Positions 1 to 64,000 of a stretch of DNA of 64,000 bases are shown in pieces. A model generated the notes under the pieces. That model saw only the letters and a program-made list of their open reading frames with translations. It did not search any database and was not told the DNA's origin. The position numbers were made by a program, and so were the translations under genes. The DNA is from Natrinema saccharevitans (GTDB lineage Archaea; Halobacteriota; Halobacteria; Halobacteriales; Natrialbaceae), in contig NZ_LWLN01000001.1 in assembly GCF_001953745.1 (NCBI RefSeq), forward strand, positions 3,162,001 through 3,226,000. Reading direction: 5' to 3'. How positions within the stretch are numbered: position 1 is the first letter of the stretch; each line of letters opens with the position of its first letter.

Positions 1-1
1 C

Positions 2-814
2 TGGGACGCCGAGAGCGAGGTCGACGGCAACTGGATCGAGATGGCCGGCTTCGCCTACCGCGGCGACTACGACCTCTCGAAACACGACGCGCACTCGGAC
101 GACCGCTTCACGATCTTCAAGCAGTACGACGAACCCAAAACGGTCGAGCGCGCCACCGTCGACCCCGATATGAGCTACCTCGGACCCGAGTTCGGCGGCG
201 CGGCTGGCGACGTGGTCGACGAACTCGAGGACCTCGCGGCCCGCGACCGCGAGGCCTTTGCTGGCGACAGCGTCGAGATCGGCCTCGAGGGCGAGACCCA
301 CGAGATCCCCGTCGAAAAGACCGGCTTCGCGGTCGAGGAACAGACCGAGGCCGGCGAACACATCACGCCCCACGTCGTCGAACCCTCCTTCGGGGTGGAC
401 CGGCTGGTCTACACCGTTCTCCACCACGCCTACCGCGAGGACGAGATCGACGGCGAGGAGCGCACGTATCTCGAACTCGAGCCCGAGGTCGCGCCCACCT
501 TCGTCGGCGTCTTCCCGCTGCAAAGCGACGACGCGCTCGAGGCGCGAGCGAACGAGATCGTCGACGATCTGCGCGCGGCCGGCCTCTCGGTCACGTACGA
601 CGACTCGGGGAACATCGGTCGGCGCTACCGGCGACAGGACGAGGTCGGCACGCCGTTCTGCGTGACCGTCGACTTCGAGACGATCGAGAACGAAGCGACG
701 ACTGTCACCGTCCGCGAACGCGACACGACCGAACAGAAACGGCTGCCGGTCGCGGACCTCGCGGAGACGCTGGCGGCGATTCGCGAAGGCGAACTCGCGT
801 TCGACGAATTGTAA
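2..814 (+). CDS. glyS: Glycyl-tRNA synthetase, C-terminal part (cut by left edge)
   Basis: The last 270 residues of glycyl-tRNA synthetase, which charges tRNA-Gly in the cytoplasm. The frame is open to the left edge, so the true start and class II motifs 1 and 2 lie outside. The class II motif 3 region is visible near 376-430 (PSFGVDRLVYTVL), followed from about 490 by an anticodon-binding domain beginning VAPTFVGVFPLQ. The gene ends in TAA at 812-814. The order motif 3 then anticodon-binding domain is what archaeal GlyS shows. The roughly 165 bases that follow contain no convincing gene apart from the next promoter. Confidence 0.93.
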   Translation, partial: WDAESEVDGNWIEMAGFAYRGDYDLSKHDAHSDDRFTIFKQYDEPKTVERATVDPDMSYLGPEFGGAAGDVVDELEDLAARDREAFAGDSVEIGLEGETHEIPVEKTGFAVEEQTEAGEHITPHVVEPSFGVDRLVYTVLHHAYREDEIDGEERTYLELEPEVAPTFVGVFPLQSDDALEARANEIVDDLRAAGLSVTYDDSGNIGRRYRRQDEVGTPFCVTVDFETIENEATTVTVRERDTTEQKRLPVADLAETLAAIREGELAFDEL

Positions 815-981
815 GCGACCGTTCCAGTCGGGACCGACGCGGCCGCCAATGGAGAACGCGACCGCGGACGACGGCTCTCCCGCGAGCCGGCGGCCGACGC
901 CGCTGTGCGCGGGCGAGCGCCCGCCCGTATCCCGGCCCCGCTACCACAAATTTTATTTTTTACACATTACGTGATTGGTGT

Positions 982-1611
982 GTGTCCTTACAAGAGACGA
1001 ATGCGGCGTCACAGTCGTCTAGCCAGCCAATAAAGGAGGGTATCCGTCCGATTGGAGGACTAATTTATGGTGTCCTATCATTTATTTTGGTATTCATAAT
1101 TACGACTGGCTATTTCATCTACCGGCTCTACGACGCGGCCGAAACGGAGCTCGACCTCGAGGAGGTGTTCCCGGTTCCGGAGTTCATGGGGTACCCGTTC
1201 TACAACTCACATCGGGTGAACACGCCGATCGAATTCACCGGGTCCGGCGGCTTCGGCTCGCAGACGGTCGCCGACGGCTACTTCGACCTGTTCAACCAGC
1301 TCACCGCCGTCGGTGCGCCCGAGTTCAATCCGCTGGTATTCAACGCGATCCCGGCCGCGGTCCTGTTTCTCGCGGGATACGTGATCGCTGGACGGGCGGG
1401 ATCCTCGCTGTCGGCCGAAAGCAGTGCCGCCGCCGGGGCGAGCGTCGCCGTCGGCTATCTCCCCCTGTTCGTTCTCGGTACGTTCGTGTTCTCCGTCGAT
1501 GATCCCGAGTTCGTCGCGGGGCCGGAACTCGGGCTCGGACTCCTGTTTTTCGGCACGTTGTTCACCGTCGGCTTCGGCGGGCTCGGCGGCTACGTCCGCG
1601 CGAACCGCTAA
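982..1611 (+). CDS. Haloarchaeal multi-pass membrane protein, function unknown
   Basis: A 209-residue protein I cannot assign. It has a hydrophobic segment at about residues 25-47, a polar extracellular-type loop of some 70 residues (rich in Phe, Gly and acidic residues), and three more hydrophobic segments at about 122-140, 149-170 and 183-205, so four membrane spans. The start is GTG at 982, chosen because an A+T-rich TATA-like box (ATTTTATTTTTT, 951-962) lies at the distance expected for a leaderless or near-leaderless mRNA. The N-terminal coding region up to about 1100 is noticeably A+T-richer than its neighbours. No catalytic motif was seen. Confidence 0.7.
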   Translation: MSLQETNAASQSSSQPIKEGIRPIGGLIYGVLSFILVFIITTGYFIYRLYDAAETELDLEEVFPVPEFMGYPFYNSHRVNTPIEFTGSGGFGSQTVADGYFDLFNQLTAVGAPEFNPLVFNAIPAAVLFLAGYVIAGRAGSSLSAESSAAAGASVAVGYLPLFVLGTFVFSVDDPEFVAGPELGLGLLFFGTLFTVGFGGLGGYVRANR

Positions 1612-1684
1612 CGGCGATTGACGGACGCCGCTGGGTCATCGTCGCGGCCCCGGCTGTCGATTCGGGACGAACCCGTCCCGCGGG

Positions 1685-1701
1685 ACTTTATATAATATAT
1701 A
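1685..1701 (+). promoter_or_regulatory. TATA-box promoter for the dolichol kinase-like gene
   Basis: An isolated A+T run (CTTTATATAATATATAGG, from 1685) in an otherwise G+C-rich intergenic stretch, about 60 bases before the next start codon. It would give an mRNA with a short leader of about 35-40 bases. Confidence 0.6.
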
Positions 1702-1757
1702 GGTATCCGGAGAACTAACCGACGGACTGAAGGTCACCTCTCCCGAGGCTCGACGTG

Positions 1758-2342
1758 ATGGCCGACGAACTGAAGCGCCGCCTGGTTCACGCCAGCGGTT
1801 CGGGACTGGTCGCCCTCTGGCTGCTGGCCGACGCCCTCGAGGTCGGGCTGACCTGGACCGGCTTTCGGATCCTCATGGTCGTGCTGGCGACCGGCGCGCT
1901 CCTCCTCGAGTTCCTGCGGCTCCGAGTGGGGCTGGACTGGCGGCTCTACGACGTCCTCACCCGCGAGTACGAACAGGACAACCCCGCCGCCTACGCCCTC
2001 TACCTGATCAGCATGGCGGCGGTCGTGGTCGTCTTCGAGTCGGATATCGCGCTGCCGGCGATGTTGATGCTCGCGTTGGGAGACCCGATCAGCGGCGCGG
2101 TCTCGGACAACACCCTCCAGCGGGTCAAGCCGCCGAAGGTACTCGGCACGATGTTTCTCGTCTCGACGCTCATCGCGATCCCGTTCCTCCCGATCACCGC
2201 GGCGCTGATCGCCGCACTGGGCGCGACGCTGGCCGACGGCATCACCCTCGAGGTCCGGACCTACATCGTCGACGATAACCTGACGATCCCGATCTACGCG
2301 GCCTCGCTCGCGTGGGTGGCCCTCGAGGTCGCGCCGGTGTAA
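1758..2342 (+). CDS. Polyprenol/dolichol kinase-like membrane protein
   Basis: A 194-residue, nearly all-hydrophobic protein with five to six membrane spans. The segment LGDPISGAVSDN near residue 112, followed by a Lys-rich stretch (RVKPPKVLG), matches the conserved core of the CTP-dependent dolichol/diacylglycerol kinase (Sec59/Dgk1/VTE5) family, which phosphorylates polyprenols or lipids in the membrane. A role in recycling dolichol for archaeal N-glycosylation or in isoprenoid lipid salvage is inferred. A GTG three bases upstream (1755) is an alternative start; ATG at 1758 gives MADELKRRLVHASG. Upstream is a strong TATA box. Confidence 0.75.
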   Translation: MADELKRRLVHASGSGLVALWLLADALEVGLTWTGFRILMVVLATGALLLEFLRLRVGLDWRLYDVLTREYEQDNPAAYALYLISMAAVVVVFESDIALPAMLMLALGDPISGAVSDNTLQRVKPPKVLGTMFLVSTLIAIPFLPITAALIAALGATLADGITLEVRTYIVDDNLTIPIYAASLAWVALEVAPV

Positions 2343-2422
2343 CGGCCTCGACGACGGACCCGTAGCGCCGGTTCCGATACCGGCAAAATCCCACCGTTCT
2401 GGGTTCCTCAAGGCGATCGACG

Positions 2423-3658
2423 GTGAAGGGAGCCAACGTGTCGCTATCGAGAGCGCGAGCGGGGCTGTCGAACGTGCGGGCGTTCCTGACGGACGGCCGC
2501 GGCGGGATTCTCGTCGCCGTCGCCGCCGGCTGGTTCCTCTCGATCGGCGTTCGGCTCGCCTATCCCGTCTTGCTCCCCTACCTGCGGCGGGCCTACGGCC
2601 TCGATCTGACGACGGCCGGCTTCCTGCTGACCGCCCTCTGGCTCTGTTACGCGCTGGGCCAACTTCCCGGCGGACTGCTCGCCGACCGGTTCGGCGAGGG
2701 GAACGTCCTCGTCGCGAGTACGCTCGTCTCGGCGGTGACCCTCGGCGTCGTCGCCGTCGCCGGCTCCGCGCCGGTCGTCTACCTCGCGACCGGGGCCTTC
2801 GGCTTCGGGACCGCGCTGTACGGCGTCGCCCGCTTCACGGCGCTGTCGGACGTCTACCCCGACAACGACGGCACGGCGATCGGCATCACGATGGCGGCCG
2901 GGCAGGCCGGCAACACCCTCCTGCCGCTTGCCGCCGGCGGGATCGCCTCGGCCTTCGCCTGGCAGTACGGCTTCGGCCTCGTCGTGCCCGCCTTCGCCGT
3001 CGTCGCCGTCGGCCTCCGGCTGGTCGTGCCGGCCCGCACCTCCGGCGCGGACAGCGCCGTCGACAGCGTCTCGCTCGAGACGGTCCGATACGTCTGCTCG
3101 GAACTGCGCCGGCCCGAGATCGTCACCGTGACCGCGATCCAGATCCTGACCTACTGCGTCTGGCAGGCCTTTACGGGGTTTTACCCCACCTATCTGATCG
3201 AGATCAAGGGCTTCTCGGAGAGCGTCGCGACCGGGCTCTTCAGCGCCTTCTTCGCGGCCAGGATCGTCGTCCAGCCGCTGACCGGCCGGCTGTACGACCG
3301 CTACGGGATCCGGACGTCGCTGCCGCCCGTCCTGGGCGTCGTCGTGGTCTCGCTCGTCGCGCTGCCCGTCCTCGAGGGGTTCTGGCCGATCGTCGTCGGC
3401 ACGGTCTTTCTCTCGAGCATTCTGGGCTACGGCACTATCACCCTGCCGTACATGACCGCGGCGTTCCCGTCGGACATGCAGGGGACCGGACTGGGATTCT
3501 TGCGGACCGTCTACATGACGATCGGGGCGGTGAGCCCGGTCGCGTTCGGCGCGTTCGCGGACCGGGGCTACTTCGACGGGGCGTATCTCGCGCTGGCCGG
3601 GCTGGTCCTCGTCGCGATCGCCCTGACGTGGTGGTTGCCCCCGCTCTCGGAGCAGTGA
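2423..3658 (+). CDS. Major facilitator superfamily transporter
   Basis: A 411-residue carrier with about twelve hydrophobic segments and the MFS signature between the second and third segments (GQLPGGLLADRFGEGNVL, near residues 77-95), repeated in degenerate form in the second half (RLYDRYGIRTSLP). It lacks features that would identify the substrate; it resembles nitrate/oxalate-type and sugar-phosphate-type MFS carriers only generally. GTG at 2423 gives the longest frame; GTG at 2438 (MSLSRARAGLS) is an alternative. It faces tspO tail to tail. Confidence 0.85.
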   Translation: MKGANVSLSRARAGLSNVRAFLTDGRGGILVAVAAGWFLSIGVRLAYPVLLPYLRRAYGLDLTTAGFLLTALWLCYALGQLPGGLLADRFGEGNVLVASTLVSAVTLGVVAVAGSAPVVYLATGAFGFGTALYGVARFTALSDVYPDNDGTAIGITMAAGQAGNTLLPLAAGGIASAFAWQYGFGLVVPAFAVVAVGLRLVVPARTSGADSAVDSVSLETVRYVCSELRRPEIVTVTAIQILTYCVWQAFTGFYPTYLIEIKGFSESVATGLFSAFFAARIVVQPLTGRLYDRYGIRTSLPPVLGVVVVSLVALPVLEGFWPIVVGTVFLSSILGYGTITLPYMTAAFPSDMQGTGLGFLRTVYMTIGAVSPVAFGAFADRGYFDGAYLALAGLVLVAIALTWWLPPLSEQ

Positions 3659-3676
3659 ACCGTGACGAGACGCCGT

Positions 3677-4177
3677 TCAGGCGTTCAAACGCCAGATCTC
3701 GAGATTGAGGACCGTCGCGAACGTCACCCACGCGAGATACGGCACCAACAGCGCCGCGGCGCGGCGGTCGACCCGGCGGAAGGCGACGATCGTCCCGGCC
3801 ACGAGCGTCCAGAGGACGACGATGATACCCAGCGCGACCAGCGGGGCCTCGAGCGCGAAGAAAGCGGGCGTCCAGACGACGTTGAACGCCATCTGGGCGA
3901 CGAACGCGCCGAGCGCGAGTCGCCGGCCGTCGGCGTCGCTACGCCAGACGAGCCACAGCGCGACGCCCAGCAGCGTAAAGAGCAGCGTCCAGACGACCGG
4001 GAACGCGATCGTCGGCGGATAGAACCACGGCTTCTCGAGGGCGCGAAACCACGGCGTGTCGGGAGAGGCCACTGCGCTCGGGGCCGCGCCGACGAGGGTG
4101 ACCAGCAGGGCGAAACCGACGGCGGCGAGGACGGACCGACCCGCCGGAAGGCGGCGGGCGATCGCGGGAGATTCCAT
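3677..4177 (-). CDS. tspO: TspO/MBR family tryptophan-rich membrane protein
   Basis: A 166-residue, five-span protein of the TspO (peripheral benzodiazepine receptor/CrtK) family, which binds porphyrins and related ligands in the membrane. Family hallmarks are visible: WFRALEKPWFYPP after the first span, WTLLFTLLGVALWLVW, then QMAFNVVWTPAFF and the last-span motif PYLAWVTFATVLNLEIW. The length is normal. A box TTTATAT at 4201-4207 sits about 27 bases before the ATG, giving a leaderless mRNA. The gene is transcribed divergently from hef, with the two promoters within about 130 bases. Confidence 0.92.
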   Translation of the reverse strand: MESPAIARRLPAGRSVLAAVGFALLVTLVGAAPSAVASPDTPWFRALEKPWFYPPTIAFPVVWTLLFTLLGVALWLVWRSDADGRRLALGAFVAQMAFNVVWTPAFFALEAPLVALGIIVVLWTLVAGTIVAFRRVDRRAAALLVPYLAWVTFATVLNLEIWRLNA

Positions 4178-4198
4178 ACGCCCCGTACGTTCCCGGCG

Positions 4199-4288
4199 GA
4201 TTTATATCGACGAGTGTCAGCGGTCCGGCGCGAGCCGGCCCCCTTCCGTCGAGACCACTTTCACCGCGGTACGGGAACCCTTATTCGC
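4199..4288. promoter_or_regulatory. Divergent tspO/hef promoter region
   Basis: Two TATA-like boxes point in opposite directions: TTTATAT (4201-4207) for tspO on the minus strand and CCTTATTCG (4279-4287) for hef on the plus strand. Each is about 27 bases from its start codon, so both mRNAs should be leaderless. Confidence 0.55.
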
Positions 4289-4309
4289 GGCCGGGATGAA
4301 CGACCGGTA

Positions 4310-6754
4310 ATGGCAGCGACGGACGAGGACGGGGAGCCGGCGTCGATCGACCATCCGCTCCTCGAGCCCGACTTCCTAGAGCGGCGACTCTACCAGCTGA
4401 AACTCGCCGGGACGGCCGCGAACCACCACACGCTGGTCTGTCTCCCCACGGGCCTGGGGAAGACGACGGTGAGCCTGCTGGTGACCGCACGACGGCTCGA
4501 GGAGGTCGGGGGGAAGTCCCTGATGCTCGCGCCGACGAAACCGCTCGTCCAGCAACACGCCGACTTCTACCGCGAAGCGTTACAGATACCCGACGAGGAG
4601 ATCGTCGTCTTCACCGGCGACGTCAGTCCCGACGACCGCGCCGCGACGTGGGAGCAAGCGACGGTCGTCATGGCCACGCCGCAGGTGATCGAGAACGACC
4701 TCGTCGGGAGTCGGATCTCGCTTGCCGACGTGACCCACGTCACCTTCGACGAGTGCCACCGCGCGACCGGCGACTACGCCTACAACTACATCGCCGAGCG
4801 CTACCACGCCGACGCGCGGAATCCGCTCGTGACGGGGATGAGTGCCTCGCCCGGCGGCGACGAGGAGGCCATCCTCGAGGTCTGTGAGAACCTCGGCATC
4901 GACGAGGTCGAGGTGATGACCGAGGAGGACGCCGACGTCGACGAGTTCACCCACGAGACCGAGGTCGAGTGGGAGCGGATCGACCTCCCCGACGACGTCC
5001 TGGAGATCCGGGACGCGTTGAACGAGGTCATCACGGAACGGCTCGAGAAGCTCAAGGAACTCGGTGTGGCGTCCTCGACCCAGCCCGACCAGTCTCAGAA
5101 GGATCTCAATCGCATGCGGGCCGAACTCCAGGAGCTGATCAACAACGACCAGTCGGAGGGGTTCGAGGGGATGTCGATCCACGCGGAGGTGATGAAGCTC
5201 CGGCAGGCGGTCACCTTAGTCGAGACCCAGAGCGTCGAGGCGGTCCGGCGGTACTTCGATCGCCAGCGCAATCAGGCCCGCTCGTCGGGGGCCTCGAAGG
5301 CCAGCCAGCGGCTGGTCTCGGACCCGCGGGTTCGCGAGGCCATGCGCAAGGCCGAGAGCTTCGACGAGATCCACCCGAAGTACCGCAAGACGCGGATGTT
5401 ACTGGCCGAGACGCTCGGACTCGAGGGCGGCGAGCGCGTGATCGTCTTCACCGAATCGCGGGACACGGCCGAGGCGCTGACGGACTTTCTCTCGGACAGT
5501 TTCGACGCCAAGCGGTTCGTCGGACAGGGCGACCGCGAGGGCTCCGACGGGATGACTCAGACCGAACAGCAGGACGTCCTCGACGAGTTCCGCGCCGGGG
5601 AGTTCGAGGTGCTGGTCTCGACATCGGTCGCGGAGGAGGGATTAGACGTCCCCGAGGTCGATCTCGTCCTCTTCTACGAGCCCGTTCCGACCGCGATCCG
5701 GTCGATCCAGCGGAAGGGCCGAACCGGCCGCCAGTCGGAGGGGCGGGTCGTCGTCCTCATGGCCGAGGACACCCGCGACGAGGCCTACTTCTGGATCTCC
5801 CGGCGACGCGAGAAGGAGATGGAGTCGGAGCTGCGCGAGCTGAAGGGGATGGCCGACGAGCTGGCCGAGGAACTCGACGACTCCCAGCAGTCGCTGGCCG
5901 ACTTCGGCGACGGGGAGCGTACGGCGAAAGTGAACGACGACGGCGGTGATCCCGACGCCGTCGGCGATTCTTCCAGCGGAAGCGAGGGGGTCGCGGACCG
6001 GCCCGGGCTGCAGGAGTTCGCCGCCGACGCGGCCGACTCGAGCGACGACGATGACCCGGCCGACGACGAGGTCGAGACCCACGAGCCCCACGCCGAGGGC
6101 GAGGCCGTCGCGGTCGTCGCCGACCAGCGCGAGATGGACGCCAACATCGCGCGGGACCTCTCGAGACGCGAGGAGGTCGAGGTCCGCCTCGAGACGCTCG
6201 ACGTTGGCGACTACGTCCTGTCGGATCGCGTCGTCGTCGAGCGCAAGTCGGTCGCGGACTTCGTCGACTCGCTGGTCGGCGGTGACCGGTCGGTCTTCGA
6301 GCAGGTCGGGGCGATGGCGCGTCACTACTCCCGGCCGATCGTGATCGTCGAGGGCGAGGGGCTGTACGAACAGCGCAACGTCAACCCCAACGCCATCCGG
6401 GGCGCGCTCTCGAGTCTGGCCGTCGACTTCGGCGCGAGCGTGTTGCGGACCGGCGGCGAGGACGAGACGACAGAACTGCTCGCCGTGATCGCCGGCCGCG
6501 AACAGGACGTATCGGACCGGGAGGTGTCGGTCCACGGCGAGAAGCAGTCCAAGACGCTGTCCGAACAGCAGGAGTACGTCGTCGCCTCGATCGCCGAGAT
6601 CGGCCCCGTCACGGCCCGGTCGCTACTCGAGGAGTTCGGGACCGTCGAGGGCGTGATGATCGCGACCGAAGACGAGTTACAGGCCGCCGACGGCGTCGGG
6701 CAGGTGACCGCCGAGCGGATCCGGGAGGTCGTCGGGAACGACTACGCGGGGTAG
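4310..6754 (+). CDS. hef: Hef: fork-DNA helicase/nuclease (FANCM/XPF family)
   Basis: An 814-residue fusion of an SF2 helicase and an XPF-type endonuclease that processes stalled replication forks. Helicase motifs: Walker A PTGLGKTT (46-53), DECH (147-150), SVAEEGLDVPEVD and QRKGRTGR (about 440-480). The nuclease half has the DQRE (605-608), GDY (633-635) and ERK (644-646) residues of the XPF metal site, so both activities look intact. Two helix-hairpin-helix motifs end the protein. Between the halves is an acidic linker starting with a PIP-box-like QQSLADF (526-532). ATG 4310 is preferred over the much longer upstream open frame because that extension is low-complexity and crosses the tspO promoter. 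Confidence 0.95.
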   Translation: MAATDEDGEPASIDHPLLEPDFLERRLYQLKLAGTAANHHTLVCLPTGLGKTTVSLLVTARRLEEVGGKSLMLAPTKPLVQQHADFYREALQIPDEEIVVFTGDVSPDDRAATWEQATVVMATPQVIENDLVGSRISLADVTHVTFDECHRATGDYAYNYIAERYHADARNPLVTGMSASPGGDEEAILEVCENLGIDEVEVMTEEDADVDEFTHETEVEWERIDLPDDVLEIRDALNEVITERLEKLKELGVASSTQPDQSQKDLNRMRAELQELINNDQSEGFEGMSIHAEVMKLRQAVTLVETQSVEAVRRYFDRQRNQARSSGASKASQRLVSDPRVREAMRKAESFDEIHPKYRKTRMLLAETLGLEGGERVIVFTESRDTAEALTDFLSDSFDAKRFVGQGDREGSDGMTQTEQQDVLDEFRAGEFEVLVSTSVAEEGLDVPEVDLVLFYEPVPTAIRSIQRKGRTGRQSEGRVVVLMAEDTRDEAYFWISRRREKEMESELRELKGMADELAEELDDSQQSLADFGDGERTAKVNDDGGDPDAVGDSSSGSEGVADRPGLQEFAADAADSSDDDDPADDEVETHEPHAEGEAVAVVADQREMDANIARDLSRREEVEVRLETLDVGDYVLSDRVVVERKSVADFVDSLVGGDRSVFEQVGAMARHYSRPIVIVEGEGLYEQRNVNPNAIRGALSSLAVDFGASVLRTGGEDETTELLAVIAGREQDVSDREVSVHGEKQSKTLSEQQEYVVASIAEIGPVTARSLLEEFGTVEGVMIATEDELQAADGVGQVTAERIREVVGNDYAG

Positions 6755-6755
6755 G

Positions 6756-7613
6756 TCAGTCGCTCGGGTCGGACGGGGCCCCGTCCTCGCGCTCGTCGGA
6801 CGCGGGAACCGGGCCCGCGTCGCCCTCCGCCCGGGCGACGATCCGTTCGGCGGCGAAGACGGCCCCGACGCCGAGGACGACGCCGGCGACGACGTCGATC
6901 AGCCAGTGGATGCCCAGATACATCGTCGAGAAGACGACGCACGCGCCGACGAACGACGCGATCGGGAACCACCGCGGATACTCCCGTCGGGAGCGCCACG
7001 CGAGCAACACGACGACGACGGTCAGCGACGTGTGTAGCGACGGGAAGACGTTCGTGTTCGCCGACACGGCCGCGGTCACCTCCTGTGTCTGCGGGTAGAA
7101 GGAGTACATCAGTCCGTCGACGGACGACAGGTGATTGCGCGGCCCGTAGACGATAAACAGCGTGTAAAAGAGCGTTCCGATGAAGTAGTTCAACAGATAC
7201 GAGACGAGCAGTTCCTTGAGATAGCGCTGGGACGGCAGGAGGTAGTAGAGGATCGGCGCGGTCACCAGCAGGTACGGGAACCCGAACATGTACATCGCCG
7301 AGAAGAACTCGAGCGTTTGCTGTGGCGTAATCGTCTGGAGCCACGCGACGAACTCCCCTTCGACGGCGTAGATCTCGGCGGTGAGATCCCAGTCGAGCGC
7401 CTTCGAGATGCGGAGGGTGTGGCCGTGTGTCGCGCGTTTCCCCAGGAAGAACAGCGCCGTAACACCGAGATAGGGGACGATCTCGACGAATCGGCGGTCG
7501 TAGTCGGCCATCGTCCGGCCGAGCATGGTTCGATCGAGACACGCCGCGCAGGTCGCGACGAGTCCGATGCAGACGACGAGTACCGTAAGCAGTACGACGA
7601 ATCCGAGTGCCAT
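6756..7613 (-). CDS. PAP2-family membrane phosphatase/phosphotransferase
   Basis: A 285-residue protein with about six membrane spans. PAP2 motifs are visible: FPSLHTSLT (conserved Ser and His) and, 40 residues later, STMYLGIHWLIDVVAGV (Arg-less start, catalytic His and Asp). The layout, with a long N-terminal membrane region ahead of the motifs, resembles the archaeal members related to inositol-phosphorylceramide synthase and to archaetidylinositol-type lipid enzymes; substrate is not deducible. The ATG at 7613 begins a hydrophobic first span; the in-frame extension to 7706 is Arg/Pro-rich and is rejected. It converges on hef with one base between the stops. Confidence 0.83.
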   Translation of the reverse strand: MALGFVVLLTVLVVCIGLVATCAACLDRTMLGRTMADYDRRFVEIVPYLGVTALFFLGKRATHGHTLRISKALDWDLTAEIYAVEGEFVAWLQTITPQQTLEFFSAMYMFGFPYLLVTAPILYYLLPSQRYLKELLVSYLLNYFIGTLFYTLFIVYGPRNHLSSVDGLMYSFYPQTQEVTAAVSANTNVFPSLHTSLTVVVVLLAWRSRREYPRWFPIASFVGACVVFSTMYLGIHWLIDVVAGVVLGVGAVFAAERIVARAEGDAGPVPASDEREDGAPSDPSD

Positions 7614-7855
7614 GGGTGGGATTAGTAGGTGATCGTGGACCGGTTGACGGGGGCGGGCGAGACGTCGGTCGCCCGGGGAGGGCAGTGCTGACCGGACGGG
7701 ACACACGCGCCGGTCGATCTATCCATCTGTTGGAAACTCACGATAGCATACATCTATGTCAAATATATATCTATTGGTACCTCGATCGCTTCGAGCCGGG
7801 GCGACGGCGGGCCCCTCGAGAGGGCGGAAAAGAGACGACGAGTCAATCGAACCGG
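7614..7855. other. Gene-free spacer with an A+T-rich patch
   Basis: No coding signal. The patch CAAATATATATCTATTGG at about 7761-7778 could be a promoter, but no start codon follows at a suitable distance on either strand. It lies upstream of the PAP2 gene and downstream of the zinc-ribbon gene. Confidence 0.4.
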
Positions 7856-8548
7856 TTACCGCAGCGTCGATAGCGCTTCACCGGCCTCGCGAGCCGCCGC
7901 GAGACAGTCCCGCGCGTACCGCGGGTCGTCGGTGGCGGCCGCCTCCTCGGCGAACCGCTCGAGCGACCGAACGAGCGCGTCGCGGGCCGCCTCGAGGTCG
8001 CCGTCGACCGACGACGGGCTCGCCGCGGGTGCGCGTCGCGGCGGTTCAGGGTCGCTCGAGCGGTCGTCGGCCGTCGGTTCCGTCGGTTGGCGGCGCTCGG
8101 ATTGGGGCGGATCGGACGGCGTGCGATCGGCGGCGCTCGAGGGTGCCGCGTCGTCGGTGGCCGGGGCCCGGTCGCCGCGTCGCGGGTCCGTCGACGCCGC
8201 GTCGCCGGTCGTCGCAGGCTCGGCCGCGTCAGCGCCCGACGCGGCGGTATCGGACGACGACGCTTCGGCTCCCCCGTCGGCGCTTCCTTCGGGGACCGAT
8301 CCCTCGGCCGGCTGGGCCTCGAGATCGGTCCCTTCGACGGCGTCGGGGTTGCCGTGACAGCTGGGACAGAACGTGGTGCCGTTCTGTTGGAACAGCGGAT
8401 CGCCGCAGGTGCCACAGTGGGCGTTGGTCATCGTCGCGCCCTTGAGCAACAGGTCGCTCATCCGCTGGGTCGCCTCGCGCTCTTTCTTGTCCTGTTCGTA
8501 CTTCTCGCGGAGTTTCTCGCGCTCGGCTTCCTTGTCGAAGTCGCTCAT
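7856..8548 (-). CDS. Zinc-ribbon protein of the Sjogren/scleroderma autoantigen 1 (p27) family
   Basis: A 230-residue protein with a charged coiled-coil-like N-terminus (residues 1-35), a four-cysteine zinc ribbon (CGTCGDPLFQQNGTTFCPSC, residues 45-64), then about 90 residues of acidic low-complexity linker and a helical C-terminus (from about 170). The N-terminal arrangement KYEQDKKEREATQRMSDLLL followed by CxxC...CxxC is that of the archaeal autoantigen p27 family, whose function is unknown. About 240 bases upstream towards 7614 on the other side contain no gene, only an A+T-rich patch near 7752-7772. Confidence 0.8.
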   Translation of the reverse strand: MSDFDKEAEREKLREKYEQDKKEREATQRMSDLLLKGATMTNAHCGTCGDPLFQQNGTTFCPSCHGNPDAVEGTDLEAQPAEGSVPEGSADGGAEASSSDTAASGADAAEPATTGDAASTDPRRGDRAPATDDAAPSSAADRTPSDPPQSERRQPTEPTADDRSSDPEPPRRAPAASPSSVDGDLEAARDALVRSLERFAEEAAATDDPRYARDCLAAAREAGEALSTLR

Positions 8549-8608
8549 GTCCGTCTAGAGGTGACGGGGCGTCGAAAAAGCTGCGACAGCGACGGCTCGA
8601 GCTGACTG

Positions 8609-9067
8609 TCAGGACTCGAGGGCCGCTTCGACGGCGTCGACGGCCGCAGCGGGGGTGTCGACGGGCTCGAGGTCGAGGCCGGCCGCGGCGACGTCGTGGG
8701 TCTCGAGGCCGACGACGGGCCGGTCGTAGATTCCGGCGAAGCCGAGCTCGGAGAGGGTGCCGACGCCGCCGGCCAGCGCGATCACCGCGTCGCCGTTCAG
8801 CGGGACGAGCGCGTTCCGGGCGTGGCCCAGCCCGGTCGCGATCGGAACGTCGACATCGTCGTTCGCGGCGTCGCGGCGCTCGCCGGGGAGGATCCCGATC
8901 GTGGTCCCGCCCTCGGCTTTCGCGCCGCGACAGACCGCTGCCATCGTCCCGCCGCGACCGCCACAGACGACCGTGTGGCCGCGCGCGGCGAGTTCGCGTC
9001 CCACCCGCTCGGCGCGGGCCGCCTGTTCGTCCGTGATCGTCCCGCCGCCGATGACGCTGACGCGCAT
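8609..9067 (-). CDS. TIGR00725/LOG-like Rossmann-fold protein
   Basis: A 152-residue protein with MRVSVIGGGTITDEQA at the N-terminus, GGRGGTMAAVCRGAK in the middle and ALAGGVGTLSE near residue 107. The last matches the PGGxGTxxE signature of the lysine-decarboxylase-like/LOG superfamily in the variant found in the TIGR00725 (molybdenum-cofactor-carrier-like) subgroup. The Pro of the signature is Ala here, so phosphoribohydrolase activity is uncertain. ATG at 9067 is preferred; the in-frame start at 9094 adds nine residues that fit the family poorly. Confidence 0.78.
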   Translation of the reverse strand: MRVSVIGGGTITDEQAARAERVGRELAARGHTVVCGGRGGTMAAVCRGAKAEGGTTIGILPGERRDAANDDVDVPIATGLGHARNALVPLNGDAVIALAGGVGTLSELGFAGIYDRPVVGLETHDVAAAGLDLEPVDTPAAAVDAVEAALES

Positions 9068-9200
9068 ACGTGAGTGGGAGCGAGCGGCCACCATGATCGG
9101 TTCGGTCTCGAGTCGGTCGCCCGATCGACGGGACGGGAATTCGGGACGACGATCGACGAAGTACGTACCGAAAACTCGTTAGAAGTGGGAGGTTTCGACG

Positions 9201-9208
9201 GATTTAAC
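9201..9208 (+). promoter_or_regulatory. TATA box of mdh
   Basis: GATTTAAC lies about 31 bases before the mdh ATG at 9236, consistent with a leaderless transcript, and supports rejecting the longer in-frame start at 9074. Confidence 0.55.
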
Positions 9209-9235
9209 GTGTGGGATGAGGAAGCATTACGCGAT

Positions 9236-10150
9236 ATGACGAAAGTTAGCGTGGTCGGCGCGGCCGGAACCGTCGGGGCCGCTGCGGGCTACAACATCGC
9301 GCTTCGGGAGGTCGCGGACGAGATCGTCCTCGTGGACATTCCGGACAAGGAAGACGACACGATCGGGCAGGCCGCCGACACGAACCACGGCGTGGCCTAC
9401 GACTCGAACACGACGATCCGACAGGGCGACTACGCGGACACCGCCGGCTCGGACGTCGTCGTCATCACGGCCGGCATTCCGCGCCAGCCGGGCCAGACCC
9501 GGATCGACCTGGCCGGCGACAACGCGCCGATCATGGAGGACATCGGCTCCTCGATCGCCGAACACAACGACGACTTCGTCACCGTCACCACGTCCAACCC
9601 GGTCGACCTGCTGAACCGGCACCTCTACGAGACGGGCGACCGCGCCCGCGAGAAAGTGATCGGCTTCGGCGGCCGGCTCGACTCCGCCCGCTTTCGCTAC
9701 GTGATCTCCGAGCGCTTCGACGTTCCCGTCCAGAACGTCGAGGCGACGATCCTCGGGGAACACGGCGACGCCCAGGTCCCCGTCTTCTCCAAAGTGCGGG
9801 TCGACGGACAAGACGTCGCGTTCGACGAGGACGAGAAAGAGGAGTTGCTCGAGGAACTCCAGACCTCGGCGATGAACGTCATCGAGAAGAAGGGCGCGAC
9901 CGAGTGGGGGCCGGCCACCGGCGTCGGCCACATGGTCGAGGCCATCCTCCGGGACACGGGCGAAGTCCTGCCCGCGAGCGTCACGCTCGAGGGCGAGTAC
10001 GGCCACGAGGACACCGCCTTCGGCGTCCCCTGTAAGCTCGGGGCCGACGGCGTCGAGGAGATCGTCGAGTGGGACCTCACCGAGTACGAGCGCAACCAGC
10101 TCGGCGAGGCCGCCGAGAAGCTCTCGGAACAGTACGACGAGATCAGCTAA
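9236..10150 (+). CDS. mdh: Malate dehydrogenase (NAD-dependent, LDH-like type)
   Basis: A 304-residue enzyme interconverting malate and oxaloacetate in the citric acid cycle. It has the Rossmann motif GAAGTVG near the N-terminus, Asp in LVDIP for NAD preference, the substrate loop [10 protein letters not shown] whose Arg at the specificity position indicates malate rather than lactate, and the catalytic His in [12 protein letters not shown]. Sequence and length match the well-studied halophilic LDH-like malate dehydrogenases, which are acidic salt-dependent tetramers. ATG 9236 fits both family length and the TATA box at 9201. Confidence 0.97.
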
Positions 10151-10306
10151 CGCGGTCCTCGCTTGCAGTCCGTTTTTCCGATTCCACGCCCGCCGTCAGC
10201 GGTGGCTCGCCCCGGATCGAACGGACCGTCGGATAGCCCCGCCGACTCGTTCTCTTCGTCGCCGCTGACGCCACTGTCTCCGACACGAACGCGCCTCGAG
10301 TCGTCC

Positions 10307-10552
10307 CTACGGAATCAGCTGCTCGCCGTCGTCGTCGTAGATCGTGATCGCATCGACCGGACAGGAGCGGGCGGCGAACTTCGCGTCCAGTTCCGCGTCG
10401 TCGGGGACCTCGCGGACGAAGACGCCCTCCTCGCGTTCCTCGCTGTCCGCGAGGATCGCCTTCCCCTTCGATTTGTCCGCCTCGAAGGCGTCCCACTCGG
10501 CGACACACTGGAACATCCCGATACAGACGTCCTCGTCGAATTCGACCTTCAT
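10307..10552 (-). CDS. Small single-cluster ferredoxin with three cluster cysteines
   Basis: An 81-residue acidic ferredoxin, an electron carrier in the cytoplasm. The cluster motif is CIGMFQC (Cys 10 and 16) and CPV (Cys 64). The usual second Cys (CxxC) is replaced by Met at position 13, so either a 3Fe-4S cluster or a 4Fe-4S with a non-Cys ligand is expected, as in some archaeal and actinobacterial 3Fe ferredoxins. An acidic insert separates the motifs. A TATA-like box GATTTACG lies about 10578-10586 on the minus strand. Confidence 0.82.
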   Translation of the reverse strand: MKVEFDEDVCIGMFQCVAEWDAFEADKSKGKAILADSEEREEGVFVREVPDDAELDAKFAARSCPVDAITIYDDDGEQLIP

Positions 10553-10666
10553 GCGAGGGGGTTGGGCCGATCGGCGTAAATCGGTAGCGGTCCCCGACCG
10601 TGGGTCGAGATACCAGAGACCATATGTCGTCGTGTTTTTATTACTCGGCGGGTCGTCGCTCCGAGC

Positions 10667-11464
10667 ATGACTGCGGACCGACCCGGGCCGTCAGAATCGA
10701 CGGCCGCGGCCGACCCGCTCGGACGGGCGATGCTCGCACACCACCGCGACGAGCCGGGACGACTCGTCTACCGCGACGGTGCGGACGTACGGGACGGCAA
10801 CGTCGCCGAGTTCTACTTCTCGAGCCCCGAGTCGTGGACACCGGCGACGATCGACGGCCTAGAGCGACTCGCCGAGCGCGAACCGGTCATCGACGTGGGC
10901 TGTGGCGCGGGCAAACACCTCCTGTGGTGGGACGAGCGCGGCGTCGAGGCCGTCGGCGTCGACGTGAGTCCGACCGCCGTTCGAGCCGCCCGTGAACGCG
11001 GTGCCGAGGGCGTTCTCGCGGGCGACATGTTCGACCTGCCAGTGGCGACCGGCGCGGTAGGCGCGGTCCATGCCGTCGGGACGCAGGTCGGCCTCGGGCG
11101 GTCGCTGGCGGGAATCCGCGACCTGCTCCGGGAGTTTGCCCGCGTCACCGACGAGGCGGGCGTGGCCGTCGTCGACAACTACGGTCCGACGCGGCTGAAC
11201 GACGACTTCCTCGGCTACCGGTCGGATCCACGGGAGGGGATCGCCCACCGGTGTTTCCACCTCGAGTTCGAACGCGAGGCGGACGGCGAGCAGCGACGCG
11301 AGGTCGGCCGAACCCTGCAGTTCCTGCTGTGTTCGCCCGGACGGCTTCGCGAGGCGACGGTCGGAACGCCGTGGACGCCGGCCCGCGTTTCCCGGACTGA
11401 CGAGGGCGGTCATTACCGCCTCGAGTTGCGAAAGGAGAGGACCGCAGCGGGATCGTCGGAATAA
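10667..11464 (+). CDS. Class I SAM-dependent methyltransferase
   Basis: A 265-residue Rossmann-fold methyltransferase. Motif I is VIDVGCGAGKHLLWW (about residues 74-88), then the acidic end of strand 2 (GVDVSP) and GDMFDLPVATGAVGAVHAVG for motifs II and III. No feature identifies the acceptor. A TATA box GTTTTTATTA (10634-10643) lies 29 bases before the ATG, so the transcript should be leaderless. The N-terminal 40 residues are not part of the core fold. Confidence 0.8.
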   Translation: MTADRPGPSESTAAADPLGRAMLAHHRDEPGRLVYRDGADVRDGNVAEFYFSSPESWTPATIDGLERLAEREPVIDVGCGAGKHLLWWDERGVEAVGVDVSPTAVRAARERGAEGVLAGDMFDLPVATGAVGAVHAVGTQVGLGRSLAGIRDLLREFARVTDEAGVAVVDNYGPTRLNDDFLGYRSDPREGIAHRCFHLEFEREADGEQRREVGRTLQFLLCSPGRLREATVGTPWTPARVSRTDEGGHYRLELRKERTAAGSSE

Positions 11465-11554
11465 CGACGGGCGCGGCGAGCTCCGGGCATCTCGTTCGAC
11501 TGCCGAGCAATGCTTTTCCACCCCGTCGTAGAACGGGAAGGTACGAGAGACTGA

Positions 11555-12766
11555 ATGGTTGCATTCTCCTTCGCGGTTCTCGTCACCGCGGCCGTCGTCA
11601 CCTGTCTATTCATGGCGTGGGTGCTGGGGGCCAACAGCAACTCGCCGCCCTTTGCCCCGGCGATCGGTGCGAACGCCATCTCGACGATGCAGGCGGCGTT
11701 CGTCATCGGCCTGCTCGCGGCCGCGGGAGCGCTCATGCAGGGCGGCAGCATCTCCGAGACCGTCGGCGCGGACCTGATCGACGGCGTGATGATCACGCCG
11801 CTTGCGGCCACCGCTGGGCTGTTGACCGCGGCGGGATTCATGGCGATCGGCATCTACACGCGGTACCCGATCCCCGCGGCGTTTGCGACCACGGGCGCGA
11901 TGGTCGGCGTCGGCCTCTCGCTCGGCGGCGATCCCGCGATAGCGACCTACCGCCGGCTCGGGATCTTCTGGGCGCTGGTGCCGGTCATGTCCGGCGGGCT
12001 GGCCTACGCGACGGCGACGGTCCTGCGCCGCGACGACGTCCCCGAGACCGTGGGGGTGCCGCTGCTGGCCGGCGTCGTCGGCGCGATCCTCGCCAACGTC
12101 CGGCTCGGAGTGATCCCCGATCCGACCGCCGACCAGGGGACGCTGGCCGGCTTCGTCTCCCGACTGATCGGCGGCGGCCCGAGCCTCGCCACCGGCGTCG
12201 ACCTCGGCACCGCCCTCGTGACGATCGGGGCAGGCGTCCTCGCGTTCGCCCTGGTCCGCGAGCGCGTCCGCGTCTCCGTGGAGGATGGGATCCGCTCGTT
12301 CCTGCTCGTCCTGGGCGGCATCGTCGCCTTCTCCTCGGGCGGCTCGCAGGTCGGGCTCGCGACCGGCCCGCTCGAGAACCTCTTCCGGACCGAACTCGGG
12401 CTCCCGGGGATCCTCCTGCTGTCGATCGGCGCGACGGGCATCCTCGCCGGCGCGTGGATGGGCGCGCCGCGGCTGTTACAGGCAACGTCTCGGGAGTACG
12501 CCCAGCTGGGCGTGCGACGATCGATCGCCGCGCTGGTGCCGGGTTTTATCATCGCCCAGCTCGCCATCGCGCTGGGTATCCCCATCTCGCTGAACAACAT
12601 CGTCCTCTCGGGAGTCATCGGCGGCGGACTGGCCGGCGGCTCTGCCGGCGTCTCCCGGCGGAAGATCGCCGTCACGATCACCTTCTGGCTGATCACGCTC
12701 TCGAGTTCCGTCGTCGTCAGCTACGGGCTGTATCGGCTGTTCGCGGCGGTCATCGGCGGGTCGTGA
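11555..12766 (+). CDS. pitA: PiT-type inorganic phosphate permease
   Basis: A 403-residue integral membrane carrier of the PHO4/PiT family, which takes up inorganic phosphate by ion symport. The repeated family signature is visible at both ends: GANSNSPPFAPAIGANAISTMQA (residues 25-47, with the conserved GAND-like and P/G positions) and GIPISLNNIVLSGVIGGGLAGG (about 345-366). Around ten spans are predicted. It converges on a universal-stress-protein gene 35 bases away, a pairing that is common in haloarchaea and suggests a stress or nucleotide-binding partner. Confidence 0.88.
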   Translation: MVAFSFAVLVTAAVVTCLFMAWVLGANSNSPPFAPAIGANAISTMQAAFVIGLLAAAGALMQGGSISETVGADLIDGVMITPLAATAGLLTAAGFMAIGIYTRYPIPAAFATTGAMVGVGLSLGGDPAIATYRRLGIFWALVPVMSGGLAYATATVLRRDDVPETVGVPLLAGVVGAILANVRLGVIPDPTADQGTLAGFVSRLIGGGPSLATGVDLGTALVTIGAGVLAFALVRERVRVSVEDGIRSFLLVLGGIVAFSSGGSQVGLATGPLENLFRTELGLPGILLLSIGATGILAGAWMGAPRLLQATSREYAQLGVRRSIAALVPGFIIAQLAIALGIPISLNNIVLSGVIGGGLAGGSAGVSRRKIAVTITFWLITLSSSVVVSYGLYRLFAAVIGGS

Positions 12767-12800
12767 GTACCTCCGGCGGCTCGAGGGCGACCTCGAGCGG

Positions 12801-13238
12801 TTACTCCAGCACCGTTACCGGCTCCGAAGTGCGCTCGACGACCGTAGCGGCGATCCCGCGGCCCAGAAACCGCCTGAAAAAGCCCGCCGAGCCGGTCATC
12901 GAGCCGTAGAGAACGACGTGGTCGATCTCCTCGTCGGACGCATAGCGCGGGACGACGGTTCCGGGTCTGCCCTCGGCCGTCTCGATCCGGACCCGATCCG
13001 ACGGGGCGTCGGCGACCGACTCGAGCAGTTCGGTCGCGCTCTCCCGAGTAGCCGCCGTTCGCGCCTCGTCTCGCTCGAGGACGCCGCCCTCGCTGAGGGG
13101 TGCATCCAGTGGCGTGACGACGGCGAGGAGGGTGATATCGGCGTCGGGGAACGTCTCGCAGGCGTACGCGAGCGCCTCGTCCTCGCGGGGGCGGCCCAGC
13201 GTGGGGACGAGGACGCGGTCGGGATCGGAGTCGGCCAT
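12801..13238 (-). CDS. Universal stress protein (UspA family)
   Basis: A 145-residue single-domain UspA protein. Strand 1 is RVLVPTLGRPREDEALAYA, and the C-terminal nucleotide-loop region is VVLYGSMTGSAGFFRRFLGRG-like, with the Gly-rich loop partly degenerate, so ATP binding is uncertain. ATG 13238 is preferred over 13265, which adds nine non-conserved residues. It is arranged tail to tail with the phosphate permease gene. Confidence 0.85.
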   Translation of the reverse strand: MADSDPDRVLVPTLGRPREDEALAYACETFPDADITLLAVVTPLDAPLSEGGVLERDEARTAATRESATELLESVADAPSDRVRIETAEGRPGTVVPRYASDEEIDHVVLYGSMTGSAGFFRRFLGRGIAATVVERTSEPVTVLE

Positions 13239-13482
13239 GCGTGGCGCTTCGGGAGCCAGTCGCATCGGTCTATCGCCGTCGATCCGTTCTCGCAGCGCCG
13301 GGCATCTCGGTCACCCGGTTCGACCGGCATCGACTGCCGTTCGAAGAGCGAGAGCGACGACCGGTCGGCGTCGCTCGAGACGCAGTGACAGCAGACCGTC
13401 TCAGCCGAACCATCAGTCACCGATTCGAATATAAATCGAAATCGTGGCAAATGATTTTCACCACAGGGGTAGAACCCGGATC

Positions 13483-13911
13483 ATGGACTCCGAAGCGGAG
13501 GTGTCGGAATCGGCCCGACCGCTCACCCGAAGCGACCTCGTACGGTCGGGAGTGATCGCGCTCGTCGTGTCGTTGGTCATCAACTGGCTCATCGTGTTCG
13601 TGGCGAACGCCGGCGGCATCGCGCCCGAACTGGCGGCGCTGAATTACGAGCCGGTATCGTTCTTTACGACCATCGGGGTCGTCGGTGCGACCGTAACCTA
13701 CGGCGTTCTCGCGCGAACCGTTGCCGACCGGGATCGTGCGTTCACGATCGTCGCGGCGATCGTCCTCCTTCTCTCCTTGCTTCCCGATTTCGTCGTCATC
13801 CCCGATCAGCCCGGTGGCAGTCTCGTCGCCGGCGCGGTTCTCGGTCTGATGCACGTCGCGACGGCAGTCGTTTGTGTGGGTGTACTGACCGACCGCCGGA
13901 ACCGACGATGA
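13483..13911 (+). CDS. DUF6069-like four-span membrane protein
   Basis: A 142-residue protein with four hydrophobic segments (about residues 22-42, 60-82, 90-110 and 117-137) and no charged catalytic motif. It resembles the DUF6069 family, whose function is unknown. ATG 13483 follows a TATA-like box (AATATAAAT, about 13428-13436) with a leader of roughly 20 bases. The in-frame GTG at 13444 is possible but overlaps the promoter. Confidence 0.65.
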   Translation: MDSEAEVSESARPLTRSDLVRSGVIALVVSLVINWLIVFVANAGGIAPELAALNYEPVSFFTTIGVVGATVTYGVLARTVADRDRAFTIVAAIVLLLSLLPDFVVIPDQPGGSLVAGAVLGLMHVATAVVCVGVLTDRRNRR

Positions 13912-13947
13912 GACGGCGGTCCCGGTCCGCGGAGTCCGCAAGACGAT

Positions 13948-13956
13948 AGTTTAAAC
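13948..13956 (+). promoter_or_regulatory. TATA box of hel308-cgi121
   Basis: AGTTTAAAC centred 29 bases before the hel308 ATG; implies a leaderless transcript carrying hel308 and the overlapping cgi121. Confidence 0.55.
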
Positions 13957-13980
13957 CGCGAAAGGGGCCAAAGGCGGGTA

Positions 13981-16338
13981 ATGAATATCGAGGAGCTGTC
14001 GGGGCTCCCGGCCGGTGCCGTCGACCACTTCCGGCGCGAGGGCATCGAGGAACTCTACCCGCCCCAGGCCGAGGCGGTCGAGGCCGGGGCGACCGACGGG
14101 GAGAACCTCGTGGCCGCCGTCCCGACCGCCAGCGGGAAGACGATGGTCGCCGCGCTCTCGATGCTGTCGGCGATCGAACGCGGCGGGAAAGCGCTCTACA
14201 TCGTCCCCCTGCGGGCGCTCGCCAGCGAGAAAAAGGCGGAGTTCGAGGCCTACGAGGAGTTCGGCGTCACGGTCGGGGTCACGACGGGCAACTACGAGAG
14301 CACCAGCGACTGGCTCGCGACCAAAGACATCGTCGTCGCCACCAGCGAGAAGGTCGACTCGCTCGTTCGCAACGGCGCGGACTGGCTCTCGGAGCTGACC
14401 TGCGTCGTCAGCGACGAAGTCCACCTGATCGACGACCGCAACCGAGGGCCGACCCTCGAGGTGACCCTCGCGAAGCTGCGGAAGCTCAACCCGGGGATGC
14501 AACAGGTCGCGCTGTCGGCGACGGTCGGCAACGCCGACGAGATCGCCGACTGGCTCGACGCCGCCTTGATCGACACCGACTGGCGGCCGATCGACCTGCG
14601 GATGGGGGTCCACTACGGCAACGCCCTGAACTTCGACGACGGCTCGACCCGAGAAGTGCCGGTCCAGGGCTCGGAGAAGCAGGAGGCCGCGCTCGTCCGC
14701 GACATCGTCCGGGAGGGCGGTTCCTCGCTGGTGTTCGTCAACTCCCGCCGGAACGCCGAGGCCGCCGCGGGCCGGCTGGACGGGGTCGTGAAACCGGAGC
14801 TGACCGGCGACGAGCGGGCCGAACTCGCCGAGTTGGCCGACGAGATCCGCGACGACAGCGACACCGAGACGAGCGCGGATCTGGCCGACTGCGTCGAGCG
14901 CGGCGCCGCCTTCCACCACGCCGGCCTCTCGAACACCCAGCGCTCGCTCGTCGAGGACGCCTTCCGCGACCGGCTCCTGAAGGTGATCTCGGCGACGCCG
15001 ACACTCGCCGCGGGGGTCAACACGCCCGCCCGCCGCGTGATCGTCCGCGACTGGCGGCGGTTCGACCCCAGTGCGGGCGGGATGTCCCCGCTCGACGTCC
15101 TCGAGGTCCACCAGATGATGGGACGAGCGGGTCGCCCGGGACTCGACCCCTACGGAGAGGCCGTGTTGCTCGCCAAGAGCCACGACGAGAGCCAGGAGCT
15201 GTTCGACCGCTACATCTGGGCCGATCCCGAGCCCGTCCGGTCGAAACTCGCGGCCGAGCCCGCGCTGCGGACACACGTCCTCGCGACCGTCGCTTCGGGC
15301 TTCGCTCGCACGCGCGAGGGGCTGCTCGAGTTCCTCGAGGCCACCCTCTATGCCAGCCAGTCCGACGAGCCCGGCCGGCTCGAGACGGTCACCGACACCG
15401 TCTTGGAGTACCTCGAGTCGAACGACTTCATAACGCGACGCCGGGGAGACGATGACGACAGCGATGACGCCGCCGACGGCGCGTTCACCACCGCGGCCGC
15501 CCTCGACAGTGGCGGCCGCGACGAGGGACTCGAGGCGACCAGTCTCGGCCACACCGTCTCGCGGCTCTATCTGGATCCGATGAGCGCCGCCGAGATCGTC
15601 CACGGACTCGAGCGCGCCGACGAGCGCCCGACTGCGCTGGGGCTCTACCAGCTGCTCTCGCGGACGCCGGATATGTACGAACTCTACCTGCGCTCGGGCG
15701 AGGACGACCAGTACGGCGAACTGTTCTACGAACGTGAGACCGAACTGCTCGGGAACGCCCCCAGCGAGTTCGAAGAGGAGCGCTTCGAGGACTGGCTGGC
15801 CGCGCTCAAAACGGGGAAGCTGCTCGAGGACTGGGCCGACGAGACAGACGAGGAGCGGATCACGGACCGGTACCAGGTCGGCCCCGGCGACCTCCGCGGG
15901 AAAGTCGACACCGCCGAGTGGCTGCTGGGCGCGGCCGAGTCGCTGGCCGCGGAGATCGACAGCGAGTGGACCGTCGCGGTCCGGGAGGCCCGCGCCCGCG
16001 TCGAACACGGCGTGAGCGAGGAACTGCTCGAACTCGTCTCGGTCGGCGGCGTCGGCCGCAAGCGCGCCCGGCGACTCCACGACGCGGGGATCGAGGAGCC
16101 CGCCGACCTCCGGACCGTGGACAAGGGCGTCGTCCTGAGCGTCCTCAAGGGGGAGAAGACGGCCGAGACCGTCCTCGAGAACGCCGGCCGCGAGGACCCC
16201 TCGATGGACGGCGTCGAGCCGGCGTCACCGGGAGCGGGCGACGACGAGAACGGCGCAGCGGCCGCGGACGACACCCCGAACGAGGAGACGGCCGCGACGG
16301 ATACCGACGACAGTCAAGCGAGTCTAGGTGATTTCTGA
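13981..16338 (+). CDS. hel308: Hel308 3'-5' DNA helicase
   Basis: A 785-residue SF2 (Ski2/HelQ-type) helicase that acts at stalled forks and in recombination. Motifs: Q-motif-like YPPQAEAV (26-33), Walker A PTASGKT (48-54), DEVH (145-148), LSATVGN, and GRAGRPG for motif VI. The middle and C-terminal regions hold the winged helix, ratchet and HhH domains ([17 protein letters not shown] near 690). The extreme C-terminus is QASLGDF (779-785), a PIP-box-like sequence after an acidic tail, suggesting PCNA docking. Its stop overlaps the start of cgi121 by one base (TGATG). Confidence 0.96.
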
Positions 16339-16838
16339 TGGAGCTACTCGAATGCCGCCTCGAGATCGACGATCTGGATGCGTTCGTAAGCGACCTCGGC
16401 GAGATCGGCGACCGCCACGACGTGACGATACAGGCCTTCGACGCGCGGTACGTGGCCGATCGACGACACCTCGAGCGCGCCGTCGAACTGGCCGATCGAG
16501 CCATCGAACGCGGCGAGAACGTCGCCCGGGACCGCGCCGTCGAGATCCTGCTGTACGCCGCCGGCCGCCGCCAGATCGATCGCGCCCTCGCGATGGGCGT
16601 CGACGAGGGCGAGACCCCGGCCGTCGTACTCGTCGACGGCGACGGGGACGAACGGGCCGCGCTCGAGGCGATCGAAGCCCTGAACGCGTTCCGCGAGCGG
16701 ACCGCGACGCTCGACCCGCGGGACGGCGAAACGCTGTGTAACTTCTTCGGGATTCCCGACACCGAGCGGGCGGCGACCGACGCGGGGCTGTCGGCACTGG
16801 TTCACGAGCGGGTCGCGCTGCTCGAGGTCGAGAAGTAG
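16338..16838 (+). CDS. cgi121: KEOPS complex subunit Cgi121
   Basis: A 166-residue Cgi121 protein, the KEOPS subunit that binds the tRNA CCA end during t6A37 synthesis. It shows the expected pattern: LLECRLEIDDLDAFVSDLG, a helical region beginning with a conserved QAFDARYVADRRHLERAVELA, and the C-terminal EIEALNAFR...NFFGIPDTE stretch. The start codon overlaps the hel308 stop by one base, so translation is coupled. This places a tRNA-modification subunit in the same transcript as a repair helicase. Confidence 0.88.
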   Translation: MELLECRLEIDDLDAFVSDLGEIGDRHDVTIQAFDARYVADRRHLERAVELADRAIERGENVARDRAVEILLYAAGRRQIDRALAMGVDEGETPAVVLVDGDGDERAALEAIEALNAFRERTATLDPRDGETLCNFFGIPDTERAATDAGLSALVHERVALLEVEK

Positions 16839-16899
16839 CCCGGACGTCGAAGTTCCGAATCGACACTACTCTCTTGTGTCGACACGGGATACATCCGCC

Positions 16900-18267
16900 A
16901 TGGTCACCCTCGAGGACCCCGTCGACATCGGCGGCCTCACGGTCCCAAACCGGCTCTACCGCGCGCCGCTGCTCGAGTGTGCGGGCAACGGTCCCGACGC
17001 GGTCGATACCCTGATCGACGATCTCGAGCCCGCAGCCGAATCGGGAGTCGGGCTGATCTGTCAGGGCGCGACGATCGTCCGCGGCGAGGGCGGCTGTGCC
17101 GCACCGGGGATGACCCGCGTTCACGACCCTGACTTCGTCGCCCGCCTCTCGCGGCTGACCGATCGGATCCACGACCACGGGAGCCGAATCGTCCTCCAGC
17201 TCGAACACGGCGGCCTCCGGAGCATGGAGACCTGGCACGCCGCGTACCGCGACGACAATCCCGGCCTCGAGCAACTCGCCGTCTCGGAGCCGCCGTGGCA
17301 GTTGCGCGCCCTCGACCGGCTGGGGTTTCTCGAGTACGACCCGCACGTGCTGACGACCGCGGAGGTGTACGACCTCGCGGCCGACTTCGGCCGGGCGGCG
17401 GCGCGGGCCGTCGAGGCCGGCTACGACGGGATCCATCTCGCCGGCGCGAACATGGGAATCGTCCAGCAGTTCTGCTCGCCGTTTTACAACCGCCGCGACG
17501 ACGAGTTCGGCGGGAGTCCAGAAGCGCGCCTCGAGTTCCTCGCGGTCGTCCACGACGAGATCCGCGAGCGGGCCGGCGACGTCCCCCTGCTGACGAAGGT
17601 CCCGGCCGAAACGCCCGCGCCACCCGCCCCGATCGTCCGCCGGAAGCTCTCGCTTCGGGACGGCGTCGAGATCGCCCGCCGGCTCGAGCGGATCGGCTAC
17701 GACGCGGTCGTGCCCGTCCAGACGTCGGTCGTCTGGGATATGAGCATCGTCCGCGGCGAATACCCCGCGCGAGCATGGGACAACGAAGCGTTGCGCGAGG
17801 AGTACGACGCCGCGTTCGGCGGTCCGACGCGGCGACGACTGGTCGCACTGGCCAACCGGATCCAATCGTTCCAGTACGACTTCGAACCCGCGTGGAACGA
17901 GGCGTTCTGTCGGCGCGTCCGCGAGCAAGTGTCGATCCCGGTGCTTGCGGAGGGCGGCATCCGCAAGCGGCGACAGATGGATCGGTTGCTGGGCGACTCG
18001 AGCGGGGATCGGAACGGCGCGAGCGACGTCGACCCGGCCTGTGACATGGTCGGCATGGCACGGCCGTTCTACGCCGAGCCGCGGCTTGGCGCGCGGCTGC
18101 TCGAGGGCGGATCCGAGACCGAAAATCCGCGCGTCCTCTGTGAAAGTTGTAACAACTGTACGGTGCCGCAAGTGACCGGGGCACCGGGGATCTGCCGGAC
18201 GCCCGCAGTGTTGCGAGAGCGAGGTGAACTCGAGCGGATGGGCGCGTACGAACGGCCCGAATCGTAA
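16900..18267 (+). CDS. Old Yellow Enzyme family FMN oxidoreductase with C-terminal Cys cluster
   Basis: A 455-residue NADH:flavin oxidoreductase. The TIM-barrel FMN domain has LTVPNRLYRAPL at the start, QLEHGG, GYDGIHLAGANMGIVQQFCSPFYNRRDDEFGGS (catalytic and FMN-phosphate region) and PVLAEGGIRKRRQMD. A late Cys-rich segment CESCNNCTV...GIC (about residues 405-425) resembles the 4Fe-4S site of 2,4-dienoyl-CoA reductase-type OYEs, but the second flavin/NAD domain of those enzymes is absent. Substrate unknown. GTG at 16876 is an alternative start eight residues upstream. Confidence 0.85.
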   Translation: MVTLEDPVDIGGLTVPNRLYRAPLLECAGNGPDAVDTLIDDLEPAAESGVGLICQGATIVRGEGGCAAPGMTRVHDPDFVARLSRLTDRIHDHGSRIVLQLEHGGLRSMETWHAAYRDDNPGLEQLAVSEPPWQLRALDRLGFLEYDPHVLTTAEVYDLAADFGRAAARAVEAGYDGIHLAGANMGIVQQFCSPFYNRRDDEFGGSPEARLEFLAVVHDEIRERAGDVPLLTKVPAETPAPPAPIVRRKLSLRDGVEIARRLERIGYDAVVPVQTSVVWDMSIVRGEYPARAWDNEALREEYDAAFGGPTRRRLVALANRIQSFQYDFEPAWNEAFCRRVREQVSIPVLAEGGIRKRRQMDRLLGDSSGDRNGASDVDPACDMVGMARPFYAEPRLGARLLEGGSETENPRVLCESCNNCTVPQVTGAPGICRTPAVLRERGELERMGAYERPES

Positions 18268-18268
18268 C

Positions 18269-18994
18269 TTATCCCGTAACGGTGCCGTTCGTCAGTTCCT
18301 CGAGGGTCCCCTCGACGGTGTAGTCGGGGGCCTCGACGCGGAACTGCGAGTCCGTCGACCCCGCGAAGTACAGCGGAATCGTGTACGAACCGTCGTCCTG
18401 AATCGGCGCTATCTCGCTGCGGTTCGCATTGATTTGATTGAGGGCGACCGTCTCACCTGCGTACTCGGAGTCGGTCGTTCCGTCGATCTCGTACTCGATC
18501 CATTCGGCGTCGACAGCCGAGCCTTCGATGGGGTAGCCGCGGTCGATCCAGCCGCCGTTCCCACCGCCACCGAGTCCTTCGTCGATCGCGTACGTGCGTT
18601 CGTATCCAGCGTCGATCAACGAGGCGGCGCGCTGGGACGACAGGTGGTGTGGACATCGGCAGTAGGTGACGATCCGCGTGTCCGTCGACCACTCTTCGAC
18701 CGGATCGTCGTCGATGCTGCCCGCGTCTTCCGCCGGCGAGAAAACGGCGTCTTTGATCCGAACTTCGTCGTACTGGGCGCGACCGCGCGCGTCGGCGAAC
18801 CGCGCCTCATCGTTTTTGAACCACTCGTATGCGTCTTCGACCGGGACGAGCGGCACATCGACGCCGCTGGGCGTCGAGTTCAGTTCGTAGTCGAATTCGT
18901 TGGCCGCCTCCGCATCGCTTCCACCGCCGAGACAGCCGGCGACCGCCCCGAGCGATGCCGCCCCTCCGAGAGCGAGGAATTGCCGTCGATTCAT
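18269..18994 (-). CDS. Tat-exported lipoprotein with rhodanese-like domain
   Basis: A 241-residue protein. The N-terminus has a twin-Arg signal (MNRRQFLALGG) and lipobox AGC at residue 20, so it should be Tat-exported and lipid-anchored outside the cell. Residues 45-155 resemble a rhodanese domain: DARGRAQYDEVRIKDAV and an active-site-like loop YCRCPHHLSSQRAASL with Cys, embedded in a stretch like sulfurtransferase catalytic loops. The last 80 residues form a separate beta-rich region. A TATA-like box (ACCATATCT on the minus strand, about 19014-19023) precedes the start by about 26 bases. Confidence 0.8.
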   Translation of the reverse strand: MNRRQFLALGGAASLGAVAGCLGGGSDAEAANEFDYELNSTPSGVDVPLVPVEDAYEWFKNDEARFADARGRAQYDEVRIKDAVFSPAEDAGSIDDDPVEEWSTDTRIVTYCRCPHHLSSQRAASLIDAGYERTYAIDEGLGGGGNGGWIDRGYPIEGSAVDAEWIEYEIDGTTDSEYAGETVALNQINANRSEIAPIQDDGSYTIPLYFAGSTDSQFRVEAPDYTVEGTLEELTNGTVTG

Positions 18995-19049
18995 AGGTAC
19001 GTCTAGCGACGAGAGGGAGATATGGTTTCTGGTGACTCGCAGGCCACCA

Positions 19050-19074
19050 CTGACCCCTTCGTTTCAACTGGAGA
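19050..19074 (-). promoter_or_regulatory. ORB-like element between lipoprotein gene and tRNA-Gln
   Basis: The plus strand reads CTGACCCCTTCGTTTCAACT then GGAGA; on the minus strand this is TCTCCAGTTGAAACGAAGGG then GTCAG. It keeps the haloarchaeal origin recognition box core (TCCA..TGAAACGAAGGGG) found in the origin at 51405 and 51737. It is about 32 kb from oriC1 and alone. It lies upstream of the lipoprotein TATA box and downstream of tRNA-Gln. Function unknown. Confidence 0.65.
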
Positions 19075-19121
19075 TCGGCAGGCGAAGCTGGGGGATCGCT
19101 CGAGTCGAAAAGGGAGAGAAG

Positions 19122-19194
19122 TAGTCCCGGCTGGATTCGAACCAGCGTCGAAGCCCCCAGAAGGCTTCAGGATTGGCCACTACCCTACGGGACT
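19122..19194 (-). tRNA. tRNA-Gln (anticodon CTG)
   Basis: A 73-base cloverleaf. The acceptor stem pairs AGTCCCG with CGGGACT and the discriminator base is A. The D region is TAGGGTAGTGGCCAATCC. The anticodon stem AAGCC/GGCTT encloses the loop TTCTGGG, giving anticodon CTG. The T arm is GCTGG-TTCGAAT-CCAGC. No intron was seen and CCA is not encoded. It decodes CAG. It lies just downstream, on the same strand, of the double-HNH gene. Confidence 0.93.
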
Positions 19195-19315
19195 TGATAT
19201 GTTTCGTCGGTTCGTCGTTACCGACGACGTACCAAGTAGTAGAGACGGGGGCATATTAGAGTGTTACGAACTGCACCAAGAGTGGGGCGACCGGATGAGT
19301 TCGAGCAAACGATTC

Positions 19316-20110
19316 TCATGGGGACTCGTACTCCGGTGGTTCATAATGTTCTTTCCGGTGGCAGTTCGCACAGAGAACGGTACACTGTTCGATTTCGGTT
19401 CGAATTCGATCTCTCGTTCGACCGTCCGCGACGAGTCTCGTGACAGACGCTCCCTTCGTATTACTGTCGTGGTGGAAGTCTAAACAGGCAGAGTTAGCCT
19501 CAGTACAGCGGGCACAACCAGTTGCGCGTTTTCGATCGTGAACCCATCGTCGGCGGTCTCGCTCCGGTTCCGTATAATGGAGTTTCCGATGACAGTTCGC
19601 ACAGAGAATCTCACACTTCTCGAACTCCTCACGGAGTCGGTCTTTCCCGTAACCGTAGGTCACCATCTTCCCGACCGCCATCTCTTTCGTCGCTGTCTCG
19701 ACGTGGTGGAAATCGAGGCACGCGACGCTGTCGGCCCCACATCGGGAACAGCCCCGCTCTTGTTTTATATCATCGAGCCACGAACGGAGCCGTGAACGAC
19801 GACGTAACGATCGCTCCGTATTCCAGTCGACGTTTCGGTAGTGCCACCGTTGGTCGACCGAGAGTTCCTCCCAGACGAACTCGGGTGGCAGTTCGACATC
19901 GTCCGGTTTCGGCTGTACGCGCGATCCGGTAGACGGGGCCGTCTCGAGCCCCGCCGTCTCCTTCGCGTCGTTCCAGCCACCGCAGGTCCGAATGATCGTT
20001 GCCGAAGCCGGCGTCAGTCCCAGCTCCTCGTACTGTGCCTTCGTCGGTGACTCGCCCAGTCGTTCGGCGGCCTCCCGAAGCGCCTCGAGGCACTCCGCCT
20101 CGGAAACCAT
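19316..20110 (-). CDS. Double HNH endonuclease with homing-endonuclease-associated repeat
   Basis: A 264-residue protein. Residues 2-60 ([42 protein letters not shown]) look like the helical repeat associated with homing endonucleases. Two HNH/zinc modules follow: [16 protein letters not shown] with [10 protein letters not shown], then a diverged copy [16 protein letters not shown] with [10 protein letters not shown], both with catalytic-type His and four zinc Cys. Its DNA is A+T-richer than its neighbours, suggesting acquisition. ATG 20110 lies 27 bases from a TATA box (ATATAAA, 20134-20140). It ends about 120 bases before tRNA-Gln. Confidence 0.83.
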
Positions 20111-20228
20111 ATCGCCGTTGGCCGCGGCATCCCATATAAACCCTCGTCGGTACTCCGATCCGAAACCCGGCGCGAGAGAGCGGGCGCGAACCGACATTCC
20201 TTTTCCCCAGTCGCGCGCACGCTCGAGT

Positions 20229-20819
20229 ATGTACGTCGGACGATTCGTCGTCGTCGGTCCCGAGGTCGGCGCGTACCGCGTCTCCTCGCGATCGTTCCCG
20301 AACCGCAAGCTCACCGCTCGAGACGAGGCCCTGACCGTCGGCCCCACCGCGGACGCCCCGGAGACGGACAACCCCTACGTCTCCTACAACTGCCTGCGGG
20401 TCGTCGAGACGCCGACCGGCGAGACGGCCACCTTCGGCAACGGCTCGCACGTCGATCCGATCGCGGAGAAACTCGAGTTGGGCTACCCCGCACGCGACGC
20501 GCTCGCGGAGAGCCTGCTGGCGCTGGATTACGAGAAAGACGACTACGACACGCCCCGGATCGCGGCGACGATCGGCGGCGACGGCGAGGCGCTGATCGGG
20601 ACCGTTCGCAAGGACGCCCTGCTGGTCGAGACCGTCGACGAGCCGACGCTGGTTGCGACCTACGAGAAGAACGCGCCCGAGGCGTTCGATTTCGAGGCCG
20701 ACGGCGCGGCCGCGGCCGCGAGCGCAGCCTACGACCTCGAGTTCGAACACGCAGTCTGTGCGGCCGGCGTCGCCCGGACCGACGACGGGTTCGAGACGGC
20801 GATCGAGAACGGCGACTGA
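20229..20819 (+). CDS. purO: IMP cyclohydrolase, archaeal PurO type
   Basis: A 196-residue archaeal IMP cyclohydrolase, closing the purine ring from FAICAR to IMP. It matches PurO throughout: [20 protein letters not shown] at the start, SFPNRK, then [13 protein letters not shown] and [22 protein letters not shown] 20229 is chosen because this is the conserved PurO start and a TATA-like box ATTCCTTTTCC (20196-20206) lies 28 bases upstream. It is divergent from the HNH gene, with the two promoters back to back. Confidence 0.93.
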
Positions 20820-20970
20820 TCGCCCTCGTTAGCGCTCGGCCGGCCGCCAGCGTCGCCACCGCAAGTCGGCTAACGGACCGGAGTGACATCGGTTCTCCAC
20901 CGGACGCTCGAGCGAGTGTAAGCGACGGTCCGGCTAACCTACAAATCCCTCGCGGCGCTAGCACTCGCGC

Positions 20971-21639
20971 ATGAAGGTCGGACTCATCTCTGACGTCCAC
21001 GGCAACCGAGTCGCCCTCGAGACCGTCCTCGCGGACATGCCGGCGGTCGACGAAATTCTCTGTGCGGGCGACGTGGTCGGCTACAACCCCTGGCCCGGCG
21101 ACTGCGTCGACGAACTGCGAGCGCGGGACGTGCCGACGGTGATGGGCAACCACGACGCCGCCGTCGCCGGGGACACCTCGTTCCGGTTCAACGGGATGGC
21201 CAAGGCCGGCGTCGACCACGCGAAAGAGGCGCTGTCCGACGACCAACTCGAGTGGCTGGCGGACCTCCCGGCGGAGCGACTCGCGTTCGACGGCCGGGTC
21301 AAGCTGGTCCACGGCCATCCCGACGACCCCGATCGCTACACGCGCTACACCTACCCCGAGGAGTTCACCGAACGGATGCTCGGGGACGAGGACGTGCTGG
21401 TGCTTGGCCACACCCACGTCCAGGGCGTCGAGCGGTTCGGGGAGGGGATCGTCGTCAACCCGGGCAGCGTCGGCCAGCCCCGCGACGGGGACCCGCGAGC
21501 CGGCTACGCGGTGGTCGACCTCGACGCGCTGACCGTCGAGACCCACCGGGTCGAGTACGACGTCGACGCCGTGCAGGCGGCCGTTGAGGAGGCTGGGCTG
21601 CCAAGCCGTATCGGGACGCGGTTGGCCCGCGGAAAGTAG
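20971..21639 (+). CDS. Metallophosphoesterase (YfcE/MJ0936-like)
   Basis: A 222-residue calcineurin-like phosphoesterase with all metal motifs: LISDVHGNRVALE (Asp and His), CAGDVVGYNPWP (GD), MGNHD (Asn-His-Asp), LVHGHPDD (GH), and LGHTHVQ plus NPGSVGQPRDGDPRAGYA at the end. These are the family of archaeal MJ0936/YfcE phosphodiesterases. The natural substrate is unknown. A TATA-like ACAAATC lies near 20940-20947. Confidence 0.88.
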   Translation: MKVGLISDVHGNRVALETVLADMPAVDEILCAGDVVGYNPWPGDCVDELRARDVPTVMGNHDAAVAGDTSFRFNGMAKAGVDHAKEALSDDQLEWLADLPAERLAFDGRVKLVHGHPDDPDRYTRYTYPEEFTERMLGDEDVLVLGHTHVQGVERFGEGIVVNPGSVGQPRDGDPRAGYAVVDLDALTVETHRVEYDVDAVQAAVEEAGLPSRIGTRLARGK

Positions 21640-21663
21640 GGCTCGAGCGACGCCCGAAACGAT

Positions 21664-21673
21664 CCCTTTTACA
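21664..21673 (+). promoter_or_regulatory. TATA box upstream of the cysE leader ORF
   Basis: CCCTTTTACA is centred about 29 bases before an ATG at 21698. The distance predicts a leaderless mRNA that begins with the short ORF at 21698, leaving cysE 127 bases from the transcript start. Confidence 0.5.
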
Positions 21674-21697
21674 CTCGTCCCGCCGCTACTGTCGGAC

Positions 21698-21844
21698 ATG
21701 GTACTCACCGGCCACACCGCGCGTCCCGCTCGGAACCGTCCCCGTCGCGCCGCGGGCCGGTGTTGTCGCTCGCCGTCCCCGCGCCACGAGCGTCGCCTCG
21801 AGACCGCCGCCGCGACCGAAACGGATGTTCGAGCGCGTGCGTGA
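21698..21844 (+). CDS. Putative cysE leader ORF with tandem Cys codons
   Basis: A 48-codon frame that starts at the predicted transcription start and overlaps the cysE start codon by 20 bases in another frame. It is Arg/Pro-rich and resembles no family. It contains two adjacent Cys codons, TGT TGT (21761-21766, residues 22-23), in an organism group where Cys is rare, directly upstream of a cysteine-biosynthesis gene. No Shine-Dalgarno sequence precedes cysE itself. A leader-peptide role is an inference; it could equally be non-coding leader. Confidence 0.35.
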   Translation: MVLTGHTARPARNRPRRAAGRCCRSPSPRHERRLETAAATETDVRARA

Positions 21845-22340
21845 GGACGTCCGGGCGATGCGCGAGCGCGATCCCGCGGCGAAGGGATCGCTCGAGGTCC
21901 TGCTGTGTTATTCGGGGCTGCACGCGGTCTGGGGCCACCGGCTCGCTCACCGCTGCTGGAACCGCGGCGGCGGGTTCCGGCTGGTCGCCCGGCTGCTTTC
22001 CCATCTGGTACGCTGGCTGACCGGCGTCGAGATCCATCCGGCCGCCGAACTCGGCCGCCGGGTGACGATCGACCACGGGATGGGCGTCGTCGTCGGCGAG
22101 ACGGCCGCGATCGGCGACGACGTCCACATGTATCACGGGGTGACCCTCGGCGGCGACACGAACGACCCGGTCAAGCGTCACCCGACCGTCGAGAACGGCG
22201 CGCAACTGGGCGCGAACGCGACGCTTTTGGGCGACATCACGATCGGCGCGGACGCGGCCGTCGGCGCCGGGTCGGTCGTCACGAGCGACGTTCCGGAAGG
22301 GGCGACCGTCGTCGGCGTTCCGGCAGAGCGGGTCGACTGA
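21825..22340 (+). CDS. cysE: Serine O-acetyltransferase
   Basis: A 171-residue left-handed beta-helix acyltransferase making O-acetylserine for cysteine synthesis. Hexapeptide repeats run from about residue 65 (GVEIHPAAELGRRVTIDHGMGVVVGETAAIGDDVHMYHGV) with catalytic His residues in IDHG and MYHGV, then TLGGDTND and KRHPTVENG, and GVPAERVD at the end. It is the short form without the long bacterial N-terminal domain, as in other archaea. It has no visible Shine-Dalgarno; see the upstream leader ORF. It converges on the sugar-phosphate mutase gene. Confidence 0.92.
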   Translation: MFERVREDVRAMRERDPAAKGSLEVLLCYSGLHAVWGHRLAHRCWNRGGGFRLVARLLSHLVRWLTGVEIHPAAELGRRVTIDHGMGVVVGETAAIGDDVHMYHGVTLGGDTNDPVKRHPTVENGAQLGANATLLGDITIGADAAVGAGSVVTSDVPEGATVVGVPAERVD

Positions 22341-22439
22341 GCGAGAAGGGGCTGAGATACGTAGCACGTTGAACTTCTGAATCGACGTGCGGTGGCGCGT
22401 GCTGTCGACCGGCCGAGCGCTAGCGAGGGTGGTCGATAA

Positions 22440-22655
22440 CACTTCGCGAGGTTGTCGCGAGTAGTGCGGAACCGTTGGTCCCGCAGACCATGCGAACGGG
22501 TACTTTGCACCCGTGAGCGGATGAAACGAGCGACTGCTTGGAAGACGCGAAGCGTCTTCCAGTGGATGAACGAGGGAGCGAAGCGACCGAGTGTTAGCGC
22601 GGGACCTCCGGTCCCGCGAACCATGCGAACGGGCGCGTGGCGCCCGTGAGCGGAA
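22440..22655. repeat. Hairpin-rich intergenic repeat cluster
   Basis: The 416-base convergent spacer between cysE and the mutase gene contains no gene but is full of perfect hairpins: 22540-22560 (GGAAGACGC/GCGTCTTCC, loop GAA), 22599-22617 (GCGGGACC/GGTCCCGC, loop TCC), 22629-22647 (ACGGGCGC/GCGCCCGT, loop GTG) and 22494-22513 (ACGGGT/ACCCGT). A unit of about 43 bases (GGTCCCGC, CCATGCGAACGGG, CCCGTGAGCGGA) occurs twice, at about 22478-22520 and 22611-22653, with different but still self-complementary stem interiors. Such elements are common between genes in Natrinema-like genomes. Confidence 0.75.
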
Positions 22656-22757
22656 ATCGGCTGGGGAGAGCGTGGCGACTCACTGTTGCCACGATAGCAG
22701 AACACGCTGCTTCTTCGCAACTGCTCTCTACGCAAACGGTAAAACAGAGACGGTTAC

Positions 22758-24152
22758 TCAGACGAGCGGTTCGATCAACTCCTTGCCGGCCTCGAGCAAC
22801 GCCCCCACCCGCCCCTCGTCTTCGGCCTCGGCGTAGACCCGCAGCACGGGCTCGGTGCCGCTGGGACGCACCAGCAGCCACGAGCCGTCGGCCAGCAGGA
22901 GTTTGAACCCGTCGGCGGTGTTGACGTCCTCGACTTCGGTTTCCGCGACGGTCTCGGGGATCGCATCCTCGAGATCGGCGACCACCCGGGCCTTCTCGTC
23001 GTCGGGGCAGTCGACGCTGATCTTGTCCTGCACGACGGTCCCGTGGGCCTCGAGCAGGCGATCCACCCGGTCGTCGATCGGCTCCGCGGCGTGCATCGCG
23101 GCCGCCAGCAGCGCCAGCAGGACGCCGTCCTTCTCGCGGACGTGCCCCCGGACGGTGAACCCGCCCGACTCCTCGCCGCCGACCAGAGCGTCGGTCTCGG
23201 CCATCCCCTCGGCGACCCACTTGAAGCCGACCGGCACCTCGTGGACCGACTCCCCGTGGACCTCGGCGATCCGGTCGATCAGGTAGGTCGTGGAGACGGT
23301 CCGGACCGCCGGTCCCGAGTCCGTCTCGAGCAGGGAGTCATAGAGCGCGGCGAAAAAGAGGTTCTCGTCGAGATAGCCCCGCTCGGGGGTGACGACGGCG
23401 ATGCGGTCGGCGTCGCCGTCGTTGGCGATCCCCAGTTCGGGCGCGGTGGCGGGATCGGTGACGAGGTCGATCAGCGTCTCGAGGTTCTCGGCGGCCGGTT
23501 CGGGCGCGCCGCCGCCGAAGTCGGGATCGGGTTCGCAGCGCAGGCACTCCAGAGACGCGCCGGCCCGCTCGAGCAGGGCGTCGGTGGTCCCGCGGCCGCT
23601 GCCGTGCATGGCGTCGTAGGCGACGGTGCGGTCGGCGAGGTCGGCGTCGCCGGCCACCGATTCGACCAGCTCGAGGGCGGCATCGGCGTGGGACTCGGCG
23701 AAGTCGACTTCCCGGACGGTGCCGTGGTCGGCCTCGGGGAGCGGGTCCGGCTCGGCGAGTCTGTCGGCGATGGCGTCGGTGACCGCGGGCAGGGCCGGCG
23801 CGCCGTCGCCGGGGATGAACTTCACGCCGTTGTACTCCGGCGGGTTGTGCGAGGCGGTGATCACCAGTCCGCCGGCGAGATCACGATCGACGATGGCGGA
23901 GGCGACGAGCGGCGTCGGTCGGTCCCGGTCCGAGAGCAGGACGTCGAACCCGTTGGCACACAGCACCCGTGCCAGTTCCTCCGCGAACCCCCGCGAACTC
24001 TCGCGGGCGTCGTATCCCACCGCGACCGGGCCCTCGAGACCCTCGTCGGCGAGATAGGTTGCGACCGCTTGCCCCACCATCCGGACGCGGGGTGACGTGA
24101 ACTCCTCGAGCGTCGCCCGCCAGCCGTCGGTACCGAAACTGATCGACTCCAT
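22758..24152 (-). CDS. Phosphomannomutase/phosphoglucomutase family protein
   Basis: A 464-residue alpha-D-phosphohexomutase. All four family sites are present: the active-site Ser loop TASHNPPEYNGVKF, the metal loop DGDADR, the sugar-specificity loop GGEESGGF and the phosphate loop RPSGTEP. It starts ISFGTDGWRA, typical of archaeal members. It interconverts hexose 1- and 6-phosphates; whether glucose, mannose or glucosamine is used cannot be read, although GGEESGG favours the phosphoglucomutase/phosphomannomutase group. Products feed glycan and compatible-solute pathways. Confidence 0.92.
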   Translation of the reverse strand: MESISFGTDGWRATLEEFTSPRVRMVGQAVATYLADEGLEGPVAVGYDARESSRGFAEELARVLCANGFDVLLSDRDRPTPLVASAIVDRDLAGGLVITASHNPPEYNGVKFIPGDGAPALPAVTDAIADRLAEPDPLPEADHGTVREVDFAESHADAALELVESVAGDADLADRTVAYDAMHGSGRGTTDALLERAGASLECLRCEPDPDFGGGAPEPAAENLETLIDLVTDPATAPELGIANDGDADRIAVVTPERGYLDENLFFAALYDSLLETDSGPAVRTVSTTYLIDRIAEVHGESVHEVPVGFKWVAEGMAETDALVGGEESGGFTVRGHVREKDGVLLALLAAAMHAAEPIDDRVDRLLEAHGTVVQDKISVDCPDDEKARVVADLEDAIPETVAETEVEDVNTADGFKLLLADGSWLLVRPSGTEPVLRVYAEAEDEGRVGALLEAGKELIEPLV

Positions 24153-24216
24153 GCACCGGTGGTCGATGGCCGACGCGAAAAAAGCGACGGGAGACGGTCG
24201 CCCGCCCGGACGGCGA

Positions 24217-25209
24217 TCAGGCGTCGACGTCCGCGAGTCGCTGTTCGAAGAGCCGTTCGCCGGTGTCCTCGCAGGTGACCGCGATCACTTCGTGGGAGCT
24301 ACAACAGGACTCGACGACCTCCTCGCCCATCCGAACGTCGCCGCCGGACGGGCAGGTCTCGAGGAACATCCGGAGTCCGTTGAGGGCTTCGCCTTTCGTC
24401 TCGGGCGCGTAGGCGTCCCAGTCGTCGGTCCACGACGCGAGCGCGCGGCTGGCGGCGACGTCGGCGAGCAAGGCGGCGTGGGAGGGCCAGCGACCGGCCG
24501 CGCCCGTCTCCGAGAGCAGCCGGTAGGTCCCCCCGTGTTCGCTGAGTTCGAACCGCTCGGGGTCGGCGTCGAACCCGAAGGCGTCGACGGCCGCCTCGAC
24601 ATCGACTCCCGACGCCGCGAGCGGGTCTATTTCGCCGAACCAGACCGCTTCGAACTCGTCGGTGAGACAGAGGTCATCGCGGTCCTCGCAGGGCTCGAGG
24701 ACGTCGTTCGCGAGGAAGAACGTCTCGAGGTCGGCGATGGCATCGTCGTCGGCCCCGCCAGCGGCGGTTCCGTCGCCGTCCGCGGCCGGCGTCGCGTCGT
24801 CGGTCGCGACGGCCGCGTCCTCCTCGAACGTAGCTACCTCGCCCGCCGTCGAATCGCGGTCGGCCTCGATCGCCGGGCCGGCGTCGACACCGCCGAGGCC
24901 GCTCGCGACCGCGGGTTCGGGTTCCTTGCCGAACCAGCGCAGTACCGCGGGCGGGAGATACCGCTTGGTCAGCGTCGGCGTGCCGGGAACGAGATACCCC
25001 CGCAGGTAGATCAGCGCGATCGACACACCGACGGCGAGTAGCCCGCCGAGTCGGAACTTGCGAGCGACGATCGATCCGAGTATCGCCGCGATAGCCAGGT
25101 TCAGGACGGCACATGGCTCACACCGGTTATCGCCGGTGTACTCCGGTTGTCTGAGTTCGTCGACGACGTCGATTTGCATCTCGAGTGAACTGTCATTCTC
25201 GACGGACAT
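24217..25209 (-). CDS. Haloarchaeal protein with N-terminal membrane segment, function unknown
   Basis: A 330-residue protein I cannot assign. Residues 28-75 contain CEPC followed by two hydrophobic stretches (a Cys pair at the membrane edge), then about 65 residues of acidic Ala/Asp linker, and a globular C-terminal domain (about 155-330) with scattered Cys (LEPCEDRDDLC, LETCPSGG, ESCCSSHEVIAVTCED) that could bind metal or form disulfides. It has homolog-like features only with other haloarchaeal hypotheticals. It is followed on the same strand by the mutase gene after 64 bases. Confidence 0.65.
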   Translation of the reverse strand: MSVENDSSLEMQIDVVDELRQPEYTGDNRCEPCAVLNLAIAAILGSIVARKFRLGGLLAVGVSIALIYLRGYLVPGTPTLTKRYLPPAVLRWFGKEPEPAVASGLGGVDAGPAIEADRDSTAGEVATFEEDAAVATDDATPAADGDGTAAGGADDDAIADLETFFLANDVLEPCEDRDDLCLTDEFEAVWFGEIDPLAASGVDVEAAVDAFGFDADPERFELSEHGGTYRLLSETGAAGRWPSHAALLADVAASRALASWTDDWDAYAPETKGEALNGLRMFLETCPSGGDVRMGEEVVESCCSSHEVIAVTCEDTGERLFEQRLADVDA

Positions 25210-25268
25210 CTATTTTTCGTCGGGAGTCGGGGAGAAACGGCCGCCGGCGCCACTCGTCGTGACCTGGG

Positions 25269-25517
25269 TTACGCGAGTCCGACGAGCCGTTCCTTCTCGG
25301 CGCGAGAGAGTTGTTTGATCTCGTACTCGCGGGACATCGCCGCCGATTTCGAGTCGAACCGCTCGTGGTAGCGAAGTTCGACGGGCGTCCGGCCGCGGGT
25401 GTACTTCGCGCCCTCGCCCGCGTCGTGTTCGGCGACGCGTCGCTCGAGGTCGGTCGTATAGCCGGTATAGAGGGAGCCGTCGGCACACTCGAGGACGTAG
25501 ACGACGTGGTCGGCCAT
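25269..25517 (-). CDS. GIY-YIG nuclease-superfamily protein
   Basis: An 82-residue single-domain protein of the UPF0213/URI type: [38 protein letters not shown] has the GIY-YIG variant (VYVL...YTGYT), the conserved Arg and the HN-like region, and [23 protein letters not shown] supplies the conserved Glu and Lys. The isolated domain family (YhbQ-like) acts on DNA in some bacteria, but roles in archaea are unknown. A TATA-like GCTTTTTAG lies on the minus strand near 25541-25549. Confidence 0.85.
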
Positions 25518-25597
25518 CGCTCGTGGGAAGGGCGAGAGGGCTAAAAAGCGTCTCGTCCGGTGGGGGCGCGTGGTAGTCGTGACGTCGATCGCGGTAG

Positions 25598-25747
25598 TCA
25601 GGTCCCGCGAGCGCGCTCTTTCGCGGCTTCAGCGATGCCGGCGTTGGCCGAACAACTGACACACGCGTGGATCTCGCCACGTTCGTCGGCGAAGACGCGT
25701 GCAAACCGTTCGGAGACGTGCGCGCCGCAGTGGTCACACTTGGGCAT
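25598..25747 (-). CDS. Small two-CxxC zinc-finger protein (49 aa)
   Basis: A short acidic protein starting [19 protein letters not shown], with a second pair CVSC at residues 33-36, forming a four-Cys zinc site. This is one of the small haloarchaeal zinc-finger proteins whose roles are mostly unknown and several of which affect biofilm or motility in Haloferax. The leader of about 20 bases contains a perfect hairpin ACCGGC-CGAA-GCCGGT (25755-25770), and the TATA-like box (GCTATTTAACC, minus strand, 25792-25802) is abutted by a palindrome at 25808-25822. Confidence 0.75.
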
Positions 25748-25807
25748 TGGTCACACCGGCCGAAGCCGGTACCCGTATGTACTGGGTGTACGGTTAAATA
25801 GCCTTCT

Positions 25808-25822
25808 CCAAACACTGTTTGG
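25808..25822. promoter_or_regulatory. Palindromic operator-like site upstream of the zinc-finger gene
   Basis: CCAAACACTGTTTGG is a perfect 7-bp inverted repeat around one base. It lies 6 bases upstream (minus-strand sense) of the TATA-like box for the 49-residue zinc-finger gene, the place where archaeal activators or BRE-blocking repressors bind. The cognate regulator is unknown. Confidence 0.5.
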
Positions 25823-25864
25823 CTTTTGGGTTGTAGAAAGTATTTTTGCCGAACGGAGAGGGAC

Positions 25865-26300
25865 TCAGTCGCGGCCGGTGGCGATCGCTTCGTCGACCGT
25901 CCCGCCCGTGGCGATCCCCACCGTCGCGTCGAGCGACGGCGGCTCTATAGTAGCTACTGAAAGTCATTGCACACCTGATCGCACGACAGCGTTGCGATCA
26001 GTGTGTAAATCGTTTCAGTGGCTACTATAGTCGGATACCAGCGCTCGTCCCATCGTACTCCGGCGCTCGATCGCCGCGTCGGTGGCGGCCGCCGCGAAAT
26101 GGTCCCCGGGCGCGACGACCAGTCCGGCCGAGTTCCCCGCCGCGAAGATCGCTTCGGGAGATCCCGCAGCGCCGTCGACTGACTGTGTCGAACCGACCCG
26201 CCTCGCCGACCACGTACCCCCCGAGTTCGGTTTCGGCCTCGGCCGGTGACAGATCGCCGTCGGCCACGGCCTCGAAGCGTTCGCGCGTACCGCAGTTCCG
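25865..26300 (-). pseudogene. Decayed gene fragment, larB-like N-terminus, split by a MITE
   Basis: On the minus strand, from about 26296, the translation FEAVADGDLSPAEAETELGG, then YVVGEAGRFD, then after a frameshift SPEAIFAAGNSAG and later TMGRALVSD resembles the N-terminal part of LarB (nickel-pincer cofactor biosynthesis), though this is from memory of the family only. A start ATG is missing (ACG at the expected place), there is at least one frameshift, and the frame is cut by an inverted-repeat element at 25945-26030. Beyond it a short tail ends IATGRD at TGA near 25865. No intact copy could be made. The rest of 25823-26540 is non-coding. Confidence 0.45.
25945..26030. mobile_element. 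86-bp inverted-repeat element (MITE-like)
   Basis: Two arms of about 38 bases are near-perfect inverted copies: the left begins CTATAGTAGCTACTGAAAG, and the right ends CAGTGGCTACTATAG, with GATCGCA/TGCGATC next to a short central loop (CGACAGCGT). The arms differ at only a few positions. No ORF fits inside. Size and structure fit a non-autonomous miniature element; it interrupts the decayed gene. I do not see an unambiguous target duplication. Confidence 0.75.
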
Positions 26301-26551
26301 GGGTCGACGTACTCGAATGCGTCGGCCCGCGGTCGATCCGGACTCGTCGACGGCGCGGCTCCGCCCGGCGATCGTGGGATCGCTTAACGTACGTGCGAGC
26401 GCCGGAGGACCGCGCGCGAGCCGAATCAGCCGTTTCGCGACCCCCGCGAGACGGCCCGGTCACTCATATGCCATATACTTTCCGGTGGTATCGGTGGTCG
26501 AAACGGGCGAATCAACCGCTGCAACCCCCGTATTTCCGCTGCTAACCAAAA

Positions 26552-26560
26552 CTTTTATAT
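26552..26560 (+). promoter_or_regulatory. Strong BRE/TATA promoter of the 55-residue histone-fold-like gene
   Basis: CCAAAAC followed by TTTTATAT (26553-26560) is a near-consensus archaeal BRE/TATA pair about 30 bases before the ATG at 26587, so the transcript should be leaderless and strongly expressed. Confidence 0.7.
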
Positions 26561-26586
26561 GTGGTTGTGCGAAACCGATACACCGT

Positions 26587-26754
26587 ATGGCAGACCTTAT
26601 CGTCAAAGCCGCCGTGAAGGAAGCGCTCGATGACAAAAACGTTGCCTCCGACTTCTACGACGCACTCGACGAGGAAGTCGACGAACTCCTCGAGGACGCC
26701 GCCCGACGCGCGGAAGCCAACGACCGGAAGACGGTCCAGCCCCGCGACCTGTAA
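26587..26754 (+). CDS. Small DUF1931/histone-fold-like protein (55 aa)
   Basis: A highly acidic 55-residue protein, MADLIVKAAVKEALDDKNV at the start and ARRAEANDRKTVQPRDL at the end. The last segment matches the helix 2-loop 2 signature of archaeal histones (A..GRKTV.P.D), but the third histone helix is absent, so it is a half-size histone-fold-like protein of the DUF1931 kind found throughout haloarchaea. DNA binding is not established. A strong promoter is placed for a leaderless mRNA. Confidence 0.82.
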   Translation: MADLIVKAAVKEALDDKNVASDFYDALDEEVDELLEDAARRAEANDRKTVQPRDL

Positions 26755-26847
26755 GGGACGCCACCCAAATTTTTTCGGACGCTACGGTCGATAGCGACGG
26801 CTGTCGCCGACTCGAGTTTTTTGCCCGATGCCGTGATACGGACGGAT

Positions 26848-27303
26848 ATGTTGCGCAGACTGCTGCTCGGCTTCGGTTTCCTCGTGATCGTGAAACCGGA
26901 ACCGGTGATCGCCGCCTGCGAACGGGTCGGCCTCCGAAACCCCGACGAGCCCCGACCGCGGCCGCTCGCGCTCGTCGGCGCTCGGCTCGAGGGGCTGGCT
27001 TTCGTCTGGCTGCTCGTCCGCGGCCGGCAGGGGTCGACGCTGCTGTCCGGACTGTTCGGGCTCGCCGGACTGACGCTCGTCCTCGTCCCGCGACCGATCA
27101 TCGACCTCAGTCAACATCTGGTCTACGTCAACACCGACGACCTCGAGTTGCAGCCGTGGGTCGAGCCCGCGGCGCGGCTGCTTGGCGTCCTCTATCTGAC
27201 CGTGACGCTGCTCCCGCGGAGTGGGAACGAGGAGTCGGCGGCCGAGGAACGGGAATCCGGGGACACGGAGTCGTCGGGTCGGCTACCGCTCCCGGCGCGG
27301 TAA
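26848..27303 (+). CDS. Haloarchaeal membrane protein, function unknown
   Basis: A 151-residue protein with three or four hydrophobic segments (about residues 3-18, 45-65, 70-85 and 112-130) and an acidic hydrophilic tail. It contains no known motif. ATG 26848 (MLRRLLLGFGFLVIVKPEPV) is chosen over the TTG at 26821, which lacks a promoter at the right distance. Confidence 0.6.
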   Translation: MLRRLLLGFGFLVIVKPEPVIAACERVGLRNPDEPRPRPLALVGARLEGLAFVWLLVRGRQGSTLLSGLFGLAGLTLVLVPRPIIDLSQHLVYVNTDDLELQPWVEPAARLLGVLYLTVTLLPRSGNEESAAEERESGDTESSGRLPLPAR

Positions 27304-27344
27304 GGACGCGACCGATCGGGTCGGGCTCCGGCCCGAAACCACAC

Positions 27345-28052
27345 TCAGTACCGGCGAACCGCGACGCCGTCGTCGGTGCCGACGTAGGTCGCGTCGGCCA
27401 TGTCGACGAACAGTCCGTGTTCGACGACGCCCGGGATCCTCGAGAGTCGCGTCGCCAGTTCGTCGGGATCGTCGATCGACCCGAACGCACAGTCGAGGAT
27501 CAGATTGCCGCTGTCGGTCACGACCGGACCGTCCTTCTCGCCGGCGTCTCGCAGCGTCGGCTCCCCGTCGAGGTCCCGGATCCGATCCGCGACGACGGTG
27601 TGGGCGTCGGGCAACACCGCGACCGGGACCGAACGCTCGAGGCGGTCGGTCAGCTTCGAGGGGTCGACGACGACGACGAACCGGTCGGCCGCCGCGTCCA
27701 CGAATTTTTCGCGCGCGTGTGCCGCGCCGCCGCCCTTGATCAACGCGCCGTGGGCGGCCGCGTCCGGATCGTCGACGACCTGATCCGCCCCGTCGATCGC
27801 CAGGTCGAGGCCGTCGACCGCGTCGAGATCCGTGAGTTCGATGCCGACCTCGAGGGCCAACTGGCGGGACTGGAAGGAGGTCGGGACCCCCCGGATCTCG
27901 AGGCCGTCGTCGACGGCCCGGCCGAGCGCGCGGATCGCGTGGGCGGTCGTCGAACCGGTACCGAGGCCGACGACGAACCCGTCTGCGACTTCCTCGGCCG
28001 CGCGTTCGCCGGCCCGTCGTTTCGCCGCGTCGGAGCCACCCTCCGTCTTCAT
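27345..28052 (-). CDS. rpiA: Ribose-5-phosphate isomerase A
   Basis: A 235-residue RpiA, interconverting ribose 5-phosphate and ribulose 5-phosphate. Family motifs: VVGLGTGSTTAHAIRALG (phosphate-binding loop), IDGADQVVDD (catalytic-site Asp), LIKGGGAAHAREK (catalytic Lys/Glu loop) and VDPSKLTDRL, with GNLILDC and FVDMADATYVG near the C-terminus. Haloarchaea lack the oxidative pentose phosphate pathway as a ribose source in most cases, so RpiA serves nucleotide synthesis and ribose catabolism. Confidence 0.95.
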   Translation of the reverse strand: MKTEGGSDAAKRRAGERAAEEVADGFVVGLGTGSTTAHAIRALGRAVDDGLEIRGVPTSFQSRQLALEVGIELTDLDAVDGLDLAIDGADQVVDDPDAAAHGALIKGGGAAHAREKFVDAAADRFVVVVDPSKLTDRLERSVPVAVLPDAHTVVADRIRDLDGEPTLRDAGEKDGPVVTDSGNLILDCAFGSIDDPDELATRLSRIPGVVEHGLFVDMADATYVGTDDGVAVRRY

Positions 28053-28105
28053 ACCACCTCACGCGAGCGGCGAGGAGAAAAACGTTGTAATTCGCGGTCG
28101 GCCGC

Positions 28106-28960
28106 TCAGAGATCCGCCCGTTCGAACCGCCAGAGACCAAACGCCAGCGGCAAGAGCGCCCAGACGGCGAGGATGACGAAGCCGAACCACGGTTCGGCCA
28201 CCAGCGGCACGCTCTCGACCAGTCCCTGTGACTCGAGGGAGCCGGACGTGGTGAACCCGGACTCGCCGAGAACGGCACCGATCGCGGAGCCGTAGGCGGC
28301 GTCCGGGGGGATGGCGTTGAGCGCGAGGTACCAGCCGGGGAACGTCTCGGGGAGGAACTCGCCCTCGAGGGCGTATAACAGGCCCTGTGTGATCGTTCCC
28401 CAGAGGAACCAGAACAGGACGACCAGCCCGATCGCGCCGACGGCCGCCTTGGTCGTCGACCGGGTCATCGCGGAGATGCCGACGCCGAGACAGACGTAGA
28501 CGAACCCGAAGCCGACCGTCACCAGCGTAAAGGCGAGGTAGTCGACGGGCGAGACTTCGCCGACGAAGGCGACGAGCCCGACCAGACCGACGGCGAACCC
28601 GATCAGGATCGATACCGCGACGACGCCCGTCCGACCCAGTACCTTCCCGAGGACGACATCCCGACGGCGGTGGGGCAGTCCGAGCAGGAACTTCAGGCTC
28701 CCGCTCTCGCGTTCGCCCGCGATCGCGCCGTAACCGACGATCAACGCGATCACGGGGACCAGAAAGCCGGCGGGCGTCTGCAACGCGAGGATCAGTCCGA
28801 CCGTCGAGTCCCCGCCACCCTCGGAAAACAGTCCGGAGGCCCACGAGGCCAAGGCGGCTCCGCCGACGGTAAAGAGGGCAAAGAGGACGGTCAGGCCGAT
28901 CAGCAGCCGCGACCGGACCGCGTCCCGGAAATCCTTCTTCGCGACGGTGATCGTACTCAT
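28106..28960 (-). CDS. ABC-2 type exporter, permease subunit
   Basis: A 284-residue ABC-2 family permease with six membrane spans, starting with the common cytoplasmic N-terminus FRDAVRSRLLIGL and the family-typical GYGAIAGERESGSLKFLLGLPHRRRDVVLGK loop (near residues 75-105). It overlaps the upstream ATPase gene by four bases, so the two are co-translated. The cargo of the exporter (drug, lipid, ion or copper, as in NosY-like systems) is not deducible. Confidence 0.88.
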   Translation of the reverse strand: MSTITVAKKDFRDAVRSRLLIGLTVLFALFTVGGAALASWASGLFSEGGGDSTVGLILALQTPAGFLVPVIALIVGYGAIAGERESGSLKFLLGLPHRRRDVVLGKVLGRTGVVAVSILIGFAVGLVGLVAFVGEVSPVDYLAFTLVTVGFGFVYVCLGVGISAMTRSTTKAAVGAIGLVVLFWFLWGTITQGLLYALEGEFLPETFPGWYLALNAIPPDAAYGSAIGAVLGESGFTTSGSLESQGLVESVPLVAEPWFGFVILAVWALLPLAFGLWRFERADL

Positions 28961-29898
28961 CGAACCACCTCCCGTCCGCCGTCGGCGCCCGCGGTGTAGG
29001 CGACGAACAGGTCCTCGAGCGAGGACTCGTCGGTCGCGAAGTCCTCGACGGTGACGCCGTACTCCTCGATCGCGTGGAGGACCTCGGTCTTGGCGCGGTC
29101 CTCGCAGGCGACGACGAGCGTCCGTCCCTCCGGGGTCACCGAGGAGACGCCGTCGATGGCCTCGACCGCCGCGAGGGCGGCGTCCGAGTCGTCGGGGATC
29201 CGATCGAGAGTGACGCGGAGCCGGGTCTGGTCGGGCATCGAGTCGCGCAGTCCCTCGACGGTATCCTCGGCGATCAGGTGGCCGTCTCGGAGGATGCCGA
29301 CGCGGTCACAGACCGCCTCGACCTGTCCGAGGACGTGACTCGAGAAGAAGACGGTCGCGCCGCGGTCGTTCTCCTCACGGATGATCTCGCGCATCCGGCG
29401 GGCGCCGTTGGGGTCGAGGCCGGTGGAGGGCTCGTCGAGGATCAGGAGGTCGGGCTCGCCGACCAGTGCCGTCGCGAAGGTGAGCCGCTGGGCCATCCCC
29501 TTCGAGTAGCCGCCGGCCTTCTTCGCGGCCGCGTCGGGCGAGAGGCCGACCCGCTCGATGAGTTCGTCAGGGTCGTCGTCGGCCCCCTTCGACTCGATTG
29601 CGAACTCGACGTGCTGGCGGCCGGTCAGGCGCTCGTAGAGTTCGGCACCCTCGGGGAGGATGCCGGTCCGTTGGCGGATCTCGAGGGCGTTGGCCTGCGC
29701 GTCGAGATCGAACACCCGAACCTCGCCGGCGGTCGGCCGAATGAAATCCAACAGGAGATTGATCGTTGTCGACTTGCCCGCCCCGTTGGGGCCGAGAAAG
29801 CCGTAAATCTCGCCGCGCTCGACGGACAGCGAGAGACCGTCGAGTGCCGTCTCGGTACCGTACCGTTTCGTGACGCCGGATATATCGATAGAGGCCAC
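28957..29898 (-). CDS. ABC-2 type exporter, ATP-binding subunit
   Basis: A 313-residue ABC ATPase with Walker A GPNGAGKST (about residues 36-44), signature SKGMAQRL (in GGYSKGMAQRLTFA), Walker B LLILDEPSTGLDP and the H-loop SSHVL. A C-terminal domain of about 90 residues follows, as in CcmA/NosF-type exporters. The pair with the ABC-2 permease suggests efflux. The TATA-like AGTTATTTG (minus strand, near 29927-29935) lies about 32 bases upstream. Confidence 0.92.
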   Translation of the reverse strand: MASIDISGVTKRYGTETALDGLSLSVERGEIYGFLGPNGAGKSTTINLLLDFIRPTAGEVRVFDLDAQANALEIRQRTGILPEGAELYERLTGRQHVEFAIESKGADDDPDELIERVGLSPDAAAKKAGGYSKGMAQRLTFATALVGEPDLLILDEPSTGLDPNGARRMREIIREENDRGATVFFSSHVLGQVEAVCDRVGILRDGHLIAEDTVEGLRDSMPDQTRLRVTLDRIPDDSDAALAAVEAIDGVSSVTPEGRTLVVACEDRAKTEVLHAIEEYGVTVEDFATDESSLEDLFVAYTAGADGGREVVR

Positions 29899-30005
29899 TG
29901 TTCAATGTTGCTACTTTTTCGGACGACAAATAACTTTCCTCACGTCCGAACCAGCCCGTCGTGTCGGGAGGGTCGAATTATCAATAGTAGAACTAGAGCG
30001 GAAGG

Positions 30006-30015
30006 CATATATAAT
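30006..30015 (+). promoter_or_regulatory. TATA box before a leaderless upstream ORF
   Basis: CATATATAAT is centred 27 bases before an ATG at 30038, predicting that the mRNA starts at or next to that ATG rather than at the membrane-protein start 98 bases further on. Confidence 0.6.
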
Positions 30016-30037
30016 CTGTTGGTGAAGAATCACTTGT

Positions 30038-30136
30038 ATGCGAGAACCCGCTCTGCACCCCGCCGGTCACTCCGGTTCCGATCGGCGACGTGGTCCCGCC
30101 AGACGATCGAACGGCCGCTCGAGCCGGGTGGTATAA
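30038..30136 (+). CDS. Putative 32-codon upstream ORF coupled to the next gene
   Basis: It starts at the position where the transcript should begin and ends with TAA that overlaps the ATG of the following membrane-protein gene (TAATG, 30134-30138). The peptide is Arg/Ser/Pro-rich with no family resemblance. The promoter spacing and the one-base stop/start overlap suggest the downstream gene is translated by re-initiation. Whether the peptide itself does anything is unknown. Confidence 0.45.
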   Translation: MREPALHPAGHSGSDRRRGPARRSNGRSSRVV

Positions 30137-30462
30137 TGTTGCAACTCGTCCTCCTCCCGCTCCAGTCCGGCGGTGAAGATCTCCCCGTCGACTCGACGAC
30201 GATGCTCGCCGCGATGGTGGTCGGCCTCATCGTCGCCGTCGCGATCACGGTCGGCGTCGCCTACTGGGTGTACAAAGACGCCGCGAAACGCGAGAGCAAC
30301 GAACTCGCGTGGGCCGTCGGCGTCGGAGCGCTGCTGTTTCTGTTCCTCCCGCTCGGCGTCATCGCCCTGGTCGCGTACGTCCTCCTCCGGGGCGACGAGA
30401 CGGAGGCGGAGCCGACGGGCGGCGACCCGACGGGCGGCGACCCGACGGGCGGCGAGTGGTAG
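30136..30462 (+). CDS. Small two-span membrane protein with TGGDP repeats
   Basis: A 108-residue protein: a short N-terminal segment, a span at about 22-46 (MLAAMVVGLIVAVAITVG), VYKDAAKRESNELAW on the cytoplasmic side, a second span at about 61-84, and a tail with three copies of a 12-base unit encoding TGGD/P (30416-30459). The KDAxxR...LAW...LP pattern is common in haloarchaeal membrane proteins related to PLDc_N/DUF-type cardiolipin-synthase N-terminal regions, but no enzyme is present. Function unknown. Confidence 0.65.
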   Translation: MLQLVLLPLQSGGEDLPVDSTTMLAAMVVGLIVAVAITVGVAYWVYKDAAKRESNELAWAVGVGALLFLFLPLGVIALVAYVLLRGDETEAEPTGGDPTGGDPTGGEW

Positions 30463-30571
30463 CGCGCCCGGATCGTCGCCGACTCCGAGACCCGACATCC
30501 GCGCGGTCGGCCGTCGTCGCGGGCACATCGTTACGCCGAACTTTTTTTGAACCCTCCGTGGATCAATACCC

Positions 30572-31330
30572 ATGGCAACGGCGGAGACGGCCGTCTCCCT
30601 CTCGGACGTCCGCAAGACCTATCGGATCGGCGAGCCCGTCCACGCACTAGACGGCGTCTCGCTCGAGATACCGCAGGGATCGTATACGGCGATCATGGGA
30701 CCCAGCGGCTCGGGCAAGTCGACGCTGATGAACCTCGTTGGCTGTCTGGATACCCCGACCGAGGGTGAGGTCGTCGTCGGCGGTCGGGCAGTCGACGCGC
30801 TCGACGACCGCGAGCGGACTCGCCTCCGGGGCACCGAAGTCGGGTTCGTCTTCCAGACGTTCAACCTCATGCCCAGACTCAACGCCGTCGAGAACGTCGC
30901 CCTCCCGCAGCTGTTTCAGGGAATCGGCCGGACGGAACGGCGCGAGCGAGCGCGTGACCTGCTCGAGCGGGTCGGGCTCGGCGACCGCGGGGATCACCTG
31001 CCAAACGAGCTCTCGGGCGGGCAGCGCCAGCGGGTCGCGCTGGCCCGGGCGCTGGTCAACGACCCCGCGATCGTGCTGGCCGACGAGCCCTCCGGCAACC
31101 TCGATACCGACACCGAGGCCGAGATCCTGGACCTCTTCGACGAGTTCCACGACGCCGGGACGACGATGATCGTCGTCACCCACGAGCGCCACGTCGCCGA
31201 GCGGGCCGACCGGATCGTCCACCTGCTCGACGGGCGGATCGAGCGGATCGAGGACCTCGAGGGCGACGGCGCGGCGGACTCGACCTCGCGAACGGAGTCG
31301 TCGGGGCCGACGGAGGCCGATTCCGAGTGA
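30572..31330 (+). CDS. MacB/LolD-type ABC transporter ATP-binding protein
   Basis: A 252-residue ATPase with Walker A MGPSGSGKST, the LolD/MacB-typical GRAVDALDDRERTRLRGTEVGFVFQTFNLMPRLNAVENVALP, signature LSGGQRQRVALAR, Walker B VLADEPSGNLDT and the H-loop VVTHE. It overlaps the permease gene by four bases. This subfamily drives extrusion of lipoproteins, peptides or macrolides across one membrane. The TATA-like ACTTTTTTTG lies about 30540-30549, about 28 bases upstream. Confidence 0.92.
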   Translation: MATAETAVSLSDVRKTYRIGEPVHALDGVSLEIPQGSYTAIMGPSGSGKSTLMNLVGCLDTPTEGEVVVGGRAVDALDDRERTRLRGTEVGFVFQTFNLMPRLNAVENVALPQLFQGIGRTERRERARDLLERVGLGDRGDHLPNELSGGQRQRVALARALVNDPAIVLADEPSGNLDTDTEAEILDLFDEFHDAGTTMIVVTHERHVAERADRIVHLLDGRIERIEDLEGDGAADSTSRTESSGPTEADSE

Positions 31331-32619
31331 ACCCGCTCGAGAGCCTGCGGCTGGCGTGGCGCTCGATCCGGGGCCACAAGCTCCGGTCGGCGCTGACGAC
31401 GCTGGGGATCGTGATCGGGATCGCGGCGGTGATCGCCTTCGTCACGCTGGGTGCGAGCCTCCAGGCCGGCATCATCGGCGACATCAGTCCCGACGATCAG
31501 CGCAACGTCTACGGCTGGGCGGCCGAGCCCGACACCGAGGGCGGGCCGCTCGCGGGTGCCCAGCCGGTGTTTACGGGCGACGACCTCGAGGCGGTCGAGG
31601 ACCTAGAGGCGGTCGAGGCGGCCTACGGCTACGCGACGATCCAGACGCAAGCGATCTCGAACGGCGAGGAGACGGTCGCGCAGGGGAACGGACTGATCGC
31701 CTCGGGACCGTCGTACATCCGCGAGGAGCGGTTGGCCGAGGGCAGACAGTTCCGGCAGGGCGAACCCGAGGCGGTCCTCAATCCGGCGGCGGCCAACCAG
31801 TTCGAGGAGAACGTCACCGTCGGCGACGAACTGACCGTGACGATCCTCGGCGGCGAGCGACGGACCGTCGAGGTCGTCGGGATCACCGACACCAGCGAGG
31901 GCCAGAGCCCCTTCGAGGGCTTCGAGTCCTCGCCGCGGGTGTACGTCCCGACCGACCCCTACTACACGGAGCAGGCCTCGGGGCTGGGAGCCGGCGGCGG
32001 TGACGGCGGCGGCGACAACGAAAGCGCCGGCGAGAGCGGCGAGGCCCGCTTCCTCGCGATCATCGTCGAAGCCCCCTCCGACGACGAGGCCGACATCGAC
32101 GCCGCCCGCGAGAGCGCGACCGACTACCTCGAGAGCGACCGGTCCGACGCCAGCGAGTTCCTCGGCGACGACCTCGCGGTCAGGTTCCAGACGAGTACGG
32201 AACTGCTCCAGCAGCTTCAGGACGTACTCGACCTGCTGCGGAACTTCATCGTCGGCATCGCGGCTATCTCCCTGCTGGTCGGCTCGATCGGCATCGCCAA
32301 CATCATGCTGGTCAGCGTCACCGAACGGACCCGCGAGATCGGCATCATGAAAGCCGTCGGCGCACAGAACCGCGACGTCCTCGGGCTGTTCCTGACCGAG
32401 GCGGTGATCCTCGGGGTGATCGGCGCGATCCTGGGGACCGCGCTCGGGCTGGTCGGGGGCTACGTCGGAGCCGAATACGTCGATCTGCCGCTGGTCTATC
32501 CCCTCGAGTACGTCGCGCTCGCGGTCGTCGTGGGGATACTCGTCGGGGTCCTCGCCGGGCTGTACCCCGCGTGGCGGGCCGCGCGGACGGACCCGATCGA
32601 CGCGCTACGTTACGAGTGA
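31327..32619 (+). CDS. MacB/FtsX-like ABC transporter permease
   Basis: A 430-residue permease with the MacB layout: N-terminal span after RLAWRSIRGHKLRSALTTLGIVIGIAAVIAFVTLGAS, a large extracytoplasmic domain (about residues 45-305, with a Gly/Glu-rich low-complexity patch at about 220-238), and three C-terminal spans starting with GIANIMLVSVTERTREIGIMKA, the FtsX coupling motif. It starts with GTG at 31327 inside the ATPase stop region. No dedicated periplasmic adaptor gene follows, as expected for a single-membrane archaeon. Confidence 0.9.
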   Translation: MNPLESLRLAWRSIRGHKLRSALTTLGIVIGIAAVIAFVTLGASLQAGIIGDISPDDQRNVYGWAAEPDTEGGPLAGAQPVFTGDDLEAVEDLEAVEAAYGYATIQTQAISNGEETVAQGNGLIASGPSYIREERLAEGRQFRQGEPEAVLNPAAANQFEENVTVGDELTVTILGGERRTVEVVGITDTSEGQSPFEGFESSPRVYVPTDPYYTEQASGLGAGGGDGGGDNESAGESGEARFLAIIVEAPSDDEADIDAARESATDYLESDRSDASEFLGDDLAVRFQTSTELLQQLQDVLDLLRNFIVGIAAISLLVGSIGIANIMLVSVTERTREIGIMKAVGAQNRDVLGLFLTEAVILGVIGAILGTALGLVGGYVGAEYVDLPLVYPLEYVALAVVVGILVGVLAGLYPAWRAARTDPIDALRYE

Positions 32620-33162
32620 TCAGAACCGGTCGCGGTCCCGTTCGCGGTCGGCGTCGCGTTCGTCCGCGGTGCGATCGGCGTCGAACTCCCTCGAGTCGGG
32701 GTCGTACTCGCGGTCCCGCGTCGGCGCGCCCTCGGTGGGGGGAGCCCCACCCGACTCCGTTTCGTAGCCGATGGTGGCCCGCGTCCGGTGGTGTTGGTCG
32801 GGGTACTCGCGGGCGAGGTACGCCCCCAGGTAGCCGCCGAGCAGGGACGGCCCGACCGTGTAGGCGAGCGCGAAGAACCCGGCGACGACGATCACGACCG
32901 AGACCACCGCAAACCCCTCGACCGGAACCCCGCCGGCGAGGCCGATTCCGAGGAGCCCGAACAGGAGCAGTCCCAGCCCCGCGATCGGCAGGAACGCGAT
33001 CGCGCCGGCCAACGCACCGACGATCGCGCCCTCGCGGCCGTCCGGCCCCTCGAGGAAGCCGGCGACGAGGCCGCCGAGGACGGTCGAGAACGGGATGAAC
33101 GAGAGGACGACACCGACGACGGCACCGATGACGGCGTTGAGAAGCGTCCGAGTGGTGACCAT
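32620..33162 (-). CDS. DUF5518-type membrane protein
   Basis: A 180-residue protein with four hydrophobic segments rich in Gly and Ala (residues 8-35, 47-75, 82-110), matching the haloarchaeal DUF5518 pattern (AVIGAVVGVVLSFIPFSTVLGGLVAGFLEG). The last 50 residues are an unusual alternating Arg/Asp tail (many RD pairs). Function unknown. Its stop directly abuts the MacB-like permease stop on the other strand. A TATA-like AATTTTTAGG (33184-33193) precedes the start. Confidence 0.75.
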   Translation of the reverse strand: MVTTRTLLNAVIGAVVGVVLSFIPFSTVLGGLVAGFLEGPDGREGAIVGALAGAIAFLPIAGLGLLLFGLLGIGLAGGVPVEGFAVVSVVIVVAGFFALAYTVGPSLLGGYLGAYLAREYPDQHHRTRATIGYETESGGAPPTEGAPTRDREYDPDSREFDADRTADERDADRERDRDRF

Positions 33163-33255
33163 ACCGAACGGATGACGGGGAGCCTAAAAATTGTGGGGAG
33201 AAAGACGACGATCGGCACGGTGACGATATCGATTAGCGGGGAACCGAAGGCAGCG

Positions 33256-33468
33256 TTACAGCGCTCGGCGAATGGGTCCGGCGAGATCGAACCAGAACGA
33301 GAGGACGCCACAGCCCAGCATCCCGACGATCGAACCGAGATACAGCTCGAGCCCGAGCGTCTCGAGCGCCCACTCGGGATCGAGGAAGCCGGACGCGATG
33401 ACGAGCGCACAGGCGCTCGCGATCCCCGCGATCAGGAGGGCGACGGGAAGCGAGGGCTGACGGTTCAT
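33256..33468 (-). CDS. Small two-span membrane protein
   Basis: A 70-residue protein with spans at about residues 8-27 and 42-62, starting MNRQPSLPVALLIAGIAS. ATG 33489 would add seven residues (MENKHVR). No motif. It belongs to the many short haloarchaeal membrane proteins of unknown role. Confidence 0.5.
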   Translation of the reverse strand: MNRQPSLPVALLIAGIASACALVIASGFLDPEWALETLGLELYLGSIVGMLGCGVLSFWFDLAGPIRRAL

Positions 33469-33552
33469 GCGGACGTGTTTGTTTTCCAACGCGGCCGACG
33501 TGTCGTTCGCTCCGGGCCGACCGCGACCAGCAGCGACAGCGACGAGCCGTCC

Positions 33553-34665
33553 TCAATCGTCGACCGTCCGCGGATTCGACTCCTCGAAGGTCGTCTCGGT
33601 GTCCTCGGAATCGGACTCGAGGTCGGCTTCGATGATCTCGCTGAACGTGGCGTCGGTGTTGACCTCGTCGGCCAGCAGGTCGACGGCCTCGACGAAGACG
33701 GCGACCAGCAGCGGGCCGACGACGACGCCGATCGGGCCGAGGGTAAAGAGCCCGCCGGTGAAGCCGACGAAGTAGAGGCTACCGGGGAGGCCGGCGGAGC
33801 GACGCGCCAGCCGCGGCCGGACGGCGACGTCGGGGAGCCAGCCGACGAGGACGAGACCGAGGACGCCGATCAGGGCCGCCGCGACGAGGTCGCCGGCGAC
33901 GGCCTGGTAGATCGCGATCGGCGCGATCAGCATGCTCGGGCCGATGATCGGGACGAACTGCAACACGGCGGCGACGATCGCGAGCGTCAGCGCGCCCTCG
34001 TACCCCAGCGCCCAGAACAGCGGGTAGGCGACGGCGAACGTCGCGAGCGAGGTCGCCACCTGCAGGACGTAGATCGCGTACAGCGTCTCTCGAGCCCGAG
34101 TGGCGAGCGCGTAGACGACGTCGCGGTAGTCGTGGGGGATCGGCGCGACGGCGGCCCGGCCCGCCTCGTCGCCTTTGAGCAGGATCCCGAAGATGAGGAC
34201 GAGAAACAGCGCGAACTTGATCGCGAGGACCGGGAGGGAAAGCGCGAAGGTGGTCGCGACGCCGCTCAGGGAGTCGACCGCCATCGATTGGACCTCGCCG
34301 GCCTTGAAGGTCTGGGTCGCCCCGAAGGCCGTGATCGACAGCTCCCGCGGCAGGGCTTCGACCGCCTCGAGGACGCCCTCGATGCGAAAGTACAGCGTCG
34401 CGACGATCGGCGCGAAGACGGCGGTCGCACTCACGAAGCCGATCACGGTCGCCGCGAGCGCGGCCGTCCACTCCGAGAACCCGCGCCTGACGAGCCAGCC
34501 CTGGACCGGCATGAGGACGTAGGCGACCGTCAGCGCGAAGAGGATCGTTCCCAGCACCTCGAGCAGGATCCCGCCGGTCACGACCCCGAGCGCGACGACG
34601 ACCCCCGCGAGGACGTAGCGGCGCGTTCGGGTCGAGCGATCTCCGCCGGTGGCGGTCTCCGTCAC
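33553..34665 (-). CDS. AI-2E family transporter
   Basis: A 370-residue membrane protein of the AI-2E (PerM/TqsA, UPF0118) family with about eight spans. Conserved features are PHDYRDVVYALATRARETLYAIYV in the middle, FVPIIGPSMLIAPIAIYQAVAGD, and GPIGVVVGPLLVAVFVEAVDLL near the end. Family members export autoinducer-2 or act as ion antiporters; haloarchaeal substrates are unknown. The last 35 residues are an acidic tail. The gene is divergent from the thiamine-type importer. Confidence 0.88.
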   Translation of the reverse strand: MTETATGGDRSTRTRRYVLAGVVVALGVVTGGILLEVLGTILFALTVAYVLMPVQGWLVRRGFSEWTAALAATVIGFVSATAVFAPIVATLYFRIEGVLEAVEALPRELSITAFGATQTFKAGEVQSMAVDSLSGVATTFALSLPVLAIKFALFLVLIFGILLKGDEAGRAAVAPIPHDYRDVVYALATRARETLYAIYVLQVATSLATFAVAYPLFWALGYEGALTLAIVAAVLQFVPIIGPSMLIAPIAIYQAVAGDLVAAALIGVLGLVLVGWLPDVAVRPRLARRSAGLPGSLYFVGFTGGLFTLGPIGVVVGPLLVAVFVEAVDLLADEVNTDATFSEIIEADLESDSEDTETTFEESNPRTVDD

Positions 34666-34763
34666 AGCCGAGACTCGCAGCGGAGCGGTAAAGTCTTTGT
34701 CCGACTGACGGGACCGATCGGCCGATCACGCCGTTTAAGACCACCGAGTGTAACCACCCAGTA

Positions 34764-35852
34764 ATGGATCGACGGACGTTCATCGGAACGGTCGGTGCGG
34801 GGACGGTCGCCGGCGTCGCCGGCTGTCTGACTCGCGACGGCGGGAACGGCAACGGCGGGAGCGGTGACGACGGGACCCTACGGATCGCGACGTACGATTC
34901 GATGGTCAACGGCGAGAGCCCGGCCGGTCCGTGGCTCAAGGAGGCCTTCGAGGCGGAGCACGACGCCGAAATCGAGTGGAAGGTTCCCGACCAGGGGCTC
35001 ACACAGTACGTGCGGAGCGCGCGGGAGAACGCGGAGATCGACGCCGACGCCTACGTCGGGGTCAACGTTGACGACCTCGTTCGAATCGACGACGAACTCG
35101 GCGACGGCGGGCTCCTGCGAGAGCTCGAGGTCGATCGGCTCGACAACGCCGATCGGATCCGCGACGAACTCGAGATGGGCGACCCCCACGGTCGCGTGCT
35201 GCCCTACGACACGGGCTACATCTGTCTCGTCTACGACGAGACGCTCGTCGACGAACCCGAGACGCTCGCGGACCTGACCGAGCCGGCCTACGAGGACGCG
35301 TTGCTGGCTCAGAACGCCCAGAACTCGGATCCGGGACGGGCGTTCCTGCTGTGGACGATCGACGCCTACGGCGGGGGTGGCTACCTCGACTACTGGGGCG
35401 ACCTCGAGGACAACGGCGTTCGCGTCCTCGACGGCTGGACGGAGTCCTACAGCGGCGCGTACATGGAGGGCGAGCGGGCGATGGTCGTCTCCTACTCGAC
35501 CGATCAGGTGTACGCGAACGAGTACGATTACGAGATGAGCCGCCATCAGGTCGCGTTCCCGAACGGACAGGGCTACGCCAACCCCGAGGGAATGGGGATC
35601 CTCGAGGGAGCGACCGACGTCGACGTCGCTTACGACTTCTTCGACTTCGTCCTCTCGAGCGAGCCCCAGGCCGAGATCGCCCAGCGCAACGTCCAGTTCC
35701 CGGCCGTCGGCGACGACCACGTCGACCTCGACGCGGAGTTCGACGAGTACGCCCACGAACCGCCGGAGCCGGTCTCGTTCGGCTACGAGGCGCTCCGGGG
35801 CAGTCTCGGCGGCTGGGTCGACGACTGGGCGAAGGAGATCGTCGGTCAGTAG
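34764..35852 (+). CDS. tbpA: Thiamine-type ABC importer substrate-binding lipoprotein
   Basis: A 362-residue extracellular solute-binding protein of the TbpA/ThiB group. The signal is Tat with a lipobox (MDRRTFIGTVGAGTVAGVAGC, Cys 21), followed by an Asn/Gly/Asp linker. The mature part has LRIATYDSMV at the start, TGYICLVYDETLV, GRAFLLWTIDAYGGGGYLDYW and EGERAMVVSYSTDQVYAN, all typical of thiamine-binding proteins. A TTTAAGA box at about 34734-34740 suits a leaderless mRNA. It heads a three-gene operon with the permease and ATPase. No TPP riboswitch was seen upstream. Confidence 0.85.
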   Translation: MDRRTFIGTVGAGTVAGVAGCLTRDGGNGNGGSGDDGTLRIATYDSMVNGESPAGPWLKEAFEAEHDAEIEWKVPDQGLTQYVRSARENAEIDADAYVGVNVDDLVRIDDELGDGGLLRELEVDRLDNADRIRDELEMGDPHGRVLPYDTGYICLVYDETLVDEPETLADLTEPAYEDALLAQNAQNSDPGRAFLLWTIDAYGGGGYLDYWGDLEDNGVRVLDGWTESYSGAYMEGERAMVVSYSTDQVYANEYDYEMSRHQVAFPNGQGYANPEGMGILEGATDVDVAYDFFDFVLSSEPQAEIAQRNVQFPAVGDDHVDLDAEFDEYAHEPPEPVSFGYEALRGSLGGWVDDWAKEIVGQ

Positions 35853-35856
35853 GCCC

Positions 35857-37749
35857 GTGTCCGATTCGGATCGCCGCCGGCTCCGGGACGCCCTCCGGAC
35901 CCGGCTCGAGCGCCGCGCCCTCTCGCTGGCGGCGCTCGCGACGGCCGCGGTGCTTGCGATCATGCTCTACCTGCCGGTCGGGGTCGTCTTCCTCGAGGCC
36001 GTTCTCGAGGCCGGACGGCCGACGCTCGCTTACTTCCGCGCGGTCCTGACCGACCCGTTCTATTTCGGGGCGCTCGCGAACGTCCTCGCGGAGCCGCTCG
36101 CCGTCCGGACGCACCTCGAGGGCGTCGCCGGCTGGCTCGGGGCCGTCTCGGTGTCTCTCACGCTCGTCCGGCCGATTCCCGGCCTCGAGCTACCGGTGCC
36201 GTGGCTCGCCCTCGAGACGCCGGGGGTCCGGTTGGGACTGTTCGGCTTTACCGCCTATCAGGCGGCGCTGTCGACGGTGGCAAGCGTCGCGCTCGGGCTG
36301 CCCGCGGCCTACGTCCTGGCGACCTACGAGTTCCGGGGCCGGCGGACGCTGCGCTCGCTGACGATCCTGCCCTTCGTCCTGCCCGGGATCATGGTCGCGG
36401 TCGGCTTCTACGCGATGTTCGGCCGGGGCGGGACGCTCAACGGCCTGCTCGGACTGATCGGGCTCGGGCCGTACCCGTTCATCGAGTGGAACCCGTTGGC
36501 GATCGTGATCGTCGCCCACGCGTTCTACAACGCGCCGCTGGTGGCCCGCGTGACCGTCGCCGCCTGGGAGTCCGTCGACCGCCGGGCCGTCGAGACCGCT
36601 CGCAGCCTCGGCGCGGGCCCGCGGCGGGCGTTCCGCGACGTGGTCGTCCCGCAGCTGCTGCCGGCGGTCCTGACCGGCGCGTTGCTGACGTTCATCTTCA
36701 CGTTCATGACCTTCCCCATCGTCCTCGCGCTGGGCGGGCTCCAGTTGGCGACCGTCGAGGTCTGGATCTACGACCGGGTGCGCCAGCTGGCCTACGGCGA
36801 GGCCGCGACGCTCGCCGTCCTCGAGACGCTGCTCTCGCTCGGGCTCACGTACGCCTATCTCCGATACGAGTCGGCCCAGTCGGGGCTGGCACGGTCGGCC
36901 GGTTCGACCGCGCGGCGGCCGCTCTTTCCCGACCTGCGGACGGCGCTGTCGCCGCGCCGACTGGCGATCGTCGGCTACGGACTCGTCGTGCTGGTGGTCT
37001 TCGTCGGACCGATGGCGAGCCTGATCGTCGGCAGCGTCACCGACGGGAGCGGGCTCACGGGTCGCCATTACGCGTTCCTGCTCGAGCGCCAGCTCGAGGG
37101 GGCCAGCTACCAGACGCTGCCGTGGGTCGCGATCAGAAACTCGCTGCTGTTCGGGGTCGCGACGCTCGCCGTCGCCGTACCGATGGGCGTCGTGATCTCG
37201 GTCGTGACCGCGCGGGCGGGCCGCGCGGGAGCCGTCGTCGACGCGCTGGCGATGTTGCCGCTGGCGGTCAGCGGCGTCGTCTTCGGGATCGGCCTGCTGC
37301 GGGGACTGGTCTTCGGCGTTCCGCTGCCCGGCAGCTGGCGGTTTCAGGTGACCGGCGCGGTCGCGATCGTCGCCGCCCACGCGGTCGCGGCCTACCCCTT
37401 CGTCACGCGCAACGTCTCGCCGCTGCTTGCGAACCTCGATCCGGCGATGGTCGAGTCCGCCCGCGCGCTGGGCGCCTCCCGCTACCGCGCGCTCCGGGAC
37501 GTGGAACTGCCGCTGGTAGCCAGCGGGATCGTCGCCGGCGCGGCCTTCGCCTTCGCCATCTCGATCGGGGAGTTCTCTTCGACGGTGATTTTGGCGGGCA
37601 GCCGCGACACCTACACGATGCCGGTCGCCGTCGAGCGCTATCTGGGTCGCCGGCCCGGCCCCGCGATCGCCATGGGGACTGTCCTGCTGTTCGTCACGGC
37701 CGCCAGCTTCGTCGTCGTCGACCGCGTCGGCGGGAGGTTCGAGCGATGA
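35857..37749 (+). CDS. thiP: Thiamine-type ABC importer permease (two fused halves)
   Basis: A 630-residue permease with about twelve spans and two BPD_transp/EAA loops: ETARSLGAGPRRAFRDVVVPQLLP (about residues 245-270) and ESARALGASRYRALRDVELPLVA (about 530-555). This duplicated structure is that of ThiP/FbpB permeases. The start is GTG at 35857, four bases after the binding-protein stop. With the TbpA-like gene before it and the ATPase overlapping its end, thiamine (or TPP) uptake is the likeliest function, although iron(III) importers share the architecture. Confidence 0.86.
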   Translation: MSDSDRRRLRDALRTRLERRALSLAALATAAVLAIMLYLPVGVVFLEAVLEAGRPTLAYFRAVLTDPFYFGALANVLAEPLAVRTHLEGVAGWLGAVSVSLTLVRPIPGLELPVPWLALETPGVRLGLFGFTAYQAALSTVASVALGLPAAYVLATYEFRGRRTLRSLTILPFVLPGIMVAVGFYAMFGRGGTLNGLLGLIGLGPYPFIEWNPLAIVIVAHAFYNAPLVARVTVAAWESVDRRAVETARSLGAGPRRAFRDVVVPQLLPAVLTGALLTFIFTFMTFPIVLALGGLQLATVEVWIYDRVRQLAYGEAATLAVLETLLSLGLTYAYLRYESAQSGLARSAGSTARRPLFPDLRTALSPRRLAIVGYGLVVLVVFVGPMASLIVGSVTDGSGLTGRHYAFLLERQLEGASYQTLPWVAIRNSLLFGVATLAVAVPMGVVISVVTARAGRAGAVVDALAMLPLAVSGVVFGIGLLRGLVFGVPLPGSWRFQVTGAVAIVAAHAVAAYPFVTRNVSPLLANLDPAMVESARALGASRYRALRDVELPLVASGIVAGAAFAFAISIGEFSSTVILAGSRDTYTMPVAVERYLGRRPGPAIAMGTVLLFVTAASFVVVDRVGGRFER

Positions 37750-38789
37750 CCGAACTCACGCTGGCCGGCGTCGCCAAACGCTACGACGGGACCGCGGCGC
37801 TCGAGGGGATCGACCTGACGGTCCGGGACGGGGAGTTTTTCACCCTCGTCGGCCCCTCGGGCTGCGGGAAGACGACGACGCTGCGGACGATCGCCGGTTT
37901 CGAGTCGCCGACGGCGGGGACCGTCCGCTTCGACGGGCGGGCGATGGACGGCGTCCCGCCGGAGGCGCGAGACGTCGGCGTCGTCTTCCAGAGCTACGCC
38001 CTCTTTCCGCACATGAGCGTCGCCGAGAACGTCGGCTACGGGCTTCGGTTCCGGGAGCCGCCGGACGGGGAGACCGTCGACGAACGCGTCCGGGAACTGC
38101 TCGCGCTGGTCGACCTCGAGGGGATGGGCGAGCGCGATCCCGAGGGGCTGTCGGGCGGGCAGCGCCAGCGGGTGGCGCTGGCGCGGGCGCTCGCGCCGGC
38201 TCCCGACCTGCTCTTGCTCGACGAGCCGATGAGCGCGCTGGACGCACGGCTTCGAGAGTCGCTGCGCAGGCAGGTCAAACGGATCCAGTCGGAACTCGAG
38301 ATCACGACCGTCTACGTCACCCACGATCAGGCCGAGGCGCTTGCGATCTCCGATCGAGTGGCGGTGATAAACGGCGGCCGGGTCGAGCAGGTCGGCCGGC
38401 CGCAGGCGATCTACCGCGAGCCCGCGACGCGGTTCGTCGCCGAGTTCGTCGGCGACAACAACGTCTTCGAGGGCGCGGTGCGGGCTCGAGAGGGCGAGCG
38501 AACGCGGATCGACGTCGGCGGCGAGACCCTCGCGGTGTCGTCGGAGCCGGTCCCGCCGGAAGCGAACCGAGTCACCGTCTGCGTGCGACCGGGCGCGCTC
38601 TCCAGAAGCGCCGGGACCAACCGGCTGCCGGTGGCCGTCGAGACCAGCGAGTTTCTCGGCGAGACGGTCCGGGTTCACGGCCGCTGGAACGGGACCGAGA
38701 TGGTCCTCCAGCTACCCGAGATCCCCGACGATGACGAACTGACCGTCGGCTTCGACCCCGCGGACGCTCACGTCGTCGCGGCCGACTGA
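37746..38789 (+). CDS. thiQ: Thiamine-type ABC importer ATP-binding protein
   Basis: A 347-residue ATPase overlapping the permease by four bases. Walker A GPSGCGKTTTLR, Q-loop VVFQSYALFPHMSV, signature LSGGQRQRVALARAL, Walker B LLLLDEPMSALD, H-loop VTHDQAEAL. A C-terminal TOBE domain (about 245-345, NNVFEGAVRAREGER...SEFLGETVRVHGRW) makes it longer than E. coli ThiQ and similar to PotA/FbpC subunits. Part of the tbpA-thiP-thiQ operon. Confidence 0.9.
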   Translation: MTELTLAGVAKRYDGTAALEGIDLTVRDGEFFTLVGPSGCGKTTTLRTIAGFESPTAGTVRFDGRAMDGVPPEARDVGVVFQSYALFPHMSVAENVGYGLRFREPPDGETVDERVRELLALVDLEGMGERDPEGLSGGQRQRVALARALAPAPDLLLLDEPMSALDARLRESLRRQVKRIQSELEITTVYVTHDQAEALAISDRVAVINGGRVEQVGRPQAIYREPATRFVAEFVGDNNVFEGAVRAREGERTRIDVGGETLAVSSEPVPPEANRVTVCVRPGALSRSAGTNRLPVAVETSEFLGETVRVHGRWNGTEMVLQLPEIPDDDELTVGFDPADAHVVAAD

Positions 38790-38877
38790 GCCGGCTGGGT
38801 GCGACGCGGCGTCCCCGTCTCCGGGACCGGAATGCACAGGGCGGTCGCTTTTCGATCGGTTCGTGCTATTGTCCCAC

Positions 38878-39069
38878 ATGCAATTCACTCGTCGACTCCG
38901 GGTCGAACTCGAGCGCCACGAGGTGGCCGTCGGGACCGAGTTCACCGTTCGCGTCCGCGACGACCGGCGACGGCCGGTCGAGGGAGCGGTCGTCGAGGCA
39001 GGACGGAAGTCGGCCCGCGTCGTCTCGTCGGGTCCCGGTGACGAGCGCTCGGCGAGCGGACGGCGTTGA
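38878..39069 (+). CDS. Short beta-domain protein, possibly truncated
   Basis: A 63-residue protein, MQFTRRLRVELERHEVAVG, then FTVRVRDDRRRPVEGAVVEAG, which reads like the first half of a carboxypeptidase-regulatory/Ig-like beta domain, then a charged tail (SSGPGDERSASGRR) that does not continue the fold. I suspect a frameshifted or truncated member of a longer haloarchaeal family, but could not find the missing half downstream. TTG/ATG at 38863 is an alternative start. Confidence 0.45.
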   Translation: MQFTRRLRVELERHEVAVGTEFTVRVRDDRRRPVEGAVVEAGRKSARVVSSGPGDERSASGRR

Positions 39070-39115
39070 AGCGCCATGGCACAGCGTTATCCCCGTCGGT
39101 GCTGTGTGTGAGATC

Positions 39116-39298
39116 ATGGCAGACACCAAGGACAGTCGCGAGAGCCAAGCCGACGACGCCGAGGAGCGCCAGCGCGAGCGGGAACTCGAGGAGGCCCTCG
39201 AGCGCGACGACGAGGACGAGCCGCCGGCCGACGAGGCCGACGACGAGGACGAGTCGGCCGCGGGCGACGATGAGGAATCGGCCTCGAGCGACGAGTAG
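39116..39298 (+). CDS. Very acidic 60-residue protein, probably disordered
   Basis: Starts MADTKDSRESQADDAEERQRERELEEALE; about half of the residues are Asp or Glu, with a helical charged N-terminal half and a disordered DE-rich C-terminal half. No cysteine, no motif. Similar short acidic proteins are common in haloarchaea; no function assigned. Confidence 0.55.
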   Translation: MADTKDSRESQADDAEERQRERELEEALERDDEDEPPADEADDEDESAAGDDEESASSDE

Positions 39299-39319
39299 GG
39301 TCGGCGCGATACTCGAGGG

Positions 39320-41266
39320 CTACAGCCCCCAGAAGAAGTTGATCCCGAGGACGGTGACGATCGAGAGCAGGAACTGCAGCGGCGCGCCGACCCGGACGAA
39401 GTCCACGAACTTGTAGCCGCCGGGGCCGTAGACGAACAGGTTCGTCTGGTAGCCGACGGGCGTGAGAAACGCCGTCGAGGCGGCGAACGTGACTGCGAGG
39501 ACGAAAGCAAAGGGGTTCGCGCCGATCTGAGAGGCGGTCTCGACGGCCACCGGGAGCATCAACACGACGCTGGCGTTGTTCGAGATCACGCCCGTGATGA
39601 GCCCCGTCGCGAGGTAGAACACCCAGAGGACGCCGAGCGCAGGGAGGTAGGCCCCGGTCGACGCGACGAGCGACCCCAAGAGGTCGGCCCCGCCGGTCTG
39701 CTCTAAGGCGATCCCCAGCGGGATGATGCCCGCAAGCAGGAAGATCACGTCCCACTCGACGGCGTCGTAGATCTCGGTCGGCTTGAGGACGCCCGATGCG
39801 ACCATCGCGACGACGCCGGCCAGTGCTGTGACCATGATCGGCAAGGAGAGCGCCGACATGGACTCGAGGGCGGCGACGCCGGTCACGCCGGCCAGCGCGG
39901 TCCCGACGGCCCCCCACGGGACGGCGACGAAGCCGACGACGCCGGCCATGATCGCCGTCGCGTGGGGAATCTTCTCCGTTCGGTAATCGGGCTCGTCCGG
40001 CTCGTGGGCGACGATGAAGTCGTCGTTTTGCGAGAGCCGGTCGATGCTGTCGGGTGCCGCCTGGACCAACAGCGTGTCGCCGACCCGAATGCGGCGTTCG
40101 TCCATGTCGCTGCGGACCGTCTCCCCGCGACTGCGGAAGGCCAGCACGGTCGCGTCGTAGCGCTGGCGGAACGTCGACGTCTCGAGCGACTCGCCCACGA
40201 GGAACGAGCCCCGGGGGACGACGACCTCGACCAGCGTGCGGTCGGGGATCTCCTCGGGCTCGAGTTCGGCGTCGGTCTCCGGACCGCCGTCGATCGTGAG
40301 CGTCTCGCGTTCGACGAGTTGCTGGACGGTCGGCCGGTCGGCCCGGAGCCGGAGCGTGTCGCCGGCCCGGATCGTCTTCTGGCCGATGGGTTCGATGAAC
40401 TCTTCGTCGTCGCGGACGACCTGCAGGATGTCGGCGTCGAACGCGACGCGGTCGATGGCGTCGGCGACGGTCGAGCCGACGATCGGCGAGCCCTCGTCGA
40501 CGATCACCTCGGTCAGGTACTCCTCGATGTCGTACTCCGTGACGTAGTCCTCGTCGACGGGGACCCGCTCGGGGAGCAGCCGGTGGCCGACGGTCATGAG
40601 ATAGAGGCTGCCGACGAGGAGGACGACGATCCCCAGTTGGGTGAACTCGAACATCGAGAAGGGGTGATCGAGCAGGCGCGCGGAGACGTCGCTCGCGAGG
40701 ATGTTCGTCGAGGTACCGATCAGCGTGAGCATCCCGCCGAACATCGAAGCGTACGAGAGCGGAATCAGCAGCTTCGACGGCGAGGTCTTGCCCTTGTGCG
40801 CGATGTCGGAGACGACGGGCACGAGGATGGCGACGACCGGCGTGTTGTTGATAAAGCCGGAGATGGGGCCGCTGACGCCGATCGTCGCGAGCAACTGTTT
40901 GTCGAGGTCCTCGCCGGCGAACGCGGACATCTTCCGGCCGACGATCTGGACGACTCCGGTCTGGCTAATTCCGGAACTCAAAATGAGCATCGCCAGCACG
41001 GTGATCGTCGCCGAGTTCGAGAACCCGGAGGTCCCTTCCGCCGTCGAGATTTCGGTAAAGTTCGCGACCCCGTCCGTGCCGAGTACCATCAACAGGACCA
41101 TCACGAGGATGGCGGTCACGTCGATCGGCAGCCACTCCGTCACGAAAAGCACCAGCGCGAGGAGGATGATCGCGAACACCACGAGCATCTGGGGCGTCAC
41201 CGCGAGCCCGCCGGACTCGGCGGCCAGCGGTACGACCCCGCCCTCGAAGAAGAGACCTCCGGTCAC
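39320..41266 (-). CDS. SLC13/ArsB-type transporter with two TrkA-C domains
   Basis: A 648-residue carrier with about twelve spans in two halves. The motif STNILASDV within SYASMFGGMLTLIGTSTNI and the later SNNASVVLMLPVAV with FLTPVGYQTNLFVYGPGGYKF are the paired SLC13/CitM-type substrate and sodium loops. Between the halves (about residues 240-430) lie two TrkA-C regulatory domains (EVIVDEGSPIVGSTVADAI and EVVVPRGSFLVGESLETSTF). Bacterial relatives transport sulfate or dicarboxylates with sodium; the substrate is not deducible here. Confidence 0.9.
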   Translation of the reverse strand: MTGGLFFEGGVVPLAAESGGLAVTPQMLVVFAIILLALVLFVTEWLPIDVTAILVMVLLMVLGTDGVANFTEISTAEGTSGFSNSATITVLAMLILSSGISQTGVVQIVGRKMSAFAGEDLDKQLLATIGVSGPISGFINNTPVVAILVPVVSDIAHKGKTSPSKLLIPLSYASMFGGMLTLIGTSTNILASDVSARLLDHPFSMFEFTQLGIVVLLVGSLYLMTVGHRLLPERVPVDEDYVTEYDIEEYLTEVIVDEGSPIVGSTVADAIDRVAFDADILQVVRDDEEFIEPIGQKTIRAGDTLRLRADRPTVQQLVERETLTIDGGPETDAELEPEEIPDRTLVEVVVPRGSFLVGESLETSTFRQRYDATVLAFRSRGETVRSDMDERRIRVGDTLLVQAAPDSIDRLSQNDDFIVAHEPDEPDYRTEKIPHATAIMAGVVGFVAVPWGAVGTALAGVTGVAALESMSALSLPIMVTALAGVVAMVASGVLKPTEIYDAVEWDVIFLLAGIIPLGIALEQTGGADLLGSLVASTGAYLPALGVLWVFYLATGLITGVISNNASVVLMLPVAVETASQIGANPFAFVLAVTFAASTAFLTPVGYQTNLFVYGPGGYKFVDFVRVGAPLQFLLSIVTVLGINFFWGL

Positions 41267-41534
41267 GGTTGATAGTACGGATTCCCTGACGGTGCGGCTT
41301 GAAGCCCCCGGTTTGCCGACGCCGTCGGGGTCCGCGACGCCGCACTGGCGACTCGCGACGAGTCGTCTCGAGTGAATACGGGACGAACATCATCGGAAGC
41401 GTTCTTTTCTCGCGGGAACGGTAGCCGTACTCAAGTGACTGGCTCGCGGACGGCCGGGTACGGAGACGGCCGACGGTCGACCCCCTCGCGTTGCCGCGGC
41501 TCCCGATCGACTCCCGCGCCGGACCCACCGAGTC

Positions 41535-41843
41535 ATGAACGAGTACACGCTCCCCATCGCGATCGCGAACACGGCGACGGTACTGACCGGCGGCGCAATC
41601 GCGTCGCTCGCCTATCGGGCCTTCCGCCGGACCGGGTCGGCGGCGCTGCGTGCCGTCGCCGGCGGCTTCGGCGTCATCGTCGTCGGCTCGATCCTCGGCG
41701 GCGGCGTCCACCTCCTCGGCGACACGATGGGGCTGGGCATCGCCCTGCAGAGTTCGGCGACGGCGCTCGGGTTCGCGATCTTGCTCTACTCGCTGTACGC
41801 CGAAACGGGCGGCATTACCGTAACCACGGAGCTATCGACATGA
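41535..41843 (+). CDS. Three-span haloarchaeal membrane protein
   Basis: A 102-residue protein with three hydrophobic segments (about residues 6-28, 38-60 and 68-92), like the small membrane proteins often found beside regulators in haloarchaea; no regulator gene is present here. It overlaps the nucleotidyltransferase gene by four bases (ATGA). Function unknown. Confidence 0.6.
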
Positions 41844-42334
41844 GCGACGGACCGTCCGGCCGACCGACGCGAGTCGTCGCTCAGGGCACGTTCGATCTCC
41901 TGCATCCCGGCCACGTTCACTATCTGGAGGCGGCCGCGGACGCGGGCGACGAACTCCACGTCATCGTCGCCCGCGCGGAGAGTGTCGCACACAAACCCGA
42001 CCCCGTGCTGTCGGGCGAGCAGCGTCGCGACGCCGTCGCCGCGCTCGAGGCGGTCGATCACGCCCGACTGGGTCATCCCGAGGATTTCTCGGTGCCGATC
42101 CGCGAGATCGACCCCGACATCGTCGTGCTGGGCCACGACCAGCACCACGACTCCGACGAGATCGACGGGCTGCTCGCGGCGTGGGGAATCGACTGTCGGG
42201 TCGAGCGGGCCGGCGCCCTCGAGCCGACGGGGAAGCGCCTGCACTCGAGCAGCGACATCGTCGACCGAGTTCTCGAGTGGTGGCAGGGACGGGACGAGCA
42301 GCTGCCGTCGCTCGAGGCCGAATCGGACGACTGA
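41840..42334 (+). CDS. ribL: FAD synthase-like nucleotidyltransferase (RibL family)
   Basis: A 164-residue cytidylyltransferase-like enzyme. [23 protein letters not shown] carries the HxGH nucleotide-binding motif (residues 21-24 region), [13 protein letters not shown] is the middle site, and [14 protein letters not shown] matches the TSSSxI-like motif. These fit archaeal RibL, which makes FAD from FMN and ATP (or CTP). Translation is coupled to the upstream membrane protein by a four-base overlap. Glycerol-3-phosphate cytidylyltransferase activity cannot be excluded. Confidence 0.85.
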
Positions 42335-42370
42335 GCGCGACCCCGAAACGGCGACGGTCACCGCCGGAGG

Positions 42371-44758
42371 TTACTGCGAGGAGAGCCGCGACTGGAACCG
42401 ATCGAGTCCCACGTCGAGCATGTCGGGACTGACGGGCTGGAACTCGTTGTCGTCGGGGAGATACGGGCGGACCGAGTCCCAGCTGTCCCGAGCGTACCGT
42501 TCGTCGAGCAGAACGCGAACGCCGACGTCTTCGGGGCTGCGGATGACCCGTCCGATGGCCTGTCGAGCCTTCCGGACCGCGGGGATCGTGAGCGCGTAAG
42601 TAAAACCGTCGCCGAACTCGTCGTCGTAAGCGCGTCGGACCGCCTTCGTTCGGGGGCTCGAGGTGTTGACGATCGGGACGCCACAGACGACCGCGGCGGC
42701 GAGTCGGTCGCCGCTGTAGTCGACGCCCTCCGTCAGCGTGCCCCGCAGGCTCGTGACCAGTACCTTCCCCTCGCCCGCGAAAAACTCGTCTTTGAGCGAC
42801 TCGGTGGTCTCGTCGTCGCTGGCGACGTCGAGCAGGACCGGCTTGTCGATCCGATCCTCGAGCCGGCCGGCGATCCACTCGGCCTCGGCGTAACTGGGCA
42901 TGCCGACGAGGACGTTGCCGGGGAGTCGAGCGACCGTCGCGACGGCGTTCGCGTAGGATCGGCGAGTCGGGTTCTCCTCGCCCGGCCGGCCGCGGTTATC
43001 GTAGGTGTACTTCGGCGCGGCGACCGCGAAGCTCTCGCGGTTCTCGGCGGGGAAGTGCAGGCCGTACCGCCGTTCGACGACCGGGCGGTCCTCCTCGCGG
43101 GCGAGGTACTGCAGCCCCGTGACCTCGGTGAAGGCCTCGATCGGCTCGAGGGTCGCGCTCATCAGGACGCCGCCGCCGAAGGTCCCGAGTCGGTCCCCGA
43201 TGGCGTCGCTGGGCACGCAGTTGTGCAAGGAGAGCCGGGCGTTGTAGGCCCGCCGCCACGAGTCGGGCGGCTCGGTGTCGTCCCAGGTGCGCTCGAGTTC
43301 GATCTCCCGGAAGTAATCGGTGTGGCCCCGGCGGTACCACTCGCCGAGGACCCGGCCGACGGCGGGCGCAGCGCGGGTCCGGTCCTCGTCTTCGGCCTCG
43401 TTCAAGACCCGCTGGACGACCGCACCGACGGCCTCGGCGCGGACCCAGTCGGCATCGCCGTAGCCCGCCTCGCGGGCCCACTCGGTCAGTTCGTCCTCGG
43501 CGGGCGCTGCGGGGTCCCGGAGGGGGAGTTCCGCGTCCTCGAGGTCGTTCAGGTTCGACTGCCAGCCCCGACAGTTGCGGTCGAGATACGCAGTCACCCG
43601 GCGATCGAGTTCGGCCCGGAGGTCCTGCACGAACTCGAGGGTGCGGTTGAGTTCCTCGAACGAGACGTCGCTGTCCTCGAGTTCCCCTCGGACGAGGTCG
43701 GCGTCGGCGGTCTTGGAGCCGCCCTCTGCCTGCCGGCCCTCGCGTTCGAACGTGATCGGCTGGATGACCCGCGAGAGTTCGGTCTCGGCGTCTCGAAGCG
43801 TGCGGTCGGCGACGCCCTCGCTGACCAGGTCGCGGACCCGGGGCTCTAACATGTGGGCCTCGTCGCAGACGACGAACGTCGAGTCGTCGAGCAGGGCGCC
43901 GGTAAAGGAGCCGACGGTACGGGGATCGAAGGCGTGGTAGTAGTTGCCGACGACGACCTCGGCCTCGCCGAGGGCGGCCCCCATCACGGAGTGGGGGCAG
44001 GTGCCGTGTGTCACCGAGCGGGCCACGAGGTCCCCGGGCGTGACCATCCCGGCGTCGGTGAAGTCGTAGGGAACCGCTTCGGCGGGCGAGCCGTCCTCGT
44101 CGTCGGGTAGATCCTCCAGATACTGCGCGTAGAACGGGCAATACTCCGTCTCGGCGCCGACCGGGCCACCCTCACCGTACTCCGGCAGGTCGGGCGGGTA
44201 CGGCGTCGGCTCACCGGCGGTCTCGAGGAAGGTGTTCTTCGACCGACTCCCGCTGTCGGCCAACCCGATCTGCTGGCTGCGGGCGCGGGTCGCCAGGTTC
44301 CCCGCGGTCGTGTCGCCGCCCTCGCCGGTGAGATCGCGGGTGCGATCGCGCAGGGTCTCACAGCGGTCGTAGACGTTTCCGTCGTCGAACCCCGCCGTCT
44401 TCTCGCGGTTGTACGGGCAGACGTCGGCCTTCCCGACGAGGGTCAGTCCCGAGACGGGGTTCCAGTCGGCCGGCAGGTTCTCGTTGATCGTCTCGAGGTC
44501 CGCTTCGAACTGGCGCAGTTGCTGTTTGACGCTCGTGAGGACGAACACGCGCTCGTAGTCGGTGTCGGGATCGCGAACCAGATCGATCCCGGCAGTGAGC
44601 GCGATCATCGTCTTCCCGGTCCCACAGGCCCCTTCGACGACGGTGTAGCCGCCCTGCCGGCCGGTGTCGATGGCGGTCTCGATACCGTCGACCTGCGGCT
44701 CGTAGGGCTCGTCGTGGCCGAACACCGTCCGCCAGTCGGTCATTCTGCCAGTACTCAT
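42371..44758 (-). CDS. XPD/DinG-type Fe-S DNA helicase
   Basis: A 795-residue SF2 helicase. Walker A GACGTGKT (43-50), DEAH in FVVCDEAHML (299-302), SATLEPIEAFTE and the C-terminal RQAIGRVIRSPEDVGVRVLLDERY for motifs V-VI. Four Cys at 114, 133, 207 and 254 are placed like the 4Fe-4S ligands of XPD, with an unusually long insert between the second and third. It probably repairs DNA (excision repair or R-loop/G4 resolution). ATG 44743 (MTDW) is a possible later start. The in-frame extension to 45172 is antisense noise and was rejected. Confidence 0.9.
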   Translation of the reverse strand: MSTGRMTDWRTVFGHDEPYEPQVDGIETAIDTGRQGGYTVVEGACGTGKTMIALTAGIDLVRDPDTDYERVFVLTSVKQQLRQFEADLETINENLPADWNPVSGLTLVGKADVCPYNREKTAGFDDGNVYDRCETLRDRTRDLTGEGGDTTAGNLATRARSQQIGLADSGSRSKNTFLETAGEPTPYPPDLPEYGEGGPVGAETEYCPFYAQYLEDLPDDEDGSPAEAVPYDFTDAGMVTPGDLVARSVTHGTCPHSVMGAALGEAEVVVGNYYHAFDPRTVGSFTGALLDDSTFVVCDEAHMLEPRVRDLVSEGVADRTLRDAETELSRVIQPITFEREGRQAEGGSKTADADLVRGELEDSDVSFEELNRTLEFVQDLRAELDRRVTAYLDRNCRGWQSNLNDLEDAELPLRDPAAPAEDELTEWAREAGYGDADWVRAEAVGAVVQRVLNEAEDEDRTRAAPAVGRVLGEWYRRGHTDYFREIELERTWDDTEPPDSWRRAYNARLSLHNCVPSDAIGDRLGTFGGGVLMSATLEPIEAFTEVTGLQYLAREEDRPVVERRYGLHFPAENRESFAVAAPKYTYDNRGRPGEENPTRRSYANAVATVARLPGNVLVGMPSYAEAEWIAGRLEDRIDKPVLLDVASDDETTESLKDEFFAGEGKVLVTSLRGTLTEGVDYSGDRLAAAVVCGVPIVNTSSPRTKAVRRAYDDEFGDGFTYALTIPAVRKARQAIGRVIRSPEDVGVRVLLDERYARDSWDSVRPYLPDDNEFQPVSPDMLDVGLDRFQSRLSSQ

Positions 44759-44948
44759 AGTCGGTCGTCCATAGCGTTGACGGACTGGAGTGGCCGCCCG
44801 ACCAGTAATAAACGTCGGGTCGTTCGGGGCGACGCCGAGTCGAGCGGGACCGAGCGGACGATCGATCCGCGTTCGGCCCGGATCCACGGTCGGCCCGCCC
44901 GATTGCTGCCAGCGTGAGCCTTTACTTGGCTCGGCTCCTAGAAATCGT

Positions 44949-45185
44949 GTGAAGGTTCCCCACTCCCTCGAGAACGTCGACCGAGACGCCGTCGTTCGGA
45001 CGTTCGAATACGATGACGGTAGCGCCATCGCGGTCGATTTCGGCACGTCGGCCGCGGATATCTCGGTCGACGTCGTCGGGTCGACCGCGATCATCGTCGC
45101 GGGCGACGAGCAGTTCGAGTTCGAACTCCCGCCGGAAGCGACCGACGTCTCGGCCCGGAACGGGGTACTCACGATCGAAGAGTAA
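44949..45185 (+). CDS. Small HSP20-like haloarchaeal protein (78 aa)
   Basis: A beta-rich 78-residue protein: ISVDVVGSTAIIVAGDEQFEFELPPEATDVSARNGVLTIE has the end of an alpha-crystallin fold (the GVLTI-type motif), without the flanking segments of true HSP20. Start GTG 44949 is chosen because it gives MKVPHSLENVDRD and lies next to a plausible promoter. It is divergent from the XPD-like helicase. Confidence 0.65.
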   Translation: MKVPHSLENVDRDAVVRTFEYDDGSAIAVDFGTSAADISVDVVGSTAIIVAGDEQFEFELPPEATDVSARNGVLTIEE

Positions 45186-45319
45186 CGAGTCGGACCGGCA
45201 AACGGCCGCAGTGAGGACCCGATTCACGCTGTTTTCGAAGTGCCGGTAGAACGTGACCCGCAGCGACCGAGACCGAGTCAAAGCACAACGCCTTCCCCGC
45301 TCGGTCGACTACGTCGGCT

Positions 45320-45895
45320 ATGAGCGATTCCATCGACGTCGACCGCTGGCGCACGGAACTCGAGTCCAAACGCGCCGAGAAAGACGACTTTTTCGCCGAC
45401 CATCCGCAGTCGCCGATCCCGCCCGAAGAGCGCGATGATTTCGCGGGACTGGACTACTTCGAGCCGGATCCGGACTACCGCGTGACCGCGACCGCGACGG
45501 TCCACGACGACCCCGAGGTCGTGCTGATGGACACCACGGCGGGCCGGGAGATGCGCTACCTGCGGGTCGCGACCCTCGAGTTCGAACTGGATCGCGAGGA
45601 CGAGGACCTGGAGGACGGGACGTTCGAACTCGCGGCCTACCAGCAAGAGAGCCCCGACGCACAGCCGCTGTTCGTCCCGTTCCGGGACAAGACGACGGGC
45701 CAGCAGAGCTACGACGGCGGCCGCTACATGGAACTCGAGCCCGACCGGGACCTCGCGGACGGCGACGAGATCGTCGTCGACTTCAACCTCGCGTACTCGC
45801 CGTTCTGTGCCTACAGCGACACCTTCGACTGTCCGCTCCCGCCCGAGGAGAACTGGCTCGAGGTCGCGATCCCGGCCGGCGAACGCCACGAGTAG
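45320..45895 (+). CDS. DUF1684 family protein
   Basis: A 191-residue protein matching DUF1684: WRTELESKRAEKDDFFADHPQSPIPPEERDDFAGLDYF at the start, then a beta-sandwich with PLFVPFRDKTTGQQSYDGGRYME and DFNLAYSPFCAYSDTFDCPLPPEENWLEVAIPAGE, all conserved family blocks. Function unknown. No membrane segment. About 280 bases after it (45896-46177) I see no gene. Confidence 0.88.
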   Translation: MSDSIDVDRWRTELESKRAEKDDFFADHPQSPIPPEERDDFAGLDYFEPDPDYRVTATATVHDDPEVVLMDTTAGREMRYLRVATLEFELDREDEDLEDGTFELAAYQQESPDAQPLFVPFRDKTTGQQSYDGGRYMELEPDRDLADGDEIVVDFNLAYSPFCAYSDTFDCPLPPEENWLEVAIPAGERHE

Positions 45896-46177
45896 CGGCG
45901 GTGGAGTCGCCGCTCGCGACCGACGCCGACGGTGGGTCGGCGGTCGACGGGTCGATTCGATCGACGACGGCCGCCGGCGCGGGGCGGTCGTCACGTCACG
46001 ATCCGGGACTGTCACCGATCGGACGGGAGCGTTTCGACTCGAGTCAGCGGCCGTGTGACGGTCTCTCGAAGGTGGGTGCGGATCTCGAGTGGAAACCGGG
46101 GGGTTTCGGCCCGCGAATCCGGATCGATCGCTGGCGGCCACGAGGGTTTCGTGGCACGTTCGGCCGCACTCGAGGAG

Positions 46178-46858
46178 TCAGGGTGCAACGCCGACGGTCA
46201 GGAGAGTACCGAACTCGCGGTAGCGTTCGGCCATCGCCTCGCGGGTGTCCCAGTCCTCGGTCGGGAACTCGGCCGCGGCCGGAATCTCGATCTGCCGGTC
46301 GGGGATGTTGTCCTGTTCGACGACGTGCAAGCCCGCCTCCCGGAAGGCCTCGCGGTACTGGTCGCGGTCCCAGCGGGTCATCTCGATGGCGATGGACTCC
46401 TGCCACTCGCGGGAGTGGACGTTCTCCTCGTAGTAGTTGACCGCACAGTAGAAGGTACCACCGGGCCGGAGGATGCGGGCGATTTCCTCGAGGGTGTGGT
46501 GGGGGTCGGCGGCGTAATAGAACGCCTCCATGCTCCAGACGTGGTCGATCGAATCGTCGGCAAACGGCAGTTCGTCGAAGTCCCCGACGAGGTAGCCGAC
46601 GGCCGGATCGTCCGTGTACCCCGCGGCGTTGCGTGCCATCTCGGGGGAACCGTCGAGGCCGTAGACCCGTCCCGCGTCCTTCGTATCCCGTAAGGCGCGG
46701 CCGGCGTAGCCGCTCCCGCAACCGAGGTCGAGGACGGTGTCGCCGGGCTCGATCGGCATCCGTGCGAGCGCGTGTTTCGCGGTGTGCCAGTGTCGCTCCT
46801 CCATGCCTCTGTCCCGTCCGCTGGCTGCCCAGTCGTCGAACTCCTCGCGAACGCTCAT
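46178..46858 (-). CDS. Class I SAM-dependent methyltransferase
   Basis: A 226-residue methyltransferase: WHTAKHALARMPIEPGDTVLDLGCGSGYAGRALRDT (motif I), VYGLDGSPEM, VGDFDELPFADDSIDHVWSMEAFYY and EEIARILRPGGTFYCAVNYYEEN. It is of the UbiE/ubiquinone-menaquinone type by motif spacing; acceptor unknown. ATG 46858 removes 13 basic residues of the longer frame. Confidence 0.85.
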   Translation of the reverse strand: MSVREEFDDWAASGRDRGMEERHWHTAKHALARMPIEPGDTVLDLGCGSGYAGRALRDTKDAGRVYGLDGSPEMARNAAGYTDDPAVGYLVGDFDELPFADDSIDHVWSMEAFYYAADPHHTLEEIARILRPGGTFYCAVNYYEENVHSREWQESIAIEMTRWDRDQYREAFREAGLHVVEQDNIPDRQIEIPAAAEFPTEDWDTREAMAERYREFGTLLTVGVAP

Positions 46859-47181
46859 GTCCACAGCGTGGCGCCGCGGGACTAAACGCGTTCGCATCGG
46901 GACGGAACCCCCAGACGGTACCGAACGATGCCGATCACCGGCGTCACCGATCTATCTCGCGATTCCGAGAACCACCGACAGATTCTTTAGGTTAGCCTAA
47001 AAAGTAGCGGGTGAAGGGTCGTCGGTTCGAAATCCGTGGGCATCCGGATTTCGCTTCGACGTTCGGTGAGTCGCACTGTCCCACCCCTCGCCAGTTTTTC
47101 AGACCCTTCCACCGCTTTCGGCTCTCCGACGGGAGAGACATCCGCACGCTTAAGGGAGTCCCCGGAGTTGTTGCGGCCAGT
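46859..47181. other. Intergenic region with an iron-box-like palindrome and a hairpin
   Basis: No gene is supported in these 323 bases, although an open frame upstream of 47182 exists. TTTAGGTTAGCCTAAA (46986-47001) is close to the DtxR-type iron box. CGAAATCCG (47028-47036) and CGGATTTCG (47045-47053) form a 9-bp hairpin with an 8-base loop. CTTAAG at about 47150 fits a TATA-like box for the gene at 47182. Confidence 0.6.
46986..47001. promoter_or_regulatory. DtxR/SirR-type iron-box-like operator
   Basis: TTTAGGTTAGCCTAAA contains the core TTAGG...CCTAA of the metal-dependent DtxR-family operator. Haloarchaea have several such iron regulators (Idr1/Idr2/SirR). It lies 128 bases upstream of the methyltransferase start and 181 bases upstream of the gene at 47182, with no iron-uptake gene adjacent, so a functional target is unclear. 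Confidence 0.45.
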
Positions 47182-47760
47182 ATGGAGTATACGCTCGAGA
47201 TAGACGGGACGCCGGCGACGATACCGGGCGGCACCGGGGTACTCCTGTTGCATCCGAGTACCGGTGAGACCGACCGTATCGACACGGATTTCTTCAAGAC
47301 CGATACCGACAACTTCCTCGTCGTCTCCACCCGAACCACCGCCCGCGAAGTTAGACAGAAACTCGAGTACTACGACGTCGACGAGGAACGAGCCGAGATT
47401 TTGGATACGCTGAGCATCGAACGTGGCTACTCCCGGCGCTCATCCGATACCGTCCACTACGTCGCCGCCCCCGACGACGTCGACGGCATCGTCGATCACA
47501 TCGACGGCTTCCTCGACGAACACGACGGCAAACGACGCATCAGTATCGACTCCGTCACCGAACTCGCTTACTACGCCGGCGACGAACGGGCCCTCGAGGC
47601 CGTCGATCGAGTCCTCGAGTTACTCGCCGAGTACGACGCGGTCGGACTGTTCCACCTCGCCAAGGACCCCCACGACGAGGAGTTGGTCGAACGATTCCGG
47701 AACCGATTCGACGGCGTGATCGACCTCGACGAGGACGGCAGCATCGAGGCCGAGTTCTGA
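47182..47760 (+). CDS. Haloarchaeal regulator-like protein, function unknown
   Basis: A 192-residue protein starting MEYTLEIDGTPATIPGGTGVLLLHPSTGETDRID: PGGTGVLLLHPSTGET is a degenerate P-loop-like segment of the RecA/KaiC-related family of haloarchaeal signalling proteins (DUF7504-type), followed by a regular alpha/beta domain with no Walker B. The start ATG is chosen because the 57 residues of the longer open frame are arginine/phenylalanine-rich and a CTTAAG box lies 28-32 bases upstream. Function unknown. Confidence 0.55.
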   Translation: MEYTLEIDGTPATIPGGTGVLLLHPSTGETDRIDTDFFKTDTDNFLVVSTRTTAREVRQKLEYYDVDEERAEILDTLSIERGYSRRSSDTVHYVAAPDDVDGIVDHIDGFLDEHDGKRRISIDSVTELAYYAGDERALEAVDRVLELLAEYDAVGLFHLAKDPHDEELVERFRNRFDGVIDLDEDGSIEAEF

Positions 47761-47814
47761 GCGGCGACTGACGGCGACCCGGTAGGCGACGATCGATCAT
47801 CGAGGCCGGACGGG

Positions 47815-48597
47815 CTACTCCTCGAGCGACGCGAACGTTTTCTCGGCCCACTGGATAGCGTACTCGGGGCCGTAGTCGAGGTAGGCCTGGGTGTCGAGCG
47901 CGGCGAAGGGGGCCGGCAGCTCGATCGCGTGCTTGATCGCTGCACACGCCAGTTCCGTCGCGTCGGCGAAGTCGGTGTCACCGCGTGCGACCGCCCGCGG
48001 CAGGTCCGAAACGCGGTCCTCGAGGCGCCTCCCCGCGTCCTGCCAGGCGTCGGCGAGGTCGGGATCGGTGTCGTGCCACTCGGCGAACACCTCGCGCGTC
48101 TGGAGTCCGACCCAACCGTCGTACAGCGCCGCGGCGACCTGATAGGTACCGTTCGGATCCAGTTCGACCGCCCGATCGAGGTCGGGATAGGAGTCCTGGA
48201 AGAAGTCGAGGAAGTGTTCCGGAACGCCGAGATCGAGTTGGACCAGTGCCTCGGCGACCAGGAAATCGAGGAAAGCGTCGGGCGAGCCCTCGACGCGCGG
48301 TTTGACCAGCACGAGCGGCGGCTCGGTCTGGCGGGTCCAGGCGACGCTACCGTCTCCTGGCATCCCGATCGTCAACTCCGAACTCGCGTAGCGAGCGAGC
48401 AGCGTCGGCGCGTCCTCGGGCAGCCACGCCGCCGGGTAGCTCGCGGGCTCGAGCGAGTCGACGAGCAGCCCGAGGTCCTCCGCGAGTGCCGGGTCCAGCG
48501 TCTCGAAGTCGCGTTCGCAGTCGTGGACCCGGACGTCGGGTGCGTGGCTCTCGCGGACGGCGTCGACCGCCGCCGAGAGCGCACGGGCCTCGAACAT
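47815..48597 (-). CDS. Haloarchaeal protein of unknown function (260 aa)
   Basis: A 260-residue soluble, acidic alpha/beta protein with no recognised motif. It is regular in hydrophobicity and begins MFEARALSAAVDAVRESHAP; Trp/Tyr-rich helices occur in the C-terminal half (YDGWVGLQTREVFAEWHDTDPDLADAW). Its start codon overlaps the stop of a 29-codon membrane peptide gene by one base (TGATG on the minus strand), so both are probably translated from the same mRNA. Confidence 0.65.
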   Translation of the reverse strand: MFEARALSAAVDAVRESHAPDVRVHDCERDFETLDPALAEDLGLLVDSLEPASYPAAWLPEDAPTLLARYASSELTIGMPGDGSVAWTRQTEPPLVLVKPRVEGSPDAFLDFLVAEALVQLDLGVPEHFLDFFQDSYPDLDRAVELDPNGTYQVAAALYDGWVGLQTREVFAEWHDTDPDLADAWQDAGRRLEDRVSDLPRAVARGDTDFADATELACAAIKHAIELPAPFAALDTQAYLDYGPEYAIQWAEKTFASLEE

Positions 48598-48686
48598 CAG
48601 GCGAGTGCGGTCTGGAAGACGAGCAGGATCGACAGCAGCGCCGATACTCCGACCGTCGCGAGAACGACCTTGGTTGCGGTACTCAT
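48597..48686 (-). CDS. 29-residue single-span membrane peptide
   Basis: Starts MSTATKVVLATVGVSALLS and continues hydrophobic to the end, one span with a Lys at the cytoplasmic side. Reasons to accept it: its stop and the start of the next gene overlap as TGATG, and a TATA-like box TTTAAATC (48711-48718) lies about 28 bases before the ATG, the leaderless spacing. It is too short to assign. Confidence 0.6.
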   Translation of the reverse strand: MSTATKVVLATVGVSALLSILLVFQTALA

Positions 48687-48941
48687 GTTCGAGGGGTCGT
48701 AGCCGCGTCGTTTAAATCCATCTTTCTCCGTCCGGAGCATCCCTCGAGTGGCCACAGTGGACTCGACGGTCGTGTGAAGGCAGTTCGGCGCTCGGTCTTC
48801 GAGTCGCCGGCAGTACAACCTGTTGGAGAGCCGGATCGTGACCATCGTTTCCAATGGAGAGGGAATGACTGTGTGAACGTGAATCGAAGGTGGCTGCGGG
48901 AGAATTGCAATCGAAACGGAGGGGTGTGCCGGAGACCTGCG

Positions 48942-49988
48942 TCACTCGTCGTCGGCGTCGCGCCACGAGTCCGGGACGTCGATCACGTACCGGCCGTCCT
49001 CCTGAAGCGAGATGATGTACTCCTCGCGGTTGTACAGTTCCATCAGGTTGAGTTCGTACTGACCCGGACGGACGATCTTGATGCTCTCGAACTGTTCGTT
49101 GAGTTCCGCCCGGAGTTCCTCGATCGACGGGCGCTGGCCGCTCGGTTCCTGAACGACCCGTCCGTGTTCCGGCGGTTCGTCGATGGTGTCAGTCACGGGT
49201 TGGGTCCCGCCCGTGGAGTCGGTTGCGGAGAGGGATTCATCCGTGGAGTCGGTTGCGGAGAGGGATTCATCCGTGGAGTCGGTACCGGGGTGGAGCTTGT
49301 CGCCGCCCTCGGCCTCGAGTCGGGGTTCGTCACCCTCGTGTGCTGGCAGTTCGTCCGGGGGAACGACCTCGCTTCGAGCGTCGGCCTGCGCCGTGTTCTC
49401 GTCGTCTGCATACGTCGTCGTCGGGCCCTCGGTCGGCCGATTCGAGCCGTTTGCCGACCGATCGGACCGCTCGGTGTCGTCGACCGCCCGATCGGCCGGC
49501 GGGTCGGAGCGGTCCGCGGGCCGACGTGCCGTCTCCGGCCACTCGTCGAACTCCCCCTCAGGCCCAGTATCGGTGCCGGTTGCCGGCTCCGAGTCGTCCG
49601 TCCCGGCGGTCCCGCTCGAGGGCCAGGAGCCGGCGTCCGCAGTCGAATCGGCATCCGCGGTCGGTCCCGCGTCCGTCGGTTGGCGGTGATCGGTACCGTC
49701 CGATTCGGCGTCGTCGGCCGAATCGGAAGACATCAGGTTTCGGACGGTTTCGGCGGCTCGAGTCGCGACGCCGTCCGGGGGCTCGGTTGCGCTCGAGTTC
49801 GGCGTCGAACCGGCATCGACTGCGCCCGAGCCGTCGGTTTCGGTCTCCGTCGAGGCCGACGAGTCGGTCGCGGCCGTCGCGGTCGGCGCGAACTGGAACT
49901 TGTTCCCGCCACAGTCGGGACAGCCCGACAGCATCTCCTTGGAGCCGTCGGCAAATTGCCGGCCGCAGTTCGTACACTGATGGGGCAT
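48942..49988 (-). CDS. oapC: Origin-associated protein OapC (zinc ribbon)
   Basis: A 348-residue protein. The N-terminus MPHQCTNCGRQFADGSKEML then SGCPDCGGNKFQF is a four-Cys zinc ribbon; about 225 residues of acidic Ser/Thr/Asp linker with 12-residue repeats (about 230-250, ATDSTDES units) follow; the C-terminal 65 residues (LNEQFESIKIVRPGQYELNLMELYNREEYIISLQEDGRYVIDVPDSW) are conserved. This is the third gene of the haloarchaeal oapABC cluster that always sits next to orc1 and oriC1. It overlaps oapB by one base. Function is not defined biochemically. Confidence 0.88.
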   Translation of the reverse strand: MPHQCTNCGRQFADGSKEMLSGCPDCGGNKFQFAPTATAATDSSASTETETDGSGAVDAGSTPNSSATEPPDGVATRAAETVRNLMSSDSADDAESDGTDHRQPTDAGPTADADSTADAGSWPSSGTAGTDDSEPATGTDTGPEGEFDEWPETARRPADRSDPPADRAVDDTERSDRSANGSNRPTEGPTTTYADDENTAQADARSEVVPPDELPAHEGDEPRLEAEGGDKLHPGTDSTDESLSATDSTDESLSATDSTGGTQPVTDTIDEPPEHGRVVQEPSGQRPSIEELRAELNEQFESIKIVRPGQYELNLMELYNREEYIISLQEDGRYVIDVPDSWRDADDE

Positions 49989-50389
49989 TAGTTGCGGGAC
50001 ACGAGCGCGCTGATGAGCGTTTCGTCCTTGTGGAGCGTCTCGATCTGGTTGGCCGGGCCGATCACCGTCAGTTTCGCTTCCGCCTGATCGCCACCCATGA
50101 TCCGACCGAGCAGCGACGAGTCGCGGGTATCGGACTTGGGATAAGTCTCGATCTCGATCCCGTTGAACTCGTCGGGGCTGATCTCGGCCATCGTCACCTC
50201 GATGAGCCGGCTCTCCTCGTCGGGCGTCAGTCCCTCCTCGAGGATGACGATGTTGCCGTCGTGGACGCCGTCCAAGATCATCCTGATTTTCTCCATCGTC
50301 GCCATGCCGGCCATGCGTTCGCCGCTGATCAGGTCGATCTGGACGCCGTCGGGAGCGTCGGAGTCGTCCGCGTTAGTTGCTTTTGGCAT
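49988..50389 (-). CDS. oapB: Origin-associated protein OapB (DUF2073)
   Basis: A 133-residue protein, DUF2073-like: VQIDLISGERMAGMATMEKIRMILDGVHDGNIVILEEGLTPDEESRLIEVTMAEISPDEFNGIEIETYP, with the second half SSLLGRIMGG and KLTVIGPANQIETLHKDETLISALV. Archaeal orthologues are fixed next to the OapA GTPase and the origin. Its stop overlaps the oapC start (TAATG). Only six bases separate it from oapA. The name comes from position and conservation; the biochemical role is open. Confidence 0.9.
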   Translation of the reverse strand: MPKATNADDSDAPDGVQIDLISGERMAGMATMEKIRMILDGVHDGNIVILEEGLTPDEESRLIEVTMAEISPDEFNGIEIETYPKSDTRDSSLLGRIMGGDQAEAKLTVIGPANQIETLHKDETLISALVSRN

Positions 50390-50395
50390 CGGTTA

Positions 50396-51034
50396 TCACC
50401 CGAAGTACTCCGCGATGTTGTCGTAGACTTCGTCCATATTGTCCCCCTCTTTGGCCGACAGGGGGACGGTCTTGTGTTGGGGGAACGCGTCTTCGATCCG
50501 CTTGACGCTCGAGTCGTCGAGATCGATCTTGTTCGCGAAGATGAGAACGGGGAGATCCCGCGATTCGATGATGCCGATCAGCATCGTGTTGACCTGCGTG
50601 ATCGGGTCTTCGGCGCTGTCTAAGACGTAGATGACGCCGTCGACGTCCTCGCGGAGCCAGTGCATCGCCTCGGCGACGCCTTCGGTCGCTTCCCGGGAGC
50701 GGCGGATGGCGTCTTCCTCGCCCATCTCGTCGGTGAACTCCTCGTAGTCGACCTTCGTCGTCACGCCGGGCGTGTCGACGATATCGATCGTCACCGTCTT
50801 GCCGTCGCGTTCGATTTCGACGTTTTCTTTCCGGCGTGCGCGCCGTGTCTCGTGGGGGACGTGGCTCTCCGCGCCGACCGCGTCACCGGTCCAGTCACGC
50901 GCGATGCGGTTCGCAAGCGTCGTCTTTCCAGCGTTTGGCGGACCGTAGATACCGATTCGTTTGGGCTCCTGTTCCGAAAACAGGCGATCCGTTGCCCGAG
51001 AGATACTATCTTTGAGTTCTGTGAACAGTCCCAT
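50396..51034 (-). CDS. oapA: Origin-associated Era-like GTPase OapA
   Basis: A 212-residue G protein: GIYGPPNAGKTTLANRI (G1), DTPGVTTKVDYEEF (G3), LIFANKIDLDD (G4 NKxD) and LSAKEGDNMDE (G5). Unlike Era it lacks a KH domain. ATG 51034 (MGLFTELKDSISRATDRLF) is preferred; 51052 adds six residues. It heads the oapABC run leading away from oriC1. A TATA-like CTTAAG (51091-51096) is about 60 bases upstream. Confidence 0.92.
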   Translation of the reverse strand: MGLFTELKDSISRATDRLFSEQEPKRIGIYGPPNAGKTTLANRIARDWTGDAVGAESHVPHETRRARRKENVEIERDGKTVTIDIVDTPGVTTKVDYEEFTDEMGEEDAIRRSREATEGVAEAMHWLREDVDGVIYVLDSAEDPITQVNTMLIGIIESRDLPVLIFANKIDLDDSSVKRIEDAFPQHKTVPLSAKEGDNMDEVYDNIAEYFG

Positions 51035-51404
51035 CTGTGGGGCCTCCAGCACCGCGGGGTGCAGTTGCGCGTACTACAAACTGAACTCACTTAAGCCTAC
51101 GTCAGACATATAGACAATTCGACAGAGATGAATTGTCATTCTGACTGACAGTAATTAGAGTAGAAGCGAGAGGAAGCGATCGATGGCCGAACGGACGCGA
51201 CGGTAGGGGGTCGAGAGCGCGTTCTCTTACGCCCATCGTTTTCCTGATAGAGACGAGCGTCGAAGTGCTGTCGTCGTCTAAAATGAGGGGGCGACCTTGT
51301 TATATTAGGTCATGATCTTGATTGAGCGTGATAACCATGGTCGTAGATTGAGTGAGATTACGTGACATACGTATGCCAGTAGTAGACGAAAGCCTCGATC
51401 GGAG

Positions 51405-51431
51405 CCCCCCACCCCTTCGTTTCGAGTGGAG
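51405..51431 (-). promoter_or_regulatory. Origin recognition box (ORB), left
   Basis: Minus strand: CTCCACTCGAAACGAAGGGG followed by TGGGGGG. Core TCCA-CT-CGAAACGAAGGGG plus the halophile G-string. It binds the Orc1/Cdc6 initiator. It faces away from the A+T-rich element. Confidence 0.88.
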
Positions 51432-51540
51432 ATGGACGAACGGGGGAGCGCATCGAGACGGTGATCCGGAGCGATTCACCCCTGATTTCCACTCGAGTCG
51501 CCGTTCGGAGGGGTCTCAAGGGCGAACTCGGCAAAGAGAC

Positions 51541-51705
51541 CGGTTCTAGTAACTCGAATAGAGATCTAGTAATTAGAGGACGGACAAGCTACTAATCTAG
51601 CAGGTACTAGCAATACTAAATAACTCCCTAGTAAAGTATTGTCGTCTGCTAGTTCTGCGGATACTGTTTCTGATCTGTATAAATAAAACTTCCCTCTTAA
51701 AATGA
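51541..51705. other. A+T-rich duplex unwinding element with phased CTAG sites
   Basis: The A+T-richest stretch of the origin, flanked by the inverted ORBs. It contains six CTAG tetranucleotides at 51546, 51566, 51597, 51607, 51628 and 51649, several in the longer form CTAGTAA or TACTAG. Its right end, TATAAATAAAACTTCCCTCTT, is followed directly by the C-tract. The likely site of strand opening. Confidence 0.75.
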
Positions 51706-51736
51706 CCCCTCCCCCCCCCCACCCCCTCTTCGCTCC

Positions 51737-51769
51737 GTTCCACCCGAAACGAAGGGGTGGGGGGGGGAG
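51737..51769 (+). promoter_or_regulatory. Origin recognition box (ORB), right, with long G-string
   Basis: GTTCCACCCGAAACGAAGGG followed by GTGGGGGGGGGAG. Core plus the longest G-string in the window. With the C-run at 51706-51728 (CCCCTCCCCCCCCCCCACCC) it forms a long G/C-tract inverted repeat. Confidence 0.9.
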
Positions 51770-51865
51770 TCCGGCACGTCTGATGTTCCCGTGACTCACT
51801 TGATTCCTGTTCCACTTTCCCATCCGTTTCGACTCTACCTCTCCCCGCCTCGCCCCTCTCTTCCC

Positions 51866-51906
51866 ACCCCACCCCACCTCACCCCACCCCACCCCACCCC
51901 ACCACA
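51866..51906 (-). repeat. ACCCC/GGGGT tandem tract in oriC1
   Basis: Seven or more ACCCC units with one ACCTC variant on the plus strand, i.e. repeated TGGGG on the minus strand. Four or more G4 runs with one-base spacers could form a G-quadruplex. It lies about 100 bases right of the strong right ORB. Confidence 0.8.
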
Positions 51907-52285
51907 TCCTACTTTCGTTCCACTCCCGACTCGGTTGCAGTCTCTGGTCACAACAGCCTCTGGTCGCTATCTCGACATTGTCTCGATCGTCCCGATGTCG
52001 ACGTCCAGTGTGTCCGCCCGTTTTCCTCTACTTACTCGATCGGCTTCCAGTTGAAGCCAGCCCCCTGCCGATCGACTCGGAATCCCGTTCTCGACGCTTC
52101 CCACCGACGCCCTATACCGCGTTCGAACTTCCCTTTCGAACGGTAATAATAATGTGATTCCCCGTGCGCGAGTCGCTGCTGCTCGGTCCCGTTCGGCCGA
52201 CGAGCGGCGAACGCGATGTCGTTGTACGACCGAGTCACGGCCGCCGATCGGCGACTGTTTCTCGGTCCGGACGGGGAAGGGACAC

Positions 52286-52293
52286 ATTTATTA
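52286..52293 (+). promoter_or_regulatory. Putative orc1 TATA box
   Basis: ATTTATTA would start transcription near 52316-52320, giving a leader of about 120 bases before the orc1 ATG; the ORB-like site at 52406-52431 would then lie in the transcribed leader. Confidence 0.4.
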
Positions 52294-52405
52294 GCGTGGT
52301 TTTCCTCTGTTTCGTTTGCATCAACTGGACCCGAATCGTGTAACTGGGTTCGCGAATCCATTGAAGGAAGCCATCGTACGAGGCTATTCCCGGTTACAGA
52401 CTCGG

Positions 52406-52431
52406 TACTCCACCCGAAATAAGGGGGTTCG
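52406..52431 (+). promoter_or_regulatory. ORB-like site next to the orc1 start
   Basis: TACTCCACCCGAAATAAGGG then GGTTCG, ending 10 bases before the orc1 ATG. It matches the right ORB at TCCACCCGAAA..AAGGGG. Suggests that Orc1 can bind at its own gene, for autoregulation or as a third origin site. Confidence 0.65.
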
Positions 52432-52441
52432 TGTACGACCG

Positions 52442-54196
52442 ATGTCAGACGACGACTCAGAGATCGCGGGTTCGGACGAGGTCGAGGTCGACGGAGCGAA
52501 CGGGTTCTCGAGGGATTTCGAGAACGCGGATCTCGGCGACGAGGAGTCGAATCAGGGCCTATTCGACGACCTGTTGAGCGGCGAACCGATCTTCGAGAAC
52601 AAGGAGGTCCTGCGACCGTCCTATACCCCACACGAACTCCCCCACCGGAGCGATCAGATCAACAAGATGGCGACGATTCTGGTCGCCGCGCTCCGCGGGG
52701 AGACCCCCTCGAACATCCTCATCTACGGGAAGACCGGGACCGGCAAAACCGCGAGCGCGAAGTTCGTCAGCAAGGAACTCGAGAGTACGTCCCAGAAATA
52801 TTCGGTCCCCTGTGACGTCGAGTACATCAACTGCGAGGTTACCGATACCCAGTATCGGGTCCTCGCACAGCTCGCGAACAAGTTTATCGAGAAGAACGAG
52901 ACCCGGATCGACGAGCGAATCGACGACCTCCGATCCCTGCTGGACGATCTCGAGGCGTACGACCGCGCCGCCGACGGCTCGAGCGACGAGCCGGCAGATG
53001 AGACGGCGTCGGACCCGTTCGATTTCGTCTCCGAGGACGAGATCGACGGCGACACCGAAACTTCGACTGGAACTGATATCGGACCGCAGTCCGGCGGTTC
53101 TCCACTCGAAACAGGGGGGTCAGCCGACCGGAGCGATTCGCCGTCCGAAACCGAACCCGCGGCCCTCGAGAACGCTGCCGACGGGTCCGAGGCGTCCGGG
53201 GACGGTGCCGCTGATCCGACACCCGATCACCCGCTCGCATCGACGCCGTTCGGCGGGCGAGACGAGATCGAAGACCGGATCGCGGAGCTACGAGACGACA
53301 AGGACTCCTTCGAGGAGGTGCCGATGACCGGCTGGCCGACCGACCGGGTCTACAGCGTCTTTTTCGACGCCGTCGACTACGACGAGCGGGTCGTCGTCAT
53401 CATGTTGGACGAGATCGACAAACTCGTCGAGAAAAGCGGCGACGACACGCTCTACAATCTCTCGCGGATGAACTCCGAACTCGAGAACTCCCGTGTTTCG
53501 ATCATCGGTATCTCGAACGACCTGAAGTTCACCGACTTCCTCGATCCCCGCGTGAAGTCCTCGTTGGGGGAAGAGGAGATCGTCTTCCCGCCCTACGACG
53601 CCAACCAGCTTCGAGACATTCTCGAACATCGCTCCGAGGTCGCGTTCAAGGGGGGCGCGCTCTCGGGTGACGTGATCCCGCTGTGTGCGGCCTTCGCCGC
53701 GCAGGAACACGGGGACGCACGGCGCGCGCTGGATCTGCTGCGGACCGCCGGCGAACTCGCCGAGCGTTCCCAGTCGGAGACGATCGTCGAGGAACACGTC
53801 CGACAGGCCCAGGACAAGATCGAACTCGATCGCGTGGTCGAGGTCGTCCGCACTCTGCCGACGCAGTCGAAACTCGTCCTCTTCGCGATCATCCTGCTCG
53901 AGAAAAACGGCGTCCACAGCATCAACACGGGCGAGGTGTTCAACATCTACAAGCGCCTCTGCGAGGAGATCGACGCCGACGTGCTGACCCAGCGTCGGGT
54001 GACCGACCTCATCAGCGAACTCGACATGCTCGGAATCGTCAACGCCGTCGTCGTCTCCAAGGGCCGGTACGGCCGGACCAAAGAGATCAGCCTCTCGGTC
54101 CCGCTCGAGGAGACGGAGGCCGTCCTCCTCTCCGATTCGCGGCTTTCCGATATCGACGACGTTCAGCCGTTCGTACAGGCCCGGTTCGAGAACTGA
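52442..54196 (+). CDS. orc1: Orc1/Cdc6 replication initiator
   Basis: A 584-residue AAA+ initiator that binds ORBs at oriC1 and recruits MCM. Walker A YGKTGTGKTASAKF (Gly96-Thr103), Walker B MLDEIDKLVE (322-326), sensor 1 GISNDLKF, sensor 2 GDARRALDLLRTAG, and a C-terminal winged helix (YKRLCEEI, LTQRRVTDLISELDMLGIV). An acidic low-complexity insert at about 175-270 between Walker A and B contains the ORB-like pair at 53061-53123. Length is greater than typical Cdc6 because of this insert and a 45-residue acidic N-terminus. ATG 52442 is preferred over the upstream in-frame TTG at 52316. Confidence 0.97.
   Translation: MSDDDSEIAGSDEVEVDGANGFSRDFENADLGDEESNQGLFDDLLSGEPIFENKEVLRPSYTPHELPHRSDQINKMATILVAALRGETPSNILIYGKTGTGKTASAKFVSKELESTSQKYSVPCDVEYINCEVTDTQYRVLAQLANKFIEKNETRIDERIDDLRSLLDDLEAYDRAADGSSDEPADETASDPFDFVSEDEIDGDTETSTGTDIGPQSGGSPLETGGSADRSDSPSETEPAALENAADGSEASGDGAADPTPDHPLASTPFGGRDEIEDRIAELRDDKDSFEEVPMTGWPTDRVYSVFFDAVDYDERVVVIMLDEIDKLVEKSGDDTLYNLSRMNSELENSRVSIIGISNDLKFTDFLDPRVKSSLGEEEIVFPPYDANQLRDILEHRSEVAFKGGALSGDVIPLCAAFAAQEHGDARRALDLLRTAGELAERSQSETIVEEHVRQAQDKIELDRVVEVVRTLPTQSKLVLFAIILLEKNGVHSINTGEVFNIYKRLCEEIDADVLTQRRVTDLISELDMLGIVNAVVVSKGRYGRTKEISLSVPLEETEAVLLSDSRLSDIDDVQPFVQARFEN
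53061..53123. repeat. ORB-like inverted pair inside the orc1 linker
   Basis: Left half CTTCGACTGGAACTGA (53061-53076), right half TTCTCCACTCGAAACAGGGG then GGTCAG (53098-53123). The right half keeps the full ORB core with G-run; the left half lacks the C-run. Encodes TSTGTD and SPLETGGSADRS of the acidic insert. Confidence 0.6.
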
Positions 54197-54316
54197 GCTT
54201 CGCAGTTTCGATCCTTTGTTATCGTCGATTCGTTTCGCCGCTGAGCCTCTCCGACGGGAATTCGACGCGACGAGATGCGGGTGTGACGACGCGACGAGAA
54301 CCCGAGCGACGATGAG

Positions 54317-55300
54317 TCAGGACCGGTAGCGGCCGGCGGCGAGAACCGCACCGCCGGCGGCGAGCCCGACGATACCGGCTGTGCCGGCGAGGCCCCCACC
54401 GACACCTGGCCCCGGCGCGCCGGGACCGGCAGCCGACGCGGTCGTCACGGGAGCGGCTGGGCCCTGTAGCGGCGCGCCCGCGGGCGAGGCGGGAGCGATC
54501 ATCCCACCCAGGAGGCTGTCGACGGTCAGTCGAACGTGGCCGAGCCACGGGATCCGGTACATGGCCTTGCCGGTCACCCACTCGGGTTTGACGACGGTCG
54601 TTCTGGCGCCCGATCCCGGCAATTGATCGTAGCTTGGGTTGTTGTCGCCTTTCGTAATGAATCCGGCGTGGGGGGCGGGACAGGTAACGACTTCCTCACA
54701 GCTCGCGTCGCCGACGAACTCCTCGCTGGCCTGGGTTTCGACCCATCGCTCGTCCTTCTCGACCCAGAAGTGGGCGCGATGGATTATCGGCGTCGCTCTC
54801 GTCTCGCCGTTCGGTCGGAAGACGATCACGTCGCCGGGGTTCCCGAACTCCGAGTAGCCGCTCTCCTCACCGCGTTGCATCGTGACGATGCCGGTGTCGC
54901 CGACGGCCCCGTCACCGGTGAACCGTCCGTCATCGACGATGAAGATCAGGTCGCCCCTGTGCATGTTCGGCTCCATGCTCGGGCTCTCGACGGCGACCAG
55001 CGGCGGCCAGAGTCCGCTGACCGCGAACAGCAGGAGGCCGACGACGGCGACGAGCGCGACGCTGCTCGCGACGTCCCGAACCAACACGACGTTCTCGTCG
55101 TCGGTCTCGAGGAACCAGCGGACGACGCCGTCGTCCTCGATACTGGCGCCGTCGTCGGTATCGGCACGTCCGCGGTCGCCCCGCCGCTGCGGGCCAGCGG
55201 CGTCGCCGTCCGGCGGGTCACGGTCGTGGTTTGTCGCCAACCGCTCGCGATCGCCGTCGCCGGAATCGCCGGGGTGATCCCCGGAATCAGAACCGCTCAT
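54317..55300 (-). CDS. Type I signal peptidase (Sec11-like)
   Basis: A 327-residue S26 peptidase that removes Sec signal peptides. A disordered acidic N-terminus (1-60) leads to a span (about 78-98) and the catalytic domain: SPSMEPNMHRGDLIF (nucleophile Ser108), HRAHFW (His174; archaeal Ser-His type without the bacterial Lys) and FITKGDNNPSYDQ near 220-235. A Gly/Ala/Pro-rich tail and a final hydrophobic segment end the protein. It has a 51%-class look-alike immediately upstream on the same strand. Confidence 0.93.
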   Translation of the reverse strand: MSGSDSGDHPGDSGDGDRERLATNHDRDPPDGDAAGPQRRGDRGRADTDDGASIEDDGVVRWFLETDDENVVLVRDVASSVALVAVVGLLLFAVSGLWPPLVAVESPSMEPNMHRGDLIFIVDDGRFTGDGAVGDTGIVTMQRGEESGYSEFGNPGDVIVFRPNGETRATPIIHRAHFWVEKDERWVETQASEEFVGDASCEEVVTCPAPHAGFITKGDNNPSYDQLPGSGARTTVVKPEWVTGKAMYRIPWLGHVRLTVDSLLGGMIAPASPAGAPLQGPAAPVTTASAAGPGAPGPGVGGGLAGTAGIVGLAAGGAVLAAGRYRS

Positions 55301-55388
55301 CGTGCCCCGTTTTGCCGGGACCGCCAATCAACTTTCTGTTCGTCCCGACCGCCACGGGCCGCGACGGATCGCGGTCGCCCGCGTGGTC

Positions 55389-56264
55389 CTATGGATCGCG
55401 GCCGGCGGCGGCCGTGACGAACAGCGCGAGCGCGACCAGTCCCGCGGCGACCGCGACCGCAGCCGGGCCAACGCCCAGCAGCGAGCGGACCGAATCGACC
55501 GCCAGCCTGATCTCGCCGAGCCACGGGAGCCGAACGATCGCTTTGCTCCGGACCCACTCGGGTTTGACGACGGTCGTGTCGGCGCCCGACCGCGGTAGCT
55601 GGTCGTACGCGGGGTTGGCGTCGCCTTTCGTGACGAACCCGTCGTGGGGGGCCGGACACGACGGAATCTCGGTGCAGGTCGCGCCGTTGACGAACGCCGG
55701 GTCGGCCTTCGTCTCGACCCAGCGTTCGCCCTTCTCGACCCGAAACGCGACCCGGTGGATCGTCGGTGTCTGGCGCGGGTCGCCGTTCGGTCTGAAAACG
55801 ACGACGTCGCCCGCGTCGCCGAGCGTCTCGTGGCCAGTCTCCAGTCCGCGCTCGCGCGTGACGATACCGGTTCCGCCGACGGCACCGTCGCCGGCGAATC
55901 TCCCCTCGTCGACGACGATCACGAGATCTCCCCGTTCGAGGTGGGGCTCCATGCTGCCGCTCTCGACGGCGACCAGCGGCGGCCAGGTGCCGGCGACGGC
56001 GAACAACAGGAGGCCGACGACGGCGACGATCGCGAGGCTCGTCGCGACGTCCCGGCCCACGGCCGCCGCTCGGTCGTCGGCCTCGAGGAACCAGCGGACG
56101 ATCCCGTCGTCGATCGTGACTCCTTCGCCCGGTCGGGGTCGAGACGCGAGCCGGTCGTCGGTCCCGTCCCGGTCGGCCGCGGAATCGGGTCCGTCGGCGG
56201 TCGGCGGATCGTCGGGTGGCCCCGCTCGGTCGCGGTCGCTCTCGCCGGCGTCGGGCCCGTCCAT
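55389..56264 (-). CDS. Type I signal peptidase, second tandem copy
   Basis: A 291-residue homologue of the next gene: acidic N-terminus to about 55, span at about 76-95, SGSMEPHLERGDLVIVVDEGRF (Ser104), IHRVAF (His170) and FVTKGDANPAYDQLPRSG. It shares blocks such as KPEWV, WLG and DDG.VRWFLE with its neighbour, so the two come from a gene duplication. Both carry all catalytic residues. The gap between them is 88 bases. Confidence 0.93.
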   Translation of the reverse strand: MDGPDAGESDRDRAGPPDDPPTADGPDSAADRDGTDDRLASRPRPGEGVTIDDGIVRWFLEADDRAAAVGRDVATSLAIVAVVGLLLFAVAGTWPPLVAVESGSMEPHLERGDLVIVVDEGRFAGDGAVGGTGIVTRERGLETGHETLGDAGDVVVFRPNGDPRQTPTIHRVAFRVEKGERWVETKADPAFVNGATCTEIPSCPAPHDGFVTKGDANPAYDQLPRSGADTTVVKPEWVRSKAIVRLPWLGEIRLAVDSVRSLLGVGPAAVAVAAGLVALALFVTAAAGRDP

Positions 56265-56396
56265 TGACGAGCAGTTGCGTCGAGCCGCGCATGAACCTTC
56301 CGGCGGCGGCCGGTCGGTCGACCCTTCGTCCGAAGCCGGGTGCCGGCGGACCCCGGATTCGCTATCCTTTTTGTTCCGCTCGCGAATGTGACGGCT

Positions 56397-57956
56397 GTGC
56401 CACTCGAGGCCCCCGCGCGGATCGTCGGCGAACTCACGAGCCGCGGCTACAACGCCGAACGCGAGGCCGTGACGCGGCTCGCCGGGGCCTCTGATCCCGG
56501 TGCGGCCCTCGAGCGCGTCCTCGAGGCGGTCCCCGAGGACGCCTTAGTCGTCCGGACCGAACACGTCGAGACGGCGCTCTCGGCGGACGCCGCCGATGCC
56601 GCTCGCGCCGAGCCGGCCGCCGTTCTCGACGGCGAACCGACCCCCTCCGTTTCGACTGGAACTGACCCGACCCCGGGCGATGATACCTCCGGGGCCGCTC
56701 CAGTTGAAATGGGGGGGTCGTCGCCCGCCGATCGCTCCGTCGATCCCGCGAGCCGCTCCCTCGAGATCGTCGGTGACATGACCGGCCAGAGTACCGGGAC
56801 CGGCGAGTACGAGGACTTCGTCTCGGTCTTTCGCGATCGACTCGACCGGCTGGGCGGTAAACTCAAGGGACGGGTCAACCACCGGCCGGCGACCGCCATT
56901 CAGGACATGCCCGGCGGCAGCGAGGTCGCGATGGTCGGACTGGTCAACGACATCCGATCGACCGCCAGCGGCCACTGGTTGATCGAACTCGAGGACGCGA
57001 CCGGAACTTTCCCGTGGCTGGTGATGAAAGACCGGGAGTACGTCGACCTGGTCGACGAACTGCTCTGTGACGAGGTGCTGGCGATGGAGGGGTCCCTGGC
57101 GGACGACTCGGGGATCGCCTTCGTCGACTCGCTGCACTTCCCCGACATCCCCCGGACCCACGAGCCGTCGACGGCGGATCGCCACGTGCAGGCGGCGCTG
57201 ATCAGCGACGTCCACGTCGGTAGTCAGGAGTTCATGGCCGACGCCTGGAACGCCTTCGCGGACTGGCTCCACACCGCGGAGGCGGAACGCGTCGAGTACC
57301 TGCTGCTGGCCGGTGACATGGTCGAGGGCGTCGGCGTCTACCCCGACCAGGACGAGGAACTCGACATCGTCGACATCTACGAGCAGTACGAGGCCTTCAG
57401 CGAGTACTTAAAGAAGATCCCCGGGGACATCGAGATCGTCATGATCCCGGGCAACCACGACGCGGTTCGGCTCGCGGAGCCACAGCCCGGCTTCGACGAG
57501 GAACTGCGCGAGATCATGTCCGCCCACGATCCCCGGATCGTGAGCAACCCCTCGACGGTGACCCTCGAGGGCGTCTCAGTCCTGATGTACCACGGCGTCA
57601 GCTTGGACGAGGTCATCGCGGAACTCCCGGAGGAAAAGGCCAGTTACGACGACCCTCACAAGGCGATGTACCACCTCCTCAAGAAGCGCCACGTCGCGCC
57701 GCAGTTCGGGGGTCACACGCGGCTCGCGCCCGAGGAGGAGGACTACCTCGTCATCGAGGAGGTGCCCGACATCTTCCACACCGGCCACGTCCACAAGCTC
57801 GGCTTCGGCAAGTACCACGACGTGCTGGCGATCAACTCCGGCTGCTGGCAGGCCCAGACGGACTTCCAGAAGAGCGTCAACATCGATCCCGATGCCGGCT
57901 TCGCGCCGATCGTCGATCTAGACACGCTCGACGTAACTGTCCAGAAGTTTAGTTAG
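56397..57956 (+). CDS. dp1: DNA polymerase D small subunit DP1
   Basis: A 519-residue PolD exonuclease subunit. N-terminal helical domain (PLEAPARIVGELTSRGYN), a disordered linker at about 70-135, an OB-fold (about 170-260), and an Mre11-like phosphodiesterase: DVHVGS (271-276), GDMVEG (306-311), GNHD (352-355), GGHTRL and GHVH near 465. All 3'-5' exonuclease metal ligands are present. GTG 56397 is chosen for the family-typical MPLEAPARIV start and a CTATCCTTTTT box about 26-34 bases upstream. The linker contains the ORB-like pair at 56639-56720. Confidence 0.94.
   Translation: MPLEAPARIVGELTSRGYNAEREAVTRLAGASDPGAALERVLEAVPEDALVVRTEHVETALSADAADAARAEPAAVLDGEPTPSVSTGTDPTPGDDTSGAAPVEMGGSSPADRSVDPASRSLEIVGDMTGQSTGTGEYEDFVSVFRDRLDRLGGKLKGRVNHRPATAIQDMPGGSEVAMVGLVNDIRSTASGHWLIELEDATGTFPWLVMKDREYVDLVDELLCDEVLAMEGSLADDSGIAFVDSLHFPDIPRTHEPSTADRHVQAALISDVHVGSQEFMADAWNAFADWLHTAEAERVEYLLLAGDMVEGVGVYPDQDEELDIVDIYEQYEAFSEYLKKIPGDIEIVMIPGNHDAVRLAEPQPGFDEELREIMSAHDPRIVSNPSTVTLEGVSVLMYHGVSLDEVIAELPEEKASYDDPHKAMYHLLKKRHVAPQFGGHTRLAPEEEDYLVIEEVPDIFHTGHVHKLGFGKYHDVLAINSGCWQAQTDFQKSVNIDPDAGFAPIVDLDTLDVTVQKFS
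56639..56720. repeat. ORB-like inverted pair inside the dp1 linker
   Basis: Left half GACCCCCTCCGTTTCGACTG then GAACTGAC (56639-56666), right half GCTCCAGTTGAAATGGGGGG then GTCG (56697-56720). The halves are inverted copies over about 23 bases. Both match the ORB core with C/G-run. Encodes PSVSTGTD and APVEMGGSS of the linker, very like the orc1 insert. Confidence 0.65.
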
Positions 57957-58138
57957 ATGCTTGTCAGTCGAAACGGCGTCCGAATTCATACGTTAGAGAC
58001 ATCTGCAATCACTTCTACGATCCCTTTGGCAATATGGAGGAGGAGAAAAAAGTCGAATCCGGGCGAGAACGCTCCCGCCGCCGTACTCGCGTCGAACGAC
58101 AGTCGAGGTGATCGCGGTCGCTACCAGCCGGTTCGAAC

Positions 58139-58582
58139 CTAGGGTTCGAGTCGAAACCGGACCGTCGGGGAGCCGTCGAACCGCGGGCCGCGGCCCCGTC
58201 GCTCGAAGCCGAGGTCCTCGGCGGCGGTCTCGATCGGGTCGGCGTCGCGGGCGGCCAGCACTTCGACGGCCATCGACTCGTGTTCGGCGAACCGGACCGG
58301 CTCGGCCAGCAGCCGTTTGCAGGCCTCGTCCGTCCCGTCGAGCTGGGTGACGTGGACGGTGTCCTCGCGCGCGTCGAAGCTAATGAATCCGAGCAGGTCC
58401 TCCGGATCGGAGCCGTCGTATTGCGATCCCGAGACGTCGGCGTTGGGATCGTGACTCCCGTCTTCCGCGACGCGCACCGTCCGGTCGTGGACGAGATTTC
58501 GCATCACGTCCGTCGGAGAGTCGGCGATCGACGCGAGCGCGTCGGCGTCGGCCTCGAGGGCATCCCGTACGTTCATCGGCAT
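58139..58582 (-). CDS. GNAT-like acetyltransferase, uncertain
   Basis: A 147-residue protein resembling a GNAT fold: VRDALEADADALASIADSPTDVMRNLVHDRTVRVAED at the start, LLGFISFDAREDTVHVTQLDGTDEACKRLLAEPVRFAEHESMAVEVLAARDADP as the core, and IETAAEDLGFERRGRGPRFDG at the end. The acetyl-CoA pyrophosphate loop (Q/RxxGxG/A) is degenerate, so activity is uncertain. ATG 58576 is an alternative start. Confidence 0.65.
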   Translation of the reverse strand: MPMNVRDALEADADALASIADSPTDVMRNLVHDRTVRVAEDGSHDPNADVSGSQYDGSDPEDLLGFISFDAREDTVHVTQLDGTDEACKRLLAEPVRFAEHESMAVEVLAARDADPIETAAEDLGFERRGRGPRFDGSPTVRFRLEP

Positions 58583-58705
58583 GTGGTAATGCTACGCACG
58601 ACAATAAATCCCGGTCGCGAGTGTCTTCCCAGACTGGTATCTCCACTGTCAGTTTCGGGCCGTCACGGGCCGAACGACGGGGCAAAAACGCGGTCGATGG
58701 GACAC

Positions 58706-58713
58706 AGTTATCT
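58706..58713 (+). promoter_or_regulatory. TATA-like box before the aspartate kinase leader ORF
   Basis: AGTTATCT lies 28 bases before an ATG at 58738. That spacing predicts a leaderless mRNA starting with the short ORF at 58738 rather than with aspartate kinase at 58782. Confidence 0.4.
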
Positions 58714-58737
58714 GCACGCCTTGGTAACGGACCGAGT

Positions 58738-58794
58738 ATGAGTCACACCACCGTCACGCACACCGTCAGCGAGGTGTCAGTATGCGCGTCGTAG
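58738..58794 (+). CDS. Putative Thr-rich leader peptide of aspartate kinase
   Basis: An 18-codon frame, MSHTTVTHTVSEVSVCAS, starting at the predicted transcript start and overlapping the aspartate kinase ATG (58782) by 13 bases in another frame. Four of its first nine residues are Thr. Inside it lies GAGGTG (58771-58776), a good Shine-Dalgarno sequence five bases before the kinase ATG. Passage or stalling of a ribosome on the Thr codons could open or hide that site. It resembles the thrL idea in bacteria but is unproven. Confidence 0.4.
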   Translation: MSHTTVTHTVSEVSVCAS

Positions 58795-59960
58795 CCAAGT
58801 TCGGCGGCACGAGCCTCGGCAGCGGCGACCGGATCAACCGCGCCGCGGACTCGATCGCCGCCGCCGTCGAGGACGGCCACGAGATCGCCGTCGTCGCCAG
58901 CGCGATGGGATCGACCACCGACGAACTGCTCGAGGAGATCACCTTCGAGACCGACGAGCAAGACCGCGCCCAGATCGTCAGCATGGGTGAGCGCACGTCG
59001 GTTCGGATGCTCAAGGCCGCACTCACCGCCCGGGGCATCGACGCCGTCTTCCTGGAGCCCGGCAGCGACCGTTGGCCCGTCGTCACCGACGAGTACGGCG
59101 AGGTCAACGTCGAGGAGACCCAGAAACGCGCCCAGGAGGTAGCCGCCGACCTCGACGGCACGGTCCCGGTTATCACCGGCTTCCTCGCGGAGGGGCCGGA
59201 CGGCTCGATCACGACGCTCGGCCGCGGCGGCAGCGACACCACTGCCGTGATGATGGGCAAGTACATGGACGCCGACGAGGTCGTCATCGTGACCGACGTC
59301 GAGGGCGTCATGACCGGGGATCCCCGCGTCGTCGAGGGGGCTCGCAACGTCGGCGAGATTTCGGTCGACGAACTCCGAAACCTCTCGTTCCGCGGGGCCG
59401 AGGTCGTCGCTCCTTCCGCGCTCTCCTACAAGGACGGCAAGCTAGACGTCCGCGTCGTCCACTACCAGCACGGCGACTTGCTGTCGGGCGGGACGAGCAT
59501 CGAGGGCGAATTCAAGAACCTCGTCGATCTGCGCGAGCGGCCGCTGGCCTGTCTCACCGTCGCCGGCCGGGCGATCCGTAACCAGCCCGGCATCTTCAAC
59601 CACCTCTCGGAGGCGCTCGCCGAAAGCGACGTCAACGTCGACGCCGTCGCCAGCGGGATGGACACCATTACCTTCTACATCGACGAGGAGGAGGCCGAAC
59701 GCGCCGAGAACATCCTCCACCGAGAGGTCATCGCCCGCGACGAACTCTCGAGTGTCACCGTCGACTCGCCGGTCGCGGTCGTCCGCGTCACCGGCGGGGA
59801 ACTCCCCAACCAGCCCGGCATCATCAGCGAGATCGTCAACCCGCTGGCCGAGGCCCGGATCCACCTCAACGACATCATCACCAGCGCGACCAGCGTCGCG
59901 CTGTTCGTCGACTGGGAGGACCGGGAGCAGACCCTCGAGCTGACACAGGACCTGTTCTAG
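58782..59960 (+). CDS. lysC: Aspartate kinase
   Basis: A 392-residue aspartokinase, phosphorylating aspartate as the first step to Lys, Thr and Met. Kinase motif MRVVAKFGGTSLGSGDRI, nucleotide region VVASAMGSTTDELLEEI and TTLGRGGSDTTAVMMGKYMDADEVVIVTDVEGVMTGDPR. Two C-terminal ACT domains (RPLACLTVAGRAIRNQPGIFNHLSEALAES and VAVVRVTGGELPNQPGIISEIVNPLAEARI) give Lys/Thr feedback. A Shine-Dalgarno GAGGTG precedes it, unusual in this largely leaderless genome; see the upstream ORF. Confidence 0.95.
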   Translation: MRVVAKFGGTSLGSGDRINRAADSIAAAVEDGHEIAVVASAMGSTTDELLEEITFETDEQDRAQIVSMGERTSVRMLKAALTARGIDAVFLEPGSDRWPVVTDEYGEVNVEETQKRAQEVAADLDGTVPVITGFLAEGPDGSITTLGRGGSDTTAVMMGKYMDADEVVIVTDVEGVMTGDPRVVEGARNVGEISVDELRNLSFRGAEVVAPSALSYKDGKLDVRVVHYQHGDLLSGGTSIEGEFKNLVDLRERPLACLTVAGRAIRNQPGIFNHLSEALAESDVNVDAVASGMDTITFYIDEEEAERAENILHREVIARDELSSVTVDSPVAVVRVTGGELPNQPGIISEIVNPLAEARIHLNDIITSATSVALFVDWEDREQTLELTQDLF

Positions 59961-60115
59961 GCACCGGTTTCCGGCGTCGGGTCCGCTCCGATGCCGCTCG
60001 ATCGATTTCCGATCGTGACTGTCGTTCGACGAGACGAATTTTAGTACGTTACTATCGCCGCCGAAACAACGGTAGCGACGCCGTAACGAAGGGGTGGCAC
60101 CGAATGGGGCGAGTC

Positions 60116-60730
60116 ATGAGCCCGGATTCGACCCCGACGGAAGTGTTCCCCGACGTCGAGCCAGATCCAGACGCGGTCCTCGCCGAGTTCGGCGTCGACT
60201 CGCCGGCGGACCTCGACGGCGACGGCGCTCACGACCCGATCCCCGACGACGCCGCCGTCGACGATACGACGGCGGCCGAACTCTTCGACGACCTCCAGCA
60301 CGTCACGTCGGCGGACGCGGCGTCGTCGGCTGACCCGGTCCCCTCCGATCGGAGCGACGCGGCCGACGGCGAGGCCGATCCCGCTGCTTCCCTCGAGTTC
60401 GAGTTCGTCGGCGATTCGGACGTCGTCGTCCGTGACGACGGCGACGTGATCGACGCGACGGCGGCCGAACTCAGCGCCGTCACGGAGACGGGGCCGAGCG
60501 AGGACGCGTCGGCCGATACCGACGACGGCTCCGACGCCGCCTCGAGTGGCGGTACCACGGCCTCGAGCGGGCGGGTCGAGGCGACCGAGACCGGCGATGC
60601 GGGCGGAGACGGTGGCGACTCGAATTCCGCGCTCGCCGTCCGGACCGGCCCCGATCTGGAACTCGTCGGCCCCGACCCGACGCCGACGCGGGTCGGGAAC
60701 GACGTGTTCGGCGACACCGGTGCCCGCTGA
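60116..60730 (+). CDS. Acidic low-complexity protein, function unknown
   Basis: A 204-residue, very acidic protein (MSPDSTPTEVFPDVEPDPDAV then LAEFGVDSPADLDGDGAHD) made mostly of Asp, Ala, Ser and Gly. The first 60 residues (DAVLAEFGVDSPADLDG...TTAAELFDDL) look helical and may be a short interaction region; the C-terminal ALAVRTGPDLELVGPDPTPTRVGNDVFG is regular. No signal peptide or membrane segment. No known family. Confidence 0.6.
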   Translation: MSPDSTPTEVFPDVEPDPDAVLAEFGVDSPADLDGDGAHDPIPDDAAVDDTTAAELFDDLQHVTSADAASSADPVPSDRSDAADGEADPAASLEFEFVGDSDVVVRDDGDVIDATAAELSAVTETGPSEDASADTDDGSDAASSGGTTASSGRVEATETGDAGGDGGDSNSALAVRTGPDLELVGPDPTPTRVGNDVFGDTGAR

Positions 60731-60883
60731 CCGCGGTCGACGAGGCGCTCGGCCGCCGCGTTCGACCGCAGGCCGTCCGCTTCGGCCGTCGATGAGCCGA
60801 TCCATCCTGCAACGGACGGTTCGCGCCATCGATGGACACGGAGCCGCAACTAGACTGAACACGCGCGCCGCCCTCGTTGCCGT

Positions 60884-62230
60884 ATGGTCGCCTACAAGTC
60901 GAAAGTCGTCGAACGGATCCGGCTCCCCTCTCGAGACCGACGCGAACGAGCGCTCGCCGAGGCCGGCTACAACGTCTTCGATCTCGATGCCGAGGACGTC
61001 TTCGTCGATCTCCTGACCGACAGCGGTACCGGCGCGATGAGCGACGCCCAGTGGGCCGCCCTGTTGCGCGGCGACGAGTCCTACGCGGGGTCGCGGAGCT
61101 TCGCCGAGCTCGAGTCCGCGGTTCGGGACGTGATGGGATTCGAGCGCGTCGTCCCGACCCACCAGGGTCGCGGCGCGGAGAACGTTCTCTATGGCACCCT
61201 TCTCGAGGAGGGTGACGTCGCGCTCAACAACACGCACTTCGATACGACGCGGGCCCACGTCGCGAATCAGGGGGCCGACCCGGTCGACTGCCCCGTCGAG
61301 GGGGCTCACGATCTCGAGTCGGACGAGCCGTTCAAGGGTAACTTCTCGCTCGAGCGGGCCCGCTCGGTCGTCGACGAAGTGGGCACCGAGCGCGTGCCGC
61401 TGGTGATTCTGACGGTCACGAACAACTCGACGGCGGGCCAGCCGGTCTCCGTCGAGAACACCCGTCGGGTGCGGGCGTTCGCCGACGAGATCGACGCGAC
61501 CTTCGTCGTCGACGCCTGCCGGTTCGCCGAGAACGCCGGCTTCGTCCGCCGCCGCGAGGACGAGTTCGCCGGTGCCGACGTCGACGAGATCGCCCGCGAG
61601 CAACTCGGTTACGCCGACGCGATCGTCATGAGCGGCAAGAAAGACGGGCTGGCCAACGCGGGCGGCTTCGTCGCGACCGACGACGAGACGCTGTTCGAGC
61701 GATGCAAGCAGCGGGCGATCCTCTACGAGGGGTTTCCCACGTACGGCGGGATGTCCGGACGGGATATCGCCGCGATGGCTACCGGGCTCCGCGAGGCCGT
61801 CGACGCGGCCTACGTCGCCGACCGCCTCGACGGCGTCCGCGCGTTCGCGGACGTACTCGAGGAGGCGGGCGTCCCGATCTACACGCCGCCCGGCGGTCAC
61901 GCCGTCTACCTCGACGCCGGTGCGGCGCTTCCCCACCTCTCGGCCGACGAGTTCCCGGGCCAGGCGCTGGTCTGCGAACTGTATCGAGAGGGCGGTGTCC
62001 GCGGGGTCGAACTCGGGAGCTTCGCGTTCCCCGACACCGACCGACCGGAGCTGGTCCGCCTCGCGGTACCGCGCCGTACGTACCACGCGGAACACTTCGA
62101 ACACGTCGCCGAGACCGCTGCGACCGTCCTCGAGAAGCGCGAAGCAGTCGACGGACTCGAGATCACGTCCGAGCCCGAAAACCGCGAGTTGCGTCACTTC
62201 ACTGCCAGCCTCGAGCCGAACCCGTCGTGA
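60884..62230 (+). CDS. tnaA: Tryptophanase (PLP-dependent beta-eliminating lyase)
   Basis: A 448-residue PLP enzyme that splits tryptophan to indole, pyruvate and ammonia (tyrosine phenol-lyase is the close paralogue). Hallmarks: YNVFDLDAEDVFVDLLTDSGTGAMSD, GRGAENVLYGTLL, VVDACRFAENAGFVRRRE and the PLP lysine in VMSGKKDGLANAGGF, then GGHAVYLDAG. Loop residues that separate indole from phenol substrates were not resolved. No tnaC-like Trp leader peptide was found upstream. Confidence 0.92.
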   Translation: MVAYKSKVVERIRLPSRDRRERALAEAGYNVFDLDAEDVFVDLLTDSGTGAMSDAQWAALLRGDESYAGSRSFAELESAVRDVMGFERVVPTHQGRGAENVLYGTLLEEGDVALNNTHFDTTRAHVANQGADPVDCPVEGAHDLESDEPFKGNFSLERARSVVDEVGTERVPLVILTVTNNSTAGQPVSVENTRRVRAFADEIDATFVVDACRFAENAGFVRRREDEFAGADVDEIAREQLGYADAIVMSGKKDGLANAGGFVATDDETLFERCKQRAILYEGFPTYGGMSGRDIAAMATGLREAVDAAYVADRLDGVRAFADVLEEAGVPIYTPPGGHAVYLDAGAALPHLSADEFPGQALVCELYREGGVRGVELGSFAFPDTDRPELVRLAVPRRTYHAEHFEHVAETAATVLEKREAVDGLEITSEPENRELRHFTASLEPNPS

Positions 62231-62271
62231 GAACGCGACCGATCGTGCGAGGCGGTCGCTGCACTGCACGA

Positions 62272-62640
62272 TCAGCGACTCGAGAGGACGCGCTGGGCTC
62301 GATCCTTCAGGCTCGGTTCCGCTTGCGGTTCCGCTGCGCGCCCGAGCCGCCGTTTCGCGACGGTTCGAACGCCCCGTTTCGCCGGTTCGGAGGTCGCAAG
62401 CTCGATCGCCCAGTCGGGCACCTGTGCCTCGAGTTCCCGCCGTTTCTGGGTCCGCATCTTGCCGAACCGGCGTAGCGCCAGTCCGACGCCGAGGAACAGG
62501 CCGGCGTCGCGCAACTCGCGTCGGAACCGCTCCCGGTCGTTGCGGACCGCGATCGCCTTCGCCAGCGAGAGCGCACCGATCGCCAGATAGACCTTCGAAC
62601 TCTTCGACGGATCACCGCTGAGCAGCCGTTGGAGCGCCAT
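62272..62640 (-). CDS. Haloarchaeal protein with one hydrophobic segment, function unknown
   Basis: A 122-residue basic-for-a-halophile protein: MALQRLLSGDPSKSSKVYLAI, a hydrophobic region LFLGVGLALRRF at about 46-57, then charged helices (MRTQKRRELEAQVPDWAIELATSEPAKRG). No motif. ATG 62640 is chosen over the long in-frame extension to 62805, which has atypical Cys/Thr-rich sequence. Confidence 0.6.
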   Translation of the reverse strand: MALQRLLSGDPSKSSKVYLAIGALSLAKAIAVRNDRERFRRELRDAGLFLGVGLALRRFGKMRTQKRRELEAQVPDWAIELATSEPAKRGVRTVAKRRLGRAAEPQAEPSLKDRAQRVLSSR

Positions 62641-62779
62641 GCGGCGGTTGCTACCACGGTCTGTCGGATAAAGCTGGGCCGGGCAGGCGACGGGCTCCGG
62701 TCGTACGTCCTCCTGTCGCTGGGTCCCGACGATCGCAGGCAGTCGCTGTCGCGCCGGCACTGACTGACAGCAGTCCGTA

Positions 62780-63202
62780 TCAGTCGTCGTCTCCCCGCAC
62801 CGCAACGCCGCGGTGTCGCCGGCCGTCGATCGCCTCGATCGCGAACCCCAGCCGTTCGTAGAACGGCCGTACGCCGTCGTCGAACCGGGCCGTGAGCCTG
62901 CGCTCGCGCTTCAGGGCGCGGTCGATCAGCGTCGACCCGATCCCCCGGCCGCGGTGACGGCGGCGAACGCCGATCGACGCGACGTGGGCCCCCCGCTCGT
63001 CCGGGAGGGGCTCGAGGACGACGGTGCCGAGGATTCGATCGGTTCCGGCCGCGCCGTCGGCGCTCCCGCCGCGCCGGTCGCCCGCCACGAGAACGTCGCC
63101 GTCCTCGATCCGGGCCTCGACGTCGCCGGGCTCGAGCATGGCTGCGTCGAGGATTCGTCGCACGTCGAGGGACTCGTCGGGGGTCGCAGGACGGACGAAC
63201 AT
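62780..63202 (-). CDS. GNAT family N-acetyltransferase
   Basis: A 140-residue GNAT enzyme with the acetyl-CoA loop RRRHRGRGIGSTLIDRAL (Q/RxxGxG/A pattern) and the C-terminal FYERLGFAIE. The start MFVRPATPDESLDVRRILDAAMLEPGD is typical. Substrate unknown. It directly abuts the ubiquitin-like modifier gene upstream: the modifier stop at 63203 is adjacent to this start at 63202, suggesting one operon. Confidence 0.87.
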   Translation of the reverse strand: MFVRPATPDESLDVRRILDAAMLEPGDVEARIEDGDVLVAGDRRGGSADGAAGTDRILGTVVLEPLPDERGAHVASIGVRRRHRGRGIGSTLIDRALKRERRLTARFDDGVRPFYERLGFAIEAIDGRRHRGVAVRGDDD

Positions 63203-63454
63203 CTACCGGCTGCCGCCCTTGATGAGCCGCAGTACGGTCACCTGCTCGCTCTCGACCGGTCGGTCCTCGGGGACCGGACGGCCGTCGACGAGGACGCTCA
63301 CCTCGTGGGGGCTCAGATCGACCTCGTGCAGGAGATCGGCGTAGGTCGGCGACTCGGTGTCGCTCCCGTCGGCGGCGTCAGCGTCGGCTCCCGCGACCGC
63401 CTCGAGATCGAACTCGTAGGTGTCCTCGCCCTTGACGTCGACGGTGACGTACAT
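63203..63454 (-). CDS. samp2: Ubiquitin-like small archaeal modifier, SAMP2 type, with residues after the diglycine
   Basis: An 83-residue beta-grasp protein of the SAMP2 kind: MYVTVDVKGEDTYEFDL, TYADLLHEVDLSPHEVSVLVDGRPVPED and VTVLRLIKGG. SAMP2 is attached to lysines by the E1-like UbaA and supplies sulfur for tRNA thiolation. It differs from Haloferax SAMP2 in a 15-residue acidic insert (about 21-36) and in two residues, Ser-Arg, after the terminal Gly-Gly, so it must be trimmed before activation. The gene is followed with no gap by an acetyltransferase. Confidence 0.87.
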   Translation of the reverse strand: MYVTVDVKGEDTYEFDLEAVAGADADAADGSDTESPTYADLLHEVDLSPHEVSVLVDGRPVPEDRPVESEQVTVLRLIKGGSR

Positions 63455-63538
63455 ACCACCACTTGCAACGGGGCGCTCTTGAGCGCGTCGCTCGCGGTCG
63501 ACGCGGTGGTTGGACCGGGTTCGCTTCCTCGGCCGTCG

Positions 63539-64000
63539 TCAGTCCGCGGTCGGCTCGTCGGGACCGCCGCCGACCGATCGTTCGCGGTCGCGACCCCGTG
63601 CGGTCCGCCAGTGGCCGACGAGTCCGCGAACGAGCCCGCCGAGCCCGAGCAGGAGGACGATCAGTCCGATCACCTCGCCGACGATCGGAACCGGCAGCTG
63701 CGAGAGGAGGGCCCCGGCGACCAGCCCGACGACGAGGGCGAGCCAGCGGTTCCCGAGCCCGACGAGCGACAGAATCCAGGCGGCGATGGCAAAACGACCG
63801 TAGATAATCCCGACCCACACTAGCAGGGCGAACACGAAGCCGCCGACGAACGACAGCGGGAGGCCGACGACGCTGATCGCGAGCGCGATCAGGAGGACGG
63901 GAATCACGACCAGGGCGGCTAGCCCGACCAGTCCCGACCGGAGCGGACCGCTCGCGACGCGATCGGCCACGCCGTCGGAGAACCGCGGGAACAGCCCGAG
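63539..64000 (-). CDS. Four-span membrane region of a protein cut by the right edge
   Basis: Open from the right edge (the frame continues upstream as LGLFPRFSDGVADRVASG), so only the C-terminal 153 residues are seen. Four hydrophobic segments (VGLAALVVIPVLLIALAISVVGLPLSFVGG, FALLVWVGIIYG, WLALVVGLVAGALLSQLPVP and GEVIGLIVLLLGLGGLVRG) and an acidic tail. The pattern resembles the membrane tail of haloarchaeal bactofilin-like (polymer-forming cytoskeletal) proteins, but the beta-helix part is outside the window. GTG 63970 could be read as a start but the upstream frame favours a longer protein. Confidence 0.6.
   Translation of the reverse strand, partial: LGLFPRFSDGVADRVASGPLRSGLVGLAALVVIPVLLIALAISVVGLPLSFVGGFVFALLVWVGIIYGRFAIAAWILSLVGLGNRWLALVVGLVAGALLSQLPVPIVGEVIGLIVLLLGLGGLVRGLVGHWRTARGRDRERSVGGGPDEPTAD

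Follow-up and report, generated by a model that had tools for sequence, protein, structure and literature searches.

The oriC1 replication origin of Natrinema saccharevitans holds six CTAG sites, phased along the helix, in the A+T-rich element between its inverted ORBs, and this array is confirmed as a real feature of the 64,000-nucleotide stretch of DNA analysed here (the window). We regard it, at a probability of roughly 0.48, as a conserved recognition array in the oriC1 unwinding element that acts together with Orc1 and is sensitive to methylation, in the manner of SeqA on GATC. The description of the array at base level, its conserved phase and the whole-turn steps that separate it from the left ORB (ORB_L) are new here.

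Table 1 Features of the oriC1 region, in positions of the window.
Feature	Position	Strand	Basis or remarks
CTAG array	51546..51652	+	six sites: 51546, 51566, 51597, 51607, 51628, 51649
Left ORB (ORB_L) with G-string, CCCCCCACCCC-TTCGTTTC-GAGTGGAGA	51405..51432	-	sequence; genus-wide conservation; anatomy as in PMC3528665, PMC3936714
Right ORB, GTTCCACCCGAAACGAAGGGGTGGGGGGGGG	51737..51768	+	sequence, alignment
ORB-half-like element, TTTCCACTCGAG	51486..51497	+	between ORB_L and array; widely conserved in Natrialbaceae
Conserved block, TGCTAGTTCTGCGGATACTGTTTCT (also given as TGCTAGTTCTRCGGWTACTGTTTCT)	51647..51671	+	right array end; contains CTAG site 6
G-rich inverted repeat, left arm	51442..51448	+	sequence; function by analogy with PMC3936714
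G-rich inverted repeat, right arm	51706..51729	-	sequence; PMC3936714
A+T-rich element, presumed duplex-unwinding element	51531..51680	.	40% GC
orc1/cdc6 initiator gene, oriC1-type	52442..54196	+	Cdc6_C, Cdc6_lid domains
GTPase gene adjoining the origin	50396..51034	-	MMR_HSR1; OapA-like by position
oapB, origin-associated protein	49988..50389	-	PF09846

The surroundings of the array are those of an ORB-flanked haloarchaeal oriC1, with inverted ORBs carrying G-strings, an A+T-rich element, an adjoining orc1/cdc6 gene and oapB (Table 1). The origin is flanked by oapB and the GTPase gene on one side and by the orc1/cdc6 gene on the other, which is the usual oriC1 neighbourhood. Both the A+T-rich element and a G-rich inverted repeat lie between the inverted ORBs, and the strongly conserved block that covers the right-hand side of the array terminates in GTTTC, resembling half an ORB. 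In the oriC1 of Haloarcula hispanica the G-rich inverted repeat is an enhancer (PMC3936714). Like the array, that enhancer is an inter-ORB element, and it has a counterpart in the window; it differs from the array in being G-rich, in flanking the array here and in holding no CTAG. The interval between the right ORB and orc1 contains a run of CACCCC repeats at 51865-51903, the other strand of which is G-quadruplex-capable.

Within the array the sites are spaced by 20, 31, 10, 21 and 21 bp. CTAG is otherwise scarce: the window holds 25 copies compared with 85 expected from dinucleotide shuffles, and the 19 copies outside the array are singles or loose pairs. With 0.30 CTAGs per kb in the rest of the window, six of them in 107 bp have an expectation of ~5e-9 per window. 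Under the harshest null, in which the element itself is shuffled and the shuffles inherit the CT, TA and AG of the array sites, six or more CTAGs still arise in 1.2% of dinucleotide shuffles. Five further A+T-rich stretches in the window hold no more than one CTAG each, and neither TTAA nor TATA is enriched in the element. The best period of the array is 10.3 bp with a resultant of 0.98, a value reached by 0.02% of random placements with fixed ends (p ~2e-4). The sites are also directional, as sites 1–5 read CTAGYAR on the plus strand and site 6 reads CTAGYAR on the minus strand. According to pattern searches of the 3.98-Mb genome, the arrangement CTAG-N17-CTAG occurs only twice, both times in the array. 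The original prediction, made from the letters of this stretch, had described six helically phased CTAGs at an origin, in DNA where the word is rare and scattered; positions and spacings are borne out exactly, and so are the rarity, the phase and the location in the A+T-rich element of an origin.

Conservation was followed in 29 Natrinema genomes in which oriC1 was located via Orc1. Among the 27 that keep the oriC1 element, 25 retain five or all six of the sites in matching positions, with the spacings 20-31-10-21-21 recurring, while one of the other two has four sites and the last (G006) two CTAGs. Number and phase are therefore conserved in close relatives, the main point on which the prediction had been declared open to refutation. 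In 25 aligned elements the CTAG columns are 98.5% identical vs 55% for the remaining columns of the element, and none of 20,000 random six-tetramer sets was as conserved. Kinship inflates counts among congeners; the contrast between columns within one alignment is independent of it. In G006 both ORBs are kept and the element and its CTAG array have decayed despite the presence of the methylase, so that this oriC1 is possibly a dying origin. In two further genomes, G010 (L116) and G011 (L115), the A+T-rich element beside the oriC1-type orc1 is gone, and it looks as if oriC1 had been lost or moved with orc1 retained. Halovivax-type genomes (G110, G157) resemble these two in element loss.

Beyond the genus, the core spacing 31-10-21/22-20/21 and the block TGCTAGT-N-CTRCGGATACTGTTTCT occur in other Natrialbaceae genera (ten further genomes), and in G151 the 31 is replaced by 21, shorter by one turn. 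No site 1 was found outside Natrinema in this alignment, and no array was found in the Natrialbaceae genomes without an ORB-flanked element (G110, G157, G117 and G123). In an unbiased count over 113 ORB-flanked elements, seven of nine groups had CTAG as the most enriched among 136 tetramers; the exceptions are group f14, where it ranks third, and the Halorubrum-containing family f5, where it is at background level. Likewise, no CTAG cluster was seen at oriC1 at named Halorubrum and Haloferax loci, the latter comprising two oriC1 regions. The families share no motif in the CTAG flanks, and outside Natrialbaceae there is little flank preference and only the core is common, which fits a methylase target. 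Phase outside Natrialbaceae is weak (at 10.2-10.8 the combined signal has p 0.015, the median p being 0.42), and the idea that such phasing holds across haloarchaea was rejected.

Close CTAG triples are found at only three places in the genome: the oriC1 array, the region upstream of a second orc1/cdc6 gene and one divergent promoter. The second cluster (L269:2774-2866; G000:C1:1750273-1750365) comprises nine CTAGs in 93 bp beside an inverted ORB-like pair, ~0.7 kb upstream of the second orc1/cdc6, with spacings of 16-11-9-5-8-5-4-31 and no helical phase. A cluster is present at the matching orc gene in four other Natrinema, including both that lack the oriC1 element (5/5 checked). Because the second-origin clusters are unphased, CTAG density is what accompanies origins, and strict phase is particular to the oriC1 of Natrialbaceae. 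The third cluster (L268:3987-4027; G000:C1:3124486-3124526; CTAG offsets 0, 17, 26 and 37) lies in the promoter region between divergent DUF5789 and PHP-domain genes and is shared with at least two further Natrinema (L270, L271). Given its place in the DUF5789/PHP promoter and the lack of an Rfam match, an origin or RNA gene was rejected here, and the cluster may be an operator to which a CTAG-reading regulator binds.

In 36 genomes the separation between the ORB_L core and CTAG site 3 clusters around 160, 171, 182, 192 and 213 bp, and a scan of periods from 6 to 20 bp across these classes peaks at 10.55-10.7. As this register was noticed while inspecting the data, its p-values are descriptive: ~1.5e-4 when each combination of genus and class counts once, and ~1e-3 with the seven minimal states only. 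The orc1 gene tree requires at least three class changes inside Natrinema, and the 182 and 192 classes hence do not stem from a single event. The spacer also contains the ORB-half-like element TTTCSACTCGAG, which here leaves 70 bp to ORB_L and 111 bp to site 3. In the clear cases among relatives, the distance from ORB_L to this half-ORB is 70-71 or 81 bp and that from half-ORB to site 3 is 90-91, 110-112, 123 or 144 bp, so that both spacers differ mostly by about whole turns; in L098 ~11 were lost in the first and ~12 gained in the second. Assignment of the half-ORB is uncertain in a few divergent genomes (three mismatches). By comparison, the distance between the array and the right ORB hardly varies (134-139 bp), and the control spacer from the right ORB to orc1 ranges from 388 to 930 bp with no phase or periodicity. 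The ORB-to-ORB distance was discarded as the quantised quantity, with p 0.04 in Natrinema only and no significance in the other families tested; the quantised quantity is clearly the distance from ORB_L to the array.

A CTAG-type methylase, which the original prediction had noted for many haloarchaea, is encoded in this genome as well. It contains one clear CTAG-kind PF01555 methylase (348 aa, beta-type, SPPY motif; G000:C1:1663235-1664278), a single close homologue of which occurs in each of the 29 Natrinema. Its sequence suggests specificity for CTAG, and in two congeners, N. versiforme and N. pallidum, m4CTAG is modified at 97.0% and 98.7% genome-wide (PMC6696651; also PMC12160562). Throughout the order, CTAG averages 3.2 per 120 bp in the 104 genomes with the methylase and 1.4 in the 13 without. 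Three of these 13 lie outside f5, and two of the three are incomplete. In f5 the array is low or absent with or without the methylase, which about half of the sampled genomes keep without a CTAG array at oriC1. The order-wide correlation of methylase and cluster is therefore at least in part clade history, and the enzyme in f5 has another role or is drifting. A simple model in which CTAG follows the methylase holds on average but fails inside f5, and we do not use it as proof. According to the literature, GATC is abundant genome-wide in such methylase-lacking genomes; replacement of CTAG by GATC after methylase loss was considered and judged too weak (11 vs 5 expected in nine elements, 0-2 per genome). 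The methyl-reading SRA domain (PF02182) occurs neither in this genome nor in 161 of the order's 165, and an SRA-domain protein was accordingly rejected as the reader. Deletion of the CTAG methylase in Haloferax volcanii caused no growth defect (PMC5867850), a result that is not a test of the array because both Haloferax oriC1 regions seen lack it. In another Haloferax, unmethylated CTAGs are concentrated in low-GC regions (PMC11001535).

CTAG clusters associated with an orphan methylase at haloarchaeal origins are already published: Blow et al. 2016 (PMC4752239) place them upstream of orc1/cdc6 genes, co-occurring with an orphan m4C methylase (cHG U / HG1; Fig. 6D), and suggest a role in replication. 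A later paper restates the link and terms its function unknown (PMC10609329). The present genome likewise has a non-coding CTAG cluster upstream of orc1/cdc6 and an HVO_0794/cHG U-type orphan methylase gene, and the two descriptions agree in the word, its place (upstream of orc genes, at several origins per genome) and the methylase family. They differ in that Blow et al. present motif density in 50-kb plots, and the position in the unwinding element, the phase, the CTAGYAR direction, the ORB register and a family with the methylase and without the array go beyond what its accessible text covers. No mention of phase, direction or register was found in the literature searched, which was covered in part and as text without figures. 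The text of PMC4752239 prints the motif as CATG and the legend as CTAG, an apparent misprint that can hide the paper from a text search.

Among known systems, the original prediction raised a likeness to the GATC cluster of Escherichia coli, where the palindromic target of an orphan methylase is also clustered in the origin. For efficient binding in vitro, SeqA needs pairs of GATC that share a helical face and are separated by two to three turns, and the GATCs of E. coli oriC are not phased (PMC5145175). The array, with steps of one, two and three turns, resembles the spacing that SeqA prefers. It differs from the E. coli system in that the latter relies on m6A and on GATCs that are unphased and abundant, whereas the target here is one of m4C methylation, phased and avoided genome-wide. 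The DnaA-trio, offered as a second analogy, consists of 3-nt repeats that follow one another without gaps and adjoin an initiator box. The array shares with it a short TAG-containing repeat in the unwinding region, but its sites lie 10-31 bp apart (20, 31, 10, 21 and 21) without contiguous triplets, and this comparison was dropped. The interpretation put forward in the original prediction is, as a whole, partly supported.

The conservation of four letters, their direction and the register with ORB_L point to proteins that read the array in concert with Orc1. In the favoured reading one protein, in one or several copies, would recognise CTAG on one face of the helix, together with the YAR flanks in Natrialbaceae, and would probably act alongside Orc1 at opening, as suggested by the rotational register of the array with ORB_L. 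Since CTAG is the target of an orphan m4C methylase, the sites should be hemimethylated after each replication and binding could depend on methylation, which would hold back or license refiring as SeqA does on GATC. We infer the reader protein, its methylation sensitivity and its effect on initiation; a methylation-sensitive reader is favoured because the core shared among families is the methylase target and because clusters occur at several origins. Several results weigh against it: SRA, the one reader family tested, is absent; f5 lacks the array irrespective of the methylase, and in G006 it has decayed with the methylase present; at the second origin the clusters do without phase, which is thus dispensable for their role there; and the unmethylated low-GC CTAGs of one Haloferax and the normal growth of the H. 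volcanii deletion mutant speak in the same direction, the latter with the reservation about Haloferax oriC1 given above. A more specific version, in which ORB_L, the half-ORB and the array form one rotationally locked switch and a reader of hemimethylated m4CTAG faces Orc1 and blocks or licenses oriC1 once per cycle, appears rather unlikely at present.

The main rival to a methylation-sensitive reader is a methylation-blind architectural protein, a serious possibility with the odds against it. An architectural or nucleoid protein, or a UBP-like origin factor, would read CTAGYAR on one face, bend the element and help Orc1 to open the DNA or MCM to leave, and methylation of CTAG would be incidental. 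Five direct copies of CTAGYAR and one inverted exceed what a palindromic methylase needs, and this conserved direction fits a methylation-blind protein equally well. Phase and ORB_L register are kept, and the array is missing from f5, which often keeps the methylase. There is also a precedent, as UBP binding to ucm in Sulfolobus demonstrates that a further DNA-binding protein can be required at an archaeal origin (PMC12141716); ucm is likewise a non-ORB origin element read by a non-initiator protein. The comparison is one of role, and here the unwinding element itself holds a phased array of several sites. A methylation-blind protein leaves unexplained why the same four letters recur in many families. 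Outside Natrialbaceae it is only CTAG, the methylase target, that is conserved and not its flanks, and the cluster at the second origin is unphased.

The remaining explanations are considerably weaker. That phased, flexible and kink-prone CTAG steps ease bending or melting as an intrinsic property of the DNA, with no specific reader, would agree with the helical phase and the A+T-rich setting, and CTAG is reported to kink when bound (cited in PMC6471742). Other flexible steps would serve as well, yet CTAG stays fixed while its neighbours drift, TTAA and TATA are unenriched, and in other families the word persists with its phase weak; we consider this improbable. Quite improbable, too, is an operator bound by a transcription factor for a promoter near 51677-51689 (TATAAATAAA), with the place in the origin being secondary. 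It draws on a TATA-like run after the array, on the frequent occurrence of CTAG immediately ahead of start sites in a Haloferax (PMC11001535) and on the third genome cluster in its conserved divergent promoter; it conflicts with the position of two of the three clusters upstream of orc genes, with the steady distance from array to right ORB next to the variable, unphased one to orc1, and with the loss of the array together with the ORB-flanked element. Inherited coincidence, whereby a conserved element happens to hold CTAGs with no function of their own, gains from the shared ancestry of Natrinema, in which 29 copies are not 29 observations. The drift of the non-CTAG columns, the gain of extra sites, spacer changes of about whole turns and the recurrence of CTAG enrichment in distant families with unrelated layouts make it highly improbable.

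Little is understood of how an archaeal origin is kept to a single firing per cycle, and the literature treats the role of the near-universal haloarchaeal CTAG methylase as an open question. The array supplies the exact bases to alter, namely six sites in fixed phase and an ORB_L spacer that evolves by whole turns, and its presence in Natrialbaceae but not in the Halorubrum-containing family offers a natural contrast. Within Natrinema, J7 derivatives are genetically tractable and carry oriC vectors (PMC5350488). As the Haloferax oriC1 regions examined lack the array, the methylase deletion in that genus may have been uninformative. If the rotationally locked switch were true, it would be the first methylation-controlled origin in archaea, independent of SeqA/Dam and more strictly phased.

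Follow-up and report, generated by a model that had tools for sequence, protein, structure and literature searches.

A conserved inverted pair of predicted Orc1-binding sites within the DP1 gene of haloarchaea belongs to a set of ORBs clustered around oriC

Introduction

In Haloarcula hispanica, an ORB-rich region downstream of cdc6E, oriC2D, restrains the origin oriC2, likely by titration (PMC3936714); it is a dense intergenic cluster for Cdc6E, with 11 ORBs in 722 bp. The DnaA boxes of Escherichia coli, on average 902 per genome, are over-represented close to oriC (PMC12371093), and this enrichment, together with datA and DARS, has been proposed to titrate the initiator. At haloarchaeal oriC1 itself, the two arms of an inverted ORB pair flank a long AT-rich region and lie ~300–340 bp apart (start to start) in Natrinema and related loci, and less in some other families. 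A survey of haloarchaeal ORBs took in only the intergenic regions that adjoin orc/cdc6 genes (PMC3528665), so that intragenic sites were missed by design. In the open literature that we searched, we found no previous description of ORBs inside genes, including the gene for DP1, the small subunit of polymerase D (PolD).

Here we analyze a stretch of 64,000 nucleotides of Natrinema saccharevitans (hereafter, the window), which contains oriC, orc1, and the DP1 gene, and compare it with other haloarchaeal genomes. The ORBs found here beyond oriC, like those of oriC2D, lie near but outside the origin proper, whereas they match the oriC1 type, occur as singles or pairs over ~100–165 kb, and are in several cases intragenic. 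The likeness to E. coli extends to the enrichment of initiator sites near the origin, but the initiator and the domain of life are different, and hundreds of boxes there compare with about ten strong sites here. One conserved ORB pair sits inside the DP1 gene, and thus within a gene for part of a polymerase reported to be essential in Halobacterium and Haloferax (PMC7776575).

ORBs are clustered around oriC

An exact pattern tailored to the 2 arms in DP1 matched those arms only, and we used instead TTCCANNNGAAACGNNGGGG, which we take to be the oriC-type haloarchaeal ORB consensus and which agrees with both oriC boxes of the window. When up to 3 mismatches are allowed, the window contains 11 sites, whereas shuffles give 2.5 on average and none of 100 reached 11. 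A genome-wide search with this consensus, in line with the one suggested in a preliminary description of this DNA, returned matches beyond chance: 16 sites at ≤2 mismatches in the whole 3.98-Mb Natrinema genome, compared with 2 for the reversed pattern. Only 2 ORBs genome-wide are perfect, namely the left arm in DP1 and the right box of oriC, and all 7 with 0 or 1 mismatch are located between C1:3114755 and 3218661, a 104-kb region around oriC. Each of 29 genomes of the genus carries 5–10 ORBs at ≤1 mismatch, a level that, with a consensus of our own choice, leaves out weaker functional sites; the reversed control gave 2 matches in total. In the 9 Natrinema genomes with oriC on a contig of >3 Mb, 73 of 74 such ORBs fall within 165 kb of oriC. 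The clustering persists in 14 genomes picked across the family and the order, being looser where the region is rearranged, and a match with 0 mismatches was found in 76 of 89 genomes of the order (reversed control, 0/89). Chance matches are rejected by the clustering together with the reversed-pattern and shuffle controls. Initiator-type sites are thus present outside the origin and clustered close by, as expected of an initiator-titrating locus.

The oriC ORBs of the window are located at 51412..51431 (left, minus strand, 1 mismatch) and 51738..51757 (right, plus strand, 0 mismatches). Long C-rich and G-rich tracts are found beside the right ORB, at 51700–51900. An intergenic ORB with 1 mismatch lies past the end of the oapC gene (48905..48924, plus strand) and has a candidate partner with 3 mismatches at 48840–48859 on the minus strand. 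Farther out, ~32 kb from oriC, a minus-strand intergenic ORB with 1 mismatch (19054..19073) has a counterpart in the same neighborhood of other Natrinema. Another outlying ORB (5971..5990, plus strand, 1 mismatch) is a single site within a Hef-like helicase-nuclease gene (ORF 3662–6754), in the interdomain linker from Helicase_C to ERCC4; a perfect ORB occupies this position in 2 other Natrinema. Other members of the set lie between genes, and several of these keep their neighborhood from genome to genome within the genus.

A further conserved outlying ORB is represented by G000:C1:3114755 and its counterparts (L162, L166, L173, and L180), ~100–160 kb from oriC. This type of site often comprises 2 same-strand ORBs ~92–99 bp apart, and in some genomes a gene starting MSESRAFCPRCGD is nearby.

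An inverted ORB pair in the DP1 linker

The DP1 gene (56397..57956, plus strand) is located 2.2 kb downstream of orc1. The ORB-like pair that the preliminary description had placed in its linker is indeed there, with 0 mismatches in the left arm (56642..56661, minus strand, TTCCAGTCGAAACGGAGGGG), where the coding strand reads P-S-V-S-T-G, and 2 in the right arm (56698..56717, plus strand, CTCCAGTTGAAATGGGGGGG), which encodes P-V-E-M-G-G. The arms are inverted with G-strings pointing outward, 56 bp from start to start, and are separated by a 36-bp spacer (56662..56697) that is poorly conserved in sequence and near-constant in length. The pair matches oriC1-type ORBs in motif, including the G-string, in inversion, and in outward orientation, whereas its arms, unlike those of oriC1, are 56 bp apart and embedded in GC-rich coding DNA. 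Both arms fall within residues 65–107 (counted from the codon at 56400), the sole long segment of DP1 with pLDDT <50. The closest relatives of this DP1 are those of N. mahii (97% identity) and N. thermotolerans (96%).

The interval between orc1 and DP1 is occupied by tandem signal-peptidase-like genes (54317–55327 and 55389–56264), an apparent duplication with 72–76% DNA identity at a constant spacing of 976 bp.

The DP1 pair is conserved across haloarchaea

Within the genus, the pair is present in all 28 loci with a whole linker, at a spacing of 56 bp in 25 and 53 bp in 3, with up to 3 mismatches in some arms. A scan with free spacing of 100 loci from the genus, family, and order detected an outward pair at ≤5 mismatches in 82, spaced by 56 bp in 70 and by 53 bp in 8; these loci are related by descent, so that such counts are not independent. 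The inward control arrangement never scored below 4 mismatches in the same loci and mostly scored 7–8. The linker flanks occur in 36 and 31 distinct lengths, the left one ranging from 6 to 153 bp. When 74 loci sharing the 56-bp spacing were aligned, conservation was 0.9–1.0 in most of the specified ORB columns and mostly 0.35–0.65 in the spacer. A second set of 79 DP1 loci, many from named genomes, which partially overlaps the first, yielded the pair at ≤6 mismatches in 63, of which 54 have the 56-bp spacing and include Haloarcula, Haloferax, Halosimplex, Halobaculum, and Halobacterium species; in some of them the arms are degraded.

One or both arms are lost or degraded in some lineages (L142, L143, L153, and L159), and the pair is therefore not indispensable. 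It was absent from the phylum outgroups beyond the halophiles that we examined, including Methanocellales, and thus looks specific to Halobacteria. In some genomes, DP1 is 14–194 kb from orc1, and the pair remains in DP1. In G010, G011, and L174, ~158 kb separate the oriC ORB pair from orc1 and DP1, a layout that an inversion with one end between oriC and orc1 would produce; the DP1 ORB pair is retained.

Selection acts on the DNA of the linkers

For the recoding test, the linker amino acids were kept and synonymous codons were redrawn from the codon usage of the locus itself in 10,000 trials. In 86 of 100 loci, no trial was as good as the observed pair. The DP1 pair of the window has 2 mismatches in total, compared with a recoded mean of 11.3 and a minimum of 6. 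Among 20 sequences of the genus, the rare codons GTT, ACT, GGA, CCA, and GAA are 100% fixed where the third base coincides with a specified ORB base, although elsewhere in the gene GTT makes up 6.6%, ACT 6.9%, and GGA 12%; codons on the N columns of the ORB vary (TCG, 55%; GTT, 70%). The loss of the motif upon recoding and the rare codons fixed on ORB bases indicate that selection acts on the DNA: the same amino acids in synonymous codons do not yield the motif, and the second refutation named in the preliminary description, the same peptide in relatives encoded without the DNA motif, did not occur. For the Hef linker, the corresponding fractions were 0 to 0.0002 of 50,000 trials.

The peptide words STGTD and E-[TM]-GGS, described as common to the DP1 and Orc1 linkers, occur in both proteins; they are shared because the ORB and the reading frame together dictate them. 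The Hef ORB is read in a different frame from the DP1 and orc1 ORBs (SSGNEG). Judging from the motif, one frame per strand would give small or acidic residues, which a disordered halophilic linker may tolerate, and the remaining frames would put bulky or basic residues into it; that tolerance would explain why linkers carry the sites. Across an archaeal order, a coding sequence is likely to serve as a protein-binding DNA site, with the peptide following the DNA.

Sites within and upstream of orc1

The orc1 gene (52442..54196, plus strand) encodes an ORC1/Cdc6 initiator of the oriC1 type, a close relative of the crystallized archaeal Orc1/Cdc6 proteins 2qby and 2v1u; its AlphaFold model is poor overall (mean pLDDT 45) and was left out of the argument. 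The arrangement that had been described as the same as in DP1 is found here in part. An inverted pair is present in the linker, but it is weaker, with 2 mismatches in the right arm (53100..53119, plus strand, encoding P-L-E-T-G-G) and 4 in the degenerate left arm (53053..53072, minus strand), and its spacing is 47 bp instead of 56. Several other genera have kept the left arm better, with 2–3 mismatches. The recoding test gave p < 0.001 for this pair in 37 of 90 loci (window, 0/5,000). The 56-, 53-, and 47-bp spacings share no common helical phase, as calculated arithmetically.

An ORB-like site with 3 mismatches (52408..52427, plus strand) starts 34 bp before the orc1 ATG. Elsewhere, this site often has 0–2 mismatches, and in 55 loci it starts at a near-constant distance from an in-frame ATG downstream, 34 bp in 45 of them and 33 bp in the other 10. 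This interval coincides with the expected BRE/TATA position of a leaderless transcript, so that the site presumably lies in the orc1 promoter, at the distance expected for initiator autoregulation. As in most Natrinema, 52408–52427 has GAAATAAGG in place of the consensus GAAACGNNGG, and the site could also act as a TATA-like element of the promoter.

Possible functions of the ORB set

The preliminary description had offered 2 explanations, and the one in which selection keeps predicted initiator sites clustered around the origin is supported by the genome-wide clustering, order-wide conservation, rare fixed codons, and recoding test. We consider it probable that the DP1 pair consists of ORBs for the oriC1-type Orc1, maintained as DNA within an origin-centered set that acts on initiator supply. 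This set comprises about a dozen ORBs over ~100–165 kb, at oriC, the orc1 promoter, the orc1, DP1, and Hef linkers, and intergenic positions. The motif, its pairing, spacing, conservation, and clustering, and the constraint on the DNA are observed; that Orc1 binds the ORBs and that they control initiator supply is inferred, their most likely role being to titrate or regulate Orc1 in the origin region. Sites close to the origin would be copied straight after it fires, so that their number would double at once; the doubled sites could then pull Orc1 off the sister origins, making re-initiation less likely, and an ORB over the orc1 promoter would allow orc1 to repress itself. The DP1 pair, the orc1-promoter ORB, and the ring of sites around oriC offer a testable system for the control of re-initiation in archaea, which is poorly understood.

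Several observations sit less easily with titration or with an origin-centered set. A fixed 56-bp inverted spacing is not in itself required for titration; the pair is degraded in some lineages; haloarchaea are polyploid, so that a switch based on titration at each origin might not operate in the same way in them; and the pair stays with DP1 at 14–194 kb from orc1, which fits a function of the DP1 gene as well. The fixed spacing and the retention of the pair in relocated DP1 genes leave room for a DP1-tied role, and it is a real, if lesser, possibility that the pair is a dedicated, spacing-defined site for an Orc1 complex, rather than a mere titration site, which directly couples the amount of initiator either to the synthesis of polymerase D or to a specific nucleoprotein structure.

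More tentatively, the pair may regulate DP1 itself, with 2 Orc1 molecules at 56 bp forming a roadblock or loop that ties polymerase D synthesis to the level of initiator, and the orc1 and Hef sites acting likewise. The fixed spacing and the attachment of the pair to DP1 would be expected in that case, the genes that carry sites within them function in replication or repair, and the orc1 ORB is at promoter distance; however, several members of the set lie between genes without an evident replication gene beside them, and the distance from the pair to the N-terminal domain of DP1 varies with the left flank.

The inverted layout with outward G-strings, as at oriC, would also suit a second site of initiation assembly, be it an auxiliary origin or an MCM-loading site. 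This is unlikely, since the DNA around the 36-bp spacer is rich in GC (74% in the 300-bp block that starts at 56400), and no AT-rich unwinding element was found between the ORBs of the DP1 pair. We give slightly less credence still to a parS-like role, in which the clustered sites, read by Orc1 or another protein, would label the surroundings of the origin, as parS sites near oriC do in bacteria, to serve segregation or the organization of the nucleoid: confinement to within ~165 kb of oriC and the conserved outlying positions would suit it, but the motif is that of the initiator and not of a known segregation protein.

The second explanation in the preliminary description, that linkers of proteins are colonized by a small, mobile palindrome derived from the ORB, is very improbable. 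Rickettsia palindromic elements are palindromic DNA in coding sequence, mobile and dispersed. The DP1 pair resembles them in its location within coding sequence, and the layout and peptide words common to 2 linkers, along with an ORB in a third (Hef), could be read as signs of such movement. In contrast to those elements, the pair keeps its place throughout the order and belongs to a cluster around the origin. The genomes and loci scanned contain neither many dispersed copies nor filled and empty sites among relatives; the suggested comparison of linkers between sister species found the DP1 site to be orthologous across families rather than present in one sister and absent from the other; the spacing differs between orc1 (47 bp) and DP1 (56 bp); Hef has one site in a different frame; and most outlying sites are intergenic. 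Equally improbable is a functional linker peptide (the DP1 proteins of the genus have PSVSTGT...PVETEG in common) with the ORB match as its by-product, given that synonymous recoding destroys the motif, that rare codons are fixed exactly at ORB bases and free at N columns, and that Hef carries the same DNA motif in another frame.

A near-ORB with an altered G-string, TTCCANANGAAACGCGGGCG, recurs in several Natrinema, at G001:C1:776383, G004:C47:62606, G014:C10:25006, and G018:C1:1407767, and is possibly a conserved coding coincidence. In G018 it is distant from oriC; in G001, G004, and G014 it lies on contigs other than that of oriC.
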